Assembly (NCBI GenBank): GCA_017536895.1
Contig: JAFWCN010000014.1
Location: 1 to 41,626 of the forward strand
Length of the DNA stretch: 41,626 bases
DNA from: Candidatus Saccharimonadota bacterium
Lineage (GTDB): Bacteria; Patescibacteriota; Saccharimonadia; Saccharimonadales; Saccharimonadaceae
Reading direction: 5' to 3'
Shown: positions 1 to 41,626 of the stretch, piece after piece
Numbering within the stretch: position 1 is the first letter of the stretch
Layout: the number at the start of each line of letters is the position of its first letter
Program-made: the position numbers and the translations under genes
Notes under the pieces: model-generated
The model's input: only the letters and a program-made list of their open reading frames with translations
What the model was told of the DNA's origin: nothing
Database searches by the model: none

Positions 1-498
1 AGCTGAAGTACCACTTACAATATCACCACTAATCCAAGTAGAGCCTGAGTTAGTAGAATAAGAATAGCCCCAGTAGCCTGGATCAAAGGCTGAGAGTGAG
101 GCTTTGTTAGAGGATAGGTTAGTGAATTTATTAGCAGTTTCTGTACCGTTTCTTCTTAGTTCTGTAAAGTTATAAGTACTACTGCCTACTGTGCTACTTA
201 GAGTATAGCCTAATGGAGAGTTGGAACCAGCTGTAACAGTAATAATGTTGCTGTCTTTATAGTCGCCTGGAGTGAGATTATCAATGGTTAATCCTGAACT
301 TGTGGCTCCAGTACCACCTGTGATAGTGATCTTTACTGTAGGATTAAAGGTGAAGGAGATGCCTTGGGCGGATTCAAAGGTCTCGGCGGAGACGTTAAGA
401 TTAAAAAACTCAATACACAAAAAACTAGCCAAACAAAACGCTGACAAAACCACGCCAAGCGTCAAGCTAATTATTCGGGTTTTTCGTTTTATAAACAT
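1..498 (-). CDS. Secreted surface protein, N-terminal part (gene runs off the window)
   Basis: The first 166 codons are open from an ATG at 498 to the window edge. The product starts MFIKRKTRIISLTLGVVLSA, a basic n-region followed by a hydrophobic stretch up to about residue 30 and a likely signal-peptidase region near NVSAETF. The mature part is rich in Thr, Ser, Gly and Asn with short beta-strand-like segments, as expected of an extracellular adhesin or S-layer-like protein. No specific domain is recognisable and the C-terminus is not in the window. The start is preceded only by a weak GAG-type ribosome site. Upstream lie a long leader hairpin and a -10 box, so the gene has its own promoter. 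Secretion is well supported; the function is unknown. Confidence 0.75.
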   Translation of the reverse strand, partial: MFIKRKTRIISLTLGVVLSAFCLASFLCIEFFNLNVSAETFESAQGISFTFNPTVKITITGGTGATSSGLTIDNLTPGDYKDSNIITVTAGSNSPLGYTLSSTVGSSTYNFTELRRNGTETANKFTNLSSNKASLSAFDPGYWGYSYSTNSGSTWISGDIVSGTSA

Positions 499-612
499 CC
501 ACATCTCTTTTTTGTCATTCCCCCTTACGGCGCCATCCTTGTAAAAGGCGTACATAAAATGGCACCGTAAGAAGTATGATAATTATTAATAAATTATCAT
601 AACCTTATTATA
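499..612 (-). promoter_or_regulatory. Promoter and structured 5' leader of the surface-protein gene
   Basis: On the minus strand a TATAAT box lies at 607-612, giving a leader of about 100 nt. It contains two hairpins: ATGATAATT (576-584) paired with AATTATCAT (592-600), and a 13-bp stem between 559-571 and 524-536 with one G-U pair (CTTACGGTGCCAT with ATGGCGCCGTAAG) enclosing about 22 nt. The leader is long for a genome in which many genes seem leaderless, so it may control expression or mRNA stability. That role is inference. Confidence 0.5.
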
Positions 613-655
613 GCTTAAGCTACCCACTTCCCGCAAGACTTGAAATAATTGCAGA

Positions 656-1870
656 TTATTGTTTAATAACTTTATTATATATATTAATAAACCTATCCAG
701 TGTCGTTTCAAAATCATGTTCTTTTGCCACCTCAAGTGATTTTTTAGCAAAGTCCTTTCGGACTTTCTCATCCGTCAAGATAGTCGTAATCGCATTTGCA
801 ATTTCAGGCACTGACCCTGGCTCGCACAAATACCCGTTTTCCTCATCAATACATACTTCCGCCACCGCTCCCTTATCCACTGCAACCAATGGTAACCCAG
901 AAGCCGCCGCTTCAATCAGCACTATTCCTTGCGTTTCAATCTCCGATGCCGTCGCAAACACCCAACCCGTCTTATATAGCTCATACAGATCATCTCCCGA
1001 AATTCGCCCAAGGAACCGAATGCTATTAATGATACCATATTTCCGTTCCAACCTTGCCTTATCTACCCCATCCCCCACAATCAAAAGTCGCGCTTCCGGC
1101 ACCTTCTCTAGCACCCTCAAGAAAGCTTCAATCACCACCCCGACTTTTTTTTCTGGGTCCACTCTTCCCACATACAAAACCGTCGGAGCATCAACCGCGA
1201 GACCATATTTCGTATAAATCTTTGGCGACACCTTTCCCGGCTTAAAACGCTTCAAATCCACCCCATTTGACACCGCCGCAATCGGCACTTCCAGTCGTTT
1301 ACCAGTATTAAAAAGCAAATTGTCAATCGCCTGCTGTGTTGGCATCGTCACAAAGTCACTTTTTCTTTGTCGATTTCTAAAATAGCTTGACAGAGCCTTG
1401 TTTACGGGTTTTTTCATAATCCCAGGTACATGAATCGGTTCCGTCAAAACTTCCGGTTGATTGTGTTCCGTCATTACAATCGGAGTTTTATGGTTTCTCG
1501 CCCATGACACTACCGCTAGCCCCACCGGATCAGACACTTGCACATGCACCACATCTGGCGAAAACTTGCTCAATATTTCATCTATTTCTTTCCCAGGAAA
1601 AAGCGATACCCGAAATCCATGTTTATAAAGTAGCTTTCTGCCACTCGGCACGTCATGTATTTGATCCGGGTACAATTTCACCTGCATCGATTTTAAATAA
1701 TGCACTTTCACTCCATCAATCGTCTTCACGTGTGGCTTACCTGTCTGCGACGGGCAAATCACTATTACCTCATGTCCTCTCTTCACTAATCCACTAGCCA
1801 AATTATGCGAGAACACCGCTACCCCGTTAATCTGAGGATAGTATACTGCTGTTGAGATTGCTATTTTCAT
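656..1870 (-). CDS. Glycosyltransferase family 4 (GT-B fold)
   Basis: The 404-residue product has a GT4/GT1-type architecture. The N-terminal Rossmann half carries the acceptor-side motif YYPQINGVAVF and a DVVHVQ strand. The C-terminal half has the nucleotide-sugar domain with VLYVGRVDPEKKV and the EX7E motif (ETQGIVLIE) near residue 315. Relatives transfer sugars from nucleotide sugars to lipids such as diacylglycerol or phosphatidylinositol, or to cell-wall glycans; the acceptor here cannot be told from sequence. No signal peptide is visible, so it probably acts at the cytoplasmic membrane face. Its ATG overlaps the TGA of the S41 protease gene as ATGA, so it is translationally coupled and has no promoter of its own. 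Confidence 0.88.
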   Translation of the reverse strand: MKIAISTAVYYPQINGVAVFSHNLASGLVKRGHEVIVICPSQTGKPHVKTIDGVKVHYLKSMQVKLYPDQIHDVPSGRKLLYKHGFRVSLFPGKEIDEILSKFSPDVVHVQVSDPVGLAVVSWARNHKTPIVMTEHNQPEVLTEPIHVPGIMKKPVNKALSSYFRNRQRKSDFVTMPTQQAIDNLLFNTGKRLEVPIAAVSNGVDLKRFKPGKVSPKIYTKYGLAVDAPTVLYVGRVDPEKKVGVVIEAFLRVLEKVPEARLLIVGDGVDKARLERKYGIINSIRFLGRISGDDLYELYKTGWVFATASEIETQGIVLIEAAASGLPLVAVDKGAVAEVCIDEENGYLCEPGSVPEIANAITTILTDEKVRKDFAKKSLEVAKEHDFETTLDRFINIYNKVIKQ

Positions 1871-3072
1871 AGTTTTTTCGCTTTATCAAGTTGCGGATCT
1901 TTCATCGCATTAATATCTTCAAAAGTTCGCTCCACTTCTACATCTGGCACAATTCCCTCACCACTAATCGAACGATCTTTTGGTGTATACCATGATGCTG
2001 TCGTCACTTTAAGCTTAGTTCCACCCGACAAATCAAACAGTTGTTGTACCACGCCTTTGCCATAGGTTTTTTCGCCCACCACCGTTGCCTTACCATAGTC
2101 CTGTAAAGCTCCTGCCACAATTTCTGAGGCTGAAGCTGTCGTACCATTCACCAGTACAATCGTCTTCATATCCTTCAGGGCGGCTTTGCCCGAACTAGTT
2201 TTTTCTTCCATGTCACCATAGTGCTTAGATTTTTGTTTCAAAATTACATCCCCATCTATCCAAAGCGCCAACAAATCCTTCGCCGCCGCCACATAACCAC
2301 CACCATTACCACGCAAATCTAGAATAACTTTTTCTATTCCTTTATCTTTAAATTTCGCCGCAAAATTCTGCACCATTGTCCCGGTATCATTATCAAATCG
2401 CGTCACCGTAATAATAGCAGTTTTCCCATCATAATCAACATACGCCGATACATTATTGATTTCCTCGCGTGTGAGCTTAAAGGTTTTCTCCTCACCGTCT
2501 CGCACAATCGTCACCTCAACCTCAGTGCCAGGTTCTCCTCGCACCCTCTTGGCAATCTCCTCACTCTCTAAGCTATACACCTCTTCGCCGTTGACTTTGT
2601 ATAAAATATCACCCGCTAATATTCCCGCTCTTCTCGCTGGGTTATCTGGCAAAGTCCGAAGAACTCTCACATACCCGTCACGAAGTCCCATCTCTACACC
2701 AATTCCCGCCCCTACATTTCCATGCAAATCGTCTGTAAAATCCGCCGCCTCTTTTGCGTTCATATATACTGTATATTTATCGCCAAGCGCATCCGTCAGC
2801 CCCTTCTTCGCGCCATCAATCACTGCATCTTTTGAAATATCGCCATCGTAAGATGAAGCTAGCTTGTCATAAACTTCATCTAGAGCCGACCAGTCAACAT
2901 CCGATTGATAAGCGCCAATTCCAAGATATGGACCATATCCGCCAAACCAGCTCTTCCAATTCGCCCCAATTACCACGCCAATCAAAGCCAACACCGCACC
3001 AATAATAATTGCGTTTCCTAGGCTAACTTTTCGTTCTTTCCACTCTTTGTTTTCTTCATGGTCCGTATTCAT
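1867..3072 (-). CDS. S41 family C-terminal processing peptidase (CtpA/Prc type)
   Basis: This is a serine protease with one N-terminal membrane anchor (AIIIGAVLALIGVVIGANW), a PDZ domain (VRVLRTLPDNPARRAGILAGD) and an S41 catalytic domain. The Ser is in GTTASASEIVAG and the Lys about 25 residues later in GEKTYGKGVVQQ, forming the family's Ser-Lys dyad. Such enzymes trim exported proteins or control cell-wall hydrolases outside the membrane. The frame stays open up to a TTG at 3126 and an ATG at 3120, but those starts lie inside a terminator hairpin. I prefer the ATG at 3072 (MNTDHEEN, 401 aa), which has TAATAT at 3080-3085 and TTGATT at 3103-3108 with a 17-nt spacer, implying a leaderless mRNA. 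It is coupled to the downstream glycosyltransferase gene. Confidence 0.88.
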   Translation of the reverse strand: MNTDHEENKEWKERKVSLGNAIIIGAVLALIGVVIGANWKSWFGGYGPYLGIGAYQSDVDWSALDEVYDKLASSYDGDISKDAVIDGAKKGLTDALGDKYTVYMNAKEAADFTDDLHGNVGAGIGVEMGLRDGYVRVLRTLPDNPARRAGILAGDILYKVNGEEVYSLESEEIAKRVRGEPGTEVEVTIVRDGEEKTFKLTREEINNVSAYVDYDGKTAIITVTRFDNDTGTMVQNFAAKFKDKGIEKVILDLRGNGGGYVAAAKDLLALWIDGDVILKQKSKHYGDMEEKTSSGKAALKDMKTIVLVNGTTASASEIVAGALQDYGKATVVGEKTYGKGVVQQLFDLSGGTKLKVTTASWYTPKDRSISGEGIVPDVEVERTFEDINAMKDPQLDKAKKL

Positions 3073-3102
3073 CTCTAATATATTATCATAATCATATTCA
3101 AA

Positions 3103-3133
3103 AATCAACTTGGAATTCATTTCCAAGTTGATT
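3103..3133 (-). terminator. Terminator after the CHAP hydrolase gene, overlapping the next promoter
   Basis: A perfect 13-bp stem, AATCAACTTGGAA with TTCCAAGTTGATT, closes a 5-nt loop and is followed on the minus strand by TTTTTG. It lies about 40 nt after the stop of the CHAP hydrolase gene. Its 3' arm supplies the -35 hexamer TTGATT of the S41 protease promoter. Confidence 0.75.
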
Positions 3134-3170
3134 CTCTGACTAGTTTTTCTTAACTTATCTTCAGCTTAAA

Positions 3171-4313
3171 CTAATTAAAATGTAGAAATCTCACGCCAGC
3201 CGAACCTACACCAGTCCTAGAACAATAATCACCAATATAGCAACCAATCGACGGCCAGTTCACGTTATACTCAGAAATATTAATCGAACCATCAGCATTT
3301 ACACTTTCTACCCACGCCACATGCCCATAAGGACCACTTTTCCAAATCGCAATCGTATATGGCGCCGGACTTGAGTCTACATAGGAATAGATTCCACTAC
3401 CCGGTACATAACGTCCTGCTCCATTTTCATAGGAATAGGCATTGCCACCCCAGTTATTCGTAATGCCCCATTTTTCCTTCGCTTTCCAGCTTGCATAACT
3501 CGTACACTGACAGACTGCACCACCATAAGCGCTGTATTGAACGTTGTCCTGCGGACAATTACCAGCATATGGATAAGTGTTGCTCGTGCCAGCCCAACGA
3601 TTACCATTACCTGAAGTATTAGATGGTGGTGTCCAAGCCAAAGCCTGGAATTGCTTTTCCCAGTAAGCTGCTACCGCCGAAGCATCGTCTGCGTTCTTTT
3701 CGTATTTGTCCTTCAAACCCCTCTGATCCTCTTGCTTCGAGGCTAGTAGTGACCTGCTAGATTCATTTTCCTTCAATTTTGCTTCAACTTCTTCTTTTTC
3801 CTTATTAAGTTGTTCCTTTGCTGCTTTCACTTTATCACTCGCAGCCGCAATTTCCTGTTTCACTACCTCATCACGTGCTGCCTTCTCGGCAAGGTCCGAA
3901 ATGGAAGTTGCTCCAGCCAGTACCCTAATCGGCTCCGCATCTGATTCAAAATGCATATTAACCAATAATTCAGCCAATGCCGATTGTTCATCTTCTAGTT
4001 TCTGCTCTGTTTTCTCAATTTCTTTATTAAGTCTATTTACTTGTGCTTCATTTTCCGCAATTGCATTGTTCAAACTACTAATTTCATCGTTCAATTGTTC
4101 AATAATTGCGCCTATCGAATCAGCCTTCTTTGTATAACTCGCCGCTGCACTCTGATTATCCTGCATATTTTTCTTTGCTTCTTCACACTTCGTATCCCCC
4201 TCTTTACATATATAAGCCTCCGCCGTTGAATTTAGCATAGCAACACCAAGCCCTATTATCGCTAATAAAACAGCACTGTATATTTTTAAATGTTTGTTTC
4301 TAAGTATTACCAT
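3171..4313 (-). CDS. Secreted coiled-coil CHAP-domain peptidoglycan hydrolase (PcsB/CwlO-like)
   Basis: The 380-residue product has a signal peptide (about 1-33), a long Glu/Lys/Ala/Gln-rich coiled coil (about 45-225) and a C-terminal CHAP amidase/endopeptidase domain (about 250-380). The domain shows the catalytic Cys in CQCTSYASW, the His in GPYGHVAWVE and a conserved SEYN. This is the PcsB/CwlO/RipC layout, in which the coiled coil is held inactive and released by FtsEX to split septal peptidoglycan. The gene lies 19 nt after ftsX, which supports that partnership, yet has its own -10 box TATAAT (4320-4325) six nt before ATG and no Shine-Dalgarno, so a leaderless transcript is likely. Extra cysteines in the CHAP domain may form disulfides. 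Confidence 0.88.
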   Translation of the reverse strand: MVILRNKHLKIYSAVLLAIIGLGVAMLNSTAEAYICKEGDTKCEEAKKNMQDNQSAAASYTKKADSIGAIIEQLNDEISSLNNAIAENEAQVNRLNKEIEKTEQKLEDEQSALAELLVNMHFESDAEPIRVLAGATSISDLAEKAARDEVVKQEIAAASDKVKAAKEQLNKEKEEVEAKLKENESSRSLLASKQEDQRGLKDKYEKNADDASAVAAYWEKQFQALAWTPPSNTSGNGNRWAGTSNTYPYAGNCPQDNVQYSAYGGAVCQCTSYASWKAKEKWGITNNWGGNAYSYENGAGRYVPGSGIYSYVDSSPAPYTIAIWKSGPYGHVAWVESVNADGSINISEYNVNWPSIGCYIGDYCSRTGVGSAGVRFLHFN

Positions 4314-4332
4314 AAACTTATTATATCACGGT

Positions 4333-5358
4333 TTAAGCTTTGTGTAAATATTTCGACACTGCAAGCCACGACGATATTCGACCAATCACAATTCCAAGCC
4401 CAATAAACACCAAGAATACCAATATTAACTTATTTGAATCAAGTACATTATTAATTACACTCACATCAATGCCATACGACGCCAACTTCGGAGACATAAC
4501 CTTAAATCCGATAAACGAAAGTATCCCCGCTACGATTCCCGCAATTACACCACAAATCTCCGCCTCAATCAAAAACGGCCCGCGAATAAAGCTCTTATCC
4601 GCCCCCACGAGTTTCATCATATAGATTTCTTCTCGTCTTGAGAAAATCGCCATCCGAATCGTGGAGAAAATAATCAGTATTGATATCACGAGAAATACCG
4701 CCGCAAGTATCACGCCACCCGTCCGCGCAATTCTCGCCCAAGAGTTGATTGTTGCGATCTCCGCCCTATTCACATCATAAGTCGGCGCCTTATCCTTGTC
4801 GGTATAATTCCTAAATAATTCCGAATTATCAACCCTGTCTCTAATACTATCCAAATTATCTACATCGTATACTTTAATTCGCATTGTCGCTTGCATTTTT
4901 GCAATCATCATCTTCGTCATTTCGTCGTCCAAAATATTGATAATATCATCGCTCTCACTATTCTCCTCCAAGAATTTCGCATATTCTTCCTCCGAAGTCG
5001 AAGTCTCTACGCTCTTCACATTACTATCTGATTGCATATCAGCTGCTAACTCATCTAACTTCTCCTGCGTAGTGTTTGGCTTAAAATAAATCGTAATATC
5101 GATTTTATCCTTCATCAAATCCGCCGTTGAAGTCAAAATCACGCTTGCCACCACAGTTACAAACAAAATAATCAAAGTAATCGCCATCACCACCGTCGCT
5201 GCAGTAGAAAGCCAAATATTTCGCCCAAACCCCTTCGTACCATATTTCACAATTCGCGCCTTTTCACGCACCTTATGACGACCACGCGTTTTCTGCATCG
5301 TTTTCAGGCTCTTTTTTGAAACACTTTTTAGTTTCTTTTGTTTTTCTGCTTTGGTCAT
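4333..5358 (-). CDS. ftsX: Cell-division ABC transporter permease FtsX
   Basis: The 341-residue product has an FtsX layout: a basic cytoplasmic N-terminus (about 45 residues, many Lys/Arg), a first membrane helix at about 53-77, a large extracellular loop rich in Asp/Glu/Ser, then three membrane helices near 216-240, 268-288 and 312-335. Together with FtsE it forms the divisome complex that transmits ATP hydrolysis through the outer loop to a cell-wall hydrolase. Its start is 1 nt after the ftsE stop, so the two are cotranscribed and probably translationally coupled. The CHAP hydrolase encoded next is the probable target. Confidence 0.93.
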   Translation of the reverse strand: MTKAEKQKKLKSVSKKSLKTMQKTRGRHKVREKARIVKYGTKGFGRNIWLSTAATVVMAITLIILFVTVVASVILTSTADLMKDKIDITIYFKPNTTQEKLDELAADMQSDSNVKSVETSTSEEEYAKFLEENSESDDIINILDDEMTKMMIAKMQATMRIKVYDVDNLDSIRDRVDNSELFRNYTDKDKAPTYDVNRAEIATINSWARIARTGGVILAAVFLVISILIIFSTIRMAIFSRREEIYMMKLVGADKSFIRGPFLIEAEICGVIAGIVAGILSFIGFKVMSPKLASYGIDVSVINNVLDSNKLILVFLVFIGLGIVIGRISSWLAVSKYLHKA

Positions 5359-5359
5359 T

Positions 5360-6121
5360 TTATTGTATCACCCTCCTCCTAGGTTTCAATGCGTGTCCCG
5401 GCGTTTGCACGCGTCGTGCTGGCTCCGGCTTTCCATCCAGTTTATAAATACCGCCGTCTTTCTGATCGCTAATAATTCGACCATTTTTCATCGTAATCAC
5501 GCGTTTTTGTAGATTATTCACAATGTTCTCGTTGTGCGTCGTCACAAGAATAGTTGTGCCAAAATCATTAATCTTTTTCAGTAAATCAATAATCTCTTTC
5601 GTAGTTAATTTATCCAAGTTTGCTGTTGGCTCATCCGCAATTAGGATCTTCGGTTGCCTTGCTACACTTCTTGCAATCGATACTCGTTGCTGCTGTCCAC
5701 CCGACAACTGATGTGGGAATTTCTTCGCTTGATCAGAAAGGTCAACTAGCTCTAGTACCTTTGGCACCGTTTTTCGAATTTCTTTATTACTCATTCCGGC
5801 AATTTCAAGCGCAAAGGCCACATTTTCGTATACAGTCCTACGTGGCAATAGTTTAAAGTCCTGGAAGACTACCCCAAGACGTCGTCGATAACCCGGAATA
5901 TGGCGTTTCTTTACATAATCAAGGTCAATCCCACCAATAATAATCTTACCAGAATCTGGACTCTCCTCCTTCGTAATCATTTTCATCAAGGTAGATTTAC
6001 CAGCACCCGATTTTCCTACCAAAAAAGCAAATTCATTAGGTTCAATATGAAGCGACACCGAATCAAGGGCCGGCTCAGTATCACCCGGATATTTCTTCGT
6101 AACCGAATCTAAAAGTATCAT
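5360..6121 (-). CDS. ftsE: Cell-division ABC transporter ATPase FtsE
   Basis: The 253-residue ATPase has Walker A GKSGAGKST, the Q-loop VVFQDFKLLP, signature LSGGQQQR, Walker B ILIADEPTANLD and the switch His in TTHN. YRRRLGVVFQDFKLLP followed by TVYENVAFALE is typical of FtsE. It extends about 25 residues beyond the usual ATPase core with a basic tail (RRVQTPGHALKPRRRVIQ). It powers FtsX at the septum. A TAATAT box (6128-6133) ends six nt before ATG; the intervening GGGGGT is too close to act as a normal ribosome site, so leaderless initiation is likely. Confidence 0.94.
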   Translation of the reverse strand: MILLDSVTKKYPGDTEPALDSVSLHIEPNEFAFLVGKSGAGKSTLMKMITKEESPDSGKIIIGGIDLDYVKKRHIPGYRRRLGVVFQDFKLLPRRTVYENVAFALEIAGMSNKEIRKTVPKVLELVDLSDQAKKFPHQLSGGQQQRVSIARSVARQPKILIADEPTANLDKLTTKEIIDLLKKINDFGTTILVTTHNENIVNNLQKRVITMKNGRIISDQKDGGIYKLDGKPEPARRVQTPGHALKPRRRVIQ

Positions 6122-6158
6122 ACCCCCATATTAACATAAGTATTAAAAGAATTCAAAC

Positions 6159-8546
6159 TTATTTTTCAATATGGAATGTAATATTTCTAGTCTTCTGGCC
6201 TTCAGCCTGATAAATCGTGCCTGGACGGATCATCGCGTCTGGATATTTTTTCTGAACATCCTTCAATGCCTCCGCATAATTTTTATCCGTCGTCACAGTC
6301 AAATCTTCAGTTTTACGATTTTTCACGTTAATCTGTTTTTTATGCGACATTTGTGTCAAAACCTTGTCAAGGTCAATTTCAAATCCTGCCGCATACGGAG
6401 CTAATTTAAACTCATTTCTCACCGAATTCTTAAATTCACCCACCACGCCAACACACTCACCATTAACTTTAATCTCTGCTGACCTCTTTGCTTCAAACGG
6501 CTTAGCCTCCGCGGACTTATTGCTCTTTAGCGGTACATAATCTGCCACGACATTCAATTCTTCAAGCAATTTTGCCACGTATTTTTTTGCTTTGTAATAT
6601 GCCGTTTCATTATTTTTCCTCTCGGCTACCACGAAGCCCAGAGACTTCTTTTCTACCGGTACTTTTTCATCCGTAAAACCAAGCTCTTTTCGATAAACCG
6701 TATTCATTTCATAAATCGCAAATTTGTCTACTGGCAATTTCTCGTTCATGTAAGCCTTATCAAGTAAACTCGGTACAATAGACTGTCGAACCAATTGTAA
6801 GTCCGGCGAAATCGAATTCACAATCCTGTAAGAATTCTTTATATCTAACCCGGCTTTCTTCAACAATTGCTCACTTACGAAACTATAAGTAAGAAGTTCG
6901 TTTGCCCCATATCTTGCCATCCAATCACGGATGATTCGCTTCATTTCAAACATCTTATTTTTTTCAGCAGTATAATGTGGCGGCAATACGGGCTCAATAT
7001 TATCATATCCAAGCAAGCGCCCGACCTCCTCTATGATGTCTTCTGGGATATGAATATCCGTTCGCCACTCCGGTACGGTAACAGTTAACCCATTACCATC
7101 ATTATTTATCTGAAATCCTACGTTCCCTAATGTCTTTGTGATTAATTCGGTAGAATAATTTGTTCCGAGCAAGTCGTTTATCTCATTTGTTGTAATTTTT
7201 ACAACGATTTGTTTTTCAGGGTTTGGATATTCATCTACCATGCCAGCTACTTTGAAACCATCTGACAACATCTCTGCACATTTCTCAGCCACCGTCATCG
7301 TTTGATATGGCGGCTGCCCTTTCGTATAACGTGTAATTGCCTCCGAGAAAATTCCATGCGCCATCTGGGTTTTCCTGAGATTATAAAGCGAGAAAGTCGC
7401 CACTTCAAGCAAAATGTTGCGCGTGTTTTCATCAATCATTGTTGATTTGCCACCTTTAGCTCCGGCAAGACCCACTGGTACATCGTTTGACGTAATTACG
7501 ATATCGTTTTCATTTAACACTACTTCTGTATCATCAAGTAGCACCAACTCTTCGCCCTTCTTTGCTAGCCGGACCGTCAAAACTGCTTTGTCAGTTTTCC
7601 CAACTTTTACAAACTTATCATAATCGTACGCATGTAAAGGTTGTCCAGTAAGTAACATAAGATAGTTCGTCGCATCAACAATCGGACTAATAGGCTTCAT
7701 TCCGGATTTCGCAAGCACCGTATCGATATAGGTCAAGTATTTCTTCTTGATTTCACCATGCTTCTCCATCACCACCACCGTCAGTCTCGGACAAATTGTG
7801 TTGTCAGAGATAGTAATGGTTGGCAAAAGTTTGGAATACACTTTTTGAGGGCTTTCGGAGGTTACGACCGCTCGCCGAAGGCGTAGCGTAGCGTCGAATG
7901 AGGGCGCTTCGCCCGTGACGACGGGCCGAAGCGACCCGTCCCTCAAAAAGTCGTATTCAAACTTTTGCCCCAAAATTCCACTAACTTCTCTGGCAAACCC
8001 AATCATTCCGAAACAGTCCGGTCGATGCGTCAAGGATTTGTTTTCGATATCAAGAATCTTATCATTTAACTCAAATACATCCGCGAGCAAATCTCCCGCT
8101 TTCGCCATTTCCGGATCAATTTCAATAATTCCTTCATGGTCCTCACCAATATCTAGCTCGTCTGCCGCCGCCAACATCCCATGCGAATCATATTTACCGA
8201 GCATCTTACGAGTACCAATCACAAACGGTGCATCTTCATGTACCGACGCTGGCACCACCGCTCCAGGTGCAATCCACGCCGCCAACATCCCCTCATGTAC
8301 ATTCGGCGCCCCACACATCACCTGTACTAGTTCATCACGACCACAGTCAATCATACATTTAGTCAAATGTGTATCCGGTATTTTCTCGGCTTCAACCACT
8401 TTTACTACATAAATCTTGTCGTATTTATGCGTCTCGTCTATTACGTCTTCAACTTCTACTAGTCTCGCGCCGATTAATCTCACCAATTCATCGTCCGAAA
8501 CTTTAATGTCTACAAATTTTCTTAACCAATTTAGTGAAATTCTCAT
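6159..8546 (-). CDS. pheT: Phenylalanyl-tRNA synthetase beta subunit, with in-frame palindromic insert
   Basis: The 795-residue subunit runs from MRISLNWLRKFVDI through the tRNA-binding EMAP-like domain (about 40-150), the B3/B4 editing domain, the B5 domain (VVKITTNEINDLLGTNY), the catalytic-like core (RRxIxDxxxxxGxxELLTYSF type) and the C-terminal anticodon-binding FDX-ACB domain ending in NITFHIEK. It pairs with PheS as an alpha2beta2 enzyme charging tRNA-Phe. It starts 1 nt after the pheS stop. In the linker between the tRNA-binding and B3/B4 domains (about residues 193-241) the gene carries an imperfect palindrome of about 148 nt that is translated in frame as an Arg/Ser-rich segment. 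No frameshift is seen, so the enzyme should be functional. Confidence 0.95.
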   Translation of the reverse strand: MRISLNWLRKFVDIKVSDDELVRLIGARLVEVEDVIDETHKYDKIYVVKVVEAEKIPDTHLTKCMIDCGRDELVQVMCGAPNVHEGMLAAWIAPGAVVPASVHEDAPFVIGTRKMLGKYDSHGMLAAADELDIGEDHEGIIEIDPEMAKAGDLLADVFELNDKILDIENKSLTHRPDCFGMIGFAREVSGILGQKFEYDFLRDGSLRPVVTGEAPSFDATLRLRRAVVTSESPQKVYSKLLPTITISDNTICPRLTVVVMEKHGEIKKKYLTYIDTVLAKSGMKPISPIVDATNYLMLLTGQPLHAYDYDKFVKVGKTDKAVLTVRLAKKGEELVLLDDTEVVLNENDIVITSNDVPVGLAGAKGGKSTMIDENTRNILLEVATFSLYNLRKTQMAHGIFSEAITRYTKGQPPYQTMTVAEKCAEMLSDGFKVAGMVDEYPNPEKQIVVKITTNEINDLLGTNYSTELITKTLGNVGFQINNDGNGLTVTVPEWRTDIHIPEDIIEEVGRLLGYDNIEPVLPPHYTAEKNKMFEMKRIIRDWMARYGANELLTYSFVSEQLLKKAGLDIKNSYRIVNSISPDLQLVRQSIVPSLLDKAYMNEKLPVDKFAIYEMNTVYRKELGFTDEKVPVEKKSLGFVVAERKNNETAYYKAKKYVAKLLEELNVVADYVPLKSNKSAEAKPFEAKRSAEIKVNGECVGVVGEFKNSVRNEFKLAPYAAGFEIDLDKVLTQMSHKKQINVKNRKTEDLTVTTDKNYAEALKDVQKKYPDAMIRPGTIYQAEGQKTRNITFHIEK
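7822..7969. repeat. Palindromic insert inside pheT
   Basis: Two 30-nt arms, 7822-7851 and 7940-7969, are inverted copies (GGCAAAAGTTTGGAATACAC on the left against GGCAAAAGTTTGAATACGAC on the right, both continuing as TTTTTGAGGG). The GC-rich centre holds smaller hairpins, such as CGC-T-CGCC-GAA-GGCG-TA-GCG and GGGCG-CTT-CGCCC. The outer arms encode host protein sequence. It is richer in GC than the surrounding gene and falls in a linker between domains. Confidence 0.8.
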
Positions 8547-8547
8547 T

Positions 8548-9507
8548 TTAATTAAACTCCCTTAAGAAATTAAGATTGCCACTCTCAAATACTCGTATAT
8601 CGCCTAGTCCATATCGGAGCAATACCAAACGGTCAATTCCGCCGCCCCAAGCAAATCCATGGTATTTATCGGGGTCAATTCCGGCCATTTTTAACACGTT
8701 CGGATGAATCATACCGCAACCTAGCATCTCTAGCCAATCGCCTTTTTTACCGCCCAAAACTTTCGGTTTTTCAATCATAAATTCTACCGACGGTTCTGTA
8801 AATGGAAAATATCCTGGCTGTGTCCTAATCTCCAATTTCTGCTCATAATATCGTTCGAAAAACTCGCGTAATACCCCTAACATATTTCCAAGTGTACAGG
8901 TTTCCGACACAAAAATTCCCTCACATTGATAAAAAGTATGCTCATGCGTTGCATCCACATCTTCATTTCGATAAACCCGTCCTGGCACCACGACAGCAAT
9001 CGGCTCACCTTGCTCTAATTTATATTTATATTTCTTCAAAGCTCGATGTTGCATCGTCGAAGTATGAGCTGGCGGGATCAACCCTTCTTCCGTTCGAAAT
9101 GTATCATAACCATCTCTAGCCGGATGCTCTTTTGCGAAATTCAAAGAATCAAACATGTGGTATTCATCGTCAAGTTGCCGACTCTCCATCACCTCAAATC
9201 CCATCATCTGATAAATCTCCACTACTCGATTAAGTTCTGTCATCAATGGATGTTTAGATCCTAGCTCCGTAGAATAAAAACCAGGTAGCGCTTCGTTTGT
9301 GCCCGACCACGCAGTCACATCAATCGGCTCCGCTGCTACATCCACCAAAGCCTTCTCAACCTCTGCAATTTTAGCCAAAACTTCTTGTTTTTTCGCGTTA
9401 ATCTTTCGTCCAAACTCCGCCCGTTTTTCAACCGGCAAATCCTTCACCGAAGCGGCCTCAGCATTTATCTTTTTTAATTCCTGTTTTAGTTTCTCAAGTT
9501 TTTCCAT
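8548..9507 (-). CDS. pheS: Phenylalanyl-tRNA synthetase alpha subunit
   Basis: This is a class II aminoacyl-tRNA synthetase subunit of 319 residues with a short N-terminal coiled coil (1-75) and the catalytic core. Motif 2 is in RVYRNEDVDATHEHTFYQCE and motif 3 is GGGIDRLVLLRYGLGDIR. It activates Phe and is co-encoded with pheT. A GTG at 9519 would extend it, but GGAG lies 6 nt before the ATG at 9507, so I place the start there. A promoter (TTGCCT, 17 nt, TATAAT at 9538-9543) sits at the end of the preceding gene, its -35 box covering that gene's stop codon. Confidence 0.95.
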   Translation of the reverse strand: MEKLEKLKQELKKINAEAASVKDLPVEKRAEFGRKINAKKQEVLAKIAEVEKALVDVAAEPIDVTAWSGTNEALPGFYSTELGSKHPLMTELNRVVEIYQMMGFEVMESRQLDDEYHMFDSLNFAKEHPARDGYDTFRTEEGLIPPAHTSTMQHRALKKYKYKLEQGEPIAVVVPGRVYRNEDVDATHEHTFYQCEGIFVSETCTLGNMLGVLREFFERYYEQKLEIRTQPGYFPFTEPSVEFMIEKPKVLGGKKGDWLEMLGCGMIHPNVLKMAGIDPDKYHGFAWGGGIDRLVLLRYGLGDIRVFESGNLNFLREFN

Positions 9508-9558
9508 TGATAACTCCACATATAATATATCTATACTATTATACCACTGCTTCGGGCT

Positions 9559-12102
9559 TTAGGCAAAATTGCGATCTCTCAAATCGCCGTATTCGTTTCG
9601 CCCTCGCCAGAAACAGTAAAGATCGCCGTTTATCTTCTCTGAATGCTCCACCAAAACACTCCGCTCTGGCTTTTCAAACTCAACTTTACCAAATGCATAT
9701 CTATCCGAAGCATCATACCTTGCTATCATATTTAAATAATCCGCATACGCAAGTGCCTTTTCCGCTTGGCGTTTTGTCATCCCCGAACGTCTCGCTACAA
9801 TCCCTGCTCGAGAGTTATCCAGTGGATGTTTCGCATAATAGTCTTCCATAATCTTTGACGCCTCACTTTGTTCATCGCTCAGTAACGATGATACAACATT
9901 GTATAGAGTATAAGCTGAAAACTCCTTAATTGTTTCGTTATCATCACTCATTACATATTCAGCCCCAGTAGCAACATCATCACCACCCGGACATATATCA
10001 AAGAAATCCGACAATACACTCATAACGCCTTCAGATTCACATGCAACCGTATCTTTCGCCCCCCACACCCAGCGCATCATCCCTTTTTTGACCCAATCTT
10101 CATAATAATCTTTGTTGTAGCCATCCTCAAAGTAGCTATCCCAATACTCCTGTGTTTTATTCATAAGTCCAGTATAGATAGTGTTTTTCTGTGTACAATA
10201 AAGATCTGCTGTTGAGCCAATCGTCCATGCGGTTTTGCAGTTACTCCCAAAAGTCCTTAGGTAACTGCTACCACTACCGGCAGCTGAAGCGCCACCAAAC
10301 AAACTATTTGCTGCATTCCCAGCATAGTTCATTAAGGTCCCTACCGACGACACCACCGGAGATTTCGTTACACGATTTTGAATCATCATATTAGCCATTC
10401 CACGTGCTATACTACCCATAAATGTATTTGGTGACGAAATGTCAAATGGGCTTTTCGTCTTACGCTCTGCCTCTGCTTTTTTAGCTGCAATCCTATCGAC
10501 TTCGTCACTATACTCAGCCAAAATCGCCCCATCCGATGGCATTGCTCCAATTGCTTGCTGGTTAATCATATTCGAAAGAAATGCCCCCCCTTCCACATTC
10601 CTATTTCCACCCACCACCGTAGGATGTGTATTATAAGCAGTATCAGACAAACCAATTTGAACACTACTTTCTGTCAAGTCCAAATCTACCGGTTCAGCAA
10701 ATATTGACCCGACCCCAATCTCAGATTTTTTTCTTCCATTCGTGGACACTACAGTATCTTCAACCACCCATGAATCTGCATCAGTCAGCTTCAAAACTCG
10801 GTCGCGTGAAAAATTTGCTGCTTCAGCTTTATCAAATTTTCCGTCTGATACAGCCGCAATAAAGTTAGGTGTCTCAATGATCGATCTACCATCAGTCACT
10901 TCTTCACCAGTATTCACGTCTACATAAGTTACTTCAAACGAATCATCGTATAAAGAATTCATCATTTCATTAATTGGTCCAGTTCCATCCTTTCTGCCTT
11001 GTTGTAAAACCGTTTCAGTTATCAAAAATTCGCTCGCCGATTTATATGCCTCTTCTGATGAAATCGCCGTGTTCAAAAGTTGTGCTCCGCTTTCATCTGA
11101 ATCTGAAAACTCATCAAGAATCTCATCAGCATCGCCTGACAAGTTAACACCAAGACATCCTCCTTCATCGCAATCATATCCTCCCTCTGTCGTCGATTCT
11201 ACATCAAGCACGCTCTTTATTTTTTCATTATAGTTTTCTTGATCGACTTTGGGATCGCCAGTTGATTCCCAATCAGCGAATATCCACCTCTTCAGCCCCA
11301 TGCCATTATAGACCATATTGACGTCTTTACTATAATAATACCTTGTCGAAATATCCGCCCCCTCAGTAAACGCCATATACAGTTTCGGGTCCGATTCAAG
11401 AGACGCCACAAAATCTGCCGCCGAAATAACCTTATTGTCAAATAATACTGCCAACTCACCTTCAGCACCGTTTGTCTGGTATCCACTTCCAATTGCCGCG
11501 ATGTCGTCCAATTCTTCTATGTTTGCGATGTATTTATTAGTTGGTATAAAATCACCAGCTGCCGTTACTTGACCTACTTGAATTCCAGCATTTGCCAAAT
11601 CCTCCGCGAACTTTGCTGGCACCTCTCCTTTTGAAAATTGTTCTCCTGCCACATACCCCGCTTGTTTCTCCAGAATCCCTACCGTATCAGTAAACCCAAG
11701 CGCTCTCATTAAATTAAAATCCATATTTCCTATCAGGAAAATTGGTCTTCCAACCACAATAAACGGCACAATCAAAAACACCAAAAGAATTCCTCCGCCA
11801 GCTGAAGCCTTAATAATCCTTGCTTTGTTAAATATTTTCTTTTTACTAGAATTATCTCGTCCCTTACCCGAAAAAAGCCCAGCCGTCGCTACTCCTTTTG
11901 CTAGCCCGGCACCCGCAGCAGCTCCACCGAGAGTTTTCGATGCTTCAGTTTCATTCTTACTTAGCTCATCAGCCGCATCACGACTTAAATTAACTTTGCC
12001 CTCTGCTGGCGTCTCCCCTCCACCTTTACCACCCAAAAATCCCGGCCGCATGCTTTCATTTGCCGAATCCCTTATTGGATGCTTTTCTGAGCCATTATCC
12101 AT
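9559..12102 (-). CDS. Large single-pass membrane-anchored extracellular protein, unknown function
   Basis: I do not recognise a family for this 847-residue protein. It has a Gly/Lys-rich cytoplasmic N-terminus of about 105 residues, one strongly hydrophobic segment (GGGILLVFLIVPFIVVGRPI, about 109-130) and a long acidic region on the far side. Several Cys occur in pairs (YDCDEGGC; others at CKTAW, YCTQK and DICPGG), suggesting disulfides. No catalytic motif is evident. A TATAAT (12111-12116) ends 8 nt before ATG, so it is probably leaderless. A 79-residue membrane protein is encoded just upstream on the same strand. Large anchored proteins of this kind occur in Saccharibacteria near secretion or pilus components, but nothing here proves that role. 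Confidence 0.85.
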   Translation of the reverse strand: MDNGSEKHPIRDSANESMRPGFLGGKGGGETPAEGKVNLSRDAADELSKNETEASKTLGGAAAGAGLAKGVATAGLFSGKGRDNSSKKKIFNKARIIKASAGGGILLVFLIVPFIVVGRPIFLIGNMDFNLMRALGFTDTVGILEKQAGYVAGEQFSKGEVPAKFAEDLANAGIQVGQVTAAGDFIPTNKYIANIEELDDIAAIGSGYQTNGAEGELAVLFDNKVISAADFVASLESDPKLYMAFTEGADISTRYYYSKDVNMVYNGMGLKRWIFADWESTGDPKVDQENYNEKIKSVLDVESTTEGGYDCDEGGCLGVNLSGDADEILDEFSDSDESGAQLLNTAISSEEAYKSASEFLITETVLQQGRKDGTGPINEMMNSLYDDSFEVTYVDVNTGEEVTDGRSIIETPNFIAAVSDGKFDKAEAANFSRDRVLKLTDADSWVVEDTVVSTNGRKKSEIGVGSIFAEPVDLDLTESSVQIGLSDTAYNTHPTVVGGNRNVEGGAFLSNMINQQAIGAMPSDGAILAEYSDEVDRIAAKKAEAERKTKSPFDISSPNTFMGSIARGMANMMIQNRVTKSPVVSSVGTLMNYAGNAANSLFGGASAAGSGSSYLRTFGSNCKTAWTIGSTADLYCTQKNTIYTGLMNKTQEYWDSYFEDGYNKDYYEDWVKKGMMRWVWGAKDTVACESEGVMSVLSDFFDICPGGDDVATGAEYVMSDDNETIKEFSAYTLYNVVSSLLSDEQSEASKIMEDYYAKHPLDNSRAGIVARRSGMTKRQAEKALAYADYLNMIARYDASDRYAFGKVEFEKPERSVLVEHSEKINGDLYCFWRGRNEYGDLRDRNFA

Positions 12103-12126
12103 ATATATTTATTATATCACTTATAT

Positions 12127-12366
12127 TTAAAAACCACCAAAAATTACCACTAGCGACAACACCGCAAGCACCACAAGTACAATCCAAATCCAACTAAATC
12201 TACCAGTTTTTTTCAAATCCTTTAAATACTCCGCATCTTCCGCAAGATCCACATCCGAACCATCTTTCTCAACATCCGCACTCTCCACTGCTTTTGCCCT
12301 TAGGTCCGCATTAATCCTCCGCGTTAATTCGTCTTGGCTTTCTTTTTTGTTTACGATTACTCCCAT
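12127..12366 (-). CDS. Small tail-anchored membrane protein
   Basis: This is a 79-residue product with a charged N-terminal part (about 1-55, rich in Asp, Glu and Lys) and a C-terminal membrane helix (WIWIVLVVLAVLSLVVIFGG), so most of it faces the cytoplasm. No family is recognised. AGGA lies 5-6 nt before ATG and a TATAAT is at 12402-12407 on the minus strand. The promoter is divergent from that of the MIP channel (-10 at 12422-12427). It precedes the 847-residue anchored protein by 24 nt and may be its partner; that is inference from position. Confidence 0.75.
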   Translation of the reverse strand: MGVIVNKKESQDELTRRINADLRAKAVESADVEKDGSDVDLAEDAEYLKDLKKTGRFSWIWIVLVVLAVLSLVVIFGGF

Positions 12367-12387
12367 ATTTTTCCTAAATAAATTATT

Positions 12388-12455
12388 TTGATAACTTTTT
12401 CATTATACCATGATTTTGTGATATAATGGTATTAATATTATTTAAAGGAGGAAAA
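12388..12455. promoter_or_regulatory. Divergent promoter region (small membrane protein / MIP channel)
   Basis: Minus-strand TATAAT at 12402-12407 serves the 79-aa gene. Plus-strand TATAAT at 12422-12427, with an extended TG upstream, serves the channel gene, which has a strong AAAGGAGG at 12444-12451 four nt before its ATG. The two -10 boxes are only 14 nt apart, so initiation at one may hinder the other. Confidence 0.6.
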
Positions 12456-13349
12456 ATGGCGACCAAAAAGTCGAACAAGTCGAACAAGTCTGCTAAGACC
12501 AAATCGACCAAAGCAAAAGCTGCCGCGAAACCCGTCGTAAAGACCGAAACTGCAGCTCCTAAAACCAACAAGGCTTGCTTCGCTGGTTTCTTCGCAAGAA
12601 AATACGAGGAAAAGGAAAGCATCCTTACTATTTTTATCAAACATAAATTTTATGGCGCATTGCTCGGAGAGATTCTCGGCACTATGCTCATCGCATTGTT
12701 GCTCTTCTCAGTTTCATTGATGGGCATTGCCAGCATTGCTACCTATAGCTTTGCTGTCATCGCTATGTTAATCGCAGTCTATGCCTTTTCTGGCGCCTGC
12801 CTTAACCCAATCATCGTCGTCGGTATGATGGCTACTCGCCGCATGTCAGTTATTCGCGGTGTAATGTACATCATTGCTGAAGTCGTCGGTGCTTGGCTCG
12901 GTTGGCTTATCTTCAACAGCTTCCACCTTGCTGGTGGTGAAACAGCCTACGATATGCCAGCAATTACCGCGATTGGCGAAGGTCAATTCTGGATTTTCGC
13001 AATGATCGAATTACTTGGCGCAGCAATCATCGCGTTCTTCTATGCTCGTGCAATCAAATATCGCCGCAGCGTGTTCACTTTTGCGGCCGTTGTAGCTGGC
13101 GGTATCTCACTTGCCGTTCTCATTGGTTATGTTGTTTCAGCAGCCTTCCTAGGCTTAAACAACAACTTCATCATGAACCCAGCTGTTGCTACGATGCTTC
13201 AAATCTTCCCAACTTCTGGTGAATCATTTGGTGAAATCTTTGGCGGTATCTGCCAAGCCCTCTCGTGCTTTGCACTTATTCCAATGATTGGTGGTGTAAT
13301 CGGGTTCTACCTCTCCGACTTTGTTGGCAGAGTCTCACTCGAAGACTAA
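12456..13349 (+). CDS. MIP-family (aquaporin / glycerol facilitator-like) channel
   Basis: The 297-residue protein has six hydrophobic segments plus the two half-helix signatures of the MIP family: SGACLNPIIVVG (an NPI variant of the first NPA box) and NNNFIMNPAVATM (canonical second NPA). Members conduct water, glycerol or other small neutral solutes across the cytoplasmic membrane. The N-terminus carries about 60 extra residues rich in Lys, Ser and Ala (KKSNKSNKSAKTKSTKAKAA), similar in style to the basic tails on ribosomal proteins here. The start at 12456 follows a strong AAAGGAGG; an upstream in-frame ATG would not use it. Substrate selectivity cannot be judged, and the NPI substitution is unusual but known in the family. 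Confidence 0.85.
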   Translation: MATKKSNKSNKSAKTKSTKAKAAAKPVVKTETAAPKTNKACFAGFFARKYEEKESILTIFIKHKFYGALLGEILGTMLIALLLFSVSLMGIASIATYSFAVIAMLIAVYAFSGACLNPIIVVGMMATRRMSVIRGVMYIIAEVVGAWLGWLIFNSFHLAGGETAYDMPAITAIGEGQFWIFAMIELLGAAIIAFFYARAIKYRRSVFTFAAVVAGGISLAVLIGYVVSAAFLGLNNNFIMNPAVATMLQIFPTSGESFGEIFGGICQALSCFALIPMIGGVIGFYLSDFVGRVSLED

Positions 13350-13361
13350 TCCACACTATAT

Positions 13362-13389
13362 AAAAAATAGCCCTTCAGGGCTATTTTTT
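13362..13389. terminator. Bidirectional terminator between the MIP channel gene and metG
   Basis: The stem AAAAAATAGCCC / GGGCTATTTTTT with loop TTCA has A and T tracts on both sides. It can end the plus-strand channel transcript and the minus-strand metG transcript, whose stop codon begins at its edge. Confidence 0.88.
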
Positions 13390-14807
13390 TAGCTTTTAGG
13401 AAACAGTGGCGTTTCAGGCGGTTTTACCTCACCATCAAAAACCTCTGCAATTTTAGATGAAGCACTTGGCAAAAACGGCATCAACATATAGTTTGCATTT
13501 AGCAAGTCATTAACTAATTCCTTTAAACAATCCTCAAGCACACCTTTCTCGCCATTTTTTGCAAGCTGCCATGGTTTTCTTTCGTCAATCTTTTTATTAA
13601 CTCCTTGCACTTTTTCCCAGACATAGTCAAAAGCTTTTGCAAATTCATATTTGTCCATCAGCTCTTTATATTCCGAAGAAAATTCCGATGCACCATTCAG
13701 TTCTTCAATCTTTACGTTATTTTTTGAAACCATCGTCGCAAGACGTTGCACCAAATTACCCAAATCATTAGCGAGCTCATTATTGTAAGCATCCTCAAAC
13801 TTTTTCCAAGTAAAATCCGAATCCGCAAACGTATCTATATGTCTAAGAAAGAAATACCGAAACGCATCGATCCCATACTTATCAATTACTTCATTCGGAT
13901 CTACCACGTTACCGATGGATTTGCTCATCTTTTGTCCATCCGCTAGTACCATTCCGTGCGACACTAAAGTCTTAGGAAGAGGAAGCCCCATCCCCATTAA
14001 CATTGCCGGCCAAATAATAGCATGGAATCTCAAAATGTCTTTCCCTACAAATTGTGCCGTTGCTGGCCACCAAGCTGAAATGTCCTCTTCCGGATAACCA
14101 AGCACCGTAATATAGTTAGACAAAGCATCCACCCAAACATACATCACCTGCGATGGATCATCTGGTACCGGTATACCCCATTTTAGTTGTGTTACCGGCC
14201 GCGAAATCGATACATCCGGTGATTCTTCAAGCAGCTTTAAAATCTCTTTTTTTCGAAAACCCGGCAAAATTAACATCTCGTCGGTCTCAATTGCCTTCTT
14301 CAGTTTATCTTTAAAATCAGACAACCTCAAATAATAATTTTCTTCTTCAAGTTTCTCGTAGGGTTTTAGATGATCGGGGCAAATACCTTCATTTTCTTCA
14401 TATTCTTTGTCTGTAATAAACCTTTCGCAACCCGTACAGTACCATCCCTCATATTTTGCAAGATAAATATGCTTCTTCAATTTTCGCCAAATATCTTGCA
14501 CTCTCCTCTCATGCCATTCATTCGTTGTCCTCACATAATCCGTATAAGACACCCCGAGTTTTGCGATAAAATCTCTAAAAATCTCTGCCTTTTCATCTAC
14601 ATAATCCTGGACCTCAACATCTAGCTCATCTGCCTTCTGTGCAATTTTACTACCATGTTCATCTGTTCCTGCTTGTAATTTCACCTCGTTACCCAACAAA
14701 GCAAGATAACGTGCACACACATCCGCCAAACAATAATCCATTGCATGCCCAATATGCGGATTACCGTTCATATACGGTATCGCCGTAGTAATATATTTTT
14801 TCGTCAT
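13389..14807 (-). CDS. metG: Methionyl-tRNA synthetase
   Basis: This is a class I synthetase of 472 residues with the HIGH box in [12 protein letters not shown], the KMSKS box in [10 protein letters not shown], and a zinc-knuckle-like insertion with CTGC and a later CPDH, so only three of the usual four Cys are retained. It lacks the C-terminal dimerisation/tRNA-binding domain found in longer MetRS, giving a compact monomeric form. It charges initiator and elongator tRNA-Met. A TAAAAT box (14814-14819) ends six nt before ATG without a Shine-Dalgarno, so the mRNA is probably leaderless. The first three bases of this box are the stop codon of the preceding gene. Confidence 0.95.
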
Positions 14808-14816
14808 GCAAATATT

Positions 14817-15815
14817 TTACAATACTTCACAGGTGAAATCAAGGTCTTCGTAGTTAGCCTGCACTTCATCAAAAGTCAATTCAAAATTACCACTCGCGTT
14901 CGGACTGAGGAAATAGTTAAGCGCACTTGTAGCATTAAGATCAGCAGCTTTTGTCTCATGTACTTCATTTTCTACTGGCTCGGTCGCCGAAGCGTTTTCA
15001 TCATTATACACCACAGAATCCACTCTTGAGACGCTTATAAGTGTATCGTTGTCAAACTCGGCACTGATATTAATCGCCCCGGAAGCCGCATCATTAATAC
15101 CAACCAATTCCTCTGGCGTCATATTACGAGTACAGCTAAGATTTCCGGTAGTAACCGCTGGTGTTTCATCTTCTTCCTCTTCTTCTTTATCTGGCTCAAC
15201 TACATTATTAGTTGTATTATTTGATTGAGAAGATGAATTATTTCCTTGTGGCATCAAAGACATAACTAGCACCACAATCAAAACAACAACGACGATAGCC
15301 GCTACAGCAATCAAAGCAATCAAAGTGCCTTTGTTAGCCTTTGGCTTTGCTACACCCATTGCTGGCGCATTCTCAGGTTGAGTAGCTGGATCAGTAAAAG
15401 ATACGTTCGGAGTTTGTTCTTTTGGTGCCGCAAAAGGATTCTCGGCTGGAGTTTCTGCGGGCGCATCAGTTGGGCCCGAAACTGCCGAACCGATCGATCC
15501 TGGAGCTGGTCCAGCTGGCTCCATAGGCGCTTTCAACTCTTCTTCTACTGGATCCGGTGCCTTTGGTGCTTCCGGTTGCATAATTGGATCCGTGGCAGCA
15601 AAACCACCCTGATCACCCGGTTGGAAAACTGGATTTACCGGCTCTGGATTCGCACCAGGATTAATAACCGGATTTACTGGTGCCGGATTTGGCTCAACCG
15701 GTGCAGCGGATTCCGCCGGCGTAGGTGCTGAGTCTGCAGCCGGTGCTACCGGTGGTTCTGGTGCCGGTGTCGGCTCCGGGTTTGGTGTTGGTGTCGGATT
15801 ATTTGCTGGGTCCAT
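14817..15815 (-). CDS. Pro-rich membrane-anchored protein of unknown function
   Basis: The 332-residue protein has a cytoplasmic-type N-terminal region of about 165 residues dominated by Pro, Ala, Glu and Asn with degenerate repeats (PNPEPTPAPEPP, NPAPVNPVINPG). Then come one membrane helix (TLIALIAVAAIVVVVLIVVL), a Ser/Asn/Glu-rich linker and a 110-residue extracellular domain with two Cys (LSCTRNM and DFTCEVL) likely to form a disulfide. No family is recognised. I start it at ATG 15815 because AAGGA lies 7 nt upstream; an ATG five codons earlier would use the ribosome site as coding sequence. The promoter is TTGCGA (15885-15890), 17 nt, TATTAT (15862-15867). Confidence 0.8.
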   Translation of the reverse strand: MDPANNPTPTPNPEPTPAPEPPVAPAADSAPTPAESAAPVEPNPAPVNPVINPGANPEPVNPVFQPGDQGGFAATDPIMQPEAPKAPDPVEEELKAPMEPAGPAPGSIGSAVSGPTDAPAETPAENPFAAPKEQTPNVSFTDPATQPENAPAMGVAKPKANKGTLIALIAVAAIVVVVLIVVLVMSLMPQGNNSSSQSNNTTNNVVEPDKEEEEEDETPAVTTGNLSCTRNMTPEELVGINDAASGAINISAEFDNDTLISVSRVDSVVYNDENASATEPVENEVHETKAADLNATSALNYFLSPNASGNFELTFDEVQANYEDLDFTCEVL

Positions 15816-15914
15816 AGTGTTTTCCTTCAAAATTAAAAATTATTATTTCGCTTATGCTTCCATAATATCACACATTCTAAATAATCGCAACGTTATTATT
15901 ACGTTTTCACATGG

Positions 15915-17801
15915 TCAACGTCCACCGCCCCCTCCGCCGCCGCCCCCTCCGCCAGAAAACCCACCGCCCCCTCCGCCAGAAGAGGATGACGAAAAACTAC
16001 CACCACCAGCAATAGTATGTCCAGCGCCGCTAGCATATCCAGCTGAAGTACGCATCGCTTGCGACAACTGATGCTCCGTAATGCCAGTCATCAGATAATC
16101 TGGTTCAACAATTTCCTGCGCATTACAGAATTCTTTCATCTCATTCATCCAGCTTTCCTCCAGTCCGAATACTGCTGCATAGGGTAATAATTTTTCATAC
16201 AATTTCACGATGCCCTCAGGCGAAGTATCTACTCCTTCAACACTTTGCAACATTTTCATTCGATCTGCCTCCGCCATTTCAATATATAGTTTTAATCCTT
16301 CCATATATTTCGAAGCTTTTAGCCCCTTAGATGTAAGTGCCCCAATTATCGTTTTTCGTTCGCCCATCCAGGTCAGCACCGCAACGGTAAATGCAATTAC
16401 TATAAGACTTATCACTAAGAACTCTTCTTTCCAAACCAAGACCTGTCCGGATACATTCATTAATCCCATTAAGAAATCGCCGAACAAAACAATAGCAACA
16501 AATGCTATAAATATAGTCCAAAATACCGATATAATCGCCATTCCTACAGTATTTAATGATTTTGCGTTACCAATCGTATATCCTTCATCTACCAACTCAT
16601 CTTGTTTAATTTTTGACAATACTCCTTTATCAAAATCTTCTCCCAATGCCATTAATTTATGCGTCGCCTGTCTCTGCTTCAACACAATCAAACTATCCTT
16701 CTGTACTGGATTACCACCATTTAATAGTTCCAGCACGATTCTCCCTTCCGGTTCCAAGTTAACGTCTTTTACAACGAGCGCCCATTTTTTATTTATATCT
16801 ATTCCGTCATCACCTTTTTTGTGTAACTCAACTTTTTTATTAACAATCAAATCAAGCAGTATCCCAACTTTTACATCTCGCTTCTTCCCTAAATATATTT
16901 CGGCTACTTCCGCCAAATTATAGTCCGGATGCGGTTGATATTCCGGAGCAGTAAATATTCCCTTATACTCTTTAATCTTCCGTGATGCTTTTTGATATTT
17001 TCTTATCGCATAAATCAAAACACCTAGGCATATTCCACTTATCACTACCGTTGCAATCACTGCAGCATAACTTATTTCTGGTTCAGGTATTACAAAAGTC
17101 CCTGCGCTCATCTCAACATCAAAAGTCAGATTCTCATAAGGCCCCAAATTTTTCGAAGTAAAATCTACTCCGTCATAAGTTTCAGTAATCTGGCACTTTG
17201 ACATGTTTTCGCCATATGATCCTGTGTAGCACCAGCTTTCACCGGTAAAACTATCGTAAATATCATCATCAAAATGCAACCTAGCCGTCACCGAAGCAAA
17301 TCGTTGTGGCCAACCAGTGCCATTCGTATCCCAGTATAATTCTTGATAACCACCAAAATCCATTATGACTTTTTCGAATTCATATTCCAAAGTATAAACT
17401 TGCGTGCCAGTCACATAATCATCTGTCCCAGTCTCCACTGCATAATAATCACTGTGACGCTTGATACTCCATATTGGCTCTGGCTCTCCATTTCTTAACA
17501 CGGTAATCTTCGATTCGTTTAACTCGGGCAAAGTCACGTTGGTGCCATCTTGATTGAGAAAAGGTATTTCCCTCCTAATGCCTTTATTTTGATTATATTC
17601 CGGGAATTCAGCAGTCAACTCTTCTACAACTCTTAAATGCGATATTCCTTTTTCATCTCTACTAAGATAATAATCTGCCGTAAAATCGCTAAAATAAAAA
17701 TTATCCGTATCGACGGCATATACCGCTCCTGTCTCAATAAATGCTGGGCAGACTAGCACACTCACAATACAACAAGCCAATAACAATAACCTCTTTTTCA
17801 T
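15915..17801 (-). CDS. DUF2207-family membrane protein with Gly-rich tail
   Basis: The 628-residue protein has a signal peptide (1-29), an extracellular DUF2207-type beta domain (about 33-245, with WDTNGTGWPQRF and a YxLxYEF strand typical of the family), a membrane helix near 250-270, a cytoplasmic winged-helix-like stretch, two more membrane helices (about 420-475) and a C-terminus of Ser then almost pure Gly (about 600-628). DUF2207 proteins are widespread in Gram-positive bacteria and CPR; their function is not established, and a low-complexity Gly tail is common. A TATAAT at 17808-17813 ends six nt before ATG with no ribosome site, so it is probably leaderless and divergent from the lactate dehydrogenase gene. 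Confidence 0.85.
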   Translation of the reverse strand: MKKRLLLLACCIVSVLVCPAFIETGAVYAVDTDNFYFSDFTADYYLSRDEKGISHLRVVEELTAEFPEYNQNKGIRREIPFLNQDGTNVTLPELNESKITVLRNGEPEPIWSIKRHSDYYAVETGTDDYVTGTQVYTLEYEFEKVIMDFGGYQELYWDTNGTGWPQRFASVTARLHFDDDIYDSFTGESWCYTGSYGENMSKCQITETYDGVDFTSKNLGPYENLTFDVEMSAGTFVIPEPEISYAAVIATVVISGICLGVLIYAIRKYQKASRKIKEYKGIFTAPEYQPHPDYNLAEVAEIYLGKKRDVKVGILLDLIVNKKVELHKKGDDGIDINKKWALVVKDVNLEPEGRIVLELLNGGNPVQKDSLIVLKQRQATHKLMALGEDFDKGVLSKIKQDELVDEGYTIGNAKSLNTVGMAIISVFWTIFIAFVAIVLFGDFLMGLMNVSGQVLVWKEEFLVISLIVIAFTVAVLTWMGERKTIIGALTSKGLKASKYMEGLKLYIEMAEADRMKMLQSVEGVDTSPEGIVKLYEKLLPYAAVFGLEESWMNEMKEFCNAQEIVEPDYLMTGITEHQLSQAMRTSAGYASGAGHTIAGGGSFSSSSSGGGGGGFSGGGGGGGGGGGR

Positions 17802-17874
17802 ATTTTTATTATATCAAAATTTGCACACTATGAAAAATACTATTATTTTATCCCGCTTATGCTATAATAATATC
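17802..17874. promoter_or_regulatory. Divergent promoters of the DUF2207 gene and the lactate dehydrogenase gene
   Basis: Minus-strand TATAAT at 17808-17813 and plus-strand TATAAT at 17863-17868 each end exactly six nt before the ATG of their gene. Both have an extended TGn before the hexamer. Neither gene has a Shine-Dalgarno, so both transcripts should begin at or next to the start codon. Confidence 0.7.
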
Positions 17875-18789
17875 ATGGATAACAATAAAATCATGATCGT
17901 GGGTACTGGTAATGTCGGCGCATCCATTGCCTTCGCATTACTCAATCAACGTACCGCCGTCAACGAAATTATCTTAACCGACATCATCGCCAAGGATGCC
18001 GAAGGCGAGGCTATGGATCTTCGCGATGCCTTGAGCCAAGCACCAAGCTACCTCAAAATTAAAAACGGCACCTACAAGGATGCCCATGATTGCGACGTTG
18101 TTGTAATTACCGCCGGTGCCCCTCAAAAACCTGGCGACACTCGCATGGATTTACTTGGGAAAAATGTCAACATCTTGAAAGGCATGATTGAGCAAATCAT
18201 GGATTCCGGTTTTAACGGCATTTTCCTTGTTGTTTCGAACCCAGTTGACGTACTCACCTATTTCACTATGAAGTTTTCTGGTTTACCTGCTGAAAAGGTC
18301 ATTGGTTCCGGCACCGTGCTTGACACCGCCAGGCTCCGCACCCGCATCGCAGGGATTCTAAATGTTAACGCCAAATCCGTCCATGCTCATCAAGTTGGAG
18401 AACATGGCGATTCCGAACTCACCCTCTGGTCACTTGCCGATGTCGGCGGTCAAAAAGTCACTGATTTACTTAAAAAACCTGTTCGCACTGACATCTCTAA
18501 TTTCGTCAAAAACGAAGCCTACGATATTATCGACAAAAAAGGCTACACCTGCTATGGCATTGCTACCTGTGTCGCCGGTATTCTAAACTGTATCTTAAAT
18601 GATGAAATGCGTGTCCTACCAGTATCCTCATATGATAGTTTTTCCGATACTTGCTTCGGTTGGCCTACTGTTATCGGTCGCGAGGGAGCTATTCGTCGCC
18701 TAGATCTCAAAATTACCGAAAGTGAAGGCGTAGAACTTCAAAAATCCATCAATGTTTTGAAAAAAGCCATTAAATCCGTCAAATTCTAA
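17875..18789 (+). CDS. ldh: L-lactate dehydrogenase
   Basis: The 304-residue NAD-dependent dehydrogenase has the Rossmann motif GTGNVGAS and the mobile loop APQKPGDTRMDL, where Gln occupies the position that separates lactate (Gln) from malate (Arg) dehydrogenases. It also has the substrate Arg two turns later, GSGTVLDTARLR with the catalytic Asp-Arg pair, and the active-site His in VGEHGDSE. It reduces pyruvate to lactate and regenerates NAD+, consistent with the fermentative metabolism of Saccharibacteria. The start is ATG 17875 (MDNNKIMIVG), right after the -10 box; an upstream in-frame ATG would lie before the promoter. Its stop overlaps that of the convergent exonuclease gene by 4 nt. 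Confidence 0.9.
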   Translation: MDNNKIMIVGTGNVGASIAFALLNQRTAVNEIILTDIIAKDAEGEAMDLRDALSQAPSYLKIKNGTYKDAHDCDVVVITAGAPQKPGDTRMDLLGKNVNILKGMIEQIMDSGFNGIFLVVSNPVDVLTYFTMKFSGLPAEKVIGSGTVLDTARLRTRIAGILNVNAKSVHAHQVGEHGDSELTLWSLADVGGQKVTDLLKKPVRTDISNFVKNEAYDIIDKKGYTCYGIATCVAGILNCILNDEMRVLPVSSYDSFSDTCFGWPTVIGREGAIRRLDLKITESEGVELQKSINVLKKAIKSVKF

Positions 18790-20195
18790 GCCAAGGATTG
18801 TAAATAAAGCATCAATTCATCTTTTACGAAATCATCCGCAACTTTTTTAATCTCGGCCATGAATTTCGGTACTTGCCGCCCTAGTCTCATCCGCCGATAT
18901 TCTTCATACTTCTCCGCTTCCATCTCTGACAAACACTCCGGATAATTTCTACCCTTATAATGTAATAATAATTCCGGCAGTCTCTCATCGATAAAATCCG
19001 GATGGAAGTCCGCTAATTTACTCGGCTCTGCATTTCTCACCGCTGCCACTTTCACTCGGTCCGAGTCATTCAAAAAACCATCGTAAAGCGCCGCTTCCGG
19101 CTCAATAGCCGGCGGAAATTCCGGTCGACTCTCATGTTGTTCTCGCATCTGTTCCGCAAATTCCGGATGGTTCATCAAAATCTTAAAATTATTCTCAACC
19201 TTCTCCTTATCTAGCCCAATTCGCTCCCAATCCTCATCGCGCAACACTGACAGCGGAGCAACAGCGGGACATTTGTTGTAACATAATTCTTTTACAATTG
19301 GGTAAAAGGTTTTGGAAACAGGGTTTGAGGGAGAGTAAAAGCGTGAGTTTGCCGGAGAGCCGTCAAGCTCCCCGCGCGAAACGCTCTCCCGAGAACCCTG
19401 TTTCAAAACCTTTTCCAGATCGTAACGTAAATCATATACCAACACATTTCCGTTTCGCCCCGCCGTCAGCGCTACGGCGACAGTGGTCTTTTCAAATTCA
19501 GAAGAATATCTTCCAGAAGCATATACAAACGGCTTTTTATCCTCCAGATTTACTAGCTTCTTTACTTCATTCTTACCCCGCATTTTAAACAAATAATCAA
19601 ACAATTTCGGCTGTTTTTCGCGAATCATTTTTGCTACTGCAATCGTTGCATAAACATCTGAAAGTGCATCGTGCGCGTGTTCATGTGAAAGCCCATTTAG
19701 TTTAGTCAACAACTCTAGCCTGTTTGTCGGTTTCCCTTCATCCGTCACCGGCCAATTAATCCCTTCCGGCCGTAGCGCCCTCGTCATTCGTACCACGTCT
19801 AACATATCCCAGCGACTCCTCCCATCTTTCCACTCCCACTCATAGGAATCATAAAAATTCCGCCAAAATATAGCCCGCATAAACTCATCATCAAATCGCA
19901 CCGTATTATACCCCACCGCCACAGTTTCCGGTACAAACACTTCCTCCGTCACATATTTACAAAACTCCGCTTCTGAAATCCCGTCCGCAAGGGTCATCTG
20001 CGGCGTAATCCCCGTTACATTTATCGCGCCAGGAGAAGGCAAGGCGTCATCCGTCATTTTTACCAAAATATTCACCGGCTCACCAATCGGCATTAGTTCC
20101 ATCGTAGTCCTCTGTCCCGCAAACTGCATTATCCGATCTTCTCGCGGATACAGCCCCGAGGTCTCAAGGTCATAAAAGAAAAACGTCTTCCCCAT
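18786..20195 (-). CDS. sbcB: Exonuclease I (SbcB-type, DEDDh), with in-frame palindromic insert
   Basis: The 469-residue enzyme begins MGKTFFFYDLETSG with exo motif I (DLE). Motif II is in VGYNTVRFDDEF and motif III in HDALSDVYATIAVA, followed by the ExoI C-terminal domain (CPAVAPLSVLRDEDWERIGL). It degrades single-stranded DNA 3' to 5' and acts in repair and recombination. The frame is open about 50 codons upstream, but TATAAT (20202-20207) six nt before ATG 20195 marks the real, leaderless start. Residues about 261-297 are encoded by an imperfect palindrome placed between LRYDLEKVL and the INKCP-like segment (CYNKCPAV), so the insert lengthens a loop. Confidence 0.9.
   Translation of the reverse strand: MGKTFFFYDLETSGLYPREDRIMQFAGQRTTMELMPIGEPVNILVKMTDDALPSPGAINVTGITPQMTLADGISEAEFCKYVTEEVFVPETVAVGYNTVRFDDEFMRAIFWRNFYDSYEWEWKDGRSRWDMLDVVRMTRALRPEGINWPVTDEGKPTNRLELLTKLNGLSHEHAHDALSDVYATIAVAKMIREKQPKLFDYLFKMRGKNEVKKLVNLEDKKPFVYASGRYSSEFEKTTVAVALTAGRNGNVLVYDLRYDLEKVLKQGSRESVSRGELDGSPANSRFYSPSNPVSKTFYPIVKELCYNKCPAVAPLSVLRDEDWERIGLDKEKVENNFKILMNHPEFAEQMREQHESRPEFPPAIEPEAALYDGFLNDSDRVKVAAVRNAEPSKLADFHPDFIDERLPELLLHYKGRNYPECLSEMEAEKYEEYRRMRLGRQVPKFMAEIKKVADDFVKDELMLYLQSLA
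19304..19414. repeat. Palindromic insert inside the exonuclease I gene
   Basis: The arms 19304-19335 and 19384-19414 are inverted copies: AAAAGGTTTTGGAAACAGGG on the left against AAAAGGTTTTGAAACAGGG on the right, then GGGAGAG in both. The core contains shorter complementary blocks. The left arm has an extra G (TGGAA against TGAA), the same asymmetry seen in the pheT insert. The whole is translated in frame. Confidence 0.78.
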
Positions 20196-20220
20196 ACCCC
20201 TATTATACCAAAAAACCGAG

Positions 20221-20277
20221 AAAAAACCTCCGAGACTATAATTCCCGAAGGTAATTTCGGCGCAAACGCCAAGAGGT
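20221..20277 (-). terminator. Branched terminator after the 122-aa membrane protein gene
   Basis: On the minus strand ACCTC pairs with GAGGT and encloses two hairpins (GGCG-TTTG-CGCC, and AATTACC-TTC-GGGAATT). T6 follows directly. The three-way layout is more elaborate than the simple hairpins used elsewhere in the window. The exonuclease gene's promoter begins just beyond it. Confidence 0.55.
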
Positions 20278-20292
20278 AAATGGAAATGGGTA

Positions 20293-20661
20293 TTATGAAT
20301 AGGCTTTGAGCTTATTCTTGACATTTCTACCGATCGTCTCACCAATACCCCAGTAAATCACAATCATCAGCACACCGACAATCGTAAATCCCATCATGGC
20401 ACCGAGAAACGATTCGATTTTCAACGCAGCCCCCTGCCCCATTTCAGCAATCATAGAAAACTCCACAATTACCGAAAGGGTAGCAGCGACTATCTGAAGA
20501 AACTTCTCATTGTATCTCCTGTGAACTCTTCCGTCGACCATGTTATACTGGAATTTCCCCACGACTACCATAACGATAATACCGAGAACCAGCAGCATCG
20601 GCCAGACATTAAATCCAACCAGAACTCCATTTGTACCTACATAATAATTATTGTTCATCAT
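20293..20661 (-). CDS. Small multi-pass membrane protein, unknown function
   Basis: This is a 122-residue product with three likely membrane helices (about 15-36, 57-75 and 87-110) and basic loops (DGRVHRRYNEK; a C-terminal NVKNKLKAYS). No family is recognised. It has a GGGAGGG ribosome site, a leader of about 70 nt and a near-consensus promoter: TTGACT (20763-20768), 17 nt, TATAAT (20740-20745). The promoter shares TTGACT-TTTT and GCATAAGTGTGATATAAT-like sequence almost letter for letter with that of the 208-aa gene at 34.6 kb, so the two are probably expressed alike. Confidence 0.8.
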   Translation of the reverse strand: MMNNNYYVGTNGVLVGFNVWPMLLVLGIIVMVVVGKFQYNMVDGRVHRRYNEKFLQIVAATLSVIVEFSMIAEMGQGAALKIESFLGAMMGFTIVGVLMIVIYWGIGETIGRNVKNKLKAYS

Positions 20662-20739
20662 TTTTCAACCCTCCCTTGAAATATGATTGAAACAGGTGCT
20701 AAGTCATAATAACCACACCCTTACTACAACATCACCTTA

Positions 20740-20768
20740 ATTATATCACACTTATGCCAAAAAGTCAA
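20740..20768 (-). promoter_or_regulatory. Consensus promoter of the 122-aa membrane protein gene
   Basis: TTGACT, a 17-nt spacer and TATAAT with an upstream TGTGA. It is nearly identical, including the spacer, to the promoter at 35316-35344. Confidence 0.8.
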
Positions 20769-20801
20769 CCCCAGCACCATCCATTATCCAAACCACTACC
20801 C

Positions 20802-21527
20802 CTATTGCCCTTCGTCTACTGGGACAGCATCGTAATCTAATCCATAATAAGCATATTGTAATCTCATCTGTAATTCATTGATCTCCGCTGCAAGCTCCGC
20901 CAACTTTCCTTCCTTAGCCTTCGCCATAATCATAAACTTCAAAGGCTTATTCTTCCCGCCACATATTTCTTGAGTATCGCCATAAGCTAATTCACCAGGA
21001 ACAGTAATTTCACGAATACCTTCAATCCTCATCCCTTCAACCCCCTTATTCCATCCCTCAATCAATCCCATCGAAGGATCTAGTACCCCCTTAAATGCAG
21101 TCGGTGATTCAATGCTGTCAAACGAAGAATCAAACACCGTCTCATCCGCACACCAACCCACGTAATACGCCAAATAATTGTCAGCAGTCACTTTATCCCC
21201 CGACCCCTTTTCAATATCACGCGCTTGAACTCCACCTTCGTTCGCCGAAGCCTCATTGTATGCTTTCACCGTATCGGCCTTATACTTCACAAACTTATCA
21301 AAGTCAGGCTTACTTACCTCAGCTAACTCCTTCTGCTTGGCCTCATACTGTTCAGTAAGTTCCGCAATTTTCGTTTCATCTACCTTCGGCTCATTTGACG
21401 ATCCTCCTTGGCTTCCCGAAATCACAATCGCCGCATAACTCGCGATAATCGACCCCACCATCAAAATCGCAATGATAATTATGAAAATTCTCTGTTTAGT
21501 GCTGGTCTTCAGCTCTTTTTCATCCAT
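20802..21527 (-). CDS. Membrane-anchored FKBP-type peptidyl-prolyl isomerase
   Basis: The 241-residue protein has an N-terminal membrane anchor (FIIIIAILMVGSIIASYAAI), a coiled-coil linker (about 50-95) and an FKBP domain (about 100-215). The domain shows YYVGWCADETVFDSSF, GLIEGWNKGVEGM, ITVPGELAYG and a closing KPLKFMIMAK strand. It would speed proline isomerisation of exported proteins on the outer membrane face. Two Cys (GWCAD, EICGG) could form a disulfide. GGAG lies 7-8 nt before the start and TATAAT is at 21557-21562. The gene stands where secY would normally follow rplO. Confidence 0.88.
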   Translation of the reverse strand: MDEKELKTSTKQRIFIIIIAILMVGSIIASYAAIVISGSQGGSSNEPKVDETKIAELTEQYEAKQKELAEVSKPDFDKFVKYKADTVKAYNEASANEGGVQARDIEKGSGDKVTADNYLAYYVGWCADETVFDSSFDSIESPTAFKGVLDPSMGLIEGWNKGVEGMRIEGIREITVPGELAYGDTQEICGGKNKPLKFMIMAKAKEGKLAELAAEINELQMRLQYAYYGLDYDAVPVDEGQ

Positions 21528-21579
21528 CTCTGATTCTCCACTTAAGTAATAGATATATTATAACATAAAAATCAACTGC

Positions 21580-21747
21580 AACAGCTGAAAAAATAGCTTT
21601 TCGAAGCATTTTGAAATCGCCCGATAAAAATTACAACAGTCACGGGCGAGTAGCTGGTACTGAAATACCAGGACGAGCCCGCCTGAGCTGTTGTAATTTT
21701 TATGCGGCGCGTATTTCAACGCTGAGAAAAGCTACTTTCCTGCTGTT
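21580..21747. repeat. Palindromic element at the 3' end of rplO (class I copy A)
   Basis: The element overlaps the rplO stop codon. Conserved blocks TTTTCGAAGCATTTTGAAAT and GGCGCGTATTTCAACGCTGA flank an inner stem (AAAAATTACAACAG with CTGTTGTAATTTTT) and nested hairpins (CGGGC/GCCCG, CTGGTA/TACCAG). The outer arms TAGCTTTT/AAAAGCTA continue into imperfect complementarity with the last rplO codons. On the minus strand it ends with T6, so it can act as the operon terminator. Copy B lies after rpsH. Confidence 0.8.
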
Positions 21748-22199
21748 TTACTTGGCCTTTTAAGAATAGCAACTTTCTTAAATGAACCACCAGCTTTCTT
21801 AATTGCCTCAACTGCTGATTTCGAAGCAAATTGAGTTTCAAGCTCAATCTTAGCAGTCAACTCACCTCGAGTAATCACCTTCACCTTAGAAAATGGCGAA
21901 GAAATCATCGAAGCTTCAGCCAGCTTAAAGTTATCAACCTTACCCTTAAGCTCGTTCAAACGATCCGTATAGACCACCTCAGCCTTAGGATGAATTGATT
22001 TAAAACCTTTAAGTTTCGGCACTGCCTGCATAATCGCACGCTGACCACCCATAAAGCCCGCTGGCATCTTACGATGACCAGAACGAGATTTCTGACCTTT
22101 AGTACCACGGCCGGCGGTTTTACCTTGACCAGCCGAGATACCGCGTCCCTTACGACTTGGACGAGTATTCTTCTCAACTTTCAAATCATTGTATTTCAT
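21732..22199 (-). CDS. rplO: 50S ribosomal protein L15 (uL15)
   Basis: The 155-residue protein has the Gly/Arg-rich N-terminal signature GRGISAGQGKTAGRGTKGQK and a C-terminal globular half. It binds 23S rRNA at a late step of large-subunit assembly. Its ATG overlaps the rpsE stop by 1 nt with no room for rpmD (L30), which is absent, as known for CPR bacteria. It is the last ribosomal gene here; secY does not follow. Its final codons and TAG form the right arm of a large palindromic element. Confidence 0.97.
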   Translation of the reverse strand: MKYNDLKVEKNTRPSRKGRGISAGQGKTAGRGTKGQKSRSGHRKMPAGFMGGQRAIMQAVPKLKGFKSIHPKAEVVYTDRLNELKGKVDNFKLAEASMISSPFSKVKVITRGELTAKIELETQFASKSAVEAIKKAGGSFKKVAILKRPSKTAGK

Positions 22200-22939
22200 T
22201 ACTTGTTCTCCTTCTTCGCGACAGGCTTCTTAGCAGTAGCCTTCTTCGCGACCGCTGGCTTTTTCGCAGCTGGCTTCTTCGCTGGAGTTTTAACCTCAGT
22301 CTTAACCTCAGACTTCGCCGATTTTTCAGACTTCGCTCCAGTCCAATCCTTGCGTGGAGTCTGTTGACGCAAAGCCTCAATCACAGCATAAGCCACGTTT
22401 ACCTTGTTAGAACTCCCCAGCGATTTCGAAATCAAATTCTTTACACCGGTAAGGCCAACAATCGAACGCACAGTACCACCAGCAATAATCCCCGTACCAG
22501 GAGCAGCTGGCTTCATCAAAACATCAGCACCGGTCACCTTAGTTCGGGTTTCGTGGCAAATCGTCTCACCATCCATATTAAAGACGATTAACGATTTCTT
22601 GGCCTTACGACTAGCCTTTGCTACTGCCGTAGTCACGTCGTTGCCTTTTGCTACACCCACACCAACTTTGTTTTTATGGTTACCAATTGCAACTAATGCC
22701 TTAAATCGCATTCTACGACCACCGGCCACAGTTCGCGAAACACGATCAACTGCAATTGTGATTTCGTCAAATTCCTTTGGAGCAGCATCCGCACCGCGCA
22801 TTCGGTCGCGTCGATTCCGCCGTTCCATTCTTCGCCCGGAAATATCACGGGTCTGCTTCGTCGCGGCAACCTTGTCCTCCATCTTAAGAGTACCAGATTT
22901 ATTAATTACGCGCGGAGCTTTCTTTTCAGTTTCAGCCAT
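22199..22939 (-). CDS. rpsE: 30S ribosomal protein S5 (uS5) with basic C-terminal tail
   Basis: The S5 core lies at about 57-205, with the double-stranded RNA-binding region (ITIAVDRVSRTVAGGRRMRF) and the C-terminal domain (GTGIIAGGTVRSIVGLTGVKN). At 246 residues it is about 80 longer than usual: a charged N-terminus of 55 residues and a tail of about 40 made of Lys, Ala, Pro and Val repeats (KKPAAKKPAVAKKATAKKPV). S5 acts in decoding accuracy and mRNA unwinding. It lies 2 nt after rplR. Confidence 0.97.
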   Translation of the reverse strand: MAETEKKAPRVINKSGTLKMEDKVAATKQTRDISGRRMERRNRRDRMRGADAAPKEFDEITIAVDRVSRTVAGGRRMRFKALVAIGNHKNKVGVGVAKGNDVTTAVAKASRKAKKSLIVFNMDGETICHETRTKVTGADVLMKPAAPGTGIIAGGTVRSIVGLTGVKNLISKSLGSSNKVNVAYAVIEALRQQTPRKDWTGAKSEKSAKSEVKTEVKTPAKKPAAKKPAVAKKATAKKPVAKKENK

Positions 22940-22941
22940 AA

Positions 22942-23271
22942 TTAAAACTCCAATCCTTCTTTGCGAGCCGCATCAGCAAGTGCTGCCATCCGACCAGCAT
23001 ATAGTTTAGAACCACGGTCAAATACGACCTTTTTAACCTTCGCGGTTTTTGCTTTCTTAGCAATTTCTTCACCAATTTTTGCGGCTTTTTCAGTCTTGGT
23101 CCCAGTTAATTTCGAACCGACTGTCGTCGCATATGCCAAAGTCTTGCCATTATCATCATTTACAATTTGTGCCACAATGTGTTGATTTGAGAAAAACACA
23201 GTCAAACGTGGACGCGAAGCGGTACCATGTATTTTGGCCCGAGTCCTTTTTGCTCTAAATTCCTTTCGCAT
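22942..23271 (-). CDS. rplR: 50S ribosomal protein L18 (uL18)
   Basis: This 109-residue protein has the usual L18 features: a basic N-terminus, RPRLTVFFSNQHIVAQIVND and a C-terminal FDRGSKLYAGRMAALADAAR. It binds 5S rRNA together with L5 in the central protuberance. Its start overlaps the end of rplF by 1 nt, so the two are coupled. Confidence 0.97.
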   Translation of the reverse strand: MRKEFRAKRTRAKIHGTASRPRLTVFFSNQHIVAQIVNDDNGKTLAYATTVGSKLTGTKTEKAAKIGEEIAKKAKTAKVKKVVFDRGSKLYAGRMAALADAARKEGLEF

Positions 23272-23807
23272 TATTTCTTACCCGCCTTTCCTGCCTTGCG
23301 AAGGATTACTTCGTCGACATATTTAATACCTTTACCTTTATAAGGTTCAGGCTTCTTCAGTGCACGGATCTCTGCAGCTACCTGGCCTACCTTTTGTTTG
23401 TCAATGCCAGAAACTGTGATTTCCATCTTGTTAGTGGCAAGTTGGACACCTTCAGGAGCATGATATTTCACTGGATGTGAAAAACCAAGCGCCATTTCAA
23501 TGTCAGAACCACCACCGGATAGACGAAAACCTACTCCGTTAACTTCTAGTTTTTTCTCGTAACCCTTGGTTACACCTACAACCGCGTTGTTAATCAAAGC
23601 GCGTTGCAAGCCGTGCCAAGCTCGAGATTTAGGCTCGTCATTCTCACGAGTGACGGTCAAGATGTTACCATCGATAGCAACCTTAGTCTTAGGTTGTACT
23701 GGGACGATGAGTTGACCCTTCGGGCCTGCGACAGTAATCTCTTTGTCGCCGACCGTGATTGTCACTCCCGTCGGTATTTCGATGGGTTGTTTTCCGATAC
23801 GACTCAT
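23271..23807 (-). CDS. rplF: 50S ribosomal protein L6 (uL6)
   Basis: The 178-residue protein has both L6 repeats, MSRIGKQPIEIP at the start and EPYKGKGIKYVDE near the end. It lies at the factor-binding site of the large subunit. Because two surface-protein genes separate it from rpsH, it has its own promoter: TTGAAT (23862-23867), 17 nt, TATAAT (23839-23844), and an AAGGGA ribosome site. It thus heads a second spc transcript (rplF-rplR-rpsE-rplO). Confidence 0.97.
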   Translation of the reverse strand: MSRIGKQPIEIPTGVTITVGDKEITVAGPKGQLIVPVQPKTKVAIDGNILTVTRENDEPKSRAWHGLQRALINNAVVGVTKGYEKKLEVNGVGFRLSGGGSDIEMALGFSHPVKYHAPEGVQLATNKMEITVSGIDKQKVGQVAAEIRALKKPEPYKGKGIKYVDEVILRKAGKAGKK

Positions 23808-23838
23808 ATCTTTTCCCTTTTATGTTAATATCCCGACC

Positions 23839-23867
23839 ATTATATCACAAAACGCCAAATTATTCAA
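23839..23867 (-). promoter_or_regulatory. Promoter of the rplF-rplR-rpsE-rplO transcript
   Basis: TTGAAT, 17 nt, TATAAT, with TGTGA before the -10 box. It restores transcription of the second half of the spc operon downstream of the inserted surface genes and their terminators. Confidence 0.78.
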
Positions 23868-23869
23868 GA

Positions 23870-23898
23870 GAAAATCCCCTAAATATTAGGGGATTTTC
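23870..23898 (-). terminator. Terminator after the beta-helix surface-protein gene
   Basis: A perfect 13-bp stem GAAAATCCCCTAA / TTAGGGGATTTTC with a 3-nt loop and a TTTTC tail on the minus strand. It lies between the surface gene and the rplF promoter, isolating them. Confidence 0.85.
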
Positions 23899-23918
23899 AG
23901 TTTATCAATCGTGTTTGT

Positions 23919-25622
23919 TTAACGACGTCGGATAAGATATGCGAAGCTAACAATGGAAGTAAGTAGACCTACTGCAATGGCAGTCACAATCGCTGCATTA
24001 GCAGCCGAAGCGCCCGCCGCTGTCATCGTACCAGTCTCTGGAGTTGTAGTATCAGCTGTTTCTGATTCTCCTGAATTCTCTTCTTCTGCCACAATTCCGT
24101 AAGTTGATAAGTGGTTCGTGACAAATGTTACAATCCATACCCCATCCTCTCTTTGACTCAAGAATCCTTCAACTCTCTCACCCGACTCTTTACCTTCCTC
24201 ATCAAAGAATGCAACCATCACTTTTTTATCTTTGAGAGCCTCATATTGTTCATCCGATATAATTACCGAAATAGTCAATTCGGTTCCGTCCTCTTTGTTC
24301 ACGCTCACAATAGCACCATTCTCATCTCTTAGGCTAAAATCAAAGGCTGCTACCAAAGTTGCTTTGTTACCATTATCCGCCAAAGTCAAAGCAGACTTTT
24401 CAACTTCGCTCACTGCAAAGCTAATTGGAGAATCCGCCACAACCGGTCCGTTAATGTTAATTGAAGCATTTCTCTCTCCATTTTCAAAGTAATTGGAAAA
24501 GTCACCACTTTTCACAAAATCCTTCAAATCGTAATTCTCAGAAACAATGTCACCTACAAATGCACCACCGCTAATTGATAGATTTACATCAACCGGATCA
24601 CCATCTTGTGGGTCGGCTTCCGAAAACGCTACTGGACCGACAAATGTTCCGCCGGTAATATTCACATTGATTGGTTTCCTTGTAGTGTGTTGCGCAACCG
24701 CAACTGCAGCACCAGTAGTCGTTGAACCACTACCATTCCCAACAACTTCGTATTTCGCGCCATCAAGAACCACAATTGAGCCGCCATAGATATTTAGAGT
24801 ACCCGCTCTTACCTCAACACCAGTCAAAGCTTCAATATTACCACCGTTAATTGTCGTCACACCATCAACTTGTGGAGCATAAATCCCTAATTCACCAGAT
24901 TCAATAACCCCGCCATTGATTGTGAATTTTGCATTTCCACCATAATTACCACTTGCGGGATCAGTCGTTCCATTTCCTGCAATCGCAATACTGCCATCAC
25001 CTGTCGCAGAAACCGTACCACCATTCATAGTGAACTCCGTATTAGCAAAAGCATTCAATGCCCATGTTTTAGCAGTTAAAGTACCGCCATTTAAAACCAA
25101 CTTTGCTCCATTCTCCAAATAAACAGCAGGTTCTGGATCGTATGTCTTATCACCGTCAACAACCTCAGATTGACCACCAATAATCGAGCCGCCATTAATA
25201 GATGCTACAGTATTCTCACGTAAATAAAGTGGCGCATAATACGCATCAGCATTCGTCAAGGAACCATTATCGCCATAAATATTCACCACGCTATCATAAA
25301 ACAAAAACGAGAAATCCTTCATCGCAACGGTTTGATCGCCCAAATAGATCGACAAATCCACATCTTTGATATAATAATCAGCACTCATCGTGAAATCGTT
25401 GCTTATGATCATCGTCGATTTACCTTCACGAGTAACAAACCTTCCTTGCCCCGTCGAAACAAAGAAACCTGCCAAATCCTCGGCAGTCTTAATTTCAGCA
25501 CAGTTTTCAATGCCTTCACAAGATGTAGGCGCTGACTCAGCAAAAACAGCCGGAGCCATAATTCCAGTGCTAAAAGACATAGCTATCGCTGAAAGAGCAT
25601 ATGTCATTTTACTTTTAATCAT
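23919..25622 (-). CDS. Surface protein with beta-helix repeats and sortase-type C-terminus
   Basis: The 567-residue protein has a signal peptide (1-29, ending VFAES) and many short INGG/MNGG/LNGG repeats (about 130-360) that suggest a right-handed parallel beta-helix. A beta-rich domain follows (about 400-520), and the C-terminus is TPETG, then a hydrophobic segment (AAIVTAIAVGLLTSIVSFAY) and RRR. That end matches the sortase sorting signal plan (LPxTG, hydrophobic, basic) with Thr in place of Leu. The start at 25622 follows GGAGG; promoter TTGTTT (25670-25675), 17 nt, TATAAT (25647-25652). It lies inside the spc ribosomal operon, an unusual site. It probably attaches to host cells, but no ligand can be named. 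Confidence 0.85.
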   Translation of the reverse strand: MIKSKMTYALSAIAMSFSTGIMAPAVFAESAPTSCEGIENCAEIKTAEDLAGFFVSTGQGRFVTREGKSTMIISNDFTMSADYYIKDVDLSIYLGDQTVAMKDFSFLFYDSVVNIYGDNGSLTNADAYYAPLYLRENTVASINGGSIIGGQSEVVDGDKTYDPEPAVYLENGAKLVLNGGTLTAKTWALNAFANTEFTMNGGTVSATGDGSIAIAGNGTTDPASGNYGGNAKFTINGGVIESGELGIYAPQVDGVTTINGGNIEALTGVEVRAGTLNIYGGSIVVLDGAKYEVVGNGSGSTTTGAAVAVAQHTTRKPINVNITGGTFVGPVAFSEADPQDGDPVDVNLSISGGAFVGDIVSENYDLKDFVKSGDFSNYFENGERNASININGPVVADSPISFAVSEVEKSALTLADNGNKATLVAAFDFSLRDENGAIVSVNKEDGTELTISVIISDEQYEALKDKKVMVAFFDEEGKESGERVEGFLSQREDGVWIVTFVTNHLSTYGIVAEEENSGESETADTTTPETGTMTAAGASAANAAIVTAIAVGLLTSIVSFAYLIRRR

Positions 25623-25721
25623 AATTACCTCCAATTACTTACTCCCATTATACCGCTCATGTTCATAAAAAACAATAACTTTTTTTAAAAAAATTAAGGA
25701 TTTTTAAAAGTTTTTCCACCA

Positions 25722-25749
25722 AAATCCCCTCTGTCACCAGAGGGGATTT
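25722..25749 (-). terminator. Terminator after the Ig-like surface-protein gene
   Basis: A 12-bp perfect stem AAATCCCCTCTG / CAGAGGGGATTT with loop TCAC, followed by TTGG on the minus strand. Its stem resembles the terminator at 23870-23898 (AAATCCCCT core), hinting that the two surface genes share an origin. Confidence 0.72.
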
Positions 25750-25815
25750 CACATGCTATATTATATATTATAGCACACTTTTTTATTTTTATCAATATTC
25801 GCCCCTACATTCGTT

Positions 25816-27489
25816 TTATTTTCGATTCACGCGAACCGCTACTCCAGCTAAGACTGTCATTGCAATCAAAGTCGTAATCATAGCACTAAGATTTGCTGAA
25901 GAAGCTGAACTTTTTGTAATAGTTTCTCTACCAGTATCTGGAGCCTTAGTTCCTTTTGATGGCGCCAAAGTGTCCACATAGGCTACTGCAAAAGTCGAAA
26001 ACCTATCCGACATCACATAAATTACGCCGTCTATAATTTCATAGTCTTCACCTTCAACCAATATTGTTGCAGTTTCATCGCCTTCGTGATAAGCCACCAA
26101 ATAATACTGTCTTTCGAGACCATCAGCCGGTTTTTCTACTTTAGCAATCGCAAAAGTCAACTTACCATCTAGTTTATGTAATAAGCCAAACTGATCTCCA
26201 TCCTGCATCAAACCTACAGTTACGTCATAGTACCGAATGCTAGAAATCTTCACATTCTTGAGCGCTTCATCAATCTTAGCCATTGCTGCTTCATCGGTAG
26301 AGTCTTTGAAATTCACACCAGTACTAATCACAGCCCCAGATTTCATAGCATCTTTCAATGCATCGCCAGTAGACACGTACTCAGGACCAAAGACTTCTTT
26401 TTGATGGTCGGAAGCATCTTCCATGTTTTCCGGCAAACCTTCGTCGATTACATTGCGTACCGTACCAGATGCCACCTCATCTTCATCTCCCGCACCACTT
26501 TCTACGTCAAACACTGATACGTTGATGGTAGTTTCTACTGTTTTACCATCATAAGTTGCAGTGATTTTTATCGTAGTAGTACCAACAGCAACACCAGTAA
26601 CTACGCCATCCTCATCTACCGTAGCAACATTCTCATTATTCGAAGTGAATGTAAATGTTACTGGCGAAACAGATGAATCGATATAGGTTGGCACAATTGT
26701 GCTGGTCTTACCAGACATTACAACAACATCGTCAGCATCAACAGACTCCAAATTTGGTAGCACCGTAACGTTAACTATCTTTACTATTTTAGTATCGTAA
26801 GTAGGGGTTACCGTTACTGTAGTGGTACCGACAGCAACACCAGATATTACACCGGTATTATCGACAGTCGCAGTTGCCGTATCCCCCGATGCAAATGTAT
26901 AACTAGAAGTTGATCCGCTCGGCAAACTTACAGAAAGTGCAGCAGCAGAATCACCTTTCTTTACTTCTACATCAGTAGGTGACACTGTAACATTTTGTTC
27001 TGTCAATTTCGTCTCAACCTTCCACTCACTTCCGGCTTGATAGGCCTTGAGAGTAGTAGCTTTTACATATTTTGACGGGTCTGAAGCAAAAGTACCACCA
27101 GTAATCGTTAGTCTTCTCGTCGAAGCACTTATCGCCCCCGATACCTTACCTCCACCAACACCATCAGAAATAGTCAAACTGGAAGGAGTACCTTGCGTTA
27201 CAGTAATACCATTTGATACATTATTACCATTTAAATCAATATTAAAGTCATGAGTGTTGTGCGTTGATGGTATATTAATCGTGCCATTAATGTTTCCACA
27301 CAGCTTGATATTAGTTTGTCTGTTTTGAATCTTTTGTTGGAGCTCATTAAGGTTTGTCGGACCTTCAGAGCTAGGGCACGTTGCAGCATTTACTTCCTCT
27401 ATCATCATAGATGGAGCCACAGCAAACGACAGCGCCACTATCCCAACAATGCATAGACACCTCTTTAACTTTGATATTCTTTTAGACAT
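25816..27489 (-). CDS. Surface protein with two Ig-like (BIG_2) domains and sortase-type C-terminus
   Basis: The 557-residue protein has a signal peptide (1-35), an N-terminal region with short beta repeats (about 40-150), and two bacterial Ig-like group 2 domains. The domains are at about 165-245 and 248-335, each with TVDxxGVxxGVAVGTTT. A unique domain (about 350-510) precedes a C-terminal APDTG, a hydrophobic segment (AMITTLIAMTVLAGVAV) and RVNRK. The end resembles a sortase signal and matches that of the neighbouring surface protein. AAGGAGG lies 5 nt before the start; TATAAT at 27524-27529 with TTGCTA 16 nt upstream. The domains suggest adhesion. Confidence 0.85.
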   Translation of the reverse strand: MSKRISKLKRCLCIVGIVALSFAVAPSMMIEEVNAATCPSSEGPTNLNELQQKIQNRQTNIKLCGNINGTINIPSTHNTHDFNIDLNGNNVSNGITVTQGTPSSLTISDGVGGGKVSGAISASTRRLTITGGTFASDPSKYVKATTLKAYQAGSEWKVETKLTEQNVTVSPTDVEVKKGDSAAALSVSLPSGSTSSYTFASGDTATATVDNTGVISGVAVGTTTVTVTPTYDTKIVKIVNVTVLPNLESVDADDVVVMSGKTSTIVPTYIDSSVSPVTFTFTSNNENVATVDEDGVVTGVAVGTTTIKITATYDGKTVETTINVSVFDVESGAGDEDEVASGTVRNVIDEGLPENMEDASDHQKEVFGPEYVSTGDALKDAMKSGAVISTGVNFKDSTDEAAMAKIDEALKNVKISSIRYYDVTVGLMQDGDQFGLLHKLDGKLTFAIAKVEKPADGLERQYYLVAYHEGDETATILVEGEDYEIIDGVIYVMSDRFSTFAVAYVDTLAPSKGTKAPDTGRETITKSSASSANLSAMITTLIAMTVLAGVAVRVNRK

Positions 27490-27523
27490 TTTTTCCTCCT
27501 TAATCCCACTTTATAATACTCTC

Positions 27524-27551
27524 ATTATACACGATTATATATTTGTAGCAA
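27524..27551 (-). promoter_or_regulatory. Promoter of the Ig-like surface-protein gene
   Basis: TTGCTA (27546-27551), 16 nt, TATAAT (27524-27529) on the minus strand. It lies at the outer edge of the palindromic element that follows rpsH, so the surface gene is transcribed independently of the ribosomal operon. Confidence 0.6.
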
Positions 27552-27559
27552 CAATAAGC

Positions 27560-27754
27560 GTTTAGTAAAATCTAGTAAAGTGATTATTTGCTTTTTCGAA
27601 GTATTTGAAATCGCCCATATAAAAAATACAACTCTCCGGATTGTTGAGGAAACTGTAATTTCCGAAACAATCCGACGAGTGTTGTATTTTTTTATCTTGG
27701 CGCGTATTTCAACGCTGAGAAAAGCAAATAATTACTTTACTAACTTTACCAAAC
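27560..27754. repeat. Palindromic element at the 3' end of rpsH (class I copy B)
   Basis: The core TTTTTCGAAGTATTTGAAAT and GGCGCGTATTTCAACGCTGA matches copy A at 21580-21747. The inner stem (AAATACAAC with GTTGTATTT) and nested hairpins (CGGATTGTT/AACAATCCG; GGAAA/TTTCC) differ in sequence but fold alike. The outer arms are about 35 nt and pair imperfectly: 27560-27595 is an inverted copy of 27720-27754, which includes the last codons and TAA of rpsH. Confidence 0.82.
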
Positions 27755-28147
27755 CTTAACCAAGACTTCACCACCAAGGCGATTTTTCTTCGCCTCACGG
27801 CCAGTCATCAAGCCTTTTGAGGTAGATACAATTACCATCCCTCGTCCAGACTTAATCGTAGGTAGATCATCAGCCGATGAATAAACTCTTCGACCCGGCT
27901 TTGATACTTTCGAAATCTCGTTAATTTTGGCAGTCATACCTGGTTCGTTGATGACTATGTGAAGCATCCCGCGTGGCTCACCCTCGATAATATCAAATGA
28001 AGCCACATAACCGTTTTTAGCAAGCACTTCAACCACCCCAGCCTTCAATTTAGAAGTCGGGACGAGAATTTCGTTCTTGCCAACCATCACTGCATTACGA
28101 ATACGAGTAAGTAAGTCAGCGATTTGATCTGTAGATTGTAATGACAT
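27746..28147 (-). CDS. rpsH: 30S ribosomal protein S8 (uS8)
   Basis: The 133-residue protein has the S8 N-terminus (DQIADLLTRIRNAVMVGKNE) and C-terminal domain (GRGMVIVSTSKGLMTGREA ending KVW). It binds 16S rRNA helix 21 and in many bacteria represses the spc operon. Here it closes the first spc transcript, because the next genes on this strand encode surface proteins. Its terminal codons form one arm of a palindromic element. Confidence 0.97.
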   Translation of the reverse strand: MSLQSTDQIADLLTRIRNAVMVGKNEILVPTSKLKAGVVEVLAKNGYVASFDIIEGEPRGMLHIVINEPGMTAKINEISKVSKPGRRVYSSADDLPTIKSGRGMVIVSTSKGLMTGREAKKNRLGGEVLVKVW

Positions 28148-28164
28148 TTTTCTCTCCTTTCTCC

Positions 28165-28434
28165 TTACCAGCTACTCTTTGTTACGCCAGGAATTTCGCC
28201 TTTTGAAGCTTTTTCCCGGAAATTAATACGACTCAGTCCAAATCGGCGCATATAACCACGTGGACGACCGTCCAACATATCGCGGTTTTTTAACCGAGTT
28301 GGCGACGAATTACGTGGAAGCTTTTGTAAACCTTCAAGGTCACCAGCTGCTTTCAACGCCGCTCGCTTATCTTTATATTTTTCGTACATTTTGCGCCGTT
28401 TTTCGTCGCGGTTTACTGCAGATTTCTTCGCCAT
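28165..28434 (-). CDS. rpsN: 30S ribosomal protein S14 (uS14), zinc-free form
   Basis: The 89-residue protein has the S14 core ([20 protein letters not shown] and [16 protein letters not shown]). No CxxC pairs are present, so it is the C-minus, zinc-independent form. It sits in the 30S head. Start and stop abut rplE without a gap. Confidence 0.97.
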
Positions 28435-29064
28435 CTACTTACCCTCCTTCTCAAACGGCATTCCGAAAAGCTCTAACAATTTTAGACTCCCTTTTCCTGA
28501 ACCATTTTTAATAATAAACGTTACTTCAAGACCATGAAGCACCGACGCATCCTCAAAAGTAATCTCAGGAAACACCGTCTGCTCCTTCAGGCCAAGACTG
28601 TAATTACCTTGTGCATCAAACGCCTTGCGTGAAACACCATGAAAATCCCGAACATGTGGCAAAGCAATGTTAATCAAGCGATCAACAAACTCGTACATCT
28701 TATCATTGCGAAGAGTCGTAAGATAGCCAACTGGCGCCCCCATCCCTTTACGAATCTTAAAGGTCGCAATCGACTTTTTAGCGAGTCTTGAAGTAGCTTT
28801 TTGACCAGTGATTTTTTCAATCGTCAAAGCCACTGTTTCAGTAAATTTCTTATCCTCACGTTTTTTACCTACACCTGAAGAAATAATCACTTTCTTCAAT
28901 TCTGGAACCTGGTTAATATTCTTTAACCCTAATTCCTTCATAAGCTTCGCCTTTAGCTCATTGTTATACAGAGCTTTGAGGCGTGGTTGTGCTATTGACT
29001 TAGCATCAGCTGACTTTTTAGCAGCCGGCTTCGTTGTCTTGGCAGCCGTTTTCTTTTCCGCCAT
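28435..29064 (-). CDS. rplE: 50S ribosomal protein L5 (uL5) with basic N-terminal extension
   Basis: The L5 core follows an N-terminal extension of about 25 residues rich in Lys and Ala (AEKKTAAKTTKPAAKKSADA). Core motifs include VPELKKVIISSGVGKKRED, the KIRKGMGAPVGYLTTLR segment and GNYSLGLKEQTVFPEI. It holds 5S rRNA and contacts P-site tRNA. At 209 residues it is about 30 longer than usual. Its start overlaps the rplX stop by 1 nt. Confidence 0.97.
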   Translation of the reverse strand: MAEKKTAAKTTKPAAKKSADAKSIAQPRLKALYNNELKAKLMKELGLKNINQVPELKKVIISSGVGKKREDKKFTETVALTIEKITGQKATSRLAKKSIATFKIRKGMGAPVGYLTTLRNDKMYEFVDRLINIALPHVRDFHGVSRKAFDAQGNYSLGLKEQTVFPEITFEDASVLHGLEVTFIIKNGSGKGSLKLLELFGMPFEKEGK

Positions 29065-29369
29065 TACTTAGCTCCTTTCTTTTTCTTATCTGTAGATTTC
29101 GCCTTCTTGTCAACTTTTTTCACAGCTGGCTTCACGGACTTTGCCGCCTCTACTAGCTTCAAATTCGACAAATCGATACCTACATGAATGGTTTTCTTAC
29201 CGCCAGCTGGATTCAAATACGATTTGCGCATATGGCGCTCGCGTACCTCAATACCTTCAAGGCATGCCTTGCCAGCCGCACGGTCAATCTTTACAATTTT
29301 AGCTTCTTTACCCTTGTTATCGCCGGAAATAACTAAAACTTTGTCGTTAATCTTCAAACTTTTACTCAT
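29064..29369 (-). CDS. rplX: 50S ribosomal protein L24 (uL24)
   Basis: The KOW motif is at the N-terminus (INDKVLVISGDNKGKEAKIV), and the segment GIEVRERHMRKSYLNPAGGK lies in the middle. A C-terminal tail of about 25 residues is almost all Lys, Ala, Val and Asp. It is an early assembly protein of the large subunit. It abuts rplN. Confidence 0.96.
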   Translation of the reverse strand: MSKSLKINDKVLVISGDNKGKEAKIVKIDRAAGKACLEGIEVRERHMRKSYLNPAGGKKTIHVGIDLSNLKLVEAAKSVKPAVKKVDKKAKSTDKKKKGAK

Positions 29370-29738
29370 TTATAGTACCTCCGGTGCTAAGCTAATAATC
29401 TTCGTAAAGCCAGCGTCACGCAACTCTCTCGGGATCGGGCCAAAGACACGAGTTCCCTTTGGAGTCTTATCTTCGTTTACAAGCACCGCTGCGTTTTCGT
29501 CAAATCGAATCGTTGAACCATCCGGACGACGAATTGGTGCTACCGTTCGCACAATTACCGCACGAACCACTGCTTTTTTCTTTACGTTACCAGTAGGTGA
29601 TGCTTCCTTGACTGAGCAAGTTACAATATCACCAACTCTAGCATATCGTGCACGAGTGCCACCGAGTACTCGAATTACTCCAAGCTCTTTCGCGCCCGAG
29701 TTATCGGCAACTTTTAGTCTACTTTCTTGCTGAATCAT
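29370..29738 (-). CDS. rplN: 50S ribosomal protein L14 (uL14)
   Basis: The 122-residue protein is of standard length with the signatures [20 protein letters not shown] and the C-terminal [20 protein letters not shown]. It lies at the subunit interface. It abuts both rplX and rpsQ, with no added tail, unlike several neighbours. Confidence 0.98.
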
Positions 29739-30122
29739 TTAAGCCTCCTCCCCTTCTTTAACTTCGGCAGCCTTAGCGGCTTCTTCAGCGAGTCTAGCTT
29801 TTTCAGCTTTTGCTGCTACATCTGCACCAACCTTTTCAGCCTCATAAGCTTTGTGAACATCTTCTTTTAATTCTACAGTACCACGTGCCTTCTCGATCAC
29901 CTTTACCAAAGTATAAGCCTTGGTTTTGGAAATCGGCCGAGTTTCCGCGATTTCAACTCGGTCACCTTTTTTCGCCTCATTCTTCTCATCATGTGCAGTA
30001 TATTTACGAGTTTTCGTGTACTGCTTTCGATAAAGTGGGTGAGTTTCCCGATTTGCAATCGAGACGGTAATGGTCTTATCGCGCTTATCAGAAACCACAG
30101 TCCCAATCAAAGTGTGTGCCAT
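29739..30122 (-). CDS. rpsQ: 30S ribosomal protein S17 (uS17) with acidic/Ala-rich C-terminal tail
   Basis: The S17 core occupies about residues 1-85 (GTVVSDKRDKTITVSIANRE and GDRVEIAETRPISKTKAYTL). A tail of about 40 residues follows, rich in Ala, Glu and Lys and probably helical. S17 organises the 5' domain of 16S rRNA. It begins 1 nt after rplP, so rpmC (L29), which normally lies between them, is missing from this position; the tail does not resemble L29. Confidence 0.96.
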   Translation of the reverse strand: MAHTLIGTVVSDKRDKTITVSIANRETHPLYRKQYTKTRKYTAHDEKNEAKKGDRVEIAETRPISKTKAYTLVKVIEKARGTVELKEDVHKAYEAEKVGADVAAKAEKARLAEEAAKAAEVKEGEEA

Positions 30123-30123
30123 C

Positions 30124-30543
30124 TTAAAACTCCTCTTTCTTAATTATTTTACATTTTACCGGCAATTTGTGTGAAGCGAGACGTAATGCTTCACGTGCCT
30201 GCTCTTCAGTCACATCCGCAATTTCAAACATCACAGTTCCAGCCTTCACCTTCGCCACGTAAAACTGTGGCTCACCTTTACCGGAACCCATTTTTACGTC
30301 TAATGGTTTCTTCGAAACTGGTGTGTGTGGGAAAATTCGAATCCAAATTTTTCCACCACGCTTTACATAACGTGTAATTGCCTGACGAGCTGCCTCGATT
30401 TGCTTTGAGGTGACTCGTTCATTATCTAGCGACATCAAACCAAAGTCACCAAACGCTACAGTATTACAGCGCGTTGCGATGCCTTCGTTTTTGCCTTTTC
30501 GTACCTTGCGGTGTGGTACTTTCTTTGGTACTAATATAGCCAT
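30124..30543 (-). CDS. rplP: 50S ribosomal protein L16 (uL16)
   Basis: The 139-residue protein begins MAILVPKKVPHRKVRKGKNE and includes RAITRYVKRGGKIWIRIFPH and GKGEPQFYVAKVKAGTVMFE, the L16 core near the A-site tRNA. The frame extends upstream, but the start at 30543, 1 nt after the rpsC stop, gives the standard N-terminus. Confidence 0.97.
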   Translation of the reverse strand: MAILVPKKVPHRKVRKGKNEGIATRCNTVAFGDFGLMSLDNERVTSKQIEAARQAITRYVKRGGKIWIRIFPHTPVSKKPLDVKMGSGKGEPQFYVAKVKAGTVMFEIADVTEEQAREALRLASHKLPVKCKIIKKEEF

Positions 30544-30544
30544 T

Positions 30545-31171
30545 TTACTTTTCCCCCTTATAAATCCAAACTTTAACACCTACGATACCAGCAATAGTTG
30601 GAGCATGATGACAGTAAAAGTCAATATCAGCTCTCAGTGTATGTAGTGGCACCGAACCTTCGATGAATTTCTCACGGCGGCTCATTTCAGCCCCGTTAAG
30701 TCGTCCAGCCACCTCAATACGTACACCCTTGGCGCCCGCATTCATTGTGGACTGAAGTGCCATCTTAACAGCACGACGGAAATTCATTCGCTTGCCAAGC
30801 TGAAAACCAATATTTTCAGCTACTAGCTTAGCATTAAGCTCTGGTTTCTTAACTTCCTCGACGTTAATCCTAACTGGACCATCGACGATTTTCTCAATTT
30901 GCTTCTTTAATTCATTGATGCCCGAACCTTGCTTACCAATTACCGCCCCAGCTTTTGCTGTCGCAATTGTAATCGTAGTAAGATTAGCGGAGCGCTCAAT
31001 GCCTACCCGCGCAATTGTTGGTCGTGCTTTGAAGCGCTCTTCCACAATCTTGCGGATCTTGTCGTCTTCCACTAGCCAGTGACGAAAATCACTCTTGCGG
31101 GTAAACCACTTTGAGGACCAGTCTTTGCTGACCTGGAGACGGTAAGAGATGGGATTAACCTTCTGACCCAT
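30545..31171 (-). CDS. rpsC: 30S ribosomal protein S3 (uS3)
   Basis: The 208-residue protein begins with the invariant MGQKVNPISYRL and has a type II KH domain with the GxxG loop in GAVIGKQGSGINELKKQIEK. It forms the mRNA entry site. A longer open frame would add 38 Arg/Leu-rich residues encoded by the end of rplV out of frame; the start at 31171, 1 nt after rplV, is clearly right. Confidence 0.97.
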   Translation of the reverse strand: MGQKVNPISYRLQVSKDWSSKWFTRKSDFRHWLVEDDKIRKIVEERFKARPTIARVGIERSANLTTITIATAKAGAVIGKQGSGINELKKQIEKIVDGPVRINVEEVKKPELNAKLVAENIGFQLGKRMNFRRAVKMALQSTMNAGAKGVRIEVAGRLNGAEMSRREKFIEGSVPLHTLRADIDFYCHHAPTIAGIVGVKVWIYKGEK

Positions 31172-31172
31172 A

Positions 31173-31589
31173 TTACTTTTTCTCCTTTTTAGCTGCCGGC
31201 TTCTTAGTATCAGCCTTCTCAGCAGCCTTCTTAACTTTCTCTTCGCCTGCGACCTCAACAAATATGTTGGACGAAATGATTTCATACGGTAATGCGCGAC
31301 CCCGAGATGCTGGCTTGTAGCGGCGCATCCTGGTTCCGCTAGTTACAACGATTCTCGCAATCCGAATCGTCTTCGGATCAATCGAAACTTTCGAATTATT
31401 TAGTAAATTCGCATTTGCCGACTCTACAGCCTTCAAAACTGCTCTAGCAGCACGACGTGGTGTATGCTCTAGAATCACTACAGCATCTGCTACATAACGG
31501 TCACGGACCAATGCTGCGACAATGTTAGTCTTGCGTGGCTGTGAATCAACACCCTTGATATATGCATGTGCAAAATGTGTTTCCGCCAT
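31173..31589 (-). CDS. rplV: 50S ribosomal protein L22 (uL22) with Lys-rich tail
   Basis: The L22 core (about 1-112) includes the beta-hairpin that lines the exit tunnel (RIVVTSGTRMRRYKPASRGR). A tail of about 25 residues follows (EEKVKKAAEKADTKKPAAKK), typical of the basic extensions on neighbouring ribosomal proteins. Gap to rpsS is 2 nt. Confidence 0.97.
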   Translation of the reverse strand: MAETHFAHAYIKGVDSQPRKTNIVAALVRDRYVADAVVILEHTPRRAARAVLKAVESANANLLNNSKVSIDPKTIRIARIVVTSGTRMRRYKPASRGRALPYEIISSNIFVEVAGEEKVKKAAEKADTKKPAAKKEKK

Positions 31590-31591
31590 AA

Positions 31592-31885
31592 TTAGTTACC
31601 TCCCTTTGCTGCAGCAGCTTCCGCAGCCTTTTTACCACCATGACGGCGGAATTTACGAGTTGGCGCAAATTCACCAAGCTTATGACCAACCATGTTCTCT
31701 GAAATAAACACTGGGACATGAACCTTGCCATTGTGTACGGCAATCGTCCGACCTACCATTTCTGGTGAAATAGTTGAACTGCGTGCCCAAGTTTTGATCA
31801 CAGTACGATCTTCGCTGGAAAGTGCGGCAACTTTTTTCGCGAGTTTATAGTCTACAAATAGACCTTTCTTAAGACTCCTCGACAT
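31592..31885 (-). CDS. rpsS: 30S ribosomal protein S19 (uS19)
   Basis: The 97-residue protein starts [20 protein letters not shown] and contains the conserved [19 protein letters not shown], ending in a short Ala-rich stretch. It sits in the 30S head by the A site. The rplB stop overlaps its ATG by 1 nt (TAATG). Confidence 0.97.
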
Positions 31886-32721
31886 TATTTCCTCTTTCCT
31901 TCGTGGCGACTGCGCACGATCATTTTATTAGTTTTCTTATTGTGACGGGTACGATAGCCCAAAGTGAGCTGACCCCATGGAGTGCGTGGTGCTTTACCTG
32001 AACCATGACGACCACCGTCACCACCACCGTGTGGGTGATCCGTTGCGTTCATCACAACACCTCGTACCGTTGGGCGAATACCCTTGCGGCGCCTTCGACC
32101 TGCTGCGCCAATCTTCACATTCTGATGCTGAACATTTGAAACTGTACCAATCGAAGCTTCACAAGTCACCAATACTTTGCGAACTTCACCGGATGGCATC
32201 TTCAGGGTGGCATAGCCATCTTCCTTTGCCATGAGCTGAGCCGAAGCACCAGCTGCACGCACCATTTGTGCACCTTTGCCTGGAGTTAGTTCCACTGCAT
32301 ACACAAATGTACCTACCGGAATATTCTCAAGTGGCATTCTTGAAGAATCTTCTACTTCAATCTCTTTACCAGTTTTGAAAGTTGAACCTTTTGTCATCTT
32401 AGTGTCAGCCAAAACATAATAATATACACCGTTTTGGTCTTTCACTCGAGCAATTCGAGCTGAACGATTTGGATCGTACTCGATTTCCTCAACTGTAAAA
32501 GTAAGATCTGCTGGTAATTTATAGGTCATAATGCGGTAGTGACGCTTTACTCCGCCACCACGATGTCGCACTGTAATCCGACCCTGGTTATTCTTACCCG
32601 CTTGTTGCTTTTTCGCTTTAGTCAAAGCTTTCATCGGCTTCTTTGTCGTAATCTGATCAAAGTCCTGCGTCGTTTTCTGACGCTGCGCCGGTGTAATCGG
32701 GCGATATGCTTTAATTGCCAT
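31885..32721 (-). CDS. rplB: 50S ribosomal protein L2 (uL2)
   Basis: The 278-residue L2 is of standard length, with the peptidyl-transferase-proximal segment [20 protein letters not shown]. The N-terminal RNA-binding domain includes [21 protein letters not shown]2 is needed for subunit joining and tRNA binding. It overlaps rplW by 1 nt. Confidence 0.98.
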
Positions 32722-33137
32722 TACTTATTCTCCTTCCCTGCATTCTTGTCCGCCTTCTTAGCCTTCTTCTCAGCCTTCTTGGCTTCCTTTGCGCTGGTTT
32801 TCTTATCATCTTCTGGTTCTTCGAAAACTTTAATCGAATCACCTTTCTTTAGCTTTACATAAGCAAACTTCTTATCCTGACGGTGTGTAATACCTGGATA
32901 AGCATGTTTACCTTTGCTATATTTCGTCTTTTTGCCTTTGCGAACCAAAGTTCTTACATCGGTTACAGTTACGTTAAACTCTTTCTCAACTAGTTTCGCA
33001 ATTGCTTGCTTACTCATTGATTTCTTTACTGGAAAAACGTAAATCCGATTTGTTTGCTCAAGATAACTTTTCTCTGTCGCACGTGGTTCGAGCAAATGAA
33101 GATTCAAATTGACTTTGTTTGTAGTATTCTCCGCCAT
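32721..33137 (-). CDS. rplW: 50S ribosomal protein L23 (uL23) with Lys-rich tail
   Basis: The L23 core (about 1-95) shows LLEPRATEKSYLEQTNRIYV and a hairpin with GKKTKYSKGKHAYPG. A tail of about 40 residues made mainly of Lys, Ala, Asp and Glu follows. L23 surrounds the tunnel exit and docks trigger factor and SRP. Gap to rplD is 1 nt. Confidence 0.97.
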   Translation of the reverse strand: MAENTTNKVNLNLHLLEPRATEKSYLEQTNRIYVFPVKKSMSKQAIAKLVEKEFNVTVTDVRTLVRKGKKTKYSKGKHAYPGITHRQDKKFAYVKLKKGDSIKVFEEPEDDKKTSAKEAKKAEKKAKKADKNAGKENK

Positions 33138-33138
33138 T

Positions 33139-33738
33139 TTACTTCTCCTCTCCGATTAACCACTTTTCAGTCGCCTTAAGCGCTGCTTCCGAAAAGACAA
33201 TCGCGTCCGCATTCATAATGTCAAATACATTAAGATACGTCGCTTTTACTAACTTCACGTTTGGCAAATTGTTAGTCGAACGCAAAACTTCCGGAGTCTT
33301 GTCTGCTGCTACAGCCAAAACATTCTTACCTTCAAGCTTCAAATCTTTAAGAACCTTTACCGCATCCTTAGTTTTGCCAGTTAGTTTGACGTCCTTGTTT
33401 AACACAACTACTGCCTTGTCAGCATTCTTCATCGACAATGCTTGACGCACAGCGAGCAATTTCGAAGATCTAGCGATTTTCTTGGTAAAGTTTTCGTTGC
33501 CAGTGCGACCAAATGCCACACCACCATGTCGCCAAATTGGGTTACGAGTCGAACCAAAACGAGCACGACCGGTACCTTTTTGCCTCCACGGCTTCTTACC
33601 ACCACCGCGAACTTCACCCCGCTTCAAAGTTTTAGCATGTGATGAACGTGAATTAGCAAGATATGCATCGTAGCAGAGTTTCACGAGTTCGTGGTTTTCG
33701 ACCTTTAGGCCAAATACTTCCTTATTTAAAGTAGCCAT
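33139..33738 (-). CDS. rplD: 50S ribosomal protein L4 (uL4)
   Basis: The 199-residue protein contains the extended loop that lines the exit tunnel (GGGKKPWRQKGTGRARFGST, then RNPIWRHGG). In many bacteria L4 represses the S10 operon by binding its leader. A structured leader precedes rplC here, so the same logic is possible. Gap to rplC is 1 nt. Confidence 0.98.
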   Translation of the reverse strand: MATLNKEVFGLKVENHELVKLCYDAYLANSRSSHAKTLKRGEVRGGGKKPWRQKGTGRARFGSTRNPIWRHGGVAFGRTGNENFTKKIARSSKLLAVRQALSMKNADKAVVVLNKDVKLTGKTKDAVKVLKDLKLEGKNVLAVAADKTPEVLRSTNNLPNVKLVKATYLNVFDIMNADAIVFSEAALKATEKWLIGEEK

Positions 33739-33739
33739 A

Positions 33740-34360
33740 TTACTCCTTTCCCTCCACGCTTACGATTCCTTTTTTCGGACCAGGCACAGCGCCTTTTAGC
33801 CCAATCAAATTATTCTCCGCGTCAATATAAGCCACGGTCAAATTCTTCACGGTCACTCTGTCATGCCCCATTCGACCAGGCATCTTTCGACCTTTAAATA
33901 CTTTTTGTGGATACATTGAACCAATTGAACCAACCCGACGAATATTCCCCTTAAAACCGTGGGTATTTCTTGATTCATTAAAATTGTGACGTTTTACCGT
34001 ACCAGCAAAGCCTTTACCTTTGCTTGTACCCGTCACAGTAACCTTGTCACCAATCTTAAAGCTTTCTACGGTGATAGCATCACCAAGCTTCATGCCTTCT
34101 GGAATTTCTTCAATGCGAAATTCTTTGATGACTTTAGGGCTTACTTTTTCACCAGCCTTTTTAACGTGGCCAGTAACCGACTTGCTCAGATTCTTACCCT
34201 GACCAAAACCTACTTGCACAGCATTATAACCATCAGTATCGGTGGTCTTTATCTGAGTCACTGTGCAGGGGCCGGCTTGCAGAATTGTGACAGGAGTCAC
34301 AACGCCATCTTCACCGATGATCTGGGTCATACCAATTTTGGTGCCGAGAATGACTTGCAT
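33740..34360 (-). CDS. rplC: 50S ribosomal protein L3 (uL3)
   Basis: The 206-residue protein starts MQVILGTKIGMTQIIGEDGV and has the loop FKGRKMPGRMGHDRVTVKNL near the peptidyl-transferase centre. It is the first gene of the ribosomal cluster on this transcript; rpsJ (S10), which usually precedes it, is not in the window. AAAGGAA lies 6 nt before ATG. Confidence 0.98.
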   Translation of the reverse strand: MQVILGTKIGMTQIIGEDGVVTPVTILQAGPCTVTQIKTTDTDGYNAVQVGFGQGKNLSKSVTGHVKKAGEKVSPKVIKEFRIEEIPEGMKLGDAITVESFKIGDKVTVTGTSKGKGFAGTVKRHNFNESRNTHGFKGNIRRVGSIGSMYPQKVFKGRKMPGRMGHDRVTVKNLTVAYIDAENNLIGLKGAVPGPKKGIVSVEGKE

Positions 34361-34551
34361 TCTATTCCTTTCTTTCCCTTACATTGCCAATTCTGTCTCT
34401 GTACATCAGACAGAATTATTTCTCGCAATTTTTTAATATTTTTACACGTAAATAACTAGACTTTTAGGCCGGTTTCCGCTCGTGAGTTTCGGACCTCTCC
34501 TTATGTCTAGATTAACGTTCTCATTATATCACACATTTTTCCTCTTGCCAA
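34361..34551 (-). promoter_or_regulatory. Promoter and structured leader of the ribosomal-protein operon
   Basis: TTGGCA (34546-34551), 17 nt, TATAAT (34523-34528) drive a leader of about 155 nt on the minus strand. The first structure is closed by CTAGAC/GTCTAG (34455-34510) with an inner GGTCCG / CGGAAACC hairpin whose loop is AAACTCACGAG. The second is a perfect 10-bp stem AATTCTGTCT / AGACAGAATT (about 34389-34417). Ribosomal operons are commonly controlled by a product binding such leaders. Which protein binds here is not known. Confidence 0.65.
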
Positions 34552-34565
34552 CCCCTAATTTTAAA

Positions 34566-34600
34566 TAAAAAAAATCCCCCGACTGGCTGCCGGGGAGATT
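34566..34600 (-). terminator. Terminator after the 208-aa gene
   Basis: The stem AATCTCCCCG / CGGGGGATT is followed by T8 on the minus strand. It also lies directly upstream of the rplC promoter, so the ribosomal operon is transcriptionally isolated. Confidence 0.85.
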
Positions 34601-34602
34601 AA

Positions 34603-35229
34603 TTAGGATTTAAAGAATTCGTCCAAAAGTTTACATAGTCTAGCATCTTGATAGACTAAACTTCTACCAACCGCTCTCAGTATTTCGTTTTCAAAATCAG
34701 AAATGTACACCCTGACCCCGTTCTTCATTGTGAGAAAATACCTCAAATACTCCTCCTGCATTGGAGGCAAACCAAGCTGATCGACAATGGCCATGATGAC
34801 ATTTTCACTTCTCTCAAAGTCATACGTCTCATACAGTTCATTTGAAACGCAGCTTCCTGAGTAAGCGAACCACTTTTCCCATCTTTCAAGTAATAGCGGT
34901 CGTATTTCTTTACCGGTATCATGATATATCATGCTTGTACCGATATTAACTAAGCGTTTGAGCTGCTCTTCAGCACAAACATTAGCTTCACCGGAAAGAA
35001 AGTCGAACTCTTTTCTCAAAAACCCTGCAAGTTTATCCCTAAGCTTATCAAGCTTATCAAAATCCGTTGTTACATAATGCCCCATGTAATTTCGGATCGA
35101 CTCAAGCACTTCTTCTGAGCTCAAATCAAAACTTGCAAAAAGCTCCTTAAGATCCTCATCCGCTTCAATCAGCGGCAAGAGTTCATCGACTCCAAGACAG
35201 AATCTCTTTTCTTCAGTATCGTTAAACAT
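34603..35229 (-). CDS. Acidic 208-residue protein of unknown function
   Basis: I recognise no family. The product is acidic, helical in composition, without signal peptide or membrane segment, so cytoplasmic. Two Cys occur (FCLGVDE, SGSCVSNE). It has an AGGGGGG ribosome site, a leader of about 80 nt and a near-perfect promoter (TTGACT, 17 nt, TATAAT). It has its own terminator and so forms a single-gene unit. Its size, acidity and control resemble the 200-residue product encoded at 36.5 kb, but I see no convincing sequence match between them. Confidence 0.82.
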   Translation of the reverse strand: MFNDTEEKRFCLGVDELLPLIEADEDLKELFASFDLSSEEVLESIRNYMGHYVTTDFDKLDKLRDKLAGFLRKEFDFLSGEANVCAEEQLKRLVNIGTSMIYHDTGKEIRPLLLERWEKWFAYSGSCVSNELYETYDFERSENVIMAIVDQLGLPPMQEEYLRYFLTMKNGVRVYISDFENEILRAVGRSLVYQDARLCKLLDEFFKS

Positions 35230-35315
35230 ACTAACCCCCCTTTATTATTATCCTATTTTTAAACTGCGGATTGATTATATTATTGACAACATAGCATAAT
35301 CATTTTCCACTCATA

Positions 35316-35344
35316 ATTATATCACACTTATGCTAAAAAGTCAA
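35316..35344 (-). promoter_or_regulatory. Consensus promoter of the 208-aa gene
   Basis: TTGACT (35339-35344), a 17-nt spacer and TATAAT (35316-35321). The spacer differs by only one base from that of the promoter at 20740-20768, which drives an unrelated small membrane protein. Confidence 0.82.
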
Positions 35345-35347
35345 TAT

Positions 35348-36424
35348 CTAAACCATATTCTCAAGATATGAATCAATAAACCCATCAATCTCACCATCAA
35401 GTACTCTATCCGGCTCTTTGGACTCATGTTCAGTTCGAGTATCTTTTACCAATTTATAAGGCTGCAGAACGTAGTTTCTAATCTGTTGCCCCCAACCAGC
35501 TGACTCACCAGCACGTAGTTCTCCAATCGTCTCAGCGTGTTGTTCCAATTGCATCTGCACCAACTTGCCCCTAAGTATTTCCATCGCTTTTTCTTTATTC
35601 TGAAGCTGTGACCGCTCATTTTGAATTGCGACCACTGTATTTGTCGGCAAATGCGTAATCCTCACCGCCGAATTCGTCGTATTTACCGACTGCCCACCGT
35701 GCCCACCAGCATGGTAAACATCAATACGCAAATCCTTTTCATCGATTTCTACCTCTGTCGAAGCCTTAATTACCGGCAACACCTCCACCAGCGCAAACGA
35801 AGTCTGCCGGAGATTATTTGCATTAAAGGGCGATAAACGTACTAATCGATGTACTCCATGTTCAGATTTCAACGTCCCATAAACATTCACCCCCGACACC
35901 TCATAAACCGCGGTCTTAATTCCTGCTTCTTCGCCGACAACTCTTTCAAGACAAACCGCTTTAAACCCTTTCGATTCAAAAAACCTCAGATACATCCGCT
36001 CCAGCATCGAAGCCCAATCCATCGCTTCCGTTCCACCTGCCCCCGAAGTAATCCTCAGAATCGCATTATTAGCATCATACGGCCCCTGAAACCTCAAAGC
36101 TTTCTTCAACTCTTCAAATTGAAGCTCCATCGCCTCAATCTGCCCCTTAATCTCATCTTTCAAATCTTCTTCCGCCATATCCGTCAACTCTTTCAAATCG
36201 CTAATCTGAGTCTTCAAAAGTTCCCACGGCTGCACCTCATCAGAAAGCTTCGCGAGCTCCTGGTTTTTCTCTGTTGCCACCGCCACATCCTTCCAAATAT
36301 CCGGCTCCGCCACTTGCTTTTCCAGCTCACCAATCAATTCCAATTTCTTGCTAATGCCAAGTCTCTCATACACCTTCAAAAACTCCCCCTCAAGTTCAGC
36401 CAATTTTTTCGTCAATTCCTGCAT
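35348..36424 (-). CDS. prfB: Peptide chain release factor 2, without programmed frameshift
   Basis: The 358-residue factor has the stop-codon recognition motif SPF in RLSPFNANNLRQTSF and the hydrolysis motif GGQ in HAGGHGGQSVNTT. It releases peptides at UAA and UGA, so UGA is a stop in this organism, consistent with UGA-ended genes here. The reading frame is continuous from MQELTKKL; the autoregulatory +1 frameshift site near codon 25 found in many bacteria is absent. TATAAT (36434-36439) ends 9 nt before ATG, so the leader is at most a few nt. Confidence 0.95.
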   Translation of the reverse strand: MQELTKKLAELEGEFLKVYERLGISKKLELIGELEKQVAEPDIWKDVAVATEKNQELAKLSDEVQPWELLKTQISDLKELTDMAEEDLKDEIKGQIEAMELQFEELKKALRFQGPYDANNAILRITSGAGGTEAMDWASMLERMYLRFFESKGFKAVCLERVVGEEAGIKTAVYEVSGVNVYGTLKSEHGVHRLVRLSPFNANNLRQTSFALVEVLPVIKASTEVEIDEKDLRIDVYHAGGHGGQSVNTTNSAVRITHLPTNTVVAIQNERSQLQNKEKAMEILRGKLVQMQLEQHAETIGELRAGESAGWGQQIRNYVLQPYKLVKDTRTEHESKEPDRVLDGEIDGFIDSYLENMV

Positions 36425-36450
36425 ATAACATCAATTATAACATAGAAAAA

Positions 36451-36470
36451 CCCCAGCTAGTTAGCTGGGG
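36451..36470 (-). terminator. Terminator after the 200-aa gene
   Basis: Perfect stem CCCCAGCTA / TAGCTGGGG followed by TTTTTC on the minus strand, ten bases after the gene's stop codon. Confidence 0.85.
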
Positions 36471-36480
36471 TACCCCCCCA

Positions 36481-37083
36481 TCAGTACATTGCGAACACCT
36501 GCTCAAGCAAAGGTATTAGTTCATCACCCTGCTCAACCAGTCTCTTTTTGGCATCCTCGAGTATTTCTGTCTCGCAGTATGCTTCATCCATGTACATGAT
36601 GTCGAGAGTTACTTCATATAACTCCTCTTCATCAAGAAAATTTGATAGTACATTAATAATCGCTTCAACCCGCTCATAGCAGAAAACATAGTTTTCATAC
36701 TCATCATTTGAGTAGTAATACGGCATAAAGATTTCTCCGAAATCCTCTTCTATATCCTTTTTCGCATAGTAGTTATCCGCTATATCGAGCTTCATCAGGT
36801 ACATCACCACGAAATAAAGCTCCGGGTCGTTCAGACTCATCATCTCTGGCCTCATAAAGCCATTTACCGTCAATACTTCTTTAACATCCTCTACCATTGA
36901 AGCAAGTTCAAGCTTCTCGGCATCGGAGTATTCGTCATTGTACATAAAACTATTGACACTACCGTTTCTCACCGCAAGGACAAATTCTTCCACGCTGAGA
37001 TCCCCGTAGATTCTCGCCAATGGCTCCGGTACCCACCGAAATTTAAAAGTATTAATCTCTGACGCTGGTTTACAAAAACTCAT
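36481..37083 (-). CDS. Acidic 200-residue protein of unknown function
   Basis: No family is recognised. The product is strongly acidic and rich in Tyr, Met, Glu and Asp, with no signal peptide or membrane segment. It has a strong AAGGAGGGGGA ribosome site before ATG. It is the second cistron of a short transcript: a 21-residue hydrophobic ORF ends 10 nt upstream, its stop codon touching this gene's ribosome site. Promoter TTGATT, 17 nt, TATAAT and a terminator of its own complete the unit. Confidence 0.82.
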   Translation of the reverse strand: MSFCKPASEINTFKFRWVPEPLARIYGDLSVEEFVLAVRNGSVNSFMYNDEYSDAEKLELASMVEDVKEVLTVNGFMRPEMMSLNDPELYFVVMYLMKLDIADNYYAKKDIEEDFGEIFMPYYYSNDEYENYVFCYERVEAIINVLSNFLDEEELYEVTLDIMYMDEAYCETEILEDAKKRLVEQGDELIPLLEQVFAMY

Positions 37084-37093
37084 TTCCCCCTCC

Positions 37094-37159
37094 TTATTCC
37101 ATCCTATCCAAGATTACAACAACCATTATTATTATCGTGATAGATACAAACCAATACAT
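37094..37159 (-). CDS. 21-residue hydrophobic membrane peptide (small ORF)
   Basis: The ORF reads MYWFVSITIIIMVVVILDRM then Glu and TAA, a single membrane-spanning helix with charged residues only at its end. It is preceded by AAGGAGGGGGGA directly before the ATG, as strong as the site of the gene that follows. Its TAA is immediately followed by that gene's ribosome site, which suggests coupled translation. Such peptides can be regulators or subunits of membrane complexes, or act as leader peptides. Nothing shows which applies here. Confidence 0.62.
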   Translation of the reverse strand: MYWFVSITIIIMVVVILDRME

Positions 37160-37223
37160 TCCCCCCTCCTTGTTCGCAAAAAATTAAGGTTCAAGCCATC
37201 ACTAAACAACAACTACTAGATTA

Positions 37224-37252
37224 ATTATATCACAATTTTCACAAAAAATCAA
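37224..37252 (-). promoter_or_regulatory. Promoter of the small ORF and 200-aa gene
   Basis: TTGATT (37247-37252), 17 nt, TATAAT (37224-37229) on the minus strand. The -35 box touches the end of the terminator stem of the preceding gene, so terminator and promoter are fused into one compact unit. Confidence 0.78.
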
Positions 37253-37271
37253 CCTCCCCATAAGGGGAGGT
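37252..37271 (-). terminator. Terminator after the 167-aa gene
   Basis: Stem ACCTCCCC / GGGGAGGT with loop of four, then TGATTTTTTG on the minus strand. Confidence 0.82.
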
Positions 37272-37291
37272 CATCCTAAAGTACTAGTTTA

Positions 37292-37795
37292 TTACCTGAC
37301 CGGTATTGCACCTTTAAGTGGAATCATTTCCATCTTTTCGACCGTAAAGTCTTCTCTTATATCCGAAATAACGTCCTGCACGTTTGCATCAAGAGCCTGA
37401 ATAATCAGATTGACTTCGCTCTGCCAATGTTTGAGCCCTTCCGGAATACATTCTCCCAAAATCAACGCTTCAATTTCCTGAAGGTACTGCTCCCTGAGCT
37501 TTTCATTAGTTTTCAATTCTTCGAAGAACCCCTTCGTCATCAGGAATGGCGAATACTCACTAACCATTGCATCAGCCGGAAACATACCGGTTTTGTAGAA
37601 GTCTTTTCTGAGTTTTTCAGAACAACGTACCAGATATCTTCTATCTTCGTCGCCAATCTTCGGCACCAATGCCGAAACGCCACATTCGAGAAAACGACGG
37701 CTGTTCTTGAAGGAAGCATCTACGTCAGAGCATGTCGTTACATAAAGTACCGCAAAATCATAAACGCCGAATTCTTTTCTAGTTAATAAACTCAT
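37292..37795 (-). CDS. 167-residue protein of unknown function, paralogue of the next gene
   Basis: No family is recognised, but it is clearly paralogous to the 166-residue product encoded at 38.0 kb. Both share AVLYVTTCSDV, SFK-SRR-LEC, a DEDxRYxxRCSExLR block, SxYSPFLMT and a Trp-containing helix near the C-terminus. Conserved Cys in TTCSD, LEC and RCSE suggest metal binding or redox chemistry; this is inference. No signal peptide or membrane segment is visible. AAGGAGGGTAAA precedes ATG. Promoter TTGATT (37876-37881), 17 nt, TAAAAT (37853-37858). Confidence 0.83.
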   Translation of the reverse strand: MSLLTRKEFGVYDFAVLYVTTCSDVDASFKNSRRFLECGVSALVPKIGDEDRRYLVRCSEKLRKDFYKTGMFPADAMVSEYSPFLMTKGFFEELKTNEKLREQYLQEIEALILGECIPEGLKHWQSEVNLIIQALDANVQDVISDIREDFTVEKMEMIPLKGAIPVR

Positions 37796-37852
37796 TTTAC
37801 CCTCCTTTTAAAGTACTATCTATAAATTTCCCCAATTTTTAGAGATTTAACT

Positions 37853-37881
37853 ATTTTATAACATTTTATTAAAATAATCAA
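37853..37881 (-). promoter_or_regulatory. Promoter of the 167-aa gene
   Basis: TTGATT, 17 nt, TAAAAT on the minus strand, about 20 nt after the terminator of the paralogous gene. Confidence 0.75.
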
Positions 37882-37900
37882 GTGTTAGAACAAAGAAAAA

Positions 37901-37924
37901 GCCCCTCCCGTGCACAGGAGAGGC
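37901..37924 (-). terminator. Terminator after the 166-aa paralogue
   Basis: Stem GCCTCTCC / GGAGGGGC with one G-U pair and an 8-nt loop, followed by TTTTTC on the minus strand. Confidence 0.8.
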
Positions 37925-37963
37925 CATAAAGAGGTTGTACAGGTCCCAAAAGGAACCCAAAAA

Positions 37964-38464
37964 CTAGCGCGGGAAAGTAATAACTTCCAAACCGCCTCTA
38001 GGCGAAAAATCGTCTACTATATCGGCAACGGCATCTTTTGCTTGGATGCCAAGGTCTTCCATGATTCTAGTTACCTCATTCTGCCAGTTTCTAAGATGTG
38101 CTGGTACGTCGTACCCCATCAGGATATTCGTCGTTTCGCTAATCCATCTGCTGAGCAGAGCCGGGTCATCTTTGTATTCGTTGTATTCTTCCCATGTCAT
38201 CAAAAACGGTGAATACTTACTAGCAATCGCCTCGTCAGCATAAGCACCGGTTTTAACGTGTTCATTTCGAAGGTCTTCCGAGCAACGAATGATATATCTA
38301 TCATCTTCGTCCCTAGTAAAACCCTTAATCTTACCTACAACTACACATTCCAGTAACCTTCTGCTGTGTTTGAAACTCGGATTCACGTCAGAGCATGTCG
38401 TCACATACAACACTGCCGTCTCACCAACTTTCAATCTTTTTTCGCCTATAATATGTTTTTTCAT
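37964..38464 (-). CDS. 166-residue protein of unknown function, paralogue of the previous gene
   Basis: It shares the Cys-containing blocks with the 167-residue neighbour (AVLYVTTCSDV, LLEC, IIRCSEDLR, SKYSPFLMT). The two are a tandem duplication that has diverged beyond the core. I start it at ATG 38464 (MKKHIIGEKR), 5 nt after AAGGAGGG; the frame is open eight codons further up but that would place the ribosome site inside the gene. Promoter TTGAAT (38565-38570), 17 nt, TAAGAT (38542-38547), with a CTCTCG-type hairpin in the leader. No function can be given. Confidence 0.83.
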   Translation of the reverse strand: MKKHIIGEKRLKVGETAVLYVTTCSDVNPSFKHSRRLLECVVVGKIKGFTRDEDDRYIIRCSEDLRNEHVKTGAYADEAIASKYSPFLMTWEEYNEYKDDPALLSRWISETTNILMGYDVPAHLRNWQNEVTRIMEDLGIQAKDAVADIVDDFSPRGGLEVITFPR

Positions 38465-38541
38465 ACTACCCTCCTTTTTAAGGTGCAATCCTTTGAGAAA
38501 TAACGGATTCGCTCTCTACTATTTTTCGAGAGGTATCTACT

Positions 38542-38570
38542 ATCTTATTACACTTTTTCAAAATATTCAA
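38542..38570 (-). promoter_or_regulatory. Promoter of the 166-aa gene
   Basis: TTGAAT, 17 nt, TAAGAT on the minus strand, divergent from the dus promoter whose -35 box lies 13 nt away. The transcribed leader contains a short CTCTC/GAGAG hairpin. Confidence 0.7.
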
Positions 38571-38582
38571 GCCCCATTTTAC

Positions 38583-38611
38583 TTGATTTTACAGGGGTTT
38601 TATGTTAAAAT
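38583..38611 (+). promoter_or_regulatory. Promoter of dus
   Basis: TTGATT (38583-38588), 17 nt, TAAAAT (38606-38611), ending 7 nt before ATG; transcription should begin at or next to the start codon. Confidence 0.72.
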
Positions 38612-38618
38612 ATGCCCC

Positions 38619-39566
38619 ATGATTTGGAATGAGCATAAGAGACCATTTTTCATACTTGCTCCTATGGAGGGCGTGACAGACATTATGTTTCGTCAAGTCA
38701 TCGCGCACGCCGGTCGTCCAGATTTATTCTTTACCGAGTTTACTAATGTCTCATCCTACGCCTCTGACAAAGGCCGCGCAAACGCCCTGGAGCGCCTCGA
38801 AATCGCCCCCTCCGACAAACCCATCATTGCTCAAATCTGGGGCAAAAATCCCGAACACTTTGCGGAAACTTGCCAGGCGCTTGAATCACTCGGTTTTTCA
38901 GGAGTAGATCTTAATTTCGGTTGCCCCGACAAACACGTCAACAAAGCTGGCGGTGGCGCAGCCATGATCAGAACTCCCGACCTAGCTATAGAATGCTTCA
39001 GAAACGCTGCGAAAAGCACCAATCTCCCTGTTTCCGTCAAAACTCGCCTCGGCTGGAGTCAACCTGAGGAATTCCGTGAGTGGCTTCCGGTCCTATTAAA
39101 CGAGCACCCTGCCGCCCTCACCGTTCACCTTCGTACCAAGAAAGAAATGAGTAAAGTCCCCGCCCACTTCGAGCTAATCCCTGAAATCATCAAATTACGC
39201 GATGAAATCAGCCCCGAAACTAAATTAATTATTAACGGCGACATCAAAGACCGCGCCCACGCCCTAGAGCTCCATACCAAATATCCTGAGATAGACGGCT
39301 TCATGATTGGCCGTGGTGTCTTTGCCAACCCTTACTGCTTCACTGACCACACCCCCACCCGCGACGAGTTAATGGAACTCTTAAAAATGCACTTAAGCTT
39401 ATACGAAAAGTACATCGCCGACCATTATGCTTCTTACGAGACTCTGAAGCATTTCTTCAAAATTTACATCAACAACTTCCCGGGTGCGAAAGAGCTTCGC
39501 ACCAAACTTATGGAAACCCACTCCGTCGCAAAAGCTCGTGATATCATAGCGAAAGCATCATTTTAA
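38619..39566 (+). CDS. dus: tRNA-dihydrouridine synthase
   Basis: The 315-residue flavoenzyme has a TIM-barrel Dus fold: APMEGVTDIMFRQV at the start, the active-site segment VDLNFGCPDKHVNKAGGGAA with the catalytic Cys, the SVKTRLGW strand, HLRTK (usually HxRT), and the FMN phosphate region FMIGRGVFANPYCF. It reduces uridines in the D-loop of tRNAs using NADPH and FMN. The frame is open 110 codons upstream, but those lie on the far side of the promoter; ATG 38619 is the start. It converges on the ORF6N gene with a 9-nt overlap. Confidence 0.93.
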   Translation: MIWNEHKRPFFILAPMEGVTDIMFRQVIAHAGRPDLFFTEFTNVSSYASDKGRANALERLEIAPSDKPIIAQIWGKNPEHFAETCQALESLGFSGVDLNFGCPDKHVNKAGGGAAMIRTPDLAIECFRNAAKSTNLPVSVKTRLGWSQPEEFREWLPVLLNEHPAALTVHLRTKKEMSKVPAHFELIPEIIKLRDEISPETKLIINGDIKDRAHALELHTKYPEIDGFMIGRGVFANPYCFTDHTPTRDELMELLKMHLSLYEKYIADHYASYETLKHFFKIYINNFPGAKELRTKLMETHSVAKARDIIAKASF

Positions 39567-40583
39567 CTTCAATTCCGGATTACACATTAGCATGTCGACG
39601 ATCGCATCCATGGATTTCCTTGTCAATTCAGTTTTCAATTCCATAATAGTCGTAATCGATTTGCCAGCATCCTTAGAAGAAGCACCAGAATGATAAATCA
39701 TTTCATCTTTAGTTTTATAATCAATTACAATGAATCTATCATGCAATGTTCCGCAAGTCTTAATAAACTTAATGTTTTTATCAGGATACTCTAATTTAAA
39801 ATCTTCATAATCACTTTCATGCAAATAATGACATACGTTGTCACTAAATATAATTATTTCTACATTTTTCCGAGCTTTGGAAAGCAATCTCAGAGTCCTT
39901 ATATCTATATAGTCGTCTAGTATATAAATTTTACTCTTAGCCCTACTATAAATAGTTTGATATATTTCTTTAGCTTTAACCAATTCACCGTTCATCAACA
40001 AATACTCTTGATGCTCTGAAAAACTATTAAAGTCCAGCAAAATCGGCGAAATCTCATCACGCATAATTGCCTTTTCAGCCTTTTTCTCCACCTCAATTAA
40101 TCGTTGATCCATAGCAGTAATCTCTCCTTCTACTTTATTCAATTTTTCACTATTAGTAGTAATCAAAGCAATTGTCCTCAACTCCTCGCGTTGGTTTAGA
40201 ATTATACTATTCTCAAAAATATAATCCTTCATCGCCTTAAACACTCGTATTAAAGCCCGACTTTGTTTAATGGCAAGATCACCCCTTAATACAGTCATTA
40301 GCATATAGATTCCTTGCTCGGTAAAAACATAGGGACGATATCTCTTTCCTCCTTGCCCTTCTATTTTTGAGGTGCCATTTTGGCACCTCAAAAATTCCTC
40401 AGCAGTAAGCTGAAACATAAAATCTTCGCCTTCAAATCTTTCTATATTCCTTTTAACCTGCCTATTAAGATATTTAGTGTCATAACCGTATATCATCGCC
40501 AAATCATAATCTAACATTACCTTCTTTCCGCGAATTATATATATTTTATCTCTAATTAACTCACTGGTAATTCTGTTCAACAT
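39558..40583 (-). CDS. ORF6N-domain protein with C-terminal HKD/phospholipase-D-like region
   Basis: The 341-residue product begins with an ORF6N domain (about 1-120; VMLDYDLAMIYGYDTKYLNR and YRPYVFTEQGIYMLMTVL), a DNA-binding module of phage antirepressors. A coiled coil follows, then a C-terminal region with LHDRFIVIDYKTKDEMIYHS and GASSKDAG, which resembles the HKD/PLD fold with Arg in place of the Lys. Such fusions occur widely in accessory regions. The role could be DNA-linked regulation or defence, but this is inference. The start is ATG 40583 with GGAGG 5 nt upstream; promoter TTGAAA (40636-40641), 18 nt, TATAAT (40612-40617). It may be horizontally acquired. Confidence 0.82.
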   Translation of the reverse strand: MLNRITSELIRDKIYIIRGKKVMLDYDLAMIYGYDTKYLNRQVKRNIERFEGEDFMFQLTAEEFLRCQNGTSKIEGQGGKRYRPYVFTEQGIYMLMTVLRGDLAIKQSRALIRVFKAMKDYIFENSIILNQREELRTIALITTNSEKLNKVEGEITAMDQRLIEVEKKAEKAIMRDEISPILLDFNSFSEHQEYLLMNGELVKAKEIYQTIYSRAKSKIYILDDYIDIRTLRLLSKARKNVEIIIFSDNVCHYLHESDYEDFKLEYPDKNIKFIKTCGTLHDRFIVIDYKTKDEMIYHSGASSKDAGKSITTIMELKTELTRKSMDAIVDMLMCNPELKLK

Positions 40584-40690
40584 TATATCCTCCATATTAT
40601 ATTTATGCGAAATTATAGACACAGCTTAATAGTTTTTTCAACCCCCCACTAAACCTAATGCCTTTTATCGCAAATCAATCAATCCTGAAG

Positions 40691-40735
40691 TTGATTTTCG
40701 CCATTATTTATAGTAATATCATCTCAGGAGCAAAC
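40691..40735 (+). promoter_or_regulatory. Promoter and ribosome site of murD
   Basis: TTGATT (40691-40696), 17 nt, TAATAT (40714-40719), then CAGGAG four nt before the ATG. Confidence 0.7.
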
Positions 40736-41626
40736 ATGAAAATCGCATTACTCGGCTACGGCAAAGAAGGCAAATCCGCCGAAAAATATTTCAAAGCTAA
40801 ATATAACGCTGAAATCGATATTTTTCAGGATTTCACTTATGATGAGATAAAGGATAAGGATTATTCATCTTTTGATTACATCCTTCGCAGTCCATCCGTC
40901 CCACCCCTGGGGCTAAAAAACGAATCCAGCCTTACGAAATATTTCTTCGACCACTGTCCTTGCCCAATCATCGGTGTCACCGCCACGAAGGGCAAAGGCA
41001 CCACTTGTTCGTTTATCAAAGCTCTTCTCGACGCCGAAGGCCAAGATTCTTATCTTGTCGGCAATATCGGCAATCCCGCTATCGATATTCTAGACGACCT
41101 CAAACCTACCTCTGTTGTGGTTTACGAATTATCTAGTTTTCAGCTCTGGGACGTCACCAAATCTCCTCATATTGCTGTCCTCGGTCAACTAGAGCCCGAT
41201 CACCTCAATATTCATAAAGATTATGCTGATTATCTAAACGCCAAGGCCAACATCACCAAATACCAAACTCCAGACGATTATCTCATTTACTTCAAAGAAA
41301 ACCCCGAAACAACTAAAATCGCAAATACCTCAAAAGCCCAGAAAATCCCCTATCCATTCACTATCCCAACAGAAGTAAAAGACGCTATTACTCTCCCTGG
41401 CATTCATAACGAGAATAACGCTATCGCCGCTATTTCCGCAGTTTCCTGCCTCTTAAATATATCACCAGATGAATATTTGAAGGGTCACCAAGCCACGATT
41501 ATCGAAGGCCTCAAAAACTTCAAAGGCCTCCCTCATCGCCTCGAATACCTCCGTGAAATCAACGGTGTTAAATACTACGACGACAATTTCTCAACCAACC
41601 CATCCTCGACTCGCGTTGCTATTAAC
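40736..41626 (+). CDS. murD: UDP-N-acetylmuramoylalanine-D-glutamate ligase, N-terminal part
   Basis: The first 297 codons are present; the gene continues beyond the window. The product has the N-terminal UDP-binding Rossmann fold (MKIALLGYGKEGKSAEKYF), the ATP-binding loop GVTATKGKGTTCSF, the YELSSFQLWD segment, EPDHLNIHKDYADYLNAK, and the Mur ligase middle domain with LPGIHNENNAIAAISA and KGLPHRLEYL. It adds D-glutamate to UDP-MurNAc-L-Ala in peptidoglycan synthesis. The ATP loop has TKGKGTT where many MurD enzymes have TNGKTT. Start chosen from the CAGGAG site. Confidence 0.93.
   Translation, partial: MKIALLGYGKEGKSAEKYFKAKYNAEIDIFQDFTYDEIKDKDYSSFDYILRSPSVPPLGLKNESSLTKYFFDHCPCPIIGVTATKGKGTTCSFIKALLDAEGQDSYLVGNIGNPAIDILDDLKPTSVVVYELSSFQLWDVTKSPHIAVLGQLEPDHLNIHKDYADYLNAKANITKYQTPDDYLIYFKENPETTKIANTSKAQKIPYPFTIPTEVKDAITLPGIHNENNAIAAISAVSCLLNISPDEYLKGHQATIIEGLKNFKGLPHRLEYLREINGVKYYDDNFSTNPSSTRVAIN

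Follow-up and report, generated by a model that had tools for sequence, protein, structure and literature searches.

A palindrome in the pheT reading frame

Does a long palindrome that sits in frame inside pheT, the gene for the phenylalanyl-tRNA synthetase beta chain, belong to this gene, or is it a mobile sequence that the protein has come to carry? The question arises from the stretch of DNA analysed here (the window), 41,626 nucleotides of a Candidatus Saccharimonadota genome (assembly GCA_017536895.1, contig JAFWCN010000014.1, positions 1 to 41,626). A single inverted repeat was called in the pheT region, with 30-nt arms at 7822-7851 and 7940-7969 that are 83% complementary and separated by 88 nt. 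The call reproduced exactly the palindrome at 7822-7969 that the first-pass annotation, produced by a model without database searches, had placed within pheT with the frame kept, and indeed the pheT reading frame crosses it without a stop. The same annotation had predicted a very stable hairpin, and this held for the computed fold: on the pheT strand the palindrome folds at -81.8 kcal/mol compared to -47.3 ± 3.9 kcal/mol for shuffled sequences (z -8.84, 0/200 shuffles). Its assignment to the linker between the tRNA-binding and B3/B4 domains also held, as the flanking Pfam domains are tRNA_bind (residues 46-148) and B3_4 (residues 272-429). The 88-nt middle, described there as GC-rich, is more than that; it is a conserved, branched core that is repeated across the genome. 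The features of the locus are as follows.

6159..8546, minus strand: pheT, phenylalanyl-tRNA synthetase beta chain, 795 aa, the host gene (open reading frame and Pfam)
7822..7851, no strand assigned: arm 1, the 5' arm when the core is read on the plus strand (inverted-repeat call)
7849..7942, plus strand: conserved core of the repeat family, 94 nt in pheT and 70 nt in most copies
7860..7869, plus strand: small hairpin GGTTACGACC inside the core
7871..7894, no strand assigned: 24-nt extra segment, a multiple of 3
7902..7937, plus strand: large core hairpin GGGCGCTTCGCCCGTGACGACGGGCCGAAGCGACCC, with compensatory changes among copies
7940..7969, no strand assigned: arm 2, coding QKFEYDFLRD on the pheT strand (inverted-repeat call and PheT of relatives)

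Arm 1 has an extra unpaired G near position 15 from the core, as do many copies, and the outer half of arm 2 is probably native sequence, judging from its match to conserved PheT (KFEY). The 24-nt extra segment was found in only three of the 18 aligned cores from this genome, those in pheT, der and tsaE/B (window 7871-7894, L002 and L003), where it occupies an identical position in the core and has a small hairpin of its own. It is missing from the der orthologue in a related genome, G085, and from the pheT orthologue in UBA2866. Its patchy presence likely reflects a recent and still visible change in the cores, for which copying between cores or a nested mini-insert can both be envisaged.

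The palindrome is an insertion in PheT

The PheT proteins of many members of the same genus align to the window's PheT in two pieces only, residues 1-197 and 243-794, with nothing between them. In one of these relatives (L230) the linker reads GEKFEYKNPEEVLKADNSIKVKIVD and is 31 residues shorter. Because relatives lack the stretch, we regard it as an insertion. The proposal that about 49 codons had been inserted was only partly borne out: compared with the shortest relatives, the linker has gained ~31 residues net, as at least part of the KFEY-side arm belongs to pheT itself, the KFEY motif also occurring in relatives that have no insert. The expectation that an alignment would find the insert here alone was likewise met in part. 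Many relatives are without it, including the more distant ones, but two close species, UBA2866 (L225) and RGIG2550 (L226), carry it at the same place. An assembly artefact was considered as the source and is ruled out by the same insert in these independent assemblies of other species.

The arms of the pheT element have changed jointly across the three species, and the L225 and L226 cores fit one another better when one is reversed (54/70 identities inverted, 40/90 direct). Other species have different inserts in the same linker. The motif RAAALRR, present in the linkers of L228, L229 and L233, resembles the translated core of a second subfamily described below, and G085 has a second element further along pheT, at a position that is empty in the window's gene. 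An AlphaFold2 model (18 sequences) gave pLDDT values below 50 for residues 202-237 and an overall mean of 69. We read this segment as a predicted disordered linker, or one that was simply not predicted, with no defined loop; this is consistent with the surface loop that had been anticipated, although it rests on one host protein and a model of low confidence overall.

The pheT palindrome is one copy of a large dispersed family

A DNA search of the window's own genome with the pheT region returned 30 matched stretches. Thus, beyond what had been noted for this locus, the pheT palindrome is one copy of a large dispersed family. The copies have in common a core of approximately GGGCTTTCGGAGGTTACGACCGAGAATGAGGGCGCTTCGCCCGTGACGACGGGCCGAAGCGACCCGTCCC, while the arms that flank it differ at every site yet pair with one another. 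The element consists of a 70-nt structured core (70-94 nt) and arms of ~24 nt, roughly 120 nt in all, constant to within a few nucleotides. A covariance model built from the 18 aligned cores contains 23 pairs, nine of which show changes on both sides, and it matched 34 times in the genome; copy counts for this genome rest on such model searches. About half of these matches score lower, and most of them represent a second subfamily, with the core ...CGGAGCGCGGCAGCGCGAG....

Of 118 same-genus genomes, 109 had matches to the model, the largest number in one genome being 39, and weaker relatives of the core occur in eight other genera of the family. The named relatives that carry the repeat are mostly gut and rumen Saccharibacteria. 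Rfam covariance models run against six loci gave only chance-level matches, far below gathering scores, and no report of such elements in Saccharibacteria was found in the open-access literature that we searched, which leaves out most subscription journals. A different genus of the family has core matches arranged in inverted pairs, ~65-205 nt apart (G183:C4:400578-400933, G223:C2:62496-62728 and G240:C1:17761-17982); these could be the ends of a longer element.

Copies keep the host frame, with an apparent excess in tRNA-related genes

We checked 41 copies from the window's own genome and from others. Long open reading frames contain 36 of them, and the frame is open through the core in all 36. 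Three of the six frames are open in the common core variants, and our estimate is that about one in six random insertions would leave the frame open. For the window's own genome, 27 of the 30 matches examined fall in open reading frames of at least 217 aa. The hosts include pheT, leuS, ileS, truB, tsaD (two copies), tsaE/B, gatA, gatB, mnmA and a femX-like gene, as well as lepA, der, an rlmD-like gene, uvrB, priA, dnaX, O-antigen ligases, pepN and others; copies are also found in nrdG and between genes. About 11 of the 27 host frames encode proteins that act on tRNA; on the assumption that 9-15% of coding length belongs to genes of this kind, the binomial P is ~1e-5 to 1e-3. This apparent enrichment was seen at the own-genome loci L058 and L172-L200. 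A stricter notion, that hosts are solely tRNA-related, was dropped once family searches had identified the other host genes. From these sequences alone we infer that the inserts are translated as segments of their host proteins; no transcript or protein was observed.

Arms pair within each locus and change together

Across 44 distinct loci, the two arms of one copy pair at 18.9 of 24 positions, compared to 11.5 (sd 1.9) for arms taken from different loci. Pairing stays at ~0.8-1.0 for positions 3-25 from the core (at least 0.89 at positions 4-24) and then ends sharply, dropping from 0.84 at position 25 to 0.63 at position 26, where the background lies near 0.65. Among the arms a weak consensus is apparent; in many copies the 5' arm contains a single unpaired extra base at about position 15.

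Among the arm pairs of orthologous copies, 272 were unchanged; 48 had changed on both sides with pairing retained, and in 45 only one of the two species showed pairing. Some of the orthologous pairs in this comparison are distant, and independent insertion at a hotspot is not excluded for all of them. In femX, G085 and G112 differ by seven joint arm changes, with none broken. The cores can face either way with respect to the host gene, and at several sites they lie inverted between close species: the cores at L087/L149 match at 76/76 positions inverted and 50/102 direct, and those at L197/L211 are identical at 74/75 positions once one is reversed.

Several loci show where arm sequence came from. 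The right arm of L157 is present in the genome without the element (L168), and its left arm is an inverted copy of the right. Comparison of L163 with L171 shows a native outer arm on the left and an overwritten right side, and at L091/L147 one arm is native and the opposite arm its inverted copy. The idea of arms copied from the target in every case was nonetheless dropped as a general rule, given the weak arm consensus and some intergenic copies with common arms; three such copies in three genomes (L091, L122 and L159) have nearly identical arms. Two of these, L091 (own genome, C7:12299) and L159 (G085, C6:16855), lie at equal distance upstream of a TATAAT-like box. The sequence TTTGATTGCC on the L091 arm also occurs in a relative that has no element at that site. 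In the mnmA region of the own genome (L169, C9:5041) there is a left arm only, with neither core nor right arm; G085 has the full element there, and L169 is likely a relic.

Sites are re-used, and no mobilizer was found

Where one genome has a copy, the corresponding site in relatives may be empty or may be occupied by the same element, by an inverted one or by a different hairpin family. Relatives were found to carry at least four other families of hairpin-forming inserts, apparently unrelated, at the same host sites (L151/L140, L120/L132/L139/L220, L170/L209/L221/L122 and L206/L214), with cores such as ACGTATATTCCTGACGG, GGACCGTAAGCTTGGGCGAGCGCCCTTGAGCGTGTCC and GGAGGGGGTCCCCCACGAG.

A search for a Y1_Tnp transposase found none in the window's own genome and found it in only two of 60 same-genus genomes. 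Reverse transcriptase was also absent from this genome. RVT_1 reverse transcriptases occur in 39 of the 60 (for example L251 and L252), and copy number does not differ between genomes with and without one (p = 0.79). Five-mers common to both arm ends were seen at a frequency of 0.227 in cis and 0.144 in trans, with no clear duplication in empty-site pairs. No copy of the element was found in the phages, plasmids and viral contigs searched, and a search of the own genome for a master element with the left-end motif GGAGGTTACGACC gave 17 matches, all in known copies.

Discussion

Our data show a dispersed family whose genic copies retain the frame, are absent from relatives and re-use sites, with locus-specific arms that pair in cis and change jointly, and with cores that lie inverted at orthologous sites. 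The reading we favor, at a probability of roughly 0.75, is that the pheT palindrome is one copy of a short palindromic mobile repeat that works like the Rickettsia palindromic elements (RPEs), and that the family is a new RPE-like one in Saccharibacteria, with co-evolving arms. On this reading copies would enter genes, and those that survive would keep the frame, lie in surface loops or linkers that tolerate them and become a translated segment of the host protein. Homogenized arms and an inverted spacer are the reported outcomes of template switching between inverted repeats (PMC8604942). Arm homogenization and core inversion match these published outcomes, and we therefore think that template switching during replication maintains the palindromes, one arm being rewritten from the other and the core sometimes flipped; this step is inferred, not shown. 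Because template switching alone leaves the sharp 25-nt arm end unexplained, the insertion step probably sets the unit length. The element would be selfish or nearly neutral and would owe its persistence in essential genes to the rarity of precise deletion at such places. The process or enzyme that makes new copies was not identified and no transposition event was observed, so that the favored reading does not include a mechanism of spread. One reservation concerns orthologues of the own genome and G085. In most same-orientation pairs their arms differ by few changes and the flanks are mostly 84-93% identical; selection on pairing would give the same pattern, which may count against template switching.

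The closest rival holds that the arms were made at insertion, when ~12-24 nt of one target flank was copied inverted to the other side (an inverted target-site duplication), with no later template switching. In its favor are the sharp arm end in the 44 loci, the cores that are nearly identical while arms differ between loci, and L157, L163 and L091, in which the site, when empty or occupied by something else, contains the sequence of one arm, of which the opposite arm is an inverted copy. However, joint arm changes in orthologues of close species require a process after insertion, unless every copy was reinserted, and the weak consensus and the near-identical arms of L091, L122 and L159 indicate that arms are not wholly target-derived; we give this model well under an even chance. 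A bolder form, in which a mobile element inserts by fold-back copying and places a fixed-length inverted copy of the target flank around the shared core without a dedicated transposase, we consider unlikely. Equally doubtful is selection of the hairpins as mRNA structures, for example to tune the translation or decay of tRNA-related genes, with arms co-varying by ordinary compensatory selection. The strong folds, the covariation and the share of tRNA-acting hosts (the P value of which depends on the assumed proportion) would fit, but cores can run with or against the gene and are found flipped at one and the same site, orthologues in close species may have no insert or hold unrelated hairpin families, and copies also sit in O-antigen ligase, pepN, nrdG and intergenic DNA.

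Two further rivals fare worse. A classical non-autonomous transposon (MITE), or a REP element mobilized in trans by a Y1 transposase (RAYT), would account for the size, inverted ends and dispersal. This is very unlikely given the scarcity of Y1_Tnp, the lack of a clear direct repeat at the arm ends, a reverse transcriptase that is absent from the genome and unrelated to copy number, and the lack of any phage or plasmid match. Finally, the insert might remain untranslated, through ribosome bypassing like that of the byp elements of Magnusiomyces mitochondria or through removal from the mRNA. Palindromic inserts in protein genes are the known case of bypassing (cited in PMC6649704), and the very stable hairpin with arms unique to each site would suit it. 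A skipped segment, however, would not need an open frame, and the frame is open in 36/36 genic copies, which all but excludes this explanation.

The likeness to RPEs suggested by the first-pass annotation held as an apt comparison; its statements that the palindrome has been domesticated as protein and could affect translation remain inference, with no data bearing on them. RPE-1 to RPE-10 and the Wolbachia palindromic elements are likewise palindromic repeats of 100-150 nt in several families (PMC3767692; PMC10969869), inserted in frame in unrelated genes at solvent-exposed positions, with sites re-used by different families. Some host genes are the same (pheT, ileS, O-antigen ligase): RPEs are reported in pheT and ileS of Rickettsia (PMC3767692), and in Rickettsia japonica tRNA-modifying enzymes are among the hosts as well. 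The Saccharibacteria family meets the RPE traits of size and many copies per genome, of in-frame insertion in pre-existing, unrelated open reading frames and, for the one protein modeled, of a segment in a disordered region. It differs in its phylum and in arms that are site-specific, of near-constant length and co-evolving, with core inversion. Moreover, RPEs are said to lose repeat identity over time (PMC6649704), a trait not met here, as orthologous arms change jointly. We file the family as RPE-like in its working, by analogy, and not as a member of the RPEs; no sequence homology to them is claimed.

Other systems resemble parts of this picture. The coding palindromes of Nematomorpha mitochondria (PMC6649704) are also inverted repeats in functional coding sequence whose arms are kept matched, for which their authors proposed template switching. 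There, however, both arms code conserved host sequence and no mobile core is repeated, whereas the Saccharibacteria elements have a common core at many loci. Template-switch mutations at quasi-palindromes (PMC8604942) combine arm homogenization with spacer inversion, both of which are seen at our orthologous sites, but they are a mutational process acting on short inverted repeats and form no repeat family. REP/BIME elements and MITEs are short, dispersed palindromic repeats without a gene of their own. REPs usually lie outside genes and are associated with RAYT, whereas the copies described here are mostly intragenic in a genome without Y1 transposase.

Palindromic elements within reading frames were known mainly from Rickettsia and Wolbachia, and their mode of spread and the basis of their persistence have been unresolved ever since they were discovered. 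The Saccharibacteria family adds a second, abundant example from reduced-genome symbionts of an unrelated phylum, which partly occupies the same genes, and the question can now be approached by comparison. Many species of one genus have been sequenced, and their genomes allow a direct reading of how copies are gained and lost, how arms are converted and how cores are inverted. Many housekeeping enzymes of this genome would carry segments of roughly 40 residues derived from a mobile repeat, which bears on protein evolution.
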